From: a virus
Length of the DNA stretch: 38,945 bases
Virus record (IMG/VR): IMGVR_UViG_3300044799_000023
Location: 1-38,945 of that record
Direction: 5' to 3' (one strand)
Translations under genes and position numbers: made by a program
The notes under the pieces: generated by a model
Told to the model about the DNA's origin: nothing
Databases searched by the model: none
What the model saw: the letters and a program-made list of their open reading frames with translations, nothing else
Part shown: positions 1 to 38,945 of the stretch, piece by piece
Numbering within the stretch: the first letter of the stretch is position 1
Layout: each line of letters starts with the position of its first letter

Positions 1-352
1 TGCTGTATCTAAAAGCTGAGATGCAAAAGCGACTCCCACACAAGTGCTTGCCACAAGGCTTGAAATATCTATGTCAAAGTATCCTGAAGTAGTGTTGACT
101 TGGCTTTGAATAGTTATATCATCATTATCAGCCCATGAGTCCGATGATGATTCGGTAGTTATCTTATTGTTGGCTGTATCAATGGCTGTAATTACACGAG
201 CTGTTGCCCTTGTCGTGTTCCACAGTAAAACTTTGCCAGCCAGAGCTGTATAGGTAATAGATGCAAGAAATCCCTCTCCACTGTCACCATCATAAGGGAC
301 ATTGGTTGTTGTTAGCCCTCCCGAACCGCCAGCATTTATCTTGGCCGTAAAG
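1..352. repeat. Left copy of terminal overlap repeat
   Basis: These 352 bases match 38594-38945 apart from seven substitutions, at 127, 130, 151, 163, 169, 223 and 225, about 98 percent identity. The repeat reaches both window ends. The reading frame of the tail gene passes from the left copy into the right-hand unique sequence without a break, so the simplest reading is a circular or circularly permuted genome assembled with an overlap. The mismatches are clustered and five of seven are silent, so they look like natural variants rather than read errors. Confidence 0.85.
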
Positions 353-936
353 GTGCTTGAGGGGCCAGTGTCATTGGCAAATAGATTTAGGTCATTTGCT
401 CCAGGGATATATTGATTAGGAGCTACTAAGGCTTTGGTCTCAGCTTGAGTCTTTTTGACAAACGCCCCAGAGCCTGAAGCTGCAAGAAAGTCGCTGGCAG
501 CAGTAGCTAGGGAATGTTTGATATATTGGGTGTGGTCATCATCGGTAAGCCCGTCTAAAGCTAATCCGTGGTCTAGTTTACCTGCCTGAGCACCAGTAGA
601 TTGATGAGTATGGTCTGCCGTTGCTGCCCTATAAAGAGTATCGAGGTATGTCTTGAGAAATGCCTTAACCTGAGTCCATGTAGAGGTCTTTAGGGCATCG
701 GAGGCCTCACTATCTCGGTATAATGCCTTGTCAGCATCAATAGGGGGATTCTTGGTCTCAACAGCCCCTAATGCCGTGTCTGTGCCTTGTGTATGGGAAA
801 GCATCGCAGTTCTCAGGTTTGCCCCTGTTATCTTCTTGGTCTCGTCAGGAGTAGCTTCTATATCTACAATAGAAACTAGGTCAGTATCGGCTAGGGTAGT
901 CTTTGCAGTTAGTTCACTTATCTTCTGGTCTGCCAT
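1..936 (-). CDS. Tail/receptor-binding-type virion protein, N-terminal part (continues across the join)
   Basis: The start is ATG at 936 (MADQKISELTAKTTLADTD), preceded by AAGGAGAATT that overlaps the stop of the upstream gene at 945. The opening MADQKISELTA..LADTDLVSIVD is common in phage tail fibre and adaptor proteins that start with a short helical segment. A TDDDHTQYI motif around residues 165-175 is typical of tail fibre collagen-like or trimer-registering regions. No stop occurs before base 1. Joined to 38384-38593 the protein would be 381 residues. It follows the beta-propeller tail protein and precedes the repeat module protein, all in one operon. The tail role is inferred from context and composition; the exact function is not recognised. 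Confidence 0.75.
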   Translation of the reverse strand, partial: MADQKISELTAKTTLADTDLVSIVDIEATPDETKKITGANLRTAMLSHTQGTDTALGAVETKNPPIDADKALYRDSEASDALKTSTWTQVKAFLKTYLDTLYRAATADHTHQSTGAQAGKLDHGLALDGLTDDDHTQYIKHSLATAASDFLAASGSGAFVKKTQAETKALVAPNQYIPGANDLNLFANDTGPSSTFTAKINAGGSGGLTTTNVPYDGDSGEGFLASITYTALAGKVLLWNTTRATARVITAIDTANNKITTESSSDSWADNDDITIQSQVNTTSGYFDIDISSLVASTCVGVAFASQLLDTA

Positions 937-944
937 AATTCTCC

Positions 945-3005
945 TTATTCATCCTTCGACTCTACACTCATGTCTCTGTGTGGCTTTGATTTAACGAACA
1001 TATCACGGTAGGGACGATTAAATAGTCTCATTGTGAGGTCTCGGCCAGGGTGAGGGAGATTTCCCACAAGGGATAGGATTCCACTTAAAATCTTGGAAGT
1101 CATTTTCTTCACCGAGCCTGTGAATGTAAGCGTCCCACTCGCAAATTTCCTTGTGTATTTGTTTACTATCCCCACAGGCATTATTAGCCCGACCACATTC
1201 TTGCTCATATTTCTGGTAAGGGAACTCGTAAAACTCAGTACCCCGCCGATTGCCACATATATCGTAGCTCCTACTGCTAATATGCCCGAAGGCGTAAATG
1301 CACCTGTTAAATTCTTACTGGTTTGCTTAACGACTTCTCCTGCGGAAGATAAATACCCTACCAGGTCCACGACATAGGTTTTAATGGTGCTCACGTCTCC
1401 CACGAAACTTAACACACCCCCGACTGCTTGAGTAGTGATTGATACGATTTCTGTGGCTACTTCTCCTGCGAAGTCAAGCACACCACCTATCGCCTGAATA
1501 AATATCTTAGAAGGTGACAATGCCCCGGAGGGACTTATCGCTCCAGCGACAATCTTATAGATGTTTCTCATTAAATCTCCTGTGAAACTGATAGCCCCTT
1601 CCAATGGCTTTGATGATAGCTTGATTAAAGCACCGGCAGGAGATAGGACTCCCATGACTATCTTCTGCGTAAACCTTGTTAAAGACCCGCTAGAACTTAA
1701 TGTCCCTGATAAAGACTTGAAAGTAAAAGGGTGAGTAATGCCCACAAAAGAAAGACTACCTTGCATATTCTTACTCATAGACCTTGAGAGCCCCCCTGCG
1801 GGAGAAAGAGTGCCCCCCTTTGACACTATCCTTATTCTCGCTGTGGAAAGCGAACCTGTAAATGACAGCACACCACTTACGGCTTTTTGTGTCGCTTCTC
1901 CAAATGAAAGAAAGGCAAAGCGGACATTATAAGGAGATGATGCTTTTGTCTGGTAGGATAAGCCTATGTTCCCATCATAGCTCTTGTAAAAGCATTGAAT
2001 GAGACGGGTGCCAGTGAATAAATCTGTAGATTCATCTACCCAATCAATTGCTGTTTCCCATGAACCGCTATACTTCCTGTAATAGACATGGTTATCACTC
2101 CTGAGCCAGAACACATAAAGATTGCTTCCGTCATAGGTTATTACGGGAGTGCTATAAGAGTTAAGTCCCGAATTCTCAAGCAGTGTCAGGCCAGACCAGC
2201 TACCACTTGTTCCATGCACATACTGAATCCTATATGGTGTACCATAGGATTTATAGACTATATGGATTTCATCATTGATTGCAACTCCACATAGCATAGC
2301 AAAGGTGCTGGTGGAAAGTTTGCCATCATTACTATCTGGTGTAACATATTCAATAGCACTCCAAGTATCTACTCCGTTATAAAATCTAACCTGAATTCTC
2401 TCACGTATCGAACCATATGTTTTGTAAATTATGGCAGCCAACTTCCCATTAGTTTGTGGTAATAAGAAAACTAGACTAGATATACTACTTAAAAGTAAAA
2501 GTGGATAGCCACTTGCGGTTGACCAAGTCCCGTCATTAGTAGAGGATTTAGTAACGGTAGGGTTTCCTAATGAGCCACTTGTACCATAAGCTATCCAAGG
2601 GTATCCATTAGAGTCAATGCAAAGACTTATGTCATCGGCTACACTCCCATCTGCTAGTGCGGTTTGTTCAACTGCACTCCAAGATATTGTCCCGTCAGAT
2701 TGCGGTGTTCCCCGTCTATATTTAATCCCTGTGTACCGATTACTTGATTCCCCTGTGTTTCTTGCATAATGAACATAAGTATCATCGAAACACAGGTCAT
2801 AGTTGGCACCATTCGGTGATGGTAGGGCAGCTATCTCAACTATATCACCCCAGCTAATTCCATCAGTACTGGTCTGATACACGAGGTCATTCGTATCAGG
2901 TTTACAGTAAAATACCCAAAACCTGCCAGCAGCGTGAAAGGCATTTCTCTGGGGAGGTATTCGTATGCTAGTAACATCTGTCGTTGTCCCTACTGTAGAT
3001 GCCAT
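945..3005 (-). CDS. Tail protein: beta-propeller-like N-terminus plus about 15 short glycine repeats
   Basis: ATG at 3005 (MASTVGTTTDVTS) follows AAGGAACAAT. A start at 3032 would lie inside a terminator stem and is rejected. Product is 686 residues. Residues about 10-365 carry repeated aromatic and Ser/Thr-rich strands such as YQTSTDGISW and YRKYSGSW, like BNR or sialidase-type propellers that bind glycans; no catalytic arginine set was established. Residues about 373-655 form roughly 15 units of 18-22 residues with the pattern G-x-L-[ST]-[FP]-x-G-x-[LV] followed by a lysine-rich linker. The last 28 residues (MRLFNRPYRDM...) recur in the 122-residue protein at 38015-38383. It is likely a host-surface-binding tail appendage; that role is inferred. 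Confidence 0.8.
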   Translation of the reverse strand: MASTVGTTTDVTSIRIPPQRNAFHAAGRFWVFYCKPDTNDLVYQTSTDGISWGDIVEIAALPSPNGANYDLCFDDTYVHYARNTGESSNRYTGIKYRRGTPQSDGTISWSAVEQTALADGSVADDISLCIDSNGYPWIAYGTSGSLGNPTVTKSSTNDGTWSTASGYPLLLLSSISSLVFLLPQTNGKLAAIIYKTYGSIRERIQVRFYNGVDTWSAIEYVTPDSNDGKLSTSTFAMLCGVAINDEIHIVYKSYGTPYRIQYVHGTSGSWSGLTLLENSGLNSYSTPVITYDGSNLYVFWLRSDNHVYYRKYSGSWETAIDWVDESTDLFTGTRLIQCFYKSYDGNIGLSYQTKASSPYNVRFAFLSFGEATQKAVSGVLSFTGSLSTARIRIVSKGGTLSPAGGLSRSMSKNMQGSLSFVGITHPFTFKSLSGTLSSSGSLTRFTQKIVMGVLSPAGALIKLSSKPLEGAISFTGDLMRNIYKIVAGAISPSGALSPSKIFIQAIGGVLDFAGEVATEIVSITTQAVGGVLSFVGDVSTIKTYVVDLVGYLSSAGEVVKQTSKNLTGAFTPSGILAVGATIYVAIGGVLSFTSSLTRNMSKNVVGLIMPVGIVNKYTRKFASGTLTFTGSVKKMTSKILSGILSLVGNLPHPGRDLTMRLFNRPYRDMFVKSKPHRDMSVESKDE

Positions 3006-3016
3006 ATTGTTCCTTA

Positions 3017-3043
3017 ACAAAAAAGAGGGCATTTAGCCCTCTT
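3017..3043 (-). terminator. Intrinsic terminator just before the repeat tail gene
   Basis: On the minus strand AAGAGGGC, a TAAAT loop and GCCCTCTT form an 8-bp stem followed directly by TTTTG. It sits between the small gene at 3080-3196 and the ATG at 3005, only 12 bases upstream, so it may set the level of tail-appendage transcripts. No clear promoter was seen between the hairpin and the next gene. Confidence 0.8.
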
Positions 3044-3079
3044 GTTCGACTAATTACTAAATTTATCCTTTATTGTTAG

Positions 3080-3196
3080 TTATGAAATCCTCTCTTTATT
3101 CCAAGGTATTTGCCCCTTAACAAACGGCTTGCCACTAGGTTGTCGCCCTTTCTGAAACTGCGTTTTTATTGACCCTTGCCCTTTTCCTTTTGGCAT
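3080..3196 (-). CDS. Small basic protein with a KGQIPWNK motif
   Basis: The reading frame gives 38 residues (MPKGKGQGSIKTQFQKGRQP...). ATG at 3196 has a good SD (GGAGGTGAAGG). Eleven residues are Lys or Arg. The end KGQIPWNKERIS resembles the FxKGxxPWNKG motif found beside HNH homing endonucleases and NUMOD modules, but no nuclease domain is present. It lies between the virion gene at 3333 and the terminator at 3017. Coding status rests on the SD, the clean spacing and the motif; function is unknown. Confidence 0.55.
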   Translation of the reverse strand: MPKGKGQGSIKTQFQKGRQPSGKPFVKGQIPWNKERIS

Positions 3197-3328
3197 CCTT
3201 CACCTCCTGTTATTATTGTAGCACAGGAAGTGAGGGGTGTCAACGGTATCATCCGCCCGCCGTTACAGTGAGTTGGTACGTGAATTCGCAAGAAATCCAG
3301 GCGTTTCCGCTGGCTTCGACTATCTCTT

Positions 3329-3351
3329 CATCCTACGCAAAGCATAGGATG
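3329..3351 (-). other. Hairpin over the stop codon of the virion gene
   Basis: CATCCTACGC, AAA, GCATAGGATG make a 10-bp stem with a 3-base loop. The one imperfect pair becomes a G-U wobble only in the minus-strand RNA, so the structure suits the late transcript. There is no T-run. It may act in RNA processing or 3'-end protection. Confidence 0.5.
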
Positions 3352-4025
3352 CGGGGCGCTTGTGAGGTCTTATTGGTAGACTCCTCAACCTCTAGTCTGT
3401 GAACCTTCTTAACTACTTTAATGTCATTCATTAAGCTAGGCTGCGGATTGTCATGGGCATTGCCTTTAGAGTTCCCGCAATTCACCCCGTATTGCCCGTT
3501 AATTTGCACTAACGGCAGACCGTTTCCAATCTTTTCGCCGTTTGTCACGTTCACGGCAGCGAACTTGCTCCTGTCCATCAGAGTAGCCCCACTTGAAGCG
3601 CTGAATAAGCCGTGCTCTGTGATGGCGAGAGAACCCCCGTAGGTATGAGTAGCCACCGATTTATAGATGTTCGCAGTAGCACCTTCATCTTGAGTTCCCA
3701 CATCTCTTGCATCACCACAGGGGGTTCCCAGCCCAGTATTCTCAGCAAGTTCATCACCAGTTCCCGTCCCTGAATCATGGTATTTGAAGGTAGAATGAGC
3801 TGCCTGACTTGATTTGAGTTCGTCCACCAGAAGAGCAGCATAGGCATCGGTTACGCACCGAGTCGCCCTTCGTCTATCCCTTCTAATCTCACGGCAGAGA
3901 ACTCCGTCCTGAGCAATAATGTCGCCGTTCGGATCAGGGACAAGATGTCTCGTCGTTAAGACAGCTGTCATAGTCAGCTTCCCCCCTAAGCCGAATAAAT
4001 CTTGTAGTTTTCTAATTAGGTTCAT
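3333..4025 (-). CDS. Conserved phage virion-associated protein
   Basis: Product is 230 residues, ATG at 4025, with an SD in TTAAAAGGAGGAAAC. The middle contains FKYHDSGTGT (about residues 79-88), then ATANIYKSVATHTY, ITEHGLFS and LMDRSKFAAVNV. This order is shared by a family of conserved phage structural-region proteins that I recognise by pattern but cannot name. Relatives usually end soon after the DRS-FAAVNV segment in a beta strand. Here the last 60 residues are unlike that and end in a lysine-rich tail, so a lineage-specific extension or an old frameshift near codon 170 is possible. It lies between the adaptor candidate and the tail genes. Confidence 0.7.
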   Translation of the reverse strand: MNLIRKLQDLFGLGGKLTMTAVLTTRHLVPDPNGDIIAQDGVLCREIRRDRRRATRCVTDAYAALLVDELKSSQAAHSTFKYHDSGTGTGDELAENTGLGTPCGDARDVGTQDEGATANIYKSVATHTYGGSLAITEHGLFSASSGATLMDRSKFAAVNVTNGEKIGNGLPLVQINGQYGVNCGNSKGNAHDNPQPSLMNDIKVVKKVHRLEVEESTNKTSQAPRILCFA

Positions 4026-4036
4026 GTTTCCTCCTT

Positions 4037-4609
4037 TTAACTAAAATCCCAGACTTTAGGTCTGGTTATTGAATTGAGACCGTTTTGATATATCGCAAAC
4101 TGTTGTGTCGCCCATTCGTGATACCACCGATAAGTAGATGGCACGATTTGAGCCCGCATACTGTTAAGAAATGCCATAGCAGCCTTAGCCACAACGCCTT
4201 TGATTAGGATTCCCTCTAAATCGGGACTCAATGTAGATGCGGCTTCGGTCAACTGGTGAACCTCGTGACAATATAAATAGACATCCTCTCCTGAAGTCGG
4301 CTCGCTTTCAAGCGTTAGAGTGTCCCCGAAGATAGTGAATTTCAGTTCGCTAGGCGGGTAGTTTCCTGTGGGATATTCCACCAGCACAACTTTGTCGCCG
4401 ATTAAGTCAAGATCGCTAAGGTCTATCTCCCTTGTGCCATCGCTTTCTACCGTTTCCTTATACTCGTAGGGGTTTCTCTGGGAGATTTCGACCAGGACTT
4501 CGCTTATATGAATGTCCAGTTCATCATCGGCGAACTCATAGTCCTCTTCCTCAAACTCGTCCCTTAAAAGCTGCCTTATCGTTCCTCGAATTGTGGATAA
4601 ATTCCTCAT
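4037..4609 (-). CDS. Candidate head-tail adaptor (connector) protein
   Basis: Product is 190 residues, ATG at 4609 (MRNLSTIRGTIRQLLRDEF). The N-terminal half is helical and acidic (RDEFEEEDYEFADDELDIHISEV), followed by a strand-rich middle with a YPTGNYPP turn and a C-terminal helical bundle (GVVAKAAMAFLNSMRAQ). This helix, beta-insert, helix plan and the position downstream of the capsid genes match ring-forming connector proteins that bind below the portal. Sequence alone does not prove it. It follows the 53-residue gene at 4617 with a 7-base gap. Confidence 0.55.
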   Translation of the reverse strand: MRNLSTIRGTIRQLLRDEFEEEDYEFADDELDIHISEVLVEISQRNPYEYKETVESDGTREIDLSDLDLIGDKVVLVEYPTGNYPPSELKFTIFGDTLTLESEPTSGEDVYLYCHEVHQLTEAASTLSPDLEGILIKGVVAKAAMAFLNSMRAQIVPSTYRWYHEWATQQFAIYQNGLNSITRPKVWDFS

Positions 4610-4616
4610 GGTTCAC

Positions 4617-4778
4617 CTACTTCTTTTCAATTGGCCCCTTACACCATTCCGCTAGTTTGTCCTCAGTCATTGATTCCGCCATCTTTGCAGCTTCGGCACT
4701 ATAAGATGCCGGTGTCTTGCCCCGTTTCATACTAAGGGCAATGCAAGCAAGGGTTCTTTGATTCTTACTTGTTGGCAT
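4617..4778 (-). CDS. 53-residue protein, DUF3008-like
   Basis: ATG at 4778 has a near-perfect SD (AAGGAGGTAACT). The sequence MPTSKNQRTLACIALSMKRG, then ASYSAEAAKMAESMTEDKLAEW, closely follows the pattern of the small DUF3008 proteins (MPAKSKAQQR..., KRGE, SMSEEEL). Those are short helical phage and bacterial proteins of unknown role. It sits between the FmdB-type gene and the adaptor candidate in the late operon. Confidence 0.75.
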   Translation of the reverse strand: MPTSKNQRTLACIALSMKRGKTPASYSAEAAKMAESMTEDKLAEWCKGPIEKK

Positions 4779-4788
4779 AGTTACCTCC

Positions 4789-4992
4789 TTATATATTTCT
4801 TACAAACTCATCTTTCTTGAAGGGCGTGATGTCATCATTGATTGTCCAGCCGAAGGTGTGATTCACCACAGACATGACTTTAGGTGCTAACTGCCCGCAC
4901 TGAGGACATTCGGCTGTCTGCCTTTCATTTATGGGCCTGCGAGCTTCAAATTTTAATTGACAGTCTTGGCAGTGATACTCATACAGGAACAA
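4789..4992 (-). CDS. FmdB-type zinc ribbon protein
   Basis: Product is 67 residues with a TTG start at 4992 (MFLYEYHCQDCQLKFEARRP), supported by GAGGAG four bases upstream and by the family's fixed opening M-x-L-Y-E-Y-x-C. Zinc ligands are C8-x2-C11 and C29-x2-C32 (CPQCG). FmdB-type proteins are small putative regulators; phage copies are often near structural genes and their job is unknown. The start overlaps the end of the upstream gene by 14 bases, which suggests translational coupling. Confidence 0.85.
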   Translation of the reverse strand: MFLYEYHCQDCQLKFEARRPINERQTAECPQCGQLAPKVMSVVNHTFGWTINDDITPFKKDEFVRNI

Positions 4993-5191
4993 GTATCTCC
5001 TCTATGGTTTCGCCCCTTATTGGATTCCCTAAGACTCCCAGTTCCTTAGCCTGTTCCCGGATAAATCCCGTTTGGGCATTGACGAAGGTGAACAAGTATT
5101 CCCCATCGGCAAATACCTCACAGGTCTTGAGTCGTTTGAGTTCGTGGACTTTGAGCTTCTTAAACTCTGTAATTGTTATTGTTGGAATCAT
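4979..5191 (-). CDS. Small protein of unknown function, late operon
   Basis: ATG at 5191 (MIPTITITEFKKLKVHELKR) is 7-8 bases after AAGGAG; the GTG at 5197 is too close to that SD. Product is 70 residues. The sequence is a strand, a basic helix (EFKKLKVHELKRLK), then a mixed segment with EYLFTFVNAQTGFIREQAK. The opening resembles Phd/YefM antitoxins only superficially, and no toxin gene is adjacent. It overlaps the FmdB-type gene. Confidence 0.7.
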   Translation of the reverse strand: MIPTITITEFKKLKVHELKRLKTCEVFADGEYLFTFVNAQTGFIREQAKELGVLGNPIRGETIEEILVPV

Positions 5192-5193
5192 AA

Positions 5194-5589
5194 TCACGCT
5201 CCTTGTGTCACTCGGTTGAAGCCTCGACAGTAAAATACTCTGTTCGCCGTCTGGTCAGCCCCAGCGTATAATCGGAAATAACGAGTCCCGCCTATTCGGA
5301 AGGTAGCCACTATTCCACCTGCTCCAGATGATGTAGCATGGGCAAATGTCCCCGTAGCATCAGCGTCAAATGCGTGTACCGCTACTGGGACTGTCGCTAT
5401 CAGTTCATCTCTTTGGACATAAGGCATAATCGTAGCCTGGGCACTCAATGTTGGGATGAAAACTGTCAGGAATTCGTAGTTGTCGCCGAGGTCAACCAAA
5501 TCGGTGAATCGGTCAACATCATCGCCAACAAACTCTGTCGCTACCCTGTCGTAGTCTAATGTAGCTGTTTTCCATTCTGAAGCATACAT
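5194..5589 (-). CDS. Predicted small virion or connector protein
   Basis: ATG at 5589 (MYASEWKTATLDYDRVATEF) lies five bases after GGAGG, so the earlier ATG at 5601 is not used. Product is 131 residues, strand-rich, with alternating hydrophobic segments (LTVFIPTLSAQATIMPYVQR, TFRIGGTRYFRLYAG) and many Ala, Thr and Gly. The fold type and the location between the capsid block and the adaptor suggest a capsid-associated or tail-completion protein. No named family recognised. Confidence 0.65.
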   Translation of the reverse strand: MYASEWKTATLDYDRVATEFVGDDVDRFTDLVDLGDNYEFLTVFIPTLSAQATIMPYVQRDELIATVPVAVHAFDADATGTFAHATSSGAGGIVATFRIGGTRYFRLYAGADQTANRVFYCRGFNRVTQGA

Positions 5590-5600
5590 AATTTCCTCCA

Positions 5601-5897
5601 TTAAATAGTAATTACTAGCTTCGTTAAATCGCTTACTACTGAAAGCACACCCGTATCATCTGCATAACCAACGGCTGCGTACTTCCCGACCTCTACCTTT
5701 TCAGCGATAAAGCCGATGATATGGACTGCCGTAGTCCCGTTATAAATAGCAGGGATTCCGAAACCGAGACTTCTAATATCAAGTAATGTCTCAAGTGCAG
5801 CCCTTTCTCTGGTAGAACTAACTGTTGAGTCTGGGTTTACAACCTGTCCACCCACAGGGTCATCAAATTCGTCTAATATTTCTTCTGCTGTTCTCAT
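5601..5897 (-). CDS. Small virion-region protein
   Basis: The likely start is ATG at 5897 (MRTAEEILDEFDDPVGG), preceded by AAGGAG. An upstream ATG at 5924 has no SD and falls in the loop of a 9-bp hairpin. Product is 98 residues, with an acidic N-terminus followed by beta segments (AVHIIGFIAEKVEVGKYAAVGYADDTGVL). It overlaps the next gene through TAATG. Capsid decoration is possible from position, but nothing specific identifies it. Confidence 0.65.
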   Translation of the reverse strand: MRTAEEILDEFDDPVGGQVVNPDSTVSSTRERAALETLLDIRSLGFGIPAIYNGTTAVHIIGFIAEKVEVGKYAAVGYADDTGVLSVVSDLTKLVITI

Positions 5898-5909
5898 ATT
5901 CTCCTTGTA

Positions 5910-5940
5910 GGCTGGCTGAGCCATTTAGACCCAGCCAGCC
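5910..5940 (-). other. Strong intercistronic hairpin
   Basis: GGCTGGCTG and CAGCCAGCC form a perfect 9-bp inverted repeat with a 13-base loop. It lies between the stop at 5947 and the SD at about 5900-5905. There is no T-run, so it is not a standard terminator. It could be an RNA-processing or translation-control element between the capsid-linked gene and the small gene below. Confidence 0.6.
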
Positions 5941-5946
5941 AATTTG

Positions 5947-6735
5947 TTAGGGGTCAACTTGCAGGTTAATAAACCAAGTTGCTGTTGAACCACTGTGAGG
6001 TATGCCGTAGCCCATTATCTGATAGTTGGCTACATATAGTCGGGCAGAACCATCAATGTGAAACACTGCCTGTCTAGCACCAGCAGTTGCACCGATTTCT
6101 TCATTGTAAGGCACAACCGCACAAGGTCCCCAGGTCTGAATCCACTGCCATTTTGAAACAGCCCAGTCGAGTAAGGTTACACCCAACCAGCTAACATCAT
6201 CCCTACCAGCAGCCCAAGAGCAACCCATCCTAGAATACTTATTGGCAATGAGTTTATTGCTCCCCTGACTAGCAGTTAAGGCTGATAGTGTTCCCCTCTC
6301 TAAAGTCAGAGTTACGTGACCACCACTGGTAGCAGTATTTGATAGGATTCTGAAGCAACTGTAAGGGTTGGTTCTCGGCATGAAGTAACCGCCTGCATAC
6401 TGGTTTAGAGTTGCAGTCGCATCCTCAATGACTAGTTCTGTCGAACCAGCGGCATGAACAACAGCATCCATAGTGACACTCTCATTGGAGACTACAGAGC
6501 AGAAGATACCGATATTTGCCTTGGTAGCAGCAGCATCTTCCTCGTAAGCATAGCCGTAATGGAATACTCTGTCGCCATCAACGAACTTGGTGCCTATAGG
6601 ATACTTCTGGATTGAGTCAGCAACATAGACATCTGGATGTGCTAGATTGCCAACACCTTCTTGCCCACCAACCCAAGGGGGCAGGACAATATATTTGCCA
6701 TTCTTGGCTACTAATTTATGAATTACTTGTGTCAT
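5947..6735 (-). CDS. Capsid-linked structural protein of unknown family
   Basis: ATG at 6735 (MTQVIHKLVAKNGKYIVLPP) follows AAGGAGG at good spacing; the longer frame to 6798 has no SD and reads through the leader. Product is 262 residues, rich in Gly, Ala and Thr with many predicted strands (VTLTLERGTLSAL, AVFHIDGSARLYVANYQIMGYG). It is immediately downstream of the major capsid gene, where decoration or head-fibre proteins are often found. The function is an inference from place and composition. Confidence 0.65.
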   Translation of the reverse strand: MTQVIHKLVAKNGKYIVLPPWVGGQEGVGNLAHPDVYVADSIQKYPIGTKFVDGDRVFHYGYAYEEDAAATKANIGIFCSVVSNESVTMDAVVHAAGSTELVIEDATATLNQYAGGYFMPRTNPYSCFRILSNTATSGGHVTLTLERGTLSALTASQGSNKLIANKYSRMGCSWAAGRDDVSWLGVTLLDWAVSKWQWIQTWGPCAVVPYNEEIGATAGARQAVFHIDGSARLYVANYQIMGYGIPHSGSTATWFINLQVDP

Positions 6736-6803
6736 TTTGTTTTTCCTCCTTAGAATCGTAGGGGGGTAGCATAAAGATTTACTATCCCCCGCATCCACAG
6801 GTT

Positions 6804-7799
6804 TTAGTCGTCAGGGTTGCAGTTGATTAAAACCGCAGCACTGTACTTCTTGAAGATTGCAGCACCAACATACCAGATATAGCGGTTTTCAATAGCGTTG
6901 TAGTCTGGTAATGGTTTATCGGGGTCAGAACGCTCATGCTTCATTTCGCCAGCGTGTAGCCCGGTGACTTTATCCAAGCCCAACTGAAGGGCAAAGATAA
7001 TCGTGTTGTCGTAGTTGGTTGTTCGTGCTTTAGCCGGGTCGTGAGTCGCTATAGCGAGAACTCCCGAAGTTCCATTGTAGTAGTTGTCTAGAATGAAGTC
7101 GGAGGCGTAGATAGGAGTGTCGTCATAGTGAGTCATCTTCACACCGAACTTGGTCTCACCGACCACTAGGACTCCGTTCCCACTCGCCCGGGACAAGTAA
7201 TTGAGTTTTCGTCTTGCCCTCCGGGACATTAAAAGTAAGTCGGGTTTCCCAGGCTTAACGGCGTCAACCAGTTTATCCATAGTCAGCATTTCAAGAGCAC
7301 CGGAATCGTCAGCCTCGGCTATGATCTGACTGTTATTCACGCTGTCAAGGTCGGTGACTGAGGCTCCTTCCAGTTCCGCAATCATGCGGAGCAAGCCCTT
7401 GAACTCTTTGGCATCGGATAGTGTTGAGGTTTGGCCGAGAATAAAGGTGTCCTCAAATTCATGTGCCATAGCCTGAGCTGCCAACGCAGCATCAATCGCC
7501 TCTGGGTTCTGGGTGGCATTGAGAGCAATCTTCGACTTATCGGTATAGGAGTTCTGAATCATAGTGTAGATGTCAGTCGTCCGCTGCTCAAAAGTGCCAG
7601 TGCTTTCAGCAATCTGGCTACCAACTGTCAACCAAGATGCCGTAGGTAAAGTGAGAGATACATTGTACTTTAGAGAGTTGCCCTGAACTGGCATCATGGG
7701 AAGCGCCTTTAATATCGGGCTTTCCTTTATCAGCCAGTCAACAACGCCCTTCAGTATCATGTCTCTGTCAAGGTATTCGTATTGTTCGAGTGTTTGCAT
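6804..7799 (-). CDS. Major capsid protein
   Basis: Product is 331 residues, ATG at 7799 with GGAGGAAACG upstream. It opens with a helical MQTLEQYEYLDRDMILKGVVDWL segment, then a conserved LPTASWLTVGSQIAESTGTFEQRT region like the N-arm and E-loop of HK97-fold capsid proteins in short-tailed phages. Further on are the central LLLMSRRARRKLNYL helix and a C-terminal ENRYIWYVGAAIFKKYSAAVL strand pair. The upstream neighbour is a charged coiled-coil scaffold, the usual partner. The HK97 fold is inferred from length, order and pattern. Confidence 0.85.
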   Translation of the reverse strand: MQTLEQYEYLDRDMILKGVVDWLIKESPILKALPMMPVQGNSLKYNVSLTLPTASWLTVGSQIAESTGTFEQRTTDIYTMIQNSYTDKSKIALNATQNPEAIDAALAAQAMAHEFEDTFILGQTSTLSDAKEFKGLLRMIAELEGASVTDLDSVNNSQIIAEADDSGALEMLTMDKLVDAVKPGKPDLLLMSRRARRKLNYLSRASGNGVLVVGETKFGVKMTHYDDTPIYASDFILDNYYNGTSGVLAIATHDPAKARTTNYDNTIIFALQLGLDKVTGLHAGEMKHERSDPDKPLPDYNAIENRYIWYVGAAIFKKYSAAVLINCNPDD

Positions 7800-7811
7800 C
7801 GTTTCCTCCGT

Positions 7812-8504
7812 TTATTTTTTCTTATTTAAGTCCTCAAACCCTTTCGCAAGTTTCTCGTCAGGGCTTAGAGAACTGAGGCTTTTACGTGCACCAGTAGTCA
7901 CACCAGAAATAGGAGTGAAGGACAGCTTCGTTTCGCTAGTTCCACTCATCTCTTTTGCCAATTCCTCAGCTTGCTCAACAGTCGTCAGGTTAAGTCTTTT
8001 CATGCCGTCTTTAAGTCGCACAGGGTCAACACCATGTTCCTCTCCGATTTCCCAGAGCTTAATTTCCATCTGTGTTTCCCGTGCAGCCTTAACTTCTGCC
8101 TCATGTTCAGCCTTGTCTCGCTCAAGCACTGCTCTGTCCTTTTTAAGAGCATCCCTTTGGGCTTTCAAGTCCGTGTCTTCCTGCTCACGGCTCTTTCGAG
8201 CTTGGTATGCCCTCATCTTGGCAGGGTCGCTCTTGGCTTCTGCTAGTTCGGCTTCGTCTTTCTGCCTTTTGATTTCGTCTATTTCGGCTTGCTGTGCCTT
8301 GATAGCATCCTCTTGAGCCTTAAGAGTAGCTTCCCTATCAGATAATGCTTTGACATCTCTACCGCGCTCGATGCGGTCTTTTTGAAGTATCTCTTCTACC
8401 TGTGCTTTAGTGTAGACTTCTGGTGGAGTATTCCCATCTCCGCCAGTCGGAGCCTTTCCAGCTTCCTGGAGGGAATCCTTCTGAGCTTCTTTGGTTTCGT
8501 CCAT
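7812..8504 (-). CDS. Capsid scaffolding protein
   Basis: Product is 230 residues, with ATG at 8504 after TAGGAGGTACAA. The N-terminus is disordered (GKAPTGGDGNTPPEV), followed by a long highly charged coiled coil from about residue 35 to 155 (DREATLKAQEDAIKAQQAEI, KKDRAVLERDKAEHEAEVKA). The C-terminal part ends in a lysine-rich tail (EDLNKKK) of the kind that binds capsid subunits. It sits directly before the major capsid gene. A terminator-like hairpin precedes it and may tune expression relative to the genes upstream. Confidence 0.85.
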   Translation of the reverse strand: MDETKEAQKDSLQEAGKAPTGGDGNTPPEVYTKAQVEEILQKDRIERGRDVKALSDREATLKAQEDAIKAQQAEIDEIKRQKDEAELAEAKSDPAKMRAYQARKSREQEDTDLKAQRDALKKDRAVLERDKAEHEAEVKAARETQMEIKLWEIGEEHGVDPVRLKDGMKRLNLTTVEQAEELAKEMSGTSETKLSFTPISGVTTGARKSLSSLSPDEKLAKGFEDLNKKK

Positions 8505-8514
8505 TTGTACCTCC

Positions 8515-8542
8515 TAAATAAAAATTCCCCGATTAACGGGGC
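8515..8542 (-). terminator. Terminator-like hairpin before the scaffold gene
   Basis: On the minus strand CCCCG-TTAAT-CGGGG is followed by AATTTTTATTT. GC-rich inverted repeats (GGCGG-TGG-CCGCC at 8567-8579) lie just upstream. The stem is only 5 bp, so read-through to scaffold and capsid is likely. No promoter was found between it and the ATG at 8504. Confidence 0.6.
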
Positions 8543-8578
8543 TCGACTTTTTCGCCACTCTTTAAGGCGGTGGCCGCC

Positions 8579-8818
8579 CTACGACCCTTTGTTATTCTCC
8601 TCGCTAACTATAGTGCACCTATTTGGGGAATTAGGGCAGAGGATAAGTTCCTTAATCGGGAATGTGATAGTATCCCAGGGTTTAGGTTTGGTTCCATTGA
8701 TAATAACAGACCCCTTCATTAACCATCGTTTTAATTCGCTGTTAGAGGGTCTTCCAAGTTTATCTCCTTCTTTTGAAGTGAGATACGGAAAGGTTTGTAA
8801 ATACTCAAGTGCTGTCAT
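8579..8818 (-). CDS. Conserved small phage protein, possibly S4-like
   Basis: Product is 79 residues. The core, SNSELKRWLMKGSVIINGTK followed by KPWDTITFPIKELIL, matches a recurring phage pattern (NSE-L-RW-LK-G-V-x-ING, then FPI-x-x-L). The plan of helix, then V-x-I-N-G, then a hydrophobic strand resembles S4 RNA-binding folds, but that link is weak. No good SD is visible before ATG at 8818, and the start is 7 bases after the stop of the giant gene, so coupling is likely. Confidence 0.65.
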   Translation of the reverse strand: MTALEYLQTFPYLTSKEGDKLGRPSNSELKRWLMKGSVIINGTKPKPWDTITFPIKELILCPNSPNRCTIVSEENNKGS

Positions 8819-8824
8819 TTAAGT

Positions 8825-11800
8825 TCAAAAACCACGAAGTTCTCTAATAGCATCTTCAATTTGTTCAACTTGGTAATCTGTCAATTCTTCTGCTGTTATG
8901 TTTTCTCTTATACCAAGATTCCTTAATAAATCTGTGTAATGCGAAGCCATATCAAGCCAATACTTTCTATTGGCTAAGGCTGGGTTTGTAGTTGTCCATC
9001 TATCACCAACAGGCGTCAATCCCTGGGCTAATACCAACCAGTTATCTAAGTCTGGATGTTCATGTCTGAAGTTTAGTCTGGCTTGTTTATCGGGTTTGCC
9101 AGTGCTGTCCCTTAAGCCTGAATATTCTTGGTATAGCTCATAGACTTCCTTAGTTGGCACCTTGCTGAAGTCCTTTGGCTCTGTCCAGATGCCCAAGTTA
9201 AGCATGGCTTGATAAAATTCAGGATGCGACATTAAGAACCAGTCATCCTCATACCAGCCAGCCGAATAATCCACGCCCTCTTTCTTTCTTATCCCGTAGT
9301 AGTCAACATAAGTGGTAACCAGATTCTCAGGTATGTTCTTTTGGAGCGCATTTATCGTATAGTAAGCCACTCCGAAGGAAGTCATCTTATCATTCTCAAA
9401 CAACATCGCCTCCCGCGCATCCGCCCTTTGTCCATCGTTTGAAATATATAACGGGGATTTTATATCTCCGTAATTCTCATACTTATCAAAGTCCTCTTGA
9501 TAATTAACCTGGAGTCTTAGAATATCCTCGTTCCAATCCGAACCATCATCTGTCCATATACCTTGTTCAAGACCCCAAGCGAAATATTCTGAATTATCCA
9601 GTTTATAGAGCTTTGCTTCAGCACTTGTAGGTCCGAATTCATCTGAGATTTCCATAAACTCAAAGTAATTGGTAACAAATTCTTTTGGTGGTAAGCCAAA
9701 CCCCAGAATAGCCTTATCTGGAATATCAAGTTCGGTAATCATTCCTTGAAGTAGATTATAGGCTTCAAGCGTGTATATCTTCTCTTGTCCCCATAAAGCT
9801 AAATGAGCATTATCTTCTGGATGGGTTTTTAACCATTCCTCCCTAGGGTCTTCCGCTAACTCTGGATGTTCTTTAAGAAAAGACTCTTGCTCTTGTGGGG
9901 TAAGGTCATTGTATATCGCAAGAAGTTCTAGTTGGCGCCTTGTTAGATTGCCAAGACTAGCTTTAGGATATAATTTGTCAAACTCTGCTAACTTTGCAGG
10001 GTCGGTTATCGTTAAGCGTTCTTGCCACTGATTATAATAATCTTCAAATGTGCTACCTTGCGTTGAGTCGGCATTGATTTTATAGATAGGCACATTCGGG
10101 TATGAAAGTGATTGAGCCTCACTCTGTTCCTTGTCAAACCAAGCCTTAACTGTCTCAGGCATATTCGGGAGATTCGATATATCCTCCCACTTCACCCCCT
10201 GGAAGATACTAGAATAATCAGAGCTAAGATTTTTCATATTGAAAATATCAGGTTTGTCCTGTGATAATAAGGGAATATCCCCAATTATCGTTCCCAAAAG
10301 TTTATCTGCGTCACCAGCACGAACCGATAATACTCCAGATACATCACCGATAAGAGCATTTAATCCTCGGTGGGCAACCTCGGTTTTTAGCATATCTATC
10401 TCATCTATGACTTTTCGTTTCTCATCAGGAGTCATTGTCGTAGAACTGTAAACTTCATCTTGCTTCTTCCCAAGTTCACTCAATTCCCCAGCTATCTGTC
10501 TTAGATACCTAGCGGATGCTGAGTATCCAGTATCTTTTTCAAAGTCATAAAAGAAAAGAAGTTCAGGATGAGCAGCTTTATATTTCTCATATTTCTCCTG
10601 CTCGCCTAGGTTAATCATTTCCTTGAGATATTTTTCGCCCTGCTCATATTTTTCAAGCAGGTCATAAAAACTTTCAACAGCCTGACCAGATGAGCCATAA
10701 GGATTGCGAACTATAAAGGCTTTTACCACTGGAATATCAGCAAGGGCTGGAGAGGGTTGTGGAATATTGGGACTAATACCTGTTTTCTTTAGAATAACGT
10801 CAAGAACATCTATAGCATATCTCCCCAACCCCCCAGTCCAGCCATATATTAAATTGTCAATCTTCGCAGGCGAAAGTTTGAGTAGTTCGCCTAGTTTCTT
10901 TGATACCTCAGATGTCCATATCGTGTATTGTAGTTCAGGGGGCATATTTTCTCTGCTTGTAGGAACTAAGGAATATCCCTTAAAGAAGCTATAATTTGTC
11001 ATCCACTCCAAGATAGGCAAAAGGGCAGTAGGAATAAAGCCTGGACTACCTGCTTCGACAAGATTTGTTAAGGTATCCTTCATTAGTTCGGGGTCTCTAT
11101 TGTCAAGCCATTCTAGAAATCTCTCAGGAATTGAGCCAAATATAATACCCAGTTCAAATGGCTTCGGTATCCTAATAATCGTATGGTCTGTAAATATTAT
11201 CCAGAATAAATCTTTTTGCCATTGGGGGATTTCCTTCCATCTATCATCATCCCGATTTGCAAAATAAAGTAGGATAGAAGGCAAGGTTATACCAAGAAAA
11301 ACCTTAGCAGAGGTTCGGACAGGATGCTCTTTGAAAGAACTAATCATCTTGCCCCAGCCTCGAATGTTAGCATTAAAGAAGGCTATTATCCTGTTTATGG
11401 CGTGGGCGGTTGTGCCAGCTTGTGCAAAGTCTAATGTAACGCTTCTCGCTGAGTAACCAGCCTCAAGAGGAAGTGCTCCTCGGCGAATACCAGCCTTGAA
11501 TTCACCAAGCCTTGTTGCCTTCTCACCCAACTCACTAATAATCTGGAAAAGTTCTAGGGGATGCCTGATATAATCTACAAACCCCTTGCCCTTCATTATC
11601 TCTTTGAATGTCTTATTCAGATATTCCCTATCCATTGAGACAAGCATAGAATGTTCAGCGCCAGAAGCCTTGAAAAGTTGATAATCTGCATCCTTGCCGA
11701 TTATCCCGGCCACTCCCTTTAGAAAGTCTATACCGGGCAAAAAGTTATAATTAGAATAAACAAAGGCTGTCATTGCATCTCTAGCAGGATTTCGCACCAT

Positions 11801-14800
11801 AAAATCAGGGCTTAGGGTTGCTCCAGCCCTGAGCCATTTGGCGGGAAGGGTTAGAAGATTGCCCAGCGTGCCTATGCTTTCTCTATCAAGGTTTAACAAG
11901 GCGTCACGCAAATCAGGGGCAACCTTATAATATGCCTTCTTGCCATCAATAATGACAGTTACCTCATCCCCCTTGACAAAGAATGAGGGACGGAATATAT
12001 CTACCACTGCTTCGGCATCTACTTCGGATAAACCTTCTATTTCAATGCCTAGTTCTGTCGCCGTTACTCTTGCTACTCTTGCTATTGGGGTCTTTACCCG
12101 CTCAAAGACATCTGAGAGTTCAGGGTTTTTGTCAACCAGGTTAGCCATTGCTATCCCAACCTGATTGCGTTCTGCCGCATCTATGAGAACATAAGTATTC
12201 TTGACTATGCTCTCTAGAGGATTGATTATCTCACGCTCTGACCCTTTTATTCGTTTAATCGGTTTGGCAATATTTGCCATCTTTTTACCGAGAAAACCTT
12301 TAGCCTGGAGTTCATTAAAGACCCGGTAAAACGGAACATAATTACCATACTGCCGGAGTTTGTTCAAAAGGTCATCACTTATAAGCCCCATCTCCTTGCA
12401 GTAGACCAAGAGATTATCCTGATATTTATAGACCCTTTTAGCCAGACTATCAAAATTGTTATATTTAGTATCTAGTTCTTCAATGGCAGCCAGTGCATCT
12501 GTCACCGTAATACCTGTTACTATATTACGTTCGCCTAATTCAACACTACGCCTTGATATTAAATAGACCGAGAAGTCCTGCCATACCCTAGGTTCTTTTA
12601 CTTCCTGGAGAATATTCTGAAGAGACTCACCTGTAAAATTGGGTATTGCCCGCCCCTCCTCAATCTTCCAGAACTCCTTACCGAATGTCCCATATTCAAG
12701 GAATACATTAACCTTCCCCGATATACCTTTTAACAATCTCGCCAAAAGATAGGGGTTTTCCTCTATTGATAACTTAACACCCCCCTTTGTAACTTGCTCG
12801 GTAAATTTCTTCAGGGCATAAAGGTCATCCACCATCTTGACGTTAAAATTATGCAAGCCTTGACTTATTTTCTCCCTAACACCTTGCCCCCTTTGCTCAA
12901 AAGATACCCTGTCAAATACTCGCTTGGTTGCCCCTTCTGGTGCAGGAGCTTCATCCGTACCAATGGTTGAAATTTCCTTCCCTGCTGGCGTTGTGATTAT
13001 ATGTTCACTTACTTCAGGCATCATCTGCCTTGCCTGTTGATAGACATTAAGCATCTCCTCAAGTTGCCTTGATGTGTACTCTGGAAATATATTAGGCTTT
13101 CTGGGATGCCTCGCCAATTCTATCCCTTTTCTTGCCTGCTCGCCCTGTCCTGGCAAAGAGCGCCGTCCTAATTCCGTTTCTACTTCCCTGATTAGAAAAT
13201 CAAGGTCTTCGATACTCTTTACCGCATCGAGTTCTTGTTGCGCATCAAGTCTGGCTAATTCTAGGCGTAAGTCGCCTTTAGTTCCCTGCCCTGCGGGTAG
13301 CCTCCCCTTAGTCTCCAACTGCTTCTTAATCTCGGCGATTCTGTCCGCTACCGCTTGTTTGTTATACTCTCTAAGCCTCAAATAGTCGTCTAATCTTGCC
13401 TGAACGAGCTTTCCTGTCGGCCTAACTTCCTTGGCTGGGACTTCCTCTAGCATAGAAGGTTGGAGTCCTGCCTCTGGCATACCAACTTCGGCGGTGGGGA
13501 TTGTTTCAACCAACTCAGGATAATCGGCTAGAACTTCGGTGGGAACTGGTTTGCCTTCAGCGAGAGCGTTCTCAACTGCCCATCTATGCATAGTACTTTC
13601 GCCTAAAGTAGTTTCTTGTGGCAGATTAAGATTTTTTGCTGTTTCGTTATACCTTTGTAATAAGGTATTCTCAAACTCAGTCTTTGTCATCTGCCAAGGT
13701 TGCTTAACCTCTGGTGTAACAGGTATAACCTTCTTAGCAACTTCCTGGGCAATCCTCATTTCATCCAGTAATTTGTCGGCTAATTCAGTTGGAATTACAG
13801 GTTCCATGCTTGGGCGGGTTAATTCAGGATGCTCTTCCCAGTATTCCTCTTGTGCTACCTCGATAGCTTTACTGAGTTCCGCTTCGCTGGTGGGGGTTCT
13901 GGCAAGTTCATTAGCAGCCTGAACTTGGGCTTGTTCTTCGGTAAGCCCGGCTTTTTGAAACTTCTTTACCGCCTGGTCATATTTTTGACCTGTCTCTTGG
14001 GATAAGTTAGAGCGAAATGTGCTTTGTGAGGCATACCCTCCAATCGCTCCGAAGGGTAGAGAGGCTATTGTCGCCTGAATGTAAGCCTGACTCACGCCTT
14101 CTAAGATAGACTGCGTTTCGTCATAATGTTTAAGAATGGCATTATGTATTACCTGGGTGACTACTTCCTCTAAGGCTTCACCCTGCGTAATGACAAGTCC
14201 AGTCAGAATTCTCTTAGCGAGCCCGCTTGCCACTCCCTTGAAGATAGTATTCCACATCGGCTTCACCACTCCCTTGACTGGTTGGAATATAAGTCCAAGA
14301 AAGGGTAAATCTGAGGCCATTTCAATACTGCCAGAGGCAAGTCCGTAAAGCTCACCCCATTGCACAGCCTCCTCAAATGGTACGCCTTGTCTTACTAATT
14401 CCTCTGTCATACTGGCAGCTTCAGGAGCTCCCGCCATGATGACCCCAGCAGTTGCGCCACCAATAGGAGTGGCTACGGCTGATACTACTACTATCGTTCC
14501 CATAACGCTGAGTGAATAAGCCAAACTACTAGAGATGGAATAAGCCCAATACCCGGGGTCTTTGAATAACTCTGGATGTTCAAATGGGTTCTGTAAATAC
14601 TCAGGTTTTGGTATAAGTTCAGGGTGTTCCTGCACCCATATATCATTTTCCTTTACAAGTTGGAGAAACTTTTGCTCACACCTTTCCTGAAGGTTAGGCA
14701 TAAGAGTATCAATAAACCATTGAGTTGTCTGCTCCGCCGTTTCGGGGACAATTTGAAGTGCCTCTTCTGTGGATAAACCCAATTTATCTCTTAATAAATA

Positions 14801-15748
14801 AGCCCATCCACCAACAGGAGCCTGAATCGGAGTAGTCATAAATCCTGCCAATTTAGGAGCTAGGTTTTCAAAAAAGCTAGGTAAAAGAGCAGTGACCTGT
14901 GTTTCTACCCCATGAAAGAAACCTATGGCACCAGCAATAAAAGCATCCCAAGCATCCTTGAGCCAGTTCTCAGGGATATACTCTGGCACAGGTGTCGTGC
15001 CGAATAATTCCTGTATTTCCTCATCAGTAAGTTGTCGGACAATTCCCGCTTCATCCTCAAATTCAAGCGACTTCAGTAATGCAACTACATCTTCAGTCGG
15101 GCCAATCTCTCTTAAATCTGCCAGGAATCCTTCAGGGTTGGTCTCCATATAGTCCAAAACTTCTTGTATATCCTGCTCAGGGAATACCTTGCCGAAGACC
15201 TGCTCGGTTTCAAGGCGCTCATTCTCTTTTAATTCAAGCCATCCCGCAATATCTAATGTCCCACCGGCAGTCTGGTATTCTCCATATAAACGCTGACCTT
15301 CCTCTGTTAAGTCCTCCAGACTTAAAGATTCTGGTATGAAGGGCATCTCGTTAGTTAATCCTCCCGTGGGTTCACTTAGAAGTGCCTGTAAATCCGCCCT
15401 ACTGTATTGTTCTCCGGTCGGCGAGATGTAAAGGTCATTCTCGGTGATCTCCCACTTCGAAGGCGTGATGAAACTTGTGGTATATCCCTCTCCTGCCGGA
15501 GTCATCTTCAGCATCCAACCTTCCTGAAGCCCTAATCCCATCTCGGCAGCTTCGCTAGGCGTGAAGAACAAGGGCATATTCGGCAGTGCGGTAGTTAATT
15601 GTCTCTGTTTGATTGTCTCGGTTAATTGGGGGTACATCTCACGTATGTCTTTCAGAGAAGTCCCATATTGCGACAAGAGTCTTTCAATCTCTATATCCTT
15701 GGACTCTCGATATTGACCTAATAACAACTTCTCGTCCAGGTTAATCAT
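8825..15748 (-). CDS. Giant 2307-residue polyvalent protein with LPD38-type core; candidate internal/ejection protein
   Basis: It fills 18 percent of the unit genome. ATG at 15748 overlaps the previous stop (ATGA). Residues about 270-560 include glycine-alanine-rich hydrophobic stretches (about 403-440, MGTIVVVSAVATPIGG) that could enter a membrane. A long charged section spans about 600-1000. The part from about 1250 to 1480 (MVRNPARDAMTAFVYSNY, then YSARSVTLDFAQAGTTAHAI and FFNANIRGWGK) follows the pattern of Large Polyvalent Protein domain 38. The C-terminal 800 residues hold short HPEL/HPEF-containing stretches. In short-tailed phages, proteins of this size next to the portal are often carried in the head and injected. 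No protease, polymerase or transglycosylase motif was found. The domain call is from memory of the family. Confidence 0.75.
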   Translation of the reverse strand: MINLDEKLLLGQYRESKDIEIERLLSQYGTSLKDIREMYPQLTETIKQRQLTTALPNMPLFFTPSEAAEMGLGLQEGWMLKMTPAGEGYTTSFITPSKWEITENDLYISPTGEQYSRADLQALLSEPTGGLTNEMPFIPESLSLEDLTEEGQRLYGEYQTAGGTLDIAGWLELKENERLETEQVFGKVFPEQDIQEVLDYMETNPEGFLADLREIGPTEDVVALLKSLEFEDEAGIVRQLTDEEIQELFGTTPVPEYIPENWLKDAWDAFIAGAIGFFHGVETQVTALLPSFFENLAPKLAGFMTTPIQAPVGGWAYLLRDKLGLSTEEALQIVPETAEQTTQWFIDTLMPNLQERCEQKFLQLVKENDIWVQEHPELIPKPEYLQNPFEHPELFKDPGYWAYSISSSLAYSLSVMGTIVVVSAVATPIGGATAGVIMAGAPEAASMTEELVRQGVPFEEAVQWGELYGLASGSIEMASDLPFLGLIFQPVKGVVKPMWNTIFKGVASGLAKRILTGLVITQGEALEEVVTQVIHNAILKHYDETQSILEGVSQAYIQATIASLPFGAIGGYASQSTFRSNLSQETGQKYDQAVKKFQKAGLTEEQAQVQAANELARTPTSEAELSKAIEVAQEEYWEEHPELTRPSMEPVIPTELADKLLDEMRIAQEVAKKVIPVTPEVKQPWQMTKTEFENTLLQRYNETAKNLNLPQETTLGESTMHRWAVENALAEGKPVPTEVLADYPELVETIPTAEVGMPEAGLQPSMLEEVPAKEVRPTGKLVQARLDDYLRLREYNKQAVADRIAEIKKQLETKGRLPAGQGTKGDLRLELARLDAQQELDAVKSIEDLDFLIREVETELGRRSLPGQGEQARKGIELARHPRKPNIFPEYTSRQLEEMLNVYQQARQMMPEVSEHIITTPAGKEISTIGTDEAPAPEGATKRVFDRVSFEQRGQGVREKISQGLHNFNVKMVDDLYALKKFTEQVTKGGVKLSIEENPYLLARLLKGISGKVNVFLEYGTFGKEFWKIEEGRAIPNFTGESLQNILQEVKEPRVWQDFSVYLISRRSVELGERNIVTGITVTDALAAIEELDTKYNNFDSLAKRVYKYQDNLLVYCKEMGLISDDLLNKLRQYGNYVPFYRVFNELQAKGFLGKKMANIAKPIKRIKGSEREIINPLESIVKNTYVLIDAAERNQVGIAMANLVDKNPELSDVFERVKTPIARVARVTATELGIEIEGLSEVDAEAVVDIFRPSFFVKGDEVTVIIDGKKAYYKVAPDLRDALLNLDRESIGTLGNLLTLPAKWLRAGATLSPDFMVRNPARDAMTAFVYSNYNFLPGIDFLKGVAGIIGKDADYQLFKASGAEHSMLVSMDREYLNKTFKEIMKGKGFVDYIRHPLELFQIISELGEKATRLGEFKAGIRRGALPLEAGYSARSVTLDFAQAGTTAHAINRIIAFFNANIRGWGKMISSFKEHPVRTSAKVFLGITLPSILLYFANRDDDRWKEIPQWQKDLFWIIFTDHTIIRIPKPFELGIIFGSIPERFLEWLDNRDPELMKDTLTNLVEAGSPGFIPTALLPILEWMTNYSFFKGYSLVPTSRENMPPELQYTIWTSEVSKKLGELLKLSPAKIDNLIYGWTGGLGRYAIDVLDVILKKTGISPNIPQPSPALADIPVVKAFIVRNPYGSSGQAVESFYDLLEKYEQGEKYLKEMINLGEQEKYEKYKAAHPELLFFYDFEKDTGYSASARYLRQIAGELSELGKKQDEVYSSTTMTPDEKRKVIDEIDMLKTEVAHRGLNALIGDVSGVLSVRAGDADKLLGTIIGDIPLLSQDKPDIFNMKNLSSDYSSIFQGVKWEDISNLPNMPETVKAWFDKEQSEAQSLSYPNVPIYKINADSTQGSTFEDYYNQWQERLTITDPAKLAEFDKLYPKASLGNLTRRQLELLAIYNDLTPQEQESFLKEHPELAEDPREEWLKTHPEDNAHLALWGQEKIYTLEAYNLLQGMITELDIPDKAILGFGLPPKEFVTNYFEFMEISDEFGPTSAEAKLYKLDNSEYFAWGLEQGIWTDDGSDWNEDILRLQVNYQEDFDKYENYGDIKSPLYISNDGQRADAREAMLFENDKMTSFGVAYYTINALQKNIPENLVTTYVDYYGIRKKEGVDYSAGWYEDDWFLMSHPEFYQAMLNLGIWTEPKDFSKVPTKEVYELYQEYSGLRDSTGKPDKQARLNFRHEHPDLDNWLVLAQGLTPVGDRWTTTNPALANRKYWLDMASHYTDLLRNLGIRENITAEELTDYQVEQIEDAIRELRGF

Positions 15749-15888
15749 TCCTTCTTTCCTAGCTTACTTTTTGCCAGCAACGCCTGAATAGCGTTTGGCT
15801 TCTTATTTTCCTTTGCGGGTTCTTCATTGAGAGCCGCGAGTATCATTGCGTCTAAATCCTCTTGAGTAAACTTAAACTTCTCAGTCAC
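15745..15888 (-). CDS. Small protein between portal and giant protein
   Basis: GTG at 15888 (MTEKFKFTQEDLDAMILAAL) has AAGGAGGGAGAAA upstream, which favours it over the ATG at 15933 inside the portal gene. Product is 47 residues, helical and basic at the C-terminus (SKLGKKE). It overlaps the portal stop by 8 bases and the giant gene by 4, so the three are coupled. Function is unknown. Confidence 0.65.
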   Translation of the reverse strand: MTEKFKFTQEDLDAMILAALNEEPAKENKKPNAIQALLAKSKLGKKE

Positions 15889-17578
15889 TTTCTCCCTCCT
15901 TTTCGGTAGGTTCGCCCCCTCCCCCACCAGCAAAAAGTGGCAATAGATTCTTGCTTTCAGGTTCAGATGTTGGCTCCTGTTTCTTCTCTATCGGACTCAG
16001 TGCCCCCATCGCCTGCCTTTGTTTCAGGATAGTTACTATTCTTTGCGCCAGGATATAGGCTTCAACCTGGTTCTTTAAGGTTACTTTCTTTCCCTCAAGG
16101 AGACTACTTGCCCGCCGGTAGAGGAATAGAACCTCATCAACCCTTTCCGCTTGCTCTGACTCGAATTTAACCTTCTCGCCATCGGGGTCTTTGAGCTTTA
16201 ACACATCACGTCTAATTGTGTCCCCAGATAGATAGCCTTGAGCAGCATTGGCGATTGACAAATCAGCAACAGTTTGTTCCTTCGCTATATTAAGAAAGCG
16301 GTATGTAATGGTATAATCGCCCTTCAAATCGTTAGAGGAGTAGGTATTCTGACTTCCTGGTTGTCCCAACTTTAACGTCTGGTTCAGCATTAAGCATTGG
16401 TCAATTATCATTCGGCTTAGAGCCTGGCAGAAAACAGCTTTTGCTTGGACTCGTGGCAGCATAAAGTCGTTTCTGGCCACCGTAAGCCTTGTCACTGTTA
16501 TTGCAGCAAGCGGGAATGTCAAAGACCCATAATCTAAGGCTGTAAAACCTGTCTTCTGTAAATCCCCCTCGATTATCGAATAAAGCAACCTTGTGGCGTT
16601 CTTAATATCGTTAATTGGCATTGGGAAATAGCCACCCTCTAACTCCACAGGATTAACCTTTTCGGCCCCATAAGGCGATTCTTTAGGTTTCTCTGCAAGT
16701 ATCCCCTGTTTGCTTTTTAATTGCATCCCACCTCGCAAAGCGTCAATAGTTAAAGTCGCCAGTATGGTAGCAATCCTGTTTTTCTCCTCCCATAGATTAC
16801 GACTTGCCCAGAATATACTCTCTCCTTGATGTTTTATAGCATCTTCTGTGCCAAACATTGAACCGAAGGGGACAATAGATTCCACAAAGGGCGGGTATTT
16901 ATAGATGTTTTCTTGCTCTCTGACTATGTTTTTATTGATAAAGACGACATTCTTTTCGGAATCCCAATGGTCAACGACCTCATTAGAAGCCTCTACATTT
17001 ACAGGTCTATCCCCTGGTTTAGTATATTCCTTCTCAACCTGTGCCTTTGATTGTCTGAACCAGGGAGCAGCCCAAGCTATACCATTTTCATCACTTTCAC
17101 GGACAAAACACCGGGCATCCAGGGGAAGCACATCAGGGATTAAATTCCCCTCTTTATCTATTCTGATGCACGGCCTGGCAGTAATACGTCCTCGCACACA
17201 GTCTTGCTCATTAGTAAACCCATCTAAATTCAGCATCCCACGCTTTATCAGCCGTTCATCTATCACATAGTATATGTCGTCTTGAAACTCCTCAACCTTG
17301 GTGGTCTGCTTGTCGGTCATATCCCGCCCTTCTACCATTCTCTGCATATCGAGCCCGCCTAAAAGGGCGATTGCTTTATTGGCAAATAACTGAGGGTCAG
17401 GTAAGGTAACATTGGCTACCCCGTCCATCGCTTTGCTTTGCTGGGGCGGGAGCTTCTTCATCTCATAAGGTGAAAGGAAATAGAGTTTTTCGTCTGTATC
17501 CATGCGGTCAAAGATAGGCTGCATCTCCTTCCGCTTCTCGTCAAATAACTTGTATTCTTCTCGTGATTCGTCGCTCAT
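15881..17578 (-). CDS. Portal protein
   Basis: ATG at 17578 (MSDESREEYKLFDEKRKEMQ) has an AAGGAGCAAGT SD; the frame upstream to 17602 overlaps the previous gene. Product is 565 residues. Portal-like features are an N-terminal acidic helix, a first domain with DPQLFANKAIALLGGLDMQR, a central clip/stem-like region with repeated beta strands around AAPWFRQSKAQVEKEY, and a C-terminal alpha-helical region (VEAYILAQRIVTILKQRQAM). It sits after the terminase genes and before scaffold and capsid, as in most tailed phages. Family membership is inferred from order, size and pattern. Confidence 0.8.
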   Translation of the reverse strand: MSDESREEYKLFDEKRKEMQPIFDRMDTDEKLYFLSPYEMKKLPPQQSKAMDGVANVTLPDPQLFANKAIALLGGLDMQRMVEGRDMTDKQTTKVEEFQDDIYYVIDERLIKRGMLNLDGFTNEQDCVRGRITARPCIRIDKEGNLIPDVLPLDARCFVRESDENGIAWAAPWFRQSKAQVEKEYTKPGDRPVNVEASNEVVDHWDSEKNVVFINKNIVREQENIYKYPPFVESIVPFGSMFGTEDAIKHQGESIFWASRNLWEEKNRIATILATLTIDALRGGMQLKSKQGILAEKPKESPYGAEKVNPVELEGGYFPMPINDIKNATRLLYSIIEGDLQKTGFTALDYGSLTFPLAAITVTRLTVARNDFMLPRVQAKAVFCQALSRMIIDQCLMLNQTLKLGQPGSQNTYSSNDLKGDYTITYRFLNIAKEQTVADLSIANAAQGYLSGDTIRRDVLKLKDPDGEKVKFESEQAERVDEVLFLYRRASSLLEGKKVTLKNQVEAYILAQRIVTILKQRQAMGALSPIEKKQEPTSEPESKNLLPLFAGGGGGEPTEKEGESD

Positions 17579-17589
17579 ACTTGCTCCTT

Positions 17590-17838
17590 CTATGAATCCC
17601 AAATTTTAGTGGAAAGGTTTGTAAATATGGCATTCACGGCTTCCTTAAACCACCAGCAAGTAGGCTTGTAACCATAACTTGTATTCTCTGAATCAACCCC
17701 CTGTTTCAATAATAGAACAAGGCAATGGTCATCTATTATTATTTGAGCCCTACCCCCATATTCATCAGCTAGAGTTAAAAGAGGAGTAACACGAGAGTTC
17801 CAAGTTACTTCTTTATCAGTTTCTACTACTTTATACAT
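17590..17838 (-). CDS. Hypothetical protein before portal
   Basis: Product is 82 residues, ATG at 17838 with AAGGAGGGAT. Mixed alpha/beta with RAQIIIDDHCLVLLLKQGVD and a CWWFKEAVNAIFTNL helix. No family is recognised. It is located in the run from terminase to portal and is likely co-transcribed with both. Confidence 0.6.
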   Translation of the reverse strand: MYKVVETDKEVTWNSRVTPLLTLADEYGGRAQIIIDDHCLVLLLKQGVDSENTSYGYKPTCWWFKEAVNAIFTNLSTKIWDS

Positions 17839-17846
17839 ATCCCTCC

Positions 17847-18107
17847 TTAATGTCTGAAGTATTCAATAATGGCTATGATAGCAGAGGCAAAAAGTCCAGC
17901 AGCACCACCGATTCCCGCCGTCTGCCTTTTGTTCAAGCCACAATTTGGGCTCTTAATCTTTTCCTCAATGCCTGCTAATTGTGTGCTATGCCCATTGACA
18001 GTGGTCGTCAGTGCCATGCAGGTGTTTTTCAAGTCAATTATGTCTGTTTGTATATGCTCTGTTCTTTCGTCAATTCGTGCTACCATCGCTTCTAAGTCAT
18101 CTTGCAT
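17847..18107 (-). CDS. Coiled-coil protein with C-terminal membrane anchor, XhlA-like
   Basis: Product is 86 residues, ATG at 18107 with AAGGAGGCACT. Residues 1-50 form a coiled coil (MVARIDERTEHIQTDIIDLK), and residues 64-82 are a hydrophobic segment (GIGGAAGLFASAIIAIIEYF). This layout is that of XhlA/hemolysin-type lysis accessory proteins and of some tail-lysis spanin or holin partners. It could help permeabilise the host membrane; position between terminase and portal is not typical, so the role is tentative. Confidence 0.6.
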   Translation of the reverse strand: MQDDLEAMVARIDERTEHIQTDIIDLKNTCMALTTTVNGHSTQLAGIEEKIKSPNCGLNKRQTAGIGGAAGLFASAIIAIIEYFRH

Positions 18108-18127
18108 AGTGCCTCCTTAGTGCCTTG

Positions 18128-18147
18128 AGAGGCTCAAGAAAGCCTCT
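18128..18147 (-). other. Hairpin after the terminase gene
   Basis: AGAGGCT, CAAGAA, AGCCTCT form a 7-bp stem with a 6-base loop between the stop of the large terminase gene at 18165 and the next SD. No T-run follows on the minus strand, so it may mark a processing site rather than a terminator. Confidence 0.45.
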
Positions 18148-18164
18148 GTTTTGGGTTGGGTATA

Positions 18165-19394
18165 TCAGAATTGCCACACTGGGCTTGTTCCTTGAACTGG
18201 AACTGTCTCAGGGGTAAATTCACTCAAAATGTATCGCTCTGCTGCCATTAGATGAAACCGCTTTTCATCCTCTGGCTCATCACCAAGTTGATCTCCGGTC
18301 TTTGGATAAGCAAAACTGAGTTTCTCCCTCAGGTATTCCCTCATGTCATTGAACACGAATATCTTATTAAGCCTGTGCATCCCCTGAACCTTTCGTATTT
18401 GGTATTTTCTATCTCCACTATTTTTAGGCTCAGTAATAGGCCATCCTTGAGCTGTATATCCCTGACGAACTTCGTCTTCCTGATGGCTACCGCCTACCCT
18501 CGCTATAACCTTGTCTTTGTAGCTTTCAGTTATCCGCTTGAATTCTTTTACATGGTCATAAATACCATAACCTTGTCCTGGTAAATACTCGGCGAAAAGA
18601 TAAAAGTTGCCGGTAGCAGGGTCCTGAGCGTAAAACAGGGCTGCTGGGTTTGCTAACCCGAAGTCGTGTCCGCTATATATCAACCAGTTTTTAGGTATTT
18701 CAAAACGGGGTATAAGGCAAACCCTCTCGTTAAATGCCGAATAAACAAGCCCCTCCATCCCTACCCAACGCCCCAATACATACCTTTGATAGTAAGTCCC
18801 CTCAAACTCGCTAATTCTCTGCTTGTAATCTTCGGGTAATTCAGGGTTCTCCAGTGAGCTTGCCTGAAATACCTCGCCCTTTTTATCCCGAAAGAACATT
18901 TGGTATAGGTAATGAGAGGGAGGGCCAGGGTTAGTCGCAGCAAATATCTGATGCAGGACACCGGGCAATCTTAATCGCCCTTCTAGCATATTCCAATCAT
19001 CTTCGGTAGTTTCGATTGCCTCATCAATCCCACACCAACCCAGATTCAATGAGCCGAGCTTCAGGGGGTCATCGAGACCACCGAATAGTATCTGGCTGCC
19101 GTTGGTAAGCGTAATAAGCCCCTCTGTTTTGTTGTAATCGGCTATTATCTCTCTTGGACATACAAGTTCAAGGAATGTCTTAATAGTGGTTTGGGTAAGA
19201 GTAGCCCTGACTTTACGGCATATCAAGCCGAAGTTCTTGGGATAGTCTAAGCTGAGTTTCAGCCCCTTAGTGCATAAAGCTACACTCTTGCCAGCACCGA
19301 AGGCTCCGGAGAATAATGCCCGTGCAGCAGTAGTTTTAACAAAGTTATCCTGCGTCTGATTTATCGGGTTGTATATCAGGTTTACCGTTGGCAT
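18165..19394 (-). CDS. terL: Terminase large subunit
   Basis: ATG at 19394 (MPTVNLIYNPINQTQDNFVK) follows AAAGGG. Product is 409 residues. The ATPase domain has a Walker A at residues 30-37 (GAFGAGKS), Walker B GWCGIDEAIE at 119-128 with D124/E125, and a coupling motif at 153-160 (ATNPGPPS). The nuclease domain begins near residue 240 (SGHDFGLANPAALF, D244) with a later acidic E269. The protein cuts and pumps DNA into the procapsid through the portal. It overlaps the small-subunit gene by 50 bases, an unusually large overlap suggesting tight coupling. Length is normal for a compact terminase. Confidence 0.95.
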   Translation of the reverse strand: MPTVNLIYNPINQTQDNFVKTTAARALFSGAFGAGKSVALCTKGLKLSLDYPKNFGLICRKVRATLTQTTIKTFLELVCPREIIADYNKTEGLITLTNGSQILFGGLDDPLKLGSLNLGWCGIDEAIETTEDDWNMLEGRLRLPGVLHQIFAATNPGPPSHYLYQMFFRDKKGEVFQASSLENPELPEDYKQRISEFEGTYYQRYVLGRWVGMEGLVYSAFNERVCLIPRFEIPKNWLIYSGHDFGLANPAALFYAQDPATGNFYLFAEYLPGQGYGIYDHVKEFKRITESYKDKVIARVGGSHQEDEVRQGYTAQGWPITEPKNSGDRKYQIRKVQGMHRLNKIFVFNDMREYLREKLSFAYPKTGDQLGDEPEDEKRFHLMAAERYILSEFTPETVPVQGTSPVWQF

Positions 19395-19722
19395 ATCCCT
19401 TTCCAATGGTGAATGTAACATCGGTCTTGATTGTTCCTTCGATTGGTTGAACAACCTTGCCCTCTAATCTCTCTATAAGTTCATGGAAATAGGCAGGATT
19501 CTTTACGGACTGAGCCAACCATCTCTCTACAAGGTATTCAGCCCATGTTCTACCCTTCGCATCATAAGGGCAGATTTCAGGCAACATCTTCTTAGCAATA
19601 GCTGTAAAGCATAATTCATTGGGCGCTCGCCCTTTGGGGTTGCCCGATTGCCCTTTCGCCCACTTTTGAAGGTTTTTAAGCGAGTTCGGGTGTTTCCCAT
19701 TTGGGTATTTAGTCTCTTTCAT
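19345..19722 (-). CDS. Terminase small subunit candidate (DUF5681-type)
   Basis: Product is 125 residues, ATG at 19722 with GAGGAACAAG. The motif WAKGQSGNPKGRAPNE at residues 26-41 defines the DUF5681 type, frequently encoded next to the large terminase. The central helices (AEYLVERWLAQSVKNPAYFH) would give the DNA-recognition or oligomerisation part. It lies directly before the large subunit, with the reading frames overlapping. Role in genome recognition is inferred from context. Confidence 0.75.
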   Translation of the reverse strand: MKETKYPNGKHPNSLKNLQKWAKGQSGNPKGRAPNELCFTAIAKKMLPEICPYDAKGRTWAEYLVERWLAQSVKNPAYFHELIERLEGKVVQPIEGTIKTDVTFTIGKGYANGKPDIQPDKSDAG

Positions 19723-19783
19723 CTTGTTCCTCTAAAGTAGTCGAATCTTCAATCCAGCTAAAGGCATCATCTTCAAAGTTCAT
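19709..19783 (-). CDS. 24-residue acidic micro-ORF before terminase
   Basis: ATG at 19783 (MNFEDDAFSWIEDSTTLEEQ) has GGAGTATGCAA upstream and overlaps both the previous stop (ATGA) and the terminase small-subunit start. It is very acidic. It might be a translated coupling peptide rather than a functional protein. Confidence 0.4.
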   Translation of the reverse strand: MNFEDDAFSWIEDSTTLEEQDERD

Positions 19784-19887
19784 TTGCATACTCCGCCAAA
19801 AGATATTCCCACCCATAGCCAGACGGCAATCAAGGTGGCAATTAGAACTCCGATTATGATTAGCAAAATCCTATCTGTTTTCTTCAT
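19780..19887 (-). CDS. 35-residue single-span membrane peptide
   Basis: ATG at 19887 (MKKTDRILLIIIGVLIATLI) follows TGAGGAAAAG. A basic start and a single transmembrane helix at about residues 7-28 are visible. It lies between the 122-residue gene and terminase. Size and topology fit small lysis or membrane-associated phage peptides. Confidence 0.5.
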   Translation of the reverse strand: MKKTDRILLIIIGVLIATLIAVWLWVGISFGGVCK

Positions 19888-19902
19888 CTTTTCCTCAGTA
19901 TC

Positions 19903-20271
19903 TTAACTATCATAAATAAACTGCATTGCAATCTCACACAAAGCCACAAACACAGCATCTTTGTCTTGCTCTAATTGCCCAAGCATATTGTAGGGAACTA
20001 AATCAGGATGCGTTTTCTTTTCCCTATCGTAGACTTCTCCATAAGTCCACCCCATTGTGAAATATGATTGCATCCAGCTTCCATGTAGTTCTTCGGGAGA
20101 TTTTGACCTCTGTTCGCTACATTGTCGCTCTATTACGGCAATAAACTGCTTCCTAAAAGGTTCTTCCCGTTCTGCCCATTGAACTGGCACAATAGGAGCG
20201 TTAGCTGCGATTGCTGCTAACCTCGCTGCATTATAAACAAATTCTGCACGGCGTTCATTCAAGTCATTCAT
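19903..20271 (-). CDS. Hypothetical helical protein
   Basis: ATG at 20271 (MNDLNERRAEFVYNAARLAA) follows AAGGAAGTGCAA; the GTG at 20277 is in the upstream gene and lacks spacing. Product is 122 residues, mostly helical, with RKQFIAVIERQCSEQRSKSP and a WMQSYFTMGWTYGEVYDREKK segment. A very similar plan occurs in uncharacterised small phage proteins found before terminases. No domain is recognised. Confidence 0.65.
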   Translation of the reverse strand: MNDLNERRAEFVYNAARLAAIAANAPIVPVQWAEREEPFRKQFIAVIERQCSEQRSKSPEELHGSWMQSYFTMGWTYGEVYDREKKTHPDLVPYNMLGQLEQDKDAVFVALCEIAMQFIYDS

Positions 20272-20516
20272 TTGCACTTCCTTACCAGTATCTTGGCTAT
20301 CAATACGCCGAATCCAGCAAGAGCTATAAATCCTAGAGCCCGCCCGAAAACGTAATAATGGTGCTCATTCTTGATGTCGTTTAATAGCTCCTCGGATGGC
20401 TCATACCTCGACTTCCAGAAGCAGAATGTTTCACAGAATCCTTCAACGAAGCTGTGCCACTCCTGGTAATCGCTGAGAAATTCACTAAGATTCTTGAATA
20501 TACCACCTAGAAACAT
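20268..20516 (-). CDS. Small protein with C-terminal membrane helix
   Basis: Two starts are possible: ATG at 20516 (MFLGGIFKNLSEFLSDYQEW), chosen here, or GTG at 20573, which would run through a hairpin. Neither has a strong SD. The shorter product is 82 residues with a soluble helical part and a C-terminal hydrophobic helix (ALGFIALAGFGVLIAKILV) followed by basic RKCK. It overlaps the next gene by 4 bases. A role in lysis or the membrane is possible. Confidence 0.55.
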   Translation of the reverse strand: MFLGGIFKNLSEFLSDYQEWHSFVEGFCETFCFWKSRYEPSEELLNDIKNEHHYYVFGRALGFIALAGFGVLIAKILVRKCK

Positions 20517-20541
20517 ATTAACTCGCAATCTTGCAAAGTTA

Positions 20542-20566
20542 GTGACCCGGTGTTGAACCGGGCCAC
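20542..20566 (-). other. Leader hairpin
   Basis: GTGACCCGG, TGTTGAA, CCGGGCCAC form a 9-bp stem. Its one imperfect pair becomes a G-U wobble in the minus-strand RNA only, so the structure suits that transcript. It lies in the leader of the gene starting at 20516. There is no T-run. Confidence 0.5.
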
Positions 20567-20655
20567 CAACCACCTATAAAGGAGGAGTTAGGCAAAATAG
20601 TCAATTTTCCTCATAGCACTTATTGGAGCAAGCAAGATTAGATGTTAATAACAGA

Positions 20656-20940
20656 CTAACTTTTCGAGTTGCTAGCTTGCCCGGCACCAACAGCACGCTT
20701 AAGACCAGCGTCAATACCAGCACCAGCAGCAACAGCTATGAGAATATCTGCCATTGTTACTGCTCTGCCTGATACGGTATAGCCTACCGCAAATATTATG
20801 CCTGCTAGTACCGACCTGATTATGGACGGCATGAACTTGCGAGCCACAAAGTTCTCTTTGGACTCAAACCATCCTAAGAGGGCTACCAGGATACCACCTC
20901 CACCAGCTCCTAATGATACATATAAAGTTCCTAAGTCCAT
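20656..20940 (-). CDS. Holin-like membrane protein
   Basis: Product is 94 residues, ATG at 20940 with AGGAGGTAAAAC. Two or three hydrophobic segments are visible: about 5-24 (TLYVSLGAGGGGILVALLGW), 38-55 (SIIRSVLAGIIFAVGYTV) and 62-78 (MADILIAVAAGAGIDAG). The C-terminus is short and polar. Length, topology and isolation as the first gene after tandem terminators fit a holin, which would open the membrane at lysis. No endolysin is adjacent, so the assignment is tentative. Confidence 0.6.
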   Translation of the reverse strand: MDLGTLYVSLGAGGGGILVALLGWFESKENFVARKFMPSIIRSVLAGIIFAVGYTVSGRAVTMADILIAVAAGAGIDAGLKRAVGAGQASNSKS

Positions 20941-20985
20941 GTTTTACCTCCTATGTTTATTTTCTGAATACTTCGACCATAAATA

Positions 20986-21008
20986 GAAAAACCCCGATAA
21001 AATCGGGG
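20986..21008 (-). terminator. Second of two tandem terminators
   Basis: On the minus strand CCCCGAT, TTT, ATCGGGG is followed by TTTTTC. It lies 45 bases upstream of the holin-like gene and backs up the terminator at 21011-21033. Confidence 0.85.
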
Positions 21009-21010
21009 CA

Positions 21011-21033
21011 ACAAAAAACTCGCCGAAGCGAGT
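21011..21033 (-). terminator. First tandem terminator, UUCG tetraloop
   Basis: ACTCGC, TTCG, GCGAGT on the minus strand is followed by TTTTTG. The UUCG loop is very stable. A further hairpin (TGGGGC/GCCCCA, 21035-21053) precedes it. Together they close the early transcription unit ending with the gene at 21088. Confidence 0.85.
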
Positions 21034-21087
21034 CTGGGGCATAATTCGCCCCATTGAAAATCAAGTTATCACACACGGAAATATTTG

Positions 21088-21522
21088 TCAAGCAGCCACT
21101 TTGTTATATTTTCTATAACGTTTCACTGCCCGCCAGACATTGAAATCAGTCTCTTTACGACTCCATCCAGAGATATAATAAAGAACTTCCCTTATATCAT
21201 AGTCAAGGTCAAATATGGTTTCCCTGTTAATACATTGCTCGGCCAATAACCTTCCTCTCCAGCCTGTTTGGGTGAGCCGCTTATTTACTTCACCTATGGC
21301 GAGAACCGCCCTTACAAATCCTGCGTCAGTCCGTGCTTTCTTGCCCCGAATACTAGGGTCGGCCATTATCTCAGGAGTCGGCCAATCTCCTCCTTGTAGT
21401 ATCTTGGCATATTTTAACAGCCAGAAGTTTTGTTGAGCACACCAGCAAATATCCGAATAGCTATACCACTCTTTCCCCGGGCATCCTCTCCAATCTCTAC
21501 AGTCTCGGCAGTCACCAGTCAT
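21088..21522 (-). CDS. Cysteine-rich protein at the end of the early region
   Basis: Product is 144 residues, ATG at 21522, overlapping the previous stop. The first 30 residues contain a cysteine cluster (MTGDCRDCRDWRGCPGKEWY, then DICWC) that probably binds zinc. The middle is helical (DAGFVRAVLAIGEVNKRL), and the last 50 residues (DLDYDIREVLYYISGWSRKE) could include a DNA-binding helix pair. As the last gene before tandem terminators and the late block it is a reasonable candidate for a late-gene regulator or antiterminator, but no named family is recognised. Confidence 0.65.
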   Translation of the reverse strand: MTGDCRDCRDWRGCPGKEWYSYSDICWCAQQNFWLLKYAKILQGGDWPTPEIMADPSIRGKKARTDAGFVRAVLAIGEVNKRLTQTGWRGRLLAEQCINRETIFDLDYDIREVLYYISGWSRKETDFNVWRAVKRYRKYNKVAA

Positions 21523-21680
21523 CTTTTAGGCTTACCTCTTTTATGCTTATGATGCTTATTAGGTATTTGGTTGTAGCTTTTGCTACCGTCATAGAGACCT
21601 AGTCCTAATCGTTGAACTCGCTGTGCTACTTGCTCTGCCATTACCATCGTTAAAGCCGTAATAAAGCCAGCTTTATTCAT
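21519..21680 (-). CDS. Small histidine- and lysine-rich protein
   Basis: ATG at 21680 (MNKAGFITALTMVMAEQVAQ) overlaps the previous stop by 8 bases, with AGGGG upstream. Product is 53 residues: an N-terminal amphipathic helix and a very basic end with HHKHKRGKPKR. It overlaps the next gene through ATGA. Nucleic-acid contact is plausible from charge; no family is known. Confidence 0.6.
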   Translation of the reverse strand: MNKAGFITALTMVMAEQVAQRVQRLGLGLYDGSKSYNQIPNKHHKHKRGKPKR

Positions 21681-21861
21681 GCCACGCACCCCTGCCAGGC
21701 TCTCTCATCAACCTGTCTATCTCCGCGATGTCCTCAATCTTCACCTCACAGTGAATAGGCTTGTCTTTCTTGGGCGGGACCAGCTTCTTGCCGAACTGCT
21801 CTAAATACCACTCGGAAAGTTCCCTCTTGTTCTTCTTCGATAAGTAATCCCAAAGTCTCAT
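21673..21861 (-). CDS. Small helical protein following the terminator
   Basis: ATG at 21861 (MRLWDYLSKKNKRELSEWYL) gives 62 residues. The open frame continues to 21909, but those codons cross a terminator. No clear SD is seen. The sequence has two helices with a KKLVPPKKDKP linker. The gene must be reached by read-through past the terminator or from an undetected promoter. Confidence 0.55.
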   Translation of the reverse strand: MRLWDYLSKKNKRELSEWYLEQFGKKLVPPKKDKPIHCEVKIEDIAEIDRLMREPGRGAWHE

Positions 21862-21866
21862 CTCAA

Positions 21867-21906
21867 TAAAAAAGGCGAGCCCGGGATTTCTCCCTGAAGC
21901 TCGCCT
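21867..21906 (-). terminator. Intrinsic terminator inside the early region
   Basis: On the minus strand an 8-bp stem AGGCGAGC/GCTCGCCT with an inner GGGA/TCCC pairing is followed by TTTTTTA. It ends the transcript from the gene at 21950. The next gene starts six bases beyond it, so some read-through or antitermination is expected. Confidence 0.85.
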
Positions 21907-21949
21907 CACATTTCCTGTGCCAGCTTAAAACTATGCTAGGTTAGTAATC

Positions 21950-22180
21950 TTAACCTCCAACAAAGTTATTATAAGCCTTTTCTACCTGTTCATTAGATAT
22001 AGGCACTCTCTTATAATGAATAAATATCACGCCTTCAAGTCCCCTTTCAATCCCTGCAAAATCATACATTGCAACCCCCACAGCACCTAACTCAAGAGGT
22101 TTTCCAATCGGAATAAATAGACGTTGAGCAATAGAGTCATATTTAGTAAAGACTCTTGTTATGCTTTCAGGGATGTCCAT
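21950..22180 (-). CDS. Hypothetical phage protein
   Basis: Product is 76 residues, ATG at 22180 inside the end of the previous gene with GGAGAAGA upstream. Sequence is mostly beta (GAVGVAMYDFAGIERGLEGV, IFIHYKRVP). No recognised domain. It is the last gene before the terminator at 21867-21906. Confidence 0.55.
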   Translation of the reverse strand: MDIPESITRVFTKYDSIAQRLFIPIGKPLELGAVGVAMYDFAGIERGLEGVIFIHYKRVPISNEQVEKAYNNFVGG

Positions 22181-22485
22181 TCTTCTCCATTCCAGACTTT
22201 GTTGTATTTCTCCTTGTATACAACTTGAATACTTGCTTGCTCTTTAGTATCAGAATTATATTTTAAGCAAGCTATATCAAAACCCTGCCAAGTTAACCCG
22301 CTCATCCCCTGCAACTGGTCTTGGCGAGGTAGCCAAATTAGCTTATCGTTAGTGATATAGTAATTATTATCTATGCCAACTATAGGGGGGGTTGATTCAA
22401 CGTCAATCTTGTAGGCATACGCTGAAAGTTTCTGTATCTCCTCCGCCTTCTCACACATCTTGATATAAGTTTCTGAAGTGTCCAT
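22159..22485 (-). CDS. Conserved phage hypothetical protein (LPRQDQLQ motif)
   Basis: Product is 108 residues, ATG at 22485. The segment LIWLPRQDQLQGMSGLTWQG is a pattern seen in several uncharacterised small phage proteins, and the end has YKEKYNKVWNGEEWTSL. It overlaps the following gene. Function is unknown. Confidence 0.65.
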   Translation of the reverse strand: MDTSETYIKMCEKAEEIQKLSAYAYKIDVESTPPIVGIDNNYYITNDKLIWLPRQDQLQGMSGLTWQGFDIACLKYNSDTKEQASIQVVYKEKYNKVWNGEEWTSLKA

Positions 22486-22725
22486 TTAGCCTCCCTTCTT
22501 CTTTACTGGTTTTATGTGCATTTCTCCTATAAACCAAGAGGGCATATCCATTTCTTTGATTGTAAAGACTTTGGTCAGTGAATCACCATTTTTATTAAGT
22601 TGTGGCGTTCTAAATATCTTCCCCCTATGAAGCAATGCCTTAAAATGATCTTTTAATAGCTTGAAGGCATCATCTATGTTCTCGGCATCAAATGTAATAT
22701 CAGCAGTGAATCTAAACTTCTTCAC
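22486..22725 (-). CDS. Small hypothetical protein with GTG start
   Basis: Product is 79 residues. The start is GTG at 22725, overlapping the upstream stop as GTGA. The N-terminus has FRFTADITFDAENIDDAFKL, a strand followed by a helix as in many small ferredoxin-like folds, and the C-terminus is KPVKKKGG. No function is recognised. Confidence 0.6.
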   Translation of the reverse strand: MKKFRFTADITFDAENIDDAFKLLKDHFKALLHRGKIFRTPQLNKNGDSLTKVFTIKEMDMPSWFIGEMHIKPVKKKGG

Positions 22726-22934
22726 TTTAGCAAACCCGCTTTTCTCGCAAACTTATCGAACATAATTGTCTCATATCCTGTCCCATCCTCGCAAGGAACT
22801 TGTGCCTTCACCGGCACGCCGTCCTGGAAGGTTAATTCTCGAATCCTACCATACGGATGGTCTCGGCCCCAGGCGATAAGGGCAGCCTGAAGCGGGGTGA
22901 GCTTGCACTCTATCAGCTTTACGCCGTCAATCAT
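22722..22934 (-). CDS. Small hypothetical protein
   Basis: Product is 70 residues, ATG at 22934 without a clear SD. Contains ECKLTPLQAALIAWGRDHPY, then GRIRELTFQDGVPVKAQVPC. This pattern recurs in small phage proteins next to recombination genes. Function is unknown. Confidence 0.6.
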   Translation of the reverse strand: MIDGVKLIECKLTPLQAALIAWGRDHPYGRIRELTFQDGVPVKAQVPCEDGTGYETIMFDKFARKAGLLK

Positions 22935-22943
22935 ACTATTTAA

Positions 22944-23111
22944 TTAGTGCCAATAATTATCTCTCTCAGAATCTTGTTTTCTCCCTTCTCCCGAACCTCC
23001 ACAAATAGGACAGATTTCATTATGCTTCCCATCAGGAGTAGGAATCGTTCCTAATCCACCACATCTTCGACATGAATATTTCTTTTCTTCTCCGAATTTG
23101 TCTGTTGCCAT
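22944..23111 (-). CDS. DnaJ-type zinc-finger small protein
   Basis: ATG at 23111 (MATDKFGEEKKYSCRRCGGL) follows GGAGGGATAAA. Product is 55 residues. It has two CxxCGGxG repeats, SCRRCGGLG at residues 13-21 and ICPICGGSGEG at 33-43, as in the cysteine-rich domain of DnaJ. Phage proteins with this pair alone are thought to bind zinc and possibly nucleic acid or protein partners. Confidence 0.7.
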   Translation of the reverse strand: MATDKFGEEKKYSCRRCGGLGTIPTPDGKHNEICPICGGSGEGRKQDSERDNYWH

Positions 23112-23123
23112 TTTATCCCTCCT

Positions 23124-23558
23124 TCAATAACTGCTCTCTAGTTCCTTAATCTTCTGGGTGTAGAGTTCCTTGAGTTCTATCAGCTCGGCCTTGGTGAACT
23201 TCTTTGTCTCCACAGCCTTCATTTCAAGCTGGACATCATAGCCTTCGCCATAGAGTCTAATAATCTGTCGCCGGTATTCTAGGATATTCCCATCAAGGTA
23301 GACATTGCACCGAGCACATTGGGCATGAACATTAGTTTCGTCAAAGAGAGTTGCACTATGCCGACAGTCAATAAAGTGTCCTGCCTGGGCTTCCTTCACG
23401 GGTATCAACTTCGTGCAGGTGATACAAACACAATAGTTCGGGTCTCCTGTAGCCTTGAGTGCGTCTCTTAGTCTAATATACTGGCTGAAAATCGCTCGCA
23501 CTTCTTTCTTGAGCTTTCCTATGCTTTTACCTTTCCTCTCTTTAGTCTTGAACATCAT
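23124..23558 (-). CDS. ninG: NinG-type recombination protein
   Basis: Product is 144 residues. ATG at 23558 (MMFKTKERKG) or 23555 is equally likely; the SD is weak. The protein has the NinG core: YCVCITC (C43, C45, C48), the EAQAGHFIDCRHSATLFDET segment (H61), NVHAQCARCN (C81, C84) and a C-terminal helix. NinG/Rap of lambda is linked to recombination and branched DNA, and the fold is an HNH-like zinc-binding nuclease. It sits near DnaD-like and recombination genes, which agrees with this role. Confidence 0.85.
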   Translation of the reverse strand: MMFKTKERKGKSIGKLKKEVRAIFSQYIRLRDALKATGDPNYCVCITCTKLIPVKEAQAGHFIDCRHSATLFDETNVHAQCARCNVYLDGNILEYRRQIIRLYGEGYDVQLEMKAVETKKFTKAELIELKELYTQKIKELESSY

Positions 23559-23564
23559 CCCAAC

Positions 23565-23708
23565 TCAATAGTCATACCAATCTCTCGGCATAGCATCTCC
23601 ACGCTTTCTATCAATCCAGTGGAAAAATCGCCAAAGTAACTTTCTTTCAAGCGGGAGAATAAACATTCCCACAGTTATCCCAAGTAAGATAATTATAATG
23701 ATTTCCAC
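23565..23708 (-). CDS. 47-residue single-span membrane protein
   Basis: GTG at 23708 has an AAAGGAGGGAAA SD. The first 20 residues are a hydrophobic helix (EIIIIILLGITVGMFILP) and the rest is basic (ERKLLWRFFHWIDRKRGDAM). The reading frame, SD and spacing before ninG support translation. Function is unknown. Confidence 0.6.
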   Translation of the reverse strand: MEIIIIILLGITVGMFILPLERKLLWRFFHWIDRKRGDAMPRDWYDY

Positions 23709-23750
23709 TTTCCCTCCTTTAATAAGGTTTCATATCTCCATATCCCACTC

Positions 23751-23930
23751 TTAGGAATCAGTCTTGCCAATAAGAACTTCTAGCTTATCCGCCCACTCTT
23801 GGGGAGACCAACCCTTTTTAATTGGCTGACCACATACCAAGCAACGCTTAAATAGGGCCTCCTCGAAGCCCATCAGGAATATTTGCAGTTTCTCATTCAG
23901 GCTTAATTTAATCTCTTTTTCTTTACTCAT
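23751..23930 (-). CDS. Small protein with CxxC pair
   Basis: ATG at 23930 (MSKEKEIKLSLNEKLQIFLM) follows GGAGGAGAA and overlaps the upstream stop as ATGA; the frame to 23966 has no SD. Product is 59 residues with KRCLVCGQPIKKGW, a single CxxC knuckle. It is one of several metal-binding candidates in the early operon. Confidence 0.6.
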   Translation of the reverse strand: MSKEKEIKLSLNEKLQIFLMGFEEALFKRCLVCGQPIKKGWSPQEWADKLEVLIGKTDS

Positions 23931-24220
23931 TTCTCCTCCATCTTCTTGAGAATCTTCTGACGACAATCCTCAAAACCTTCATATCTACAATCACCCGAAG
24001 GGAGAATAGTCACCGTGCCTATATCTAACTTTGCCTTAAAATGGTCATGGGGATTCTCCACCTTCTTAATCTCCTCTCTTAGAAGGGAGAGGATTTGGTC
24101 GGCAAATTCATAAAAGTCATCTGGTTCTAATGCCTTTTGAGGTTTATCCAACCGAGATGTACACCACCTAAGTTGCTTTGAGGCAACTCTTAATACAATA
24201 TCTAGTATCTTCTTTCTCAT
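23927..24220 (-). CDS. Hypothetical early protein
   Basis: Product is 97 residues, ATG at 24220 overlapping the upstream stop as ATGA. The sequence is helical in the N-terminal two-thirds (FYEFADQILSLLREEIKKVE) and has GTVTILPSGDCRYEGFEDCR near the end. No known domain. Confidence 0.6.
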   Translation of the reverse strand: MRKKILDIVLRVASKQLRWCTSRLDKPQKALEPDDFYEFADQILSLLREEIKKVENPHDHFKAKLDIGTVTILPSGDCRYEGFEDCRQKILKKMEEK

Positions 24221-24612
24221 TTCTGCCCTCCATATTTGGACTTGATTTCTTGCCAGGTATCCTCAGTTAAGGTAATAATCACTGGTTCTTTGCCTGCCTG
24301 TGGTATATATTGCGGTTCTGCAAATCGTTCCCTTTCAACCTCCTCAAATATCTCCCTTGCTACCTGCTGGATTGTTGTCTCAATTTCCTTTATGACTTCT
24401 TGATAAAGAGGATGCTTTGGATTCCTTAATGCTTTGGCTATACCCTGTATGGTTTCCTCTTTAGCCTGCTGGATTAGAGGCTCATAATAAGCTACATCGG
24501 CATCGAGTTGGGCTTGGGCTGTTACCCTCCAACTTGTAATATTTCTTCTCTCTATAATGGCTTTGTCAATCGCATTAGTTATTTGTTCATCACTTAATAT
24601 CTCTGGCTTCAT
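24217..24612 (-). CDS. Coiled-coil early protein
   Basis: Product is 131 residues, ATG at 24612 with AGGAGGAAC upstream. It is almost wholly helical, with long stretches such as AKEETIQGIAKALRNPKHPL and IETTIQQVAREIFEEVERER. It could act as an adaptor or DNA-bound accessory beside the replication gene. No family is recognised. Confidence 0.6.
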   Translation of the reverse strand: MKPEILSDEQITNAIDKAIIERRNITSWRVTAQAQLDADVAYYEPLIQQAKEETIQGIAKALRNPKHPLYQEVIKEIETTIQQVAREIFEEVERERFAEPQYIPQAGKEPVIITLTEDTWQEIKSKYGGQK

Positions 24613-24637
24613 GTTCCTCCTTTACTCTATCTTTGCT

Positions 24638-25372
24638 TTACAGCGATGTAGTATGCTTTCCTTCCTTTCTCCAGGTCCTCAGAATTCCGCCTATGTATCT
24701 CAATGTCGGTTGATTCTGAAGGCACGCCTCCCGGATAGCATCAATTACCCAGGGAGCAGAGAATTGGTCAACCGCAAACTTTAATTGGTTCTCCGTCTCC
24801 TCATTGATAGTTGTTCCATTAAGACAGATGTTCTTTTCGTAAACTTCTATTACTTGTTCTAAAGACAAAGAGACGGGGGGATTAAGGGGGGTACTATCTC
24901 TTATCTCTTCTTCTATAATCTCTAATCTCTTATCTCTTTCTCCTGTTGTACTTTTAGTTACAAAGTCTTCTGTAACTTCCTGTTGTAACTTTTGGTTACA
25001 CTTCTCAGGCGGAGGTTTAATCGTAGTCTCATCCTGACGATAGGGCTTCTGCCTGCGATATTCGGACTGGTATTTTGACCAGTTTTTGATGACAATTACG
25101 TTCTCATTTCCGACCTCGACCCTATCAGTTTCTATTAGTTTTTTCTTGCAGGCCACCCATTTTTGAACAGAAATTTGGAGCAGGTCGGCTAATTGTTGGT
25201 CCAAAAACCCCACCTGGTCGGTGATTTTTATCTCCCCGGAATCGCCATATTTCCCAGACCCAGCCAGCACCAAGAGGTCAACCCAAATCCCCCGGAACTC
25301 CGGTGTCTCCTCTCGGAGTGTGCCATTCAGCCACTTATCACAATAAATCTTAATCCAAGTTCTGCTACCCAT
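24638..25372 (-). CDS. DnaD-like replication initiation protein
   Basis: Product is 244 residues, ATG at 25372. Residues 1-105 (MGSRTWIKIYCDKWLNGTLR, then ADLLQISVQKWVACKKKLIE and VIKNWSKYQ) match the N-terminal winged-helix domain of phage replisome organiser proteins. The C-terminal part (LEQVIEVYEKNICLNG, then APWVIDAIREACLQNQ and YIGGILRTWRKEG) matches the DnaD/DnaB_2 domain with its YxxxIL..W end. Such proteins bind the origin and recruit helicase loader. No helicase or loader gene is present, so host factors are likely used. Confidence 0.85.
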   Translation of the reverse strand: MGSRTWIKIYCDKWLNGTLREETPEFRGIWVDLLVLAGSGKYGDSGEIKITDQVGFLDQQLADLLQISVQKWVACKKKLIETDRVEVGNENVIVIKNWSKYQSEYRRQKPYRQDETTIKPPPEKCNQKLQQEVTEDFVTKSTTGERDKRLEIIEEEIRDSTPLNPPVSLSLEQVIEVYEKNICLNGTTINEETENQLKFAVDQFSAPWVIDAIREACLQNQPTLRYIGGILRTWRKEGKHTTSL

Positions 25373-25384
25373 TCCTCTCTCCTG

Positions 25385-27280
25385 TCATAGCTCCATTGGA
25401 ATAGATATTTTAGATACTTCCTTGATTGCCAACTTGCAATAGTCAGGATTCAGGTCAATGCCTATACATTTACGGCCTAATCTCTTGGCGACACTTAACG
25501 CCTTTCCAGAGCCACAGAATGGGTCAAGAACTACACCAGGCTCAAATCCAGCATTACAGCCACAATCGGTATAGCCTAATTCCTTAGCCTCACTCATACT
25601 TTCTAATATGCGCCTTTTAGTATCAGATGGGCTTTGTGCTAACCCCTCTTCATAATTAGCCGTGTCTTGCCCTTTGTATGCCCCTTGCTTATCACAGCCC
25701 GCTATCCTCATGGCATCTGTAATCTGTTTATCTATTACTTGATAAACCTTCTCCCTCTCCTTCCCACACTTCTTACAGATATGAGTAGGACAGCCACTTA
25801 ATATCGGTGTCTCGCATAACTTCTCAGGGAAGGTGGCAAAGTTCTTGATTCCGTGCCATTGGGCAGTCGGTTCTGTGTTTATTTCCCAGACATCACGCTT
25901 GTTGCGGCCTAACTCCCCATACCCACTTCGTAAACCTGCACCAAGCGGAGACAGAAAAGCATCACCATATCCCTCATTCCGCTTATCTCTCAACGAGCCT
26001 GGCTCTGTGGTATGTGGCTCAAACTGCTGCTCAAAGAAGTAATCTTCGCAACCTGAATGGCGGTTAAGATTTGGCTCTGGCAGATTGGCAAACTCTACTT
26101 CGTGTTGGTTTAATGCCTTGCACAGCTCCCATAGCCTTATCTTCTCTTGATATTCAGCGTCAGATAGAGGGATAGGACCATCTCTTGACCCTTTCGGACT
26201 TCCCCTATGGTAATTGGTTTTCTGTAGGGCTACACAGACTTTGGCTTGTTCTCTCTTCCCAATCAAATAAGGATATACTTCCCCAATTATTGATAATGCG
26301 TCATTATGCGTTATTTCCCATCTATACATAGCTAGATTAGTGCTAGCACCAGCGTCTTTCACCCCTCCTATGCCCGTGATTGCTACACATCTGTCAAGTA
26401 TCGCCTTACAGGAATTATTGATGGTTATATAAGCCCCAAAAGTATCGTGTGGTCTATTAACCACAGATTTCCTTATACCGATAGTCCCTTCTGCGTCTAT
26501 CATTGCAGCCAACCATGCCCTATCATCGTTCGCCAATGACTCAGGCAACCATCGTTTTATATCATTGCTGCGTTCCTTTGATTTCACAAAGAAAAATAGA
26601 TGTTCCCAAGTTCCTGTAAACCTATCCTTGACGCTTTCAGGCATGGGATTTGACTTATACCAGACAATATCGTTTCTAAGTATCCAGCCATGTTCCACCA
26701 TCGCTAGGGCAAAGCGGGAAGGTATTAAACAGAGGGATTTGGCCTGCCCCCCCTTTGGTCTGAAATTTGCATATTCTCCCGCCGATTCTCCTGCTATCTT
26801 TTGGGGCGCATTAAAAGTTCCTTGTGCTGTTGACCAATAACTATCATCTATATTCACCCAGCAAGTGCCTGTCTTTTTCAGGACCCGCTTAACCTCATCG
26901 AAGATTTGTACCAAGTGCGAGATGTAGAGTTCGATGGTGGGTTCTAAGCCTAATTCCCCTCGCCATGCGTGGCATTTGAGGCAGAAATTGCCTTGTTCTG
27001 CCTTGCCAAAGTGGTCATAATTGGCACTAGGGCTGTCTGCACTTACGGTTCGTGTCCCTGTTGACCAACCCTTATGTATTCTTGTTTGGCTTTTATCAGA
27101 TACAAATTCATGTTCGCAATGATTCTCCCCCCAAATCTGAGGCTCTGTCTTGTAGGTTCGGAGTCCCCAGTACGGGGGTGAAGTCATAACGCAATCCACA
27201 CTTTCAGCCGATATTCCCTTGAGAACATCTAAGGCGTGTCCTTGATAGATGGTTACATTAGGCTCTTGATATACTGTCAT
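25385..27280 (-). CDS. DNA methyltransferase with embedded LAGLIDADG endonuclease domain
   Basis: Product is 631 residues. The methyltransferase half has catalytic motif IV TSPPYW at 33-38 and, at the C-terminus, the SAM-binding motif I DPFCGSGKA at 586-594, an order that marks a beta-class N4-cytosine/N6-adenine enzyme. Conserved KSNPMPESVKDRFTGTWEHL at 209-228 and YFFEQQF at 414-420 flank an insertion from about 236 to 411. The insert contains WLAAMIDAEG (256-265), a LAGLIDADG motif, followed by TIGIRKSVVNRP and IGKREQAKV as in homing endonucleases. Intein splicing blocks were not seen. Two cysteine pairs (C100/C103, C502/C505) may bind zinc. It protects phage DNA or regulates replication; whether the nuclease is active is unknown. 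Confidence 0.9.
   Translation of the reverse strand: MTVYQEPNVTIYQGHALDVLKGISAESVDCVMTSPPYWGLRTYKTEPQIWGENHCEHEFVSDKSQTRIHKGWSTGTRTVSADSPSANYDHFGKAEQGNFCLKCHAWRGELGLEPTIELYISHLVQIFDEVKRVLKKTGTCWVNIDDSYWSTAQGTFNAPQKIAGESAGEYANFRPKGGQAKSLCLIPSRFALAMVEHGWILRNDIVWYKSNPMPESVKDRFTGTWEHLFFFVKSKERSNDIKRWLPESLANDDRAWLAAMIDAEGTIGIRKSVVNRPHDTFGAYITINNSCKAILDRCVAITGIGGVKDAGASTNLAMYRWEITHNDALSIIGEVYPYLIGKREQAKVCVALQKTNYHRGSPKGSRDGPIPLSDAEYQEKIRLWELCKALNQHEVEFANLPEPNLNRHSGCEDYFFEQQFEPHTTEPGSLRDKRNEGYGDAFLSPLGAGLRSGYGELGRNKRDVWEINTEPTAQWHGIKNFATFPEKLCETPILSGCPTHICKKCGKEREKVYQVIDKQITDAMRIAGCDKQGAYKGQDTANYEEGLAQSPSDTKRRILESMSEAKELGYTDCGCNAGFEPGVVLDPFCGSGKALSVAKRLGRKCIGIDLNPDYCKLAIKEVSKISIPMEL
26048..26575 (-). 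other. In-frame LAGLIDADG insertion within the methyltransferase
   Basis: These codons (about residues 236-411) interrupt the methyltransferase between FFFVKSK and DYFFEQQF. In ordinary relatives of this enzyme the two segments are expected to be nearly adjacent. The block has one LAGLIDADG motif at 26486-26515, so it would work as a dimer. No start or stop codon separates it from the host protein. Confidence 0.75.
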
Positions 27281-27297
27281 AGCTCCATTACTTCCTG

Positions 27298-27555
27298 TTA
27301 AGGTTCGGTTTGGTTATAATCAGGGTCTTTAGCAAATTCAGGGAATTCAAAGAATTTACATTCCCATACTGGCATAGCCATTCCGTTAATTTTACAAGTT
27401 CGGAAATTTTGCTCTGCTAGGTCACAGTTTTCAGGTTCATTTGGCTTGAATTTCCCACACCTAAAACATAAGCAATGCTGTCTGTGCTTCCCCTTCAAGT
27501 CTTCATCTACAAAAACCCATTCTCCGTGATGTGAATAGCCTATAATACTGCCCAT
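27298..27555 (-). CDS. Cysteine-rich protein, GKHRQHCLC family
   Basis: Product is 85 residues, ATG at 27555 with AAAGGAGGAAT upstream. The pattern HCLCFRCGKFKP, then NC, C and WECKFFEF is that of a small conserved family with five to six cysteines and a His, most likely a zinc-binding protein. It lies directly upstream of the methyltransferase gene. The biochemical role is unknown. Confidence 0.65.
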   Translation of the reverse strand: MGSIIGYSHHGEWVFVDEDLKGKHRQHCLCFRCGKFKPNEPENCDLAEQNFRTCKINGMAMPVWECKFFEFPEFAKDPDYNQTEP

Positions 27556-27644
27556 TTTATTCCTCCTTTGTTTTCCTGATAAGCCTTCATCCTATCCCCT
27601 CAAAGATGGCTTCGTACTAACTCCAAAGGCTCATAAGTTAATAA

Positions 27645-27824
27645 TCATTCCTTGGTCTCGCCTGGCAGTATGGTTTCTACAGGATTGATACCCAAGAGGC
27701 GTTCACGCAGAACGAGCTTCAGGGCTTCAATGCCGAGCTTACAAGCCTTTATGCGTTTTACTTGGGGGATTTCATTACCCCAACTAAGAAGTCTCAATAT
27801 TTTAATCGCTTCTTCTGGTGTCAT
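27645..27824 (-). CDS. Small helical protein
   Basis: ATG at 27824 (MTPEEAIKILRLLSWGNEIP) follows AAGGAGGAGA. Product is 59 residues, helical, with CKLGIEALKLVLRERLLGIN. The SD and the frame length support coding. Similar short GIEAL-containing phage proteins are uncharacterised. Confidence 0.65.
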   Translation of the reverse strand: MTPEEAIKILRLLSWGNEIPQVKRIKACKLGIEALKLVLRERLLGINPVETILPGETKE

Positions 27825-27861
27825 TCTCCTCCTTTTTATCTATAAGCCCCATTCCTTGAGC

Positions 27862-28170
27862 CTATGCCCTATAGGGTAGTTTTATCTCAGAGAAGAAATG
27901 TCTTGCATCCTTTTCTGATAGTTTGCAGCCATGTTCGGCAACATAAAGGCAAGTGTCTTGTTCCTTGTAGGAATTGGGAGCATCAGTTCCGATATAGGCT
28001 GCCCAATCGCCTAAACATCCTGCTTCTGTGATTCTGGCATTGATTACGGCAACTATGGCAAGTTGCTTCCCTCCTTGATTCCAGAATCTTCCCTCTAAAT
28101 AGCGTGTGGTATCGGTTTGCTGGAATACATAATAGGGCAGTGCATCTAAATTCATTACTTCTGCTTTCAT
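27862..28170 (-). CDS. Hypothetical early protein
   Basis: Product is 102 residues, ATG at 28170 with AAGGAGGGAA, overlapping the upstream stop as ATGA. Mixed alpha/beta, including QLAIVAVINARITEAGCLGD and DAPNSYKEQDTCLYVAEHGC. Two cysteines and a DW pair are visible, but no family is recognised. Confidence 0.6.
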   Translation of the reverse strand: MKAEVMNLDALPYYVFQQTDTTRYLEGRFWNQGGKQLAIVAVINARITEAGCLGDWAAYIGTDAPNSYKEQDTCLYVAEHGCKLSEKDARHFFSEIKLPYRA

Positions 28171-28754
28171 TTCCCTCCTTCTACTAACTTAAACTCATAT
28201 CGAAAGACCCACAAACCATTTATCTTCTCTAGGATTGGCAAGGCTGCTTCTCCACCTTCAAGTGTTAATTCTTCGGGTGATAAAGGTAGTCTTAACTGTT
28301 CGACAGAATTAGCTTTAATCAGGATAAAGTAGCGGGCTGCCTTTTGAGGCATCATCATTGGGGAACGCCACTTGTAATATCTCGCATAGTCTTTTGTTTC
28401 TTGGGTATTATCTAGTCTATAAAGATAAAAGGGCGGTTTGCCTAAGAAACATTCCCTCGGAGTTCCTACATCTAGTTCTCGAATGTCAGCACCAGCTTTG
28501 AACATAAATGCCTCTTTGATATAGACAGTCTCGCCTACTTGGTAGCGAGGCTTGATTTTCCTGCCTTTACCATCACACACCCAAAACCATCCATGAAAGT
28601 TTGAAGGGTGTATTGCACTCAAATAACCACCAGAAAGGTAAAGGCTTTCAGAACCATCTAAGGTTTCTAGACCTTTAATCACCCTTCTGGTAACTGTCTT
28701 TCTTAACTCTACAATCGCCTTAATACTCTCATTCGTAAATATTATGCCTTTCAC
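28167..28754 (-). CDS. ASCH-like domain protein
   Basis: Product is 195 residues, ATG at 28754. The order IFTNESIKAIVELRKTVTRR, then KPRYQVGETVYIKEAFMF, WRSPMMMPQKAARYFILIKA and EELTLEGGEAA is the standard layout of the phage ASCH family: an opening KTxTRR, a basic YxVGExxyxkE strand and a MPxxAxR core. ASCH domains bind RNA or modified nucleic acid. The real target is unknown. Confidence 0.75.
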   Translation of the reverse strand: MKGIIFTNESIKAIVELRKTVTRRVIKGLETLDGSESLYLSGGYLSAIHPSNFHGWFWVCDGKGRKIKPRYQVGETVYIKEAFMFKAGADIRELDVGTPRECFLGKPPFYLYRLDNTQETKDYARYYKWRSPMMMPQKAARYFILIKANSVEQLRLPLSPEELTLEGGEAALPILEKINGLWVFRYEFKLVEGGK

Positions 28755-28792
28755 TCTTTACCTTCTTTCTTTAGCCGTTCTCAAAGGAATAA

Positions 28793-28972
28793 CTATGTAG
28801 CATCTATGACGCATTTTGCCTTATAAACTAAATAGCTCTGAATCTTGTTCTCAAGGACATAATGCCAAGCAGCCTCTAAATAAAGAAAACTAAAGATTTT
28901 GAGTGCTTTTGGTTCTCCTTGAGGCTCTTTTTGAGAGTTCGCATCATAGATTTCAAGAAACCATTCTTCCAT
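28793..28972 (-). CDS. 59-residue hypothetical protein
   Basis: ATG at 28972 (MEEWFLEIYDANSQKEPQGE) follows AGGAGGGCAGAC. One alpha/beta unit with KALKIFSFLYLEAAWHYVLE and an aromatic-rich core. The SD is good and the frame is closed by TAG at 28793. Nothing indicates function. Confidence 0.6.
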   Translation of the reverse strand: MEEWFLEIYDANSQKEPQGEPKALKIFSFLYLEAAWHYVLENKIQSYLVYKAKCVIDAT

Positions 28973-29003
28973 TGTCTGCCCTCCTATATTCTTTCAGTAT
29001 CCA

Positions 29004-29360
29004 TTATTCTTGGCTGGGAAGTACCTTAACCCAAACTTCACCTTTTGAATCTGGCTTGAGCATATCTCTCAAAGCCTCTTCATAAGCCATACTTGGTGTA
29101 TAATCTCGCCAAATATGAATATCTTTAACAGGATTAGGCAAGTCTTGATTCTCTGCCTTAACAAGCAACTTGCCTTCCTCGTGAAGCTCAATCCATTCCT
29201 GTAGGGTTCTATTACCTAACTTAATGCGGAGGATTTGGTCTCTTAACTCTACCCAATCAACAGTAGGCACTTTAACAGTAAACTCTCCGATTTTGCATTG
29301 TGTATCTTTCATCGGTGGCTTAGCTATTAAATTATCTATCTCTTCTCTTACTCGTTCCAA
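29004..29360 (-). CDS. Hypothetical protein with TTG start
   Basis: Product is 118 residues. The start is TTG at 29360 (MERVREEIDNLIAKPPMKDT), supported by AAAGGAGAACAGAA. The sequence has FTVKVPTVDWVELRDQILRI followed by a helical segment and an acidic strand. No family is recognised. Confidence 0.55.
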   Translation of the reverse strand: MERVREEIDNLIAKPPMKDTQCKIGEFTVKVPTVDWVELRDQILRIKLGNRTLQEWIELHEEGKLLVKAENQDLPNPVKDIHIWRDYTPSMAYEEALRDMLKPDSKGEVWVKVLPSQE

Positions 29361-29431
29361 TTCTGTTCTCCTTTCTTGGCTAATCTCTGCATTTTCTTAT
29401 CACTTGTTATCCTTGAGCGCAGGATTGACTT

Positions 29432-29584
29432 CTAGGTATAGCCAGCCGAGATATATTCCTTTGCCCAATCCCTGTAAAAGCTCCTTCTACTTTCGGGCAA
29501 GGTCTTCCATGTAACCCCGTCAAGCACCTTATTCCAATACCGGAATAACCTTTTGGCGGTTCTCTCTATCAACTCTTTATCCAT
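29432..29584 (-). CDS. 50-residue basic protein
   Basis: ATG at 29584 (MDKELIERTAKRLFRYWNKV) follows AAAAGGAGAGCAAAT. It is short, basic and helical with WKTLPESRRSFYRDWAKEYI. It sits between the nuclease gene and a TTG-start gene. A similar sequence type is common in phage early regions, without known role. Confidence 0.6.
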   Translation of the reverse strand: MDKELIERTAKRLFRYWNKVLDGVTWKTLPESRRSFYRDWAKEYISAGYT

Positions 29585-29603
29585 ATTTGCTCTCCTTTTA
29601 GTT

Positions 29604-30599
29604 CTAAACCTTAATGATGTCCTTACGCCAGGACTTCCCTTCGCTCTTGTATTGTGCCTTCACTTCCGGGGGGATGTCGTATGTCGCCCTGGTCATCCAC
29701 TTGCCCGTAATGAAGTAGTCTCCCACCAGGATTTTCTCTCTCCCTTCCACGAGCTTGTTGATTCTGTCGTTTACCTCATCGAACTCCTTAGCCCCTGGCT
29801 TGAGCGTGTTATAACGCATCACCAGTTCGAGCAGTTCGGTATCGTCAGAGATTTCGACTTCCTTGCCGATTCTGTCTGGCATACAAATATGGGCAAAGCC
29901 ACAATCTCCACAGATGTCCTCATTGTATTCAATGGGCTCAGGCAGAGTCCCTTCAGCTACATGCTTATTGATTGCCTCAGCTTTCTTTATCAGGCTTTCC
30001 CCGAACTCATAATCCAGAGTTACCCATATCTCTTTGAGCATCCCGGAACTTTTGTTTTTGAACAGGAATAACCCAACCTCTTTGTTGTCCATAAGTAAAT
30101 AGAGGGTTAGTTGTGCGGGGGATCTTTGCATATAAGCGTATTTGTGTTTGAGCATGTCATTGACTGAGTTTATAGAGGCAAAGGGGTGAGGTGCTGCCGA
30201 TTTAATTTCTGTGGGGATTATGATGCTGTCATGGAATTGCTCCAGCTTGGCCTTGATGTCAGCCGGGAGCGTGTCATTGTGGACAAGCTCAGGGGCAACA
30301 GCCAGCTTTAAGTCTATGTTCCCGGTTATTTGATACTTTGCCCAAGAGAAGGTGCGCTGTTGCTCGACTATCGTAAACCCGGCCTCCCTCAAGTCATCCT
30401 CAGTAGAACGCTCAATCACCCGCCCCATGTCGAAAATCATCTGGAGTTCAGGAGTGTAACTCGCCTTTTCCTGCCACCGGGTCCGGTTCAGAATCAAGTA
30501 TCGAAGGCACTGGTGTCCGAGTTCCGAAGCGCGGTTCGAGTTCACCGGGTATTGCCGTATCTTTAATGCTTTAGCTTGAAGTATCTTTTCGACTATCAT
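29604..30599 (-). CDS. Cas4/RecB-type PD-(D/E)XK exonuclease with Fe-S cysteine pattern
   Basis: Product is 331 residues, ATG at 30599 overlapping the previous stop. The active site is G-N-I-D at 93-96, E131-I-K133 and a Q163 helix (AQLTLYLLM), the Cas4/RecB arrangement. A lone cysteine C31 (GHQCLRYL) and C230-x2-C233-x5-C239 form the four-cysteine pattern that ligates a 4Fe-4S cluster in Cas4 and AddB. The C-terminal 80 residues are unlike Cas4 core. Next to a recombination candidate it probably resects DNA ends for phage recombination; no CRISPR genes are present. Confidence 0.85.
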   Translation of the reverse strand: MIVEKILQAKALKIRQYPVNSNRASELGHQCLRYLILNRTRWQEKASYTPELQMIFDMGRVIERSTEDDLREAGFTIVEQQRTFSWAKYQITGNIDLKLAVAPELVHNDTLPADIKAKLEQFHDSIIIPTEIKSAAPHPFASINSVNDMLKHKYAYMQRSPAQLTLYLLMDNKEVGLFLFKNKSSGMLKEIWVTLDYEFGESLIKKAEAINKHVAEGTLPEPIEYNEDICGDCGFAHICMPDRIGKEVEISDDTELLELVMRYNTLKPGAKEFDEVNDRINKLVEGREKILVGDYFITGKWMTRATYDIPPEVKAQYKSEGKSWRKDIIKV

Positions 30600-30853
30600 T
30601 CTGTTTTCCTCTCTCTCACAACGAGTTCGCCATTCAATTCAATTACATATTGTTCTAGCCTAATCCAGTGCATTTGACCGCTATCAAGACATACGGCAGG
30701 CCACATCGCAGTTAGGTCAATTTCCGCATAGGGGTTAGATACTTTCATATAGACAAGATTTCCGTCTGGCACTTTGCATAGTGCCCCAATAAGCAAGTCT
30801 GCAAACTGCACTTGATTGATATTGGGATTTAGGTGGGTAATCTTTATCATCAT
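30596..30853 (-). CDS. Small protein between recombination genes
   Basis: Product is 85 residues, ATG at 30853, overlapping stops on both sides. Strand-rich with ADLLIGALCKVPDGNLVYMK and an acidic WIRLEQYVIELNGELVVRER end. Its position between the nuclease and the candidate annealing protein suggests a role in recombination, but nothing specific shows it. Confidence 0.6.
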   Translation of the reverse strand: MMIKITHLNPNINQVQFADLLIGALCKVPDGNLVYMKVSNPYAEIDLTAMWPAVCLDSGQMHWIRLEQYVIELNGELVVRERKTE

Positions 30854-31734
30854 TCATCCCCTCCATCAATCTCCTGTTGCAGCGTTTCAATCACTGTGCT
30901 GGCTTGCTTCTTGGTAATCTTCGATACGGAAGTCGGGACCTCCGCCAGCCCCAGGATTGTCGCTACCTTCTGCATCTTCTTTAGCTCATCCCCCACTCCG
31001 AGCTTTTTAAGCTGGGCATAGATAGCTGAAGCCTGGGGTTCGGTTGCTGGCTCATCAGCACCGGGTTTTGCTGTCTGCTTCATGGTAGAGGATGGAGCTT
31101 TTCCAGGCTGGGATGATGGTGCTTTGCCCTCTTTCTTGTAGGGAATTGAGGTAAGTTGCTCTTTCGTTATGCCAGCATACTCCTGTAATTCTTCATAAGA
31201 CAGATTGCGTATGCCAAGTAAACGAGTCACGCCATTGACTATCAGATTGGAATAGGCGGCCTTTTTGACATCCCCGGGGTCAATCTCTGATGGTGGGAGT
31301 TCAAATTTTTCTCTGTCCTTTCCCTCGCCTTCCCACTCATATTTCTTAAAGAACCCATCTTTTGAAGAACGGGTCCCGACTATCTCAGCAGAAATGCCGC
31401 CAATGCTGAACTCGCCCGTATATGTGTACATAAAATGCCCACCCTCAAGGTTCTCCTTTGTTGGCTCAGCGATTCGCCAAGAGATACCGAATACCCTAGC
31501 TACCTTCTCTGCCCCAGATGATTGTAGATAGGGATGACCTTGCTGATCCACCCAGTCATACTTATTTGTCAACTTCAAGGCTATTCGCTTAATCTTAGCC
31601 AATGCATCAACACGTTTCTCGGCAGCTTCGGCCACACTGATTAAGGTCTCATCGGCAATAGGTGCTATGGTTTGCACTCGCTCTGATATAGATATGCCAC
31701 CTTGTTTAACTATTTCTGTTCCTTTTTCAGTCAT
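30850..31734 (-). CDS. Candidate ssDNA-annealing or recombination-associated protein
   Basis: Product is 294 residues, ATG at 31734. Residues about 47-85 read ALKLTNKYDWVDQQGHPYLQ, then SSGAEKVARVFGISWRI, and further on IDPGDVKKAAYSNLIVNGVT plus RLLGIRNLSYEELQ. This pattern belongs to a conserved phage family that I recognise but cannot name. Past about residue 200 a low-complexity linker (GKAPSSQPGKAPSSTMKQTA) precedes a short helical tail. Neighbouring RecB-like nuclease suggests an annealase partner, as in lambda Red or RecET. It lacks any obvious RecT, Erf or Sak motif. Confidence 0.6.
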   Translation of the reverse strand: MTEKGTEIVKQGGISISERVQTIAPIADETLISVAEAAEKRVDALAKIKRIALKLTNKYDWVDQQGHPYLQSSGAEKVARVFGISWRIAEPTKENLEGGHFMYTYTGEFSIGGISAEIVGTRSSKDGFFKKYEWEGEGKDREKFELPPSEIDPGDVKKAAYSNLIVNGVTRLLGIRNLSYEELQEYAGITKEQLTSIPYKKEGKAPSSQPGKAPSSTMKQTAKPGADEPATEPQASAIYAQLKKLGVGDELKKMQKVATILGLAEVPTSVSKITKKQASTVIETLQQEIDGGDE

Positions 31735-31849
31735 GTTCCTCCTTTATGTCTTCGCCCTTACATCCAGGGCATTGACCATTTCTATATTCTTGGTTGGTCT
31801 GTTCCATCTCTGTAAATTCCGCTCCGCAATCAAGACATTCGTAATTCAT
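31727..31849 (-). CDS. 40-residue zinc ribbon protein
   Basis: ATG at 31849 (MNYECLDCGAEFTEMEQTNQ) with GGAGGCTAAAT upstream. Two pairs, C5-x2-C8 and C27-x2-C30 (CPGC), form a ribbon like those of rubredoxin-type modules. It overlaps the candidate recombination gene by 8 bases. Confidence 0.65.
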   Translation of the reverse strand: MNYECLDCGAEFTEMEQTNQEYRNGQCPGCKGEDIKEEHD

Positions 31850-31851
31850 AT

Positions 31852-32043
31852 TTAGCCTCCCTTCTTTATCAGTTCTTGTTCCTTCTGCCAATCCTCTTGT
31901 CCTTTCAAATAAGCATCAACCGCAAGAGAACACATACCAAACCGCTCATTCCATAAGGCACACTCCAATTTCATACAATCAGTTTTAATAAAGCTATCGT
32001 CACCGAGTGCGCAATTTGCAATCATAAATAATGGACAAATCAT
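31852..32043 (-). CDS. Cysteine-rich early protein
   Basis: Product is 63 residues, ATG at 32043. Cysteines occur at 3, 11, 23, 28 and 38 with a leading hydrophobic stretch, and the end is basic (QKEQELIKKGG). Possibly metal-binding. No family was recognised. Confidence 0.55.
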   Translation of the reverse strand: MICPLFMIANCALGDDSFIKTDCMKLECALWNERFGMCSLAVDAYLKGQEDWQKEQELIKKGG

Positions 32044-32052
32044 CGTTCCCTC

Positions 32053-32268
32053 CTATGTCCTTTCCGCCATAGTTCTCCAGGTTACTGGCAGGCTCTCTAT
32101 TACCCCGAAACTTGTGCACTCCAAGATATAGGCTAAGTGAAATCTATTTTCGGGTAGTCTTAGTAACCGTTCAGCCTCTAATCTGGCTTCGTCCACAGTA
32201 AAATGTTTCTTGGTTGACTCGCTTTTCCCTTCAATCCATACCATCCAGAATTTATACATTTCGCTCAT
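32053..32268 (-). CDS. Small hypothetical early protein
   Basis: Product is 71 residues, ATG at 32268 with GGAGG upstream. Pattern MSEMYKFWMVWIEGKSESTK, then DEARLEAERLLRLPENRFHL, strand and helix. It resembles uncharacterised phage proteins with a similar opening. It overlaps the preceding gene by 17 bases. Confidence 0.6.
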   Translation of the reverse strand: MSEMYKFWMVWIEGKSESTKKHFTVDEARLEAERLLRLPENRFHLAYILECTSFGVIESLPVTWRTMAERT

Positions 32269-32455
32269 CTTTACCTCCGTTTAGAGAATCCCAGTAATCC
32301 TGGCAAGCCTGCCATAGAGTCTCCTGTGTCGCCCCGGTCTGGCTAAAGGTTTGAATTCTCTTATCCTTGAAGTACAGCTCAAGAATATGGTCGCCATCCT
32401 CTCTTAGTTGAAAACCGAGGTCTGCATAATCTTCTAGTATTGCACTTGTTATCAT
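32252..32455 (-). CDS. Small hypothetical early protein
   Basis: Product is 67 residues, ATG at 32455 joined to the upstream stop as ATGA. Strand-rich N-terminus (LGFQLREDGDHILELYFKDK) and a C-terminal helix TLWQACQDYWDSLNGGK. No named family. Confidence 0.55.
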   Translation of the reverse strand: MITSAILEDYADLGFQLREDGDHILELYFKDKRIQTFSQTGATQETLWQACQDYWDSLNGGKDERNV

Positions 32456-32568
32456 TTCTCCCTCCCTAGCTCTTCAATCCTCATATTTCCCTTTTGCTGA
32501 CAATACAAGTCAAAGAGCCTCAGAACTTGCATTGCGGGTCCCGACAGTTTTATAATTAGTTGTTTCAA
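32452..32568 (-). CDS. 38-residue protein with TTG start
   Basis: TTG at 32568 (MKQLIIKLSGPAMQVLRLFD) has AAAGGAGTAAGT upstream, and the stop overlaps the next start as ATGA. Hydrophobic and helical. Coding support is the SD and the coupling; function is unknown. Confidence 0.45.
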   Translation of the reverse strand: MKQLIIKLSGPAMQVLRLFDLYCQQKGNMRIEELGREK

Positions 32569-32623
32569 ACTTACTCCTTTCTGGTAGGGATTCCTGAATG
32601 AGGACAGGCAGCCCTACCATTGT

Positions 32624-32779
32624 TTATTTGCTTGACTCTATGGCTGAACAATCAATATCATCTTCCCAGACTCCACAAGATTCCTTGCCAATACACTCGG
32701 ATTGTCCAGGTTCAGGTGCATCTCGATGGCTACATTTGCCATCTTCAGTACAGAATTTACATTCTTCATAAGGTATCAT
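32624..32779 (-). CDS. 51-residue protein with seven cysteine/histidine ligands
   Basis: ATG at 32779 (MIPYEECKFCTEDGKCSHRD) follows AAAGGAGAGAA. Cysteines at 7, 10, 16, 29, 35 and 44 plus H18 suggest a metal-binding module. It lies between the protein after the integrase and the TTG-start gene. Confidence 0.6.
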   Translation of the reverse strand: MIPYEECKFCTEDGKCSHRDAPEPGQSECIGKESCGVWEDDIDCSAIESSK

Positions 32780-32789
32780 TTCTCTCCTT

Positions 32790-33005
32790 TCAATAAATCA
32801 TTTCCCTAATAGGTCTTACCGTCAAATGTACTGTTGCTTGCAACCACGCGCTAGGGTCTCTCTTATAGGAAGGAGACTCTACTTTAGGAAGATAGGGTAA
32901 ACGCCCGCACAAGCTGCACCTTTGATGCACCCCACAGCATGTGAGCTTTCGCCTCTTCCTGAGCAATTTCTCAATAGCCTTTAACCCTTCAGGTAGCGTT
33001 TTCAT
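32790..33005 (-). CDS. Small protein with zinc-binding cysteines, coupled to integrase
   Basis: Product is 71 residues; ATG at 33005 overlaps the integrase stop as ATGA. A basic helix (KAIEKLLRKRRKLTCCG) leads to C23, C24, C30 and C33 (HQRCSLCG), a compact zinc-knuckle pattern. Translational coupling with integrase makes a directionality factor or regulator worth considering, but this is speculation. Confidence 0.55.
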   Translation of the reverse strand: MKTLPEGLKAIEKLLRKRRKLTCCGVHQRCSLCGRLPYLPKVESPSYKRDPSAWLQATVHLTVRPIREMIY

Positions 33006-33832
33006 CTCTGAAACACCCTCCCTGGCGTATGTTCTTTATGTATCTGAATCACATCTTCAGTTAATAAAGGTGCATAATAATCTGCCGTTGTCTTGATACT
33101 TTTGTGTCCCAATATGAGACTCAGGCTTTGCATATCCCCACCATCCTTCAGGTGGAATCTCCCGAAAGAGCGCCTGAGAGTTTGCGGACCAAACTGCCTT
33201 CCCGAATAACCCACCATTGAGAGATATTTCTTGACGACTTTATAAAAGCCTGTGGACAATAAGGGTTTATTTGTTATTCCATAAAAGACACAGTCATCAT
33301 TATGTATCGGTAAGGATAAGAGTAAATCCCTGGTAACTTCTGAAATAGGAGTTACCCGGTATCCGGTCTTTCCGTGAATGATAATTCTGTCCTCAAGAAT
33401 ATCCTTTCGCTTTAGATTGACAGCCTCGCCCTTCCGAATAGCCGTGTCAATGAACAGTGCTAGAATTGCCTTATCTCTTGCTGGCGCTTTCTCCAAGAAC
33501 ACGGATAATAGGTTTAATTCGGTATCGGAGATTGTGGGCATGATTTGTTTGGGAACTCTAGGGCGAGTAACCGATGTCATAAAATTAGGTATTTTGTACC
33601 GTCTCTCAGCATAATTCCCTAGAGCGTGAAAGGTACGATAGTGCGAATCGGCATTGTGTACCCCCTTGACATCCGCAAGAAACTTCTGTACTATCTCTGG
33701 CTTGGGCGGGAACTTTGGAGATAACTGGATAAGTCGCCTAGTATGACAGTCGTAGCCCTCTAGGGTCTTAGGAGAGAGCCTTCGGAGCTTACAGTCTGCC
33801 ATGAAACTAGCGACCACCTCCTGGGTCTTCAT
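33002..33832 (-). CDS. int: Tyrosine recombinase (phage integrase)
   Basis: Product is 276 residues, ATG at 33832 with AAAGGAGG at 8-9 bases. Residues 1-85 form a SAM-like core-binding domain (RLSPKTLEGYDCHTRRL). Catalytic residues are R133 (AIRKGE), K155 (GKTGYR), R220 in QTLRRSF, H243 (LGHKS) and nucleophile Y252. The box II histidine (usual HxxR) is replaced by Q217. No arm-binding domain is visible at the N-terminus, so the enzyme may use a simple att site. It integrates and excises phage DNA at the tRNA-Lys attachment site lying just upstream. Confidence 0.9.
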   Translation of the reverse strand: MKTQEVVASFMADCKLRRLSPKTLEGYDCHTRRLIQLSPKFPPKPEIVQKFLADVKGVHNADSHYRTFHALGNYAERRYKIPNFMTSVTRPRVPKQIMPTISDTELNLLSVFLEKAPARDKAILALFIDTAIRKGEAVNLKRKDILEDRIIIHGKTGYRVTPISEVTRDLLLSLPIHNDDCVFYGITNKPLLSTGFYKVVKKYLSMVGYSGRQFGPQTLRRSFGRFHLKDGGDMQSLSLILGHKSIKTTADYYAPLLTEDVIQIHKEHTPGRVFQR

Positions 33833-33870
33833 GGCTTCCGCCTCCTTTCTTTGACAATAAAGATAGCATG

Positions 33871-33889
33871 TGAATATACGATATATTCA
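33871..33889. promoter_or_regulatory. Perfect palindrome before int
   Basis: TGAATATACGATATATTCA consists of two 8-base arms around CGA. It lies 39 bases upstream of the integrase start and 40 bases before the tRNA part of attP. A weak minus -35 box (TTGAAT, 33890-33885) overlaps it, so it may be an operator controlling int or an integrase/excisionase arm site. Confidence 0.6.
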
Positions 33890-33928
33890 ATAGCGAAAAG
33901 GTACTGGACGAGAAATCTAGGCAGGCAA

Positions 33929-33975
33929 TCTGACTTTTAATCAGGTTGTCGTGGGTTCGAATCCCACACGGCTCA
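33929..33975 (+). other. Candidate attP: 3' part of tRNA-Lys(TTT)
   Basis: The sequence has a normal anticodon arm (TCTGA-CTTTTAA-TCAGG, anticodon TTT at 33936-33938), a T arm (GTGGG-TTCGAAT-CCCAC, 33951-33967), a 3' acceptor strand ACGGCTC and a discriminator A. No 5' acceptor strand or D arm precedes it, so it is not a gene. Partial tRNA ends beside an integrase are the usual phage attachment site, because integration rebuilds the host tRNA. No CCA is encoded. Confidence 0.85.
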
Positions 33976-34146
33976 CTTTTCATGTTGCTCCACCAATACC
34001 TTTTCTTTATGTTTTGCTCGCCAGATAACCATTGAGACAGTGCCAATCTTCATTTTGAACATCTTAGCAATGGCTACATGTCGCCAGCCCTTATTAGCAA
34101 GTTCCAATATCTTTTCATTCCGTTCCGTCTTAGTTCTGTTAGCCAT
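33973..34146 (-). CDS. 57-residue helix-turn-helix regulator
   Basis: ATG at 34146 (MANRTKTERNEKILELANKG) with AAAGGTAAGAA upstream. The frame gives a three-helix DNA-binding unit: ERNEKILELANKG, HVAIAKMF, then GTVSMVIWRAKHK as recognition helix, like sigma-r4 or Xre-type small HTH. TGA at 33975-33973 lies in the attP acceptor stem, so after integration the gene would read toward the intact host tRNA. A strong promoter lies at 34164-34192. No CI-type repressor is present, so this is the best candidate for an immunity or excision regulator. Confidence 0.75.
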   Translation of the reverse strand: MANRTKTERNEKILELANKGWRHVAIAKMFKMKIGTVSMVIWRAKHKEKVLVEQHEK

Positions 34147-34163
34147 TTCTTACCTTTGCTCAC

Positions 34164-34192
34164 ATTTTATAACACCCCCCTTTTCTTGTCAA
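34164..34192 (-). promoter_or_regulatory. Promoter for the HTH gene
   Basis: Minus strand TTGACA at 34192-34187, a 17-base spacer, and TAAAAT at 34169-34164. It matches the sigma70 consensus at 11 of 12 positions, leaving a leader of about ten bases before the ATG at 34146. Confidence 0.8.
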
Positions 34193-34219
34193 TAGCCATT
34201 TTAGCTATGATTTGGCTAT
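34192..34219. promoter_or_regulatory. Inverted repeat in the divergent control region
   Basis: ATAGCCA (34192-34198) and TGGCTAT (34213-34219) form a 7-bp inverted repeat with a 14-base spacer. It abuts the -35 box of the HTH promoter and lies about 30 bases before the plus-strand -35 box, a suitable place for a repressor that controls both. Confidence 0.6.
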
Positions 34220-34249
34220 AAAAACCACCATTTGGGGGAAATTTTATGC

Positions 34250-34277
34250 TTGACAATTTTTAGAGGGGTGCTAGACT
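34250..34277 (+). promoter_or_regulatory. Promoter for the plus-strand membrane gene
   Basis: TTGACA at 34250-34255, a 16-base spacer and TAGACT at 34272-34277. The predicted start of transcription, about seven bases downstream, falls at 34284-34285, at the ATG itself, so the mRNA may be leaderless. Confidence 0.7.
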
Positions 34278-34284
34278 TGGGTAG

Positions 34285-34617
34285 ATGAATAGAGGCGGAG
34301 ACACTAAGGTTTCAATTGCGTTTATAGTCGTATCTGTGATTGTTAACTTTGTTAATTATGCGCTGTTCTATAATGTGATACACCCATCATGGTTCTTGAT
34401 TGAATTTTCTGCTCTTGCGATGTTTATTGCCGGGACACTCGGTATTACAATCTTCCCTGCGGGTGTAGCAGCTATCATTGCAGCCTTTTTTATGATACCA
34501 AAGAAGCACAAACACCGATATCTGTATTACTTTGGCATTGTATTCTTAATCCTTTCCTTACTCTCTGTAGTGGTATCCGTGTCAAACGCATGGTATGCAC
34601 AACAATTCTTACCTTAA
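34285..34617 (+). CDS. Small membrane protein, only plus-strand gene; lysogeny candidate
   Basis: Product is 110 residues, ATG at 34285. Three transmembrane segments are visible: about 9-29 (VSIAFIVVSVIVNFVNYALF), 38-70 (FSALAMFIAGTLGITIFPAG, then AAIIAAFFMI) and 78-102 (LYYFGIVFLILSLLSVVVSV). No SD precedes the start, consistent with a leaderless transcript from the promoter at 34250. Isolated on the opposite strand beside the integration cassette, it is a natural candidate for a lysogenic conversion or superinfection-exclusion protein. That function is inferred from location only. Confidence 0.7.
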   Translation: MNRGGDTKVSIAFIVVSVIVNFVNYALFYNVIHPSWFLIEFSALAMFIAGTLGITIFPAGVAAIIAAFFMIPKKHKHRYLYYFGIVFLILSLLSVVVSVSNAWYAQQFLP

Positions 34618-34635
34618 GAGGTTTCAGCAGTTACT

Positions 34636-34668
34636 AAATAAAAAAGATTCCCTGGCTTTTCACCAGGG
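34636..34668 (-). terminator. Terminator of the late operon
   Basis: On the minus strand CCCTGG, TGAAAAG, CCAGGG is followed by AATCTTTTTTATTT. It ends the transcript from the tail genes about 100 bases past the last gene and faces the plus-strand gene ending at 34617. Confidence 0.85.
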
Positions 34669-34771
34669 TAAAAGATGATTAAAAATCTAGGGGGTAAAAT
34701 AACTTGAGGGTATAAAGATGTGGGAAAGTCCCATCAATGCCCGAATTTTAGCCTCTCAGGGCTATACCAGC

Positions 34772-34957
34772 TTATTGGGGCTTGTCTCCGTCCCACCGAT
34801 TCAGCATCCGTGCCTCGCCATTAAGCCGTAACGCTTCCTCGATTAGTTGCTGCCTTCGCTGTGCTAGTGCCTGTTCTTGAGCGATTACCTCATTCAGACC
34901 TTTGACGACTGTTTCCTGGCGCTCTTTCAGGTCTGCCTTTTCTTTCTGAATGTCCAT
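34772..34957 (-). CDS. Small coiled-coil protein at the end of the late operon
   Basis: Product is 61 residues, ATG at 34957 with TAAGGAGGCAA. One long coiled coil (EKADLKERQETVVKGLNEVI, then AQEQALAQRRQQLIEEALRL). It follows a three-span membrane protein directly. The pair could be a lysis or membrane-linked complex. No known family. Confidence 0.65.
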   Translation of the reverse strand: MDIQKEKADLKERQETVVKGLNEVIAQEQALAQRRQQLIEEALRLNGEARMLNRWDGDKPQ

Positions 34958-34965
34958 TTGCCTCC

Positions 34966-35295
34966 TTAGAAAAATCTAATCAAGCCTATGCTGTTGTATA
35001 AACAGATACCCACTGTAAAAATTATCGAAAAGATAAACACCATCTTCACTAGGCGAGGAAATATAATTGCACAACAAAGAAATATAGACATCATAATTGC
35101 TACTACACCGAGTTTACTAGCTAGCGTTATCCATTGAGTTCGCCAAAACAAATATCGCATTACTGGGTCTGTTTCATTAGCACCCCAATTATTTATTAGT
35201 ACTTGAGTCAGGACTATATTTATAGTGCTTAATCCCCAAATGAGGGTTATCAGTTTTATATAGTTCAGATTCCGAACTTTATGCAAGAGTTCCAT
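34966..35295 (-). CDS. Membrane protein, DUF5658-like
   Basis: Product is 109 residues, ATG at 35295. Three membrane segments at about 13-33, 57-78 and 83-105 (LVKMVFIFSIIFTVGICLYN). The NWGANETDPVMRYLF motif between the first and second resembles the G-x-x-E-x-N-P motif of DUF5658 membrane proteins. It lies after the tail hub gene and before the coiled-coil gene. A lysis (holin) role is possible. Confidence 0.6.
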   Translation of the reverse strand: MELLHKVRNLNYIKLITLIWGLSTINIVLTQVLINNWGANETDPVMRYLFWRTQWITLASKLGVVAIMMSIFLCCAIIFPRLVKMVFIFSIIFTVGICLYNSIGLIRFF

Positions 35296-35334
35296 TCCTT
35301 AAAGTATGTAAACTTTTCTTTACTTTGTCAATTA

Positions 35335-37722
35335 TTAAGCCCAGCCTGCATCTCGGTTAGCGTGCCACCAGGCTCCTGAATGATAAACATTCCAGTAGCC
35401 CGATGAACTATTATAAACTGCCATCCCCTCTGACGGAGAAGATGGAGCAGAAGTTAATCTTGGTAAGGTCAAAAAATAAGCTGAATCCATTTTAATACCA
35501 CCACTAACAGCATGAAGGTCAATCGCCCCCCCAGCCATAGGTGTTATAGTTATTCCATCATAACCGGTAATTCTCAATCCTGAAGCACTAGATGAACTTC
35601 CATAAATTGACCCCCTGATTGTACTGTCAGAATAGAACTTCAAGTATTCACCATAGATTCCAATTCCAGCAGAACTAAGTTTGACAGCACCGGCACCGGC
35701 ATAAATTGCGCCATCACTCCCGACATAGCATTGAATAGTCCCAGTCTCTGAGTTAGCTCGTGTGGTCAAGGCTTGGTTTCTGCCCCAGATGTTAATACCT
35801 ACTCCTGCTGCTATGGACACGCCTGCTGAGGAGTCTCCGTCAAGATACCACTTGCCCGAATACTTGCCAGAGTAATAGTTGGCTAGTGTCAGCGTAATCC
35901 TTCCCGAGCTTATCTCTGTGGCCTTTACCTTTTTATAGGTTGTCCCATCTCCCAGGTCATCCATATCCTCTGGCTTGTTAGTCCAGTCTGTTTTCTGGGA
36001 GTCTGTAACTGTGCGATAACTGGATGATTGAGTTACAGTCGAGAGTAGAATATGCCCTGCTGAAATGTCTGTGGCTTTCACGAGCCCATAAGTGCCCACT
36101 ACTACTTGGTCTAATATCACTAGCCCATCAGCACTCAAAGCAGCACTCTTTACTCGGTGATAAACAGAACCATCAGCAATCGTATCAAGACTAACTTGTG
36201 TCCAATCACCCGCTACATATGCTCCAGTCGCCCGTGCCGTTGTACATCGCTTCAGGACTGTGCCATCTGTCCACATATCCCCCAAGTCGTAGGGTGTCGT
36301 GGGTGTCGCCGTAAAGTTTCGCCTCTTCGTGTTCGGGTCATAGCCAGCCTTGTAGATGACATGCTCATCAAGTTGCAACACTCCCGCGTCAAGGTGCATT
36401 GATTTGATTCGTGCATAGACTTCGCCATCGGGAAGATTGTCTAAAGTATCTCCAATCTTGGAGAGGTCAATGTTTCCCTCCGGGTCAATCCACACCATAT
36501 CTAAGCTGTCGGCTTGAATATGCTCGACATAGAGATTCCCAACAGAAAGGCGCTCAAAGTATTGCCCGGTGTAAGTCTCCAACTCCTTGAGCATCTTCTG
36601 ATATTTAAGATACTCAAACCAATTCCCGAACCCGAAGGTCATTTTCCATGTGTCTCCCCCGAACCTTCTATGGACGTAACCTAGATTACCAGTTCGAGTA
36701 TCCCCCTGTCTGGAATCGGTTACTTTGTCATAGTCAAACACTTCGGCAGCACAATTTAATGGCACTTCCGCTTGACCTCTAGAACAACCCATCTCGGCTT
36801 TAGCTATCAGCGCTTCAGCGATGTCCTCAGCCTGGTCGTTGCTTTCTAGCCTCATCTGAACAAACTTAGTTTTCTTAACATTGGCTGGTAGGGAATCATA
36901 ACCCTCAACCGCAGCCACACCCAAATACTGGGGGGTGTCGTCCTTTCTCGATATGACGTAGATTTTATTAGGAAAAACGAGACTGTTTTTATAAGCCTTA
37001 TGGAAAAAGGTATGAGCCCCTCTTTCGAGGCTATATTCGGAGTCGTATGAAGTTCCCGATGTAACGGGTTTCAATATGTGAACCTTGCCGTCATCTTCGA
37101 ATCTGGGCACATTTCCCGTGAAGTCGAGGACTTGCCTGAAAGCAGCTAACCTAGACCCGCCAGTATAAATTCGGAATCCATCTTTGGGCTTGTAACTGTC
37201 CGCCAGGGTATCATACCCATCATCCCAAACAACATCATATTTCTTGCAATGGTTGAAACAGGCTAACATCGTTACCCCGGTGTCGCCGGCTATTTCTCGA
37301 ATCAGAGTCTTGACTGGCTTAGTATCATCCGATTCGGGTATATAGTTCGCACTGGCCTCATCTTGAGTCATTAAATTGGGGATGCCCTCAAGAAAAAGAG
37401 TGCAGGTCAGTGGCTTATTTTGGTCAGAGTCAAACTGCTGGTCTATGACAGAGAGAGCCGCCGTTCCTGAATACTCACTCCCGAACCCGTAGGAGATAAC
37501 TGCATCAAATCCTTTTAAGTCTAAATCGTCGAGTTCATGGTCGGCGTTGTCAAGGACAATCTCAGCCGTCTGTGAATACATCTCCTCATCATGCTTCGAG
37601 GGGAGTATCCTCTTGTTGTCATAGGTGTAGCTCGTTGCACCCTTCGTTAAGACAATCTTATAAACAGGATTCTTTGCACCGGCCTTCTGCGCTGCTTCAA
37701 GAGTAGAACTTAATATCCTCAT
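35335..37722 (-). CDS. Tail hub/tip protein with DG-Y-VK repeats
   Basis: Product is 795 residues, ATG at 37722, overlapping the previous gene. Residues 1-390 are a mixed beta region (YKIVLTKGATSYTYDNKRIL, DNADHELDDLDLKGFDAVIS) like tail hub or baseplate cores. Then three repeats with the pattern D-x-x-x-DG-x-x-Y-x-x-V/I-K, near LPDGEVYARIKS, IADGSVYHRVKS and LGDGTTYKKVKA, are followed by a glycine- and serine-rich C-terminus with YNSSSGYWNVYHSGAWWHAN, similar to chaperone-like or carbohydrate-binding ends. It is the longest tail protein and probably forms the distal structure contacting the cell. No lytic domain seen. Confidence 0.75.
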   Translation of the reverse strand: MRILSSTLEAAQKAGAKNPVYKIVLTKGATSYTYDNKRILPSKHDEEMYSQTAEIVLDNADHELDDLDLKGFDAVISYGFGSEYSGTAALSVIDQQFDSDQNKPLTCTLFLEGIPNLMTQDEASANYIPESDDTKPVKTLIREIAGDTGVTMLACFNHCKKYDVVWDDGYDTLADSYKPKDGFRIYTGGSRLAAFRQVLDFTGNVPRFEDDGKVHILKPVTSGTSYDSEYSLERGAHTFFHKAYKNSLVFPNKIYVISRKDDTPQYLGVAAVEGYDSLPANVKKTKFVQMRLESNDQAEDIAEALIAKAEMGCSRGQAEVPLNCAAEVFDYDKVTDSRQGDTRTGNLGYVHRRFGGDTWKMTFGFGNWFEYLKYQKMLKELETYTGQYFERLSVGNLYVEHIQADSLDMVWIDPEGNIDLSKIGDTLDNLPDGEVYARIKSMHLDAGVLQLDEHVIYKAGYDPNTKRRNFTATPTTPYDLGDMWTDGTVLKRCTTARATGAYVAGDWTQVSLDTIADGSVYHRVKSAALSADGLVILDQVVVGTYGLVKATDISAGHILLSTVTQSSSYRTVTDSQKTDWTNKPEDMDDLGDGTTYKKVKATEISSGRITLTLANYYSGKYSGKWYLDGDSSAGVSIAAGVGINIWGRNQALTTRANSETGTIQCYVGSDGAIYAGAGAVKLSSAGIGIYGEYLKFYSDSTIRGSIYGSSSSASGLRITGYDGITITPMAGGAIDLHAVSGGIKMDSAYFLTLPRLTSAPSSPSEGMAVYNSSSGYWNVYHSGAWWHANRDAGWA

Positions 37723-38018
37723 TTCAGCTCGAATGAACCTTCCGTAATCACGTATTTAGCCTCATCGCCTGTTCCGTCCTGGCTCTTACAAGAATAACGC
37801 CACCAACCTTTAACATCATCGTCCTCAGAATTGTAATAATAGACGAATTTGCCGTCATCATCTTCCGTCATGGCCGAAGCATTTACTTTGACTGTTCCCT
37901 CGGGGTCGGTCAAAGTCACCTTAACTCCGTTGTCAGGACTCGTATAAGTTCCCTCCCAATCCTTGATAAAAGCCCAGATTCCTACCGTTTCGCCAGCTTG
38001 GAATGAGTTTATATTCAT
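37719..38018 (-). CDS. Small Ig-like beta-domain tail protein
   Basis: Product is 99 residues, ATG at 38018. It has a single strand-rich domain: AGETVGIWAFIKDWEGTYTS, GVKVTLTDPEGTVKV, then GKFVYYYNSEDDDVKGWWRY. Alternating strands with a DPEG turn suggest an Ig- or FnIII-like adhesion fold. It joins the repeat protein and the hub by overlapping stops and starts. Confidence 0.7.
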   Translation of the reverse strand: MNINSFQAGETVGIWAFIKDWEGTYTSPDNGVKVTLTDPEGTVKVNASAMTEDDDGKFVYYYNSEDDDVKGWWRYSCKSQDGTGDEAKYVITEGSFELK

Positions 38019-38383
38019 GGCTTCACCTCTCTTGTCTGTACCGATAAGTTATGATACGGCTTGGTCTCTACCACCATATCTAAATAAGGTCTCTTAAAGA
38101 GCCTCATCTTCAATCTTCTACCCACTTGGACTAAGCGTGCTATTAGAGTTCCTATAAAGGTAAGAGTTCCACCTAGAACCTTAGATGTAGTTTTCTTGAC
38201 TACGCCCTGAAAAGCCAAAGTTCCAGATGTGTTCTTACTAATCTTTTTAGCAACTGAGCCTGCAAAACTGAGAACCCCGCCTACTGCCTTCTGTATTATC
38301 TCTTCTATGGTCTCAAGCAGTATTGCACCGCCATCCTCTTTTAAGAGAACCCCGCCATCTTCTTTAAGTAGTTTATAAGACAT
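38015..38383 (-). CDS. Tail repeat module protein, paralogue of the large repeat protein's C-terminus
   Basis: Product is 122 residues, ATG at 38383, directly after the previous stop (TAAATG). Residues 1-30 (LLKEDGGVLLKEDGGAILLE) are a short repeat common in tail fibre N-termini. Residues 35-80 hold three GVLSFAG/GTLAFQG/GTLTFIG units. The end, MRLFKRPYLDMVVETKPYHN, matches the C-terminus of the protein at 945-3005. It looks like a duplicated, shorter copy of the same module, placed beside the variable tail gene. Confidence 0.75.
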   Translation of the reverse strand: MSYKLLKEDGGVLLKEDGGAILLETIEEIIQKAVGGVLSFAGSVAKKISKNTSGTLAFQGVVKKTTSKVLGGTLTFIGTLIARLVQVGRRLKMRLFKRPYLDMVVETKPYHNLSVQTREVKP

Positions 38384-38945
38384 TTATGCCGAGTCAATCC
38401 TTCCCAGGTATTTTACCCTACTAGAAAAAGTTGATGCACCAGAAGCCACAATTTTCATTGTGATTCGCTGGCTTACAACAGGAACGATGTAGTAAATATA
38501 AGTCCATTTAGAAGCTGCCACGGTAACAAGACTTACCTCTTTACTAGCTGCGTAAGTTTCATACGGATGCCATTGAGCATAGTAAGTGCCTGATGCTGTA
38601 TCTAAAAGCTGAGATGCAAAAGCGACTCCCACACAAGTGCTTGCCACAAGGCTTGAAATATCTATGTCAAAGTATCCTGAAGTAGTGTTGACTTGGCTTT
38701 GAATAGTTATATCATCATTGTCTGCCCATGAGTCCGATGATGACTCGGTAGTTATATTATTCTTGGCTGTATCAATGGCTGTAATTACACGAGCTGTTGC
38801 CCTTGTCGTGTTCCATAATAAAACTTTGCCAGCCAGAGCTGTATAGGTAATAGATGCAAGAAATCCCTCTCCACTGTCACCATCATAAGGGACATTGGTT
38901 GTTGTTAGCCCTCCCGAACCGCCAGCATTTATCTTGGCCGTAAAG
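38384..38945 (-). CDS. Tail/receptor-binding-type virion protein, C-terminal part (second fragment)
   Basis: This frame is open from the right edge to TAA at 38384-38386. Its first about 117 codons repeat those of the left fragment (1-352), and its last 69 (SGTYYAQWHPYETYAASKEV, then SRVKYLGRIDS) supply the missing C-terminus. In the joined gene the protein would be 381 residues. The end is beta-rich with an aromatic face (YAQWHPYETYAA). It is followed immediately by the repeat module gene. Confidence 0.75.
   Translation of the reverse strand, partial: FTAKINAGGSGGLTTTNVPYDGDSGEGFLASITYTALAGKVLLWNTTRATARVITAIDTAKNNITTESSSDSWADNDDITIQSQVNTTSGYFDIDISSLVASTCVGVAFASQLLDTASGTYYAQWHPYETYAASKEVSLVTVAASKWTYIYYIVPVVSQRITMKIVASGASTFSSRVKYLGRIDSA
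38594..38945. repeat. Right copy of terminal overlap repeat
   Basis: It is the partner of 1-352, with the same seven differences. Read as protein, five differences are silent and the other two turn an N-N-K triplet into K-N-N. The repeat ends exactly at the window edge. Confidence 0.85.

Follow-up and report, generated by a model that had tools for sequence, protein, structure and literature searches.

Genes and sites at the locus

The window, meaning the whole stretch of DNA that was analysed, was IMG/VR record IMGVR_UViG_3300044799_000023 (38,945 bases), and most genes in its ORF list were on the minus strand. Family searches pointed to a phage with an integrase, a Cas4-type exonuclease, a DNA methyltransferase and a DnaD-like helicase loader, and also matched NinG, terminase and a major head protein. 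The features of the locus were as follows:

33002..33832, minus strand: tyrosine integrase (Pfam PF00589, E 7e-18; PHROG integrase, E 7e-32)
33890..33915, no strand assigned: left inverted arm, candidate integrase arm site (20/26 complementary to 33985-34010)
33910..33975, plus strand: partial tRNA-Lys (anticodon TTT), probable attP core (Rfam tRNA, 25.6 bits, E 0.009)
33973..34146, minus strand: HTH protein of 57 aa with three predicted helices, LuxR/sigma-region-4-like, putative gene 1 of the early operon (ORF, homologues, model)
33985..34010, no strand assigned: right inverted arm (20/26), within the 3' end of the HTH gene
34164..34192, minus strand: predicted promoter of the HTH gene and early operon, TTGACA-17-TAAAAT (11/12 consensus; recurs in homologues)
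34192..34219, no strand assigned: ATAGCCA/TGGCTAT inverted repeat (arms 34192-34198 and 34213-34219), unsupported as functional
34201..34207, minus strand: TAGCTAA, kept in relatives, lying just 5' of the -35 (candidate site for an operator or activator)
34239..34245, no strand assigned: A/T element AAATTTT, candidate second element or UP-like tract
34250..34277, plus strand: predicted promoter TTGACA-16-TAGACT, with TG before the -10 (10/12)
34285..34617, plus strand: hydrophobic membrane protein of 110 aa, likely a moron (ORF; three hydropathy peaks)
34650..34668, minus strand: intrinsic terminator-like hairpin (7-bp stem, 5 GC pairs), then AATCTTTTTT

The preliminary description had placed here a 57-residue HTH ORF preceded by TTGACA-17-TAAAAT, and a divergent TTGACA-16-TAGACT promoter with a plus-strand ORF; the HTH ORF (34146..33973) was confirmed in the ORF list, and both promoters and the divergent ORF were present. 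The leftward early operon would comprise, in order, the HTH gene, integrase, small ORFs, exonuclease, methyltransferase, DnaD-like helicase loader and NinG, with the HTH protein as its lead gene product; it would be transcribed from a conserved promoter of the sigma-70 type, a short way beyond the terminator of the late operon. The hairpin at 34650..34668, which is terminator-like, may close late/tail transcription ahead of the early promoter; a similar terminator lay upstream of the HTH promoter in one relative (L004). Between 20.5 and 34.3 kb, 34164..34192 was the only minus-strand promoter-like site above 10/12. Lower-scoring minus-strand sites in the same interval were no commoner than in shuffles, and weaker promoters inside the early operon are possible.

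The HTH family and its promoter

The HTH gene stood alone in 11 phages, namely the window and ten IMG/VR relatives (one copy, in L016, truncated by the end of its contig), with 51-77% identity of the relatives to the window protein in an 11-row alignment. GenBank phages gave no match to the protein. In an eleventh relative (L036) the HTH was fused to an N-terminal HNH-like domain, again at the head of the early region. This fusion, together with a weak match of the HTH protein to an HNH PHROG, raises the reading that the short ORF is a remnant of an HNH/homing endonuclease, its DNA-binding tail left after loss of the nuclease part, and has no regulatory role. That reading was considered very doubtful, since the stand-alone relatives shared the same start, the same length class and their own conserved promoter, and were under strong purifying selection (dN/dS about 0.07-0.10 among three of the stand-alone homologues).

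The AlphaFold2 model of the HTH protein (11 sequences) had a pLDDT of 83 and helices at residues 4-18, 23-30 and 34-56. Foldseek against the PDB returned SigR region 4, DesR and NarL (probability ≤0.99, best E only 0.29), and the sequence matched NarL weakly (E 0.09), so that the LuxR/NarL/sigma-region-4 fold class is a lead suggested by the model and not an identification.

On the longer contigs, the genes that followed the HTH gene on the same strand were early genes, with an integrase in the window, L002, L004 and L007, and recombination/replication-type genes in L006, L013 and L018. Neither a tyrosine nor a serine integrase was found on many of the relatives' HTH-bearing contigs, several of them fragments (no integrase detected on L006, L018, L019, L020, L013 and the fusion contig L036), and the main role of the HTH protein thus need not concern lysogeny. 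The integrase of L003 (L003:6104-6397, plus strand) was cut to about its last 97 residues beside an intact HTH gene. A different HTH-like ORF of about 59 aa, with a TTGACA-17-TACAAT promoter and beside a different integrase, occupied the same slot in two further records (L041:1904-2104, minus strand; L045:4162-4362, plus strand); its relationship was only doubtful and it was set aside as a family member.

All 11 stand-alone HTH genes carried TTGACA 37-51 nt before the start codon, and this recurrence marks the HTH promoter as more than a chance match. The HTH/promoter pair may also serve as a marker for finding further such phages. In the 60-mers upstream of the -35, AGCTAA was present in 8/12 and TAGCTA in 6/12 (TAGCTA expected 0.24 by mononucleotide shuffling), and a count of 8 for the commonest 6-mer was never reached in 500 mononucleotide shuffles, although these counts overstate significance in that the relatives are not independent. 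The A/T 6-mers ATTTTC (9/12), AAAATT (8/12) and AAATTT (7/12) recurred partly from A/T-rich DNA. Elsewhere in the window TAGCTAW occurred four times, a count within chance expectation, and it is therefore a weak operator candidate. A search of viral_contigs with the TAGCTAA plus TTGACA pattern returned 69 stretches, mostly at unrelated genes, and no new HTH phage. A TGT-N7-TGT direct repeat spanning the -10 was dropped (permutation p 0.21 at variable positions); its upstream half may simply be an extended -10 element.

Conserved elements directly upstream of the -35 occupy an activator-binding position, and, with the LuxR/NarL- and sigma-4-like fold (weak E-values) and the retention of the HTH gene in phages with no detected integrase, are consistent with an HTH protein that activates or assists early transcription through these elements instead of repressing it. 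The promoter is, however, already near-consensus, and such promoters usually need repression and not activation; this reading was rated unlikely. It is plausible that the HTH protein is autoregulatory: it would most likely bind near its own promoter, with the TAGCTAA/A-T region as the best candidate target, and regulate it.

The divergent membrane gene and the inverted repeat

The start of the membrane gene lay 7 nt after its -10 in the window, which makes a leaderless or near-leaderless mRNA plausible. In relatives, the divergent genes started 13-15 nt after the promoter block and had Shine-Dalgarno-like leaders. The 110-aa protein had no relatives in IMG/VR or GenBank phages. Different membrane-anchored ORFs filled the divergent slot in L002, L003 and L013, and no divergent membrane gene was found in the slot in L004, L006, L007 and L018-L020. 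The promoter of the slot was of the TTGACATTTCGGGGAAAGGAATTAGAAT type in relatives, and a conserved TTGACATTTCGGGGAAAGGAATTAGAATAAT-like promoter would drive several unrelated small membrane genes in 7 records. The promoter block was at the same genome position in L002, L003, L009, L013, L041, L042 and L045. In L009/L010 the divergent promoter module was present and the available contigs showed no adjoining HTH gene.

Gene content across the relatives makes it most likely that the divergent gene is an independent moron. As in prophage morons, it was a small gene with its own promoter, located between late and early operons, and its product differed between relatives in the slot. It differed from them in that no plus-strand terminator-like site was found after the gene (34617-34772). 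The arrangement seen in the window was thus kept in related phages as regards the HTH gene and its promoter, but the divergent partner varied or was missing.

The ATAGCCA/TGGCTAT repeat described between the two promoters was present, but at chance level. Its full length was 7 bp within the 138-bp spacer that separates the two genes, and a perfect 7-bp inverted repeat arose in 15% (loop ≤20) or 21% (loop ≤30) of dinucleotide shuffles of the spacer. The arms were not conserved; in L006 the centre of the repeat was kept and both arms were lost. The repeat was accordingly rejected as an operator, and apart from it no palindromic operator common to both divergent promoters was found.

Among the window's proteins sent to PHROGs and Pfam, none was recognised as a CI-type repressor. 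The PHROGs queries were most of the gene-like ORFs, and the four left out (38384-38647, 38015-38383, 37719-38018 and 23565-23708) were still covered by a six-frame HTH_3 search, which returned nothing over the cut-off in the window plus ten related records. The 57-aa protein itself had no HTH_3 match (Pfam) and was the sole regulator-like protein recognised in the phage. The absence of a CI-like repressor noted in the preliminary description therefore holds at the sensitivity of PHROGs and Pfam together with the six-frame search.

Temperate phages are usually taken to require a dedicated repressor. The 57-aa protein could be that repressor, a minimal regulator acting on ATAGCCA/TGGCTAT and controlling both promoters, that of the early operon versus that of a lysogenic membrane gene. 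The absence of any other recognisable HTH regulator, the two divergent promoters, and a divergent membrane gene in the window, L002, L003 and L013 agree with such a role, but the chance-level repeat with its non-conserved arms, the missing or unrelated divergent gene of other phages and the promoter module of L009/L010, on contigs with no such HTH gene, make it improbable. The conserved HTH gene and promoter leading the early operon stood; the repeat as operator and the joint control of both promoters did not. The resemblance to the lambda-type CI/Cro (HTH_3) arrangement was limited to a small DNA-binding protein whose gene opens the early operon and is set among divergent promoters, whereas the window had one regulator outside HTH_3, a membrane-protein partner and no conserved palindromic operators.

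The probable attachment site and a proposed promoter uncoupling

Between the HTH gene and the co-directional integrase lay an attP-like tRNA-Lys fragment that was absent from the preliminary description. Its Rfam score was below gathering; the anticodon and T arms were intact and the 5' part was broken, and ARAGORN found no whole tRNA in the window. The 3' end of the fragment, TCA, supplied the HTH stop codon TGA (33973-33975). The score of the flanking 26-nt inverted arms (20/26) was reached by 0/200 shuffles and by 0/200 window places of the same geometry. The tRNA-Lys fragment with its inverted arms is probably attP.

In L004 and L007, tRNA-Lys(CTT)-like fragments were seen by eye between the HTH gene and int, and were not scored as tRNA by Rfam; their orientation relative to int was opposite to that of 33910-33975, though the integrases were 82-84% identical. 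No recognisable tRNA was found between the HTH gene and int in L002. The tRNA core of the window had no match in viral_contigs, and alignments of the HTH protein and integrase against genome_contigs revealed no integrated copy or host.

A small basic DNA-binding protein beside int and attP, with one inverted arm inside its gene, might be a recombination directionality factor (excisionase) for the adjoining integrase, acting on the attP arms. This role was considered very improbable: the HTH gene occurred on contigs with no detected integrase (L006, L018, L019, L020, L013, and L036 as the fusion; some of these contigs are fragments), was kept in L003, which retains only the C-terminal end of the integrase, and its product matched no excisionase family in Pfam or PHROGs.

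The HTH promoter, the HTH gene, attP and int followed one another on one strand, with the integrase on the other side of attP from the HTH gene, and no minus-strand terminator or promoter-like site was found between the HTH gene and int. In the circular phage genome, int and the early genes thus lie within reach of the HTH promoter, which would read through the HTH gene and attP into them. Integration would split this unit, leaving the HTH gene and its promoter at one prophage end and int with the early genes at the other.

In excised ICEKp1, int is transcribed from a promoter at the opposite end, across attP, and similar behaviour has been reported for ICEclc and ICEEc1 (PMC13023037). As with ICEKp1 and ICEclc (P3'end), an outward promoter across a tRNA attachment site faced int only in the circular form, the intervening stretch held no terminator, and no promoter was seen in the 5' flank of int. 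Unlike in these elements, the unit here belongs to a phage, the HTH gene would be transcribed first and the whole early operon, not int alone, lies downstream. The integration-dependent immunity of mycobacteriophage BPs relies on an attP inside the repressor gene, so that the protein is shortened on integration (PMC4557955). The window shares with BPs an attP that directly adjoins a regulator gene, whose context integration would alter. C-terminal switching of the BPs type was rejected here, as the attP core (33910-33975) touches only the stop codon (33973-33975) and the protein should be unchanged.

An even chance was given to the reading in which the HTH gene heads the early operon and regulates its own promoter, integration uncouples that promoter from int and the early genes in an ICEclc/ICEKp1-like manner, and the membrane gene is a moron standing beside it. 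From the prophage, the HTH protein would dampen an incoming phage. The HTH/promoter pair occurred also outside the attP-int topology, in relatives with no detected integrase, several of them fragments. If the uncoupling is real, this ICE-type behaviour would be extended to a phage early operon.

A stronger version, lysogeny without a repressor, would have integration at attP silence the early operon by removing its only strong promoter, while that promoter, now at the other prophage end, would still express the HTH protein to restrain incoming phages; this was judged unlikely. The uncultured phage group has integrases and an attP-like site and no recognisable CI-type repressor, and with the promoter-attP-operon layout the act of integration would be enough to cut off the early genes. 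If this holds, lysogeny without a repressor becomes directly testable.

Two further observations concerned other parts of the early region. The last early gene (21522..21088) had a TTGACA-17-TAACTT promoter at its 3' end, and directly after this came two terminators in tandem, ahead of the late genes, in a pR'-tR'-like layout (20991-21091, minus strand); the 144-aa product of the gene is a candidate late regulator. The DNA methyltransferase (25385-27280, minus strand) contained an in-frame insertion matching an HNH endonuclease family, in which a LAGLIDADG-like motif was seen by eye.
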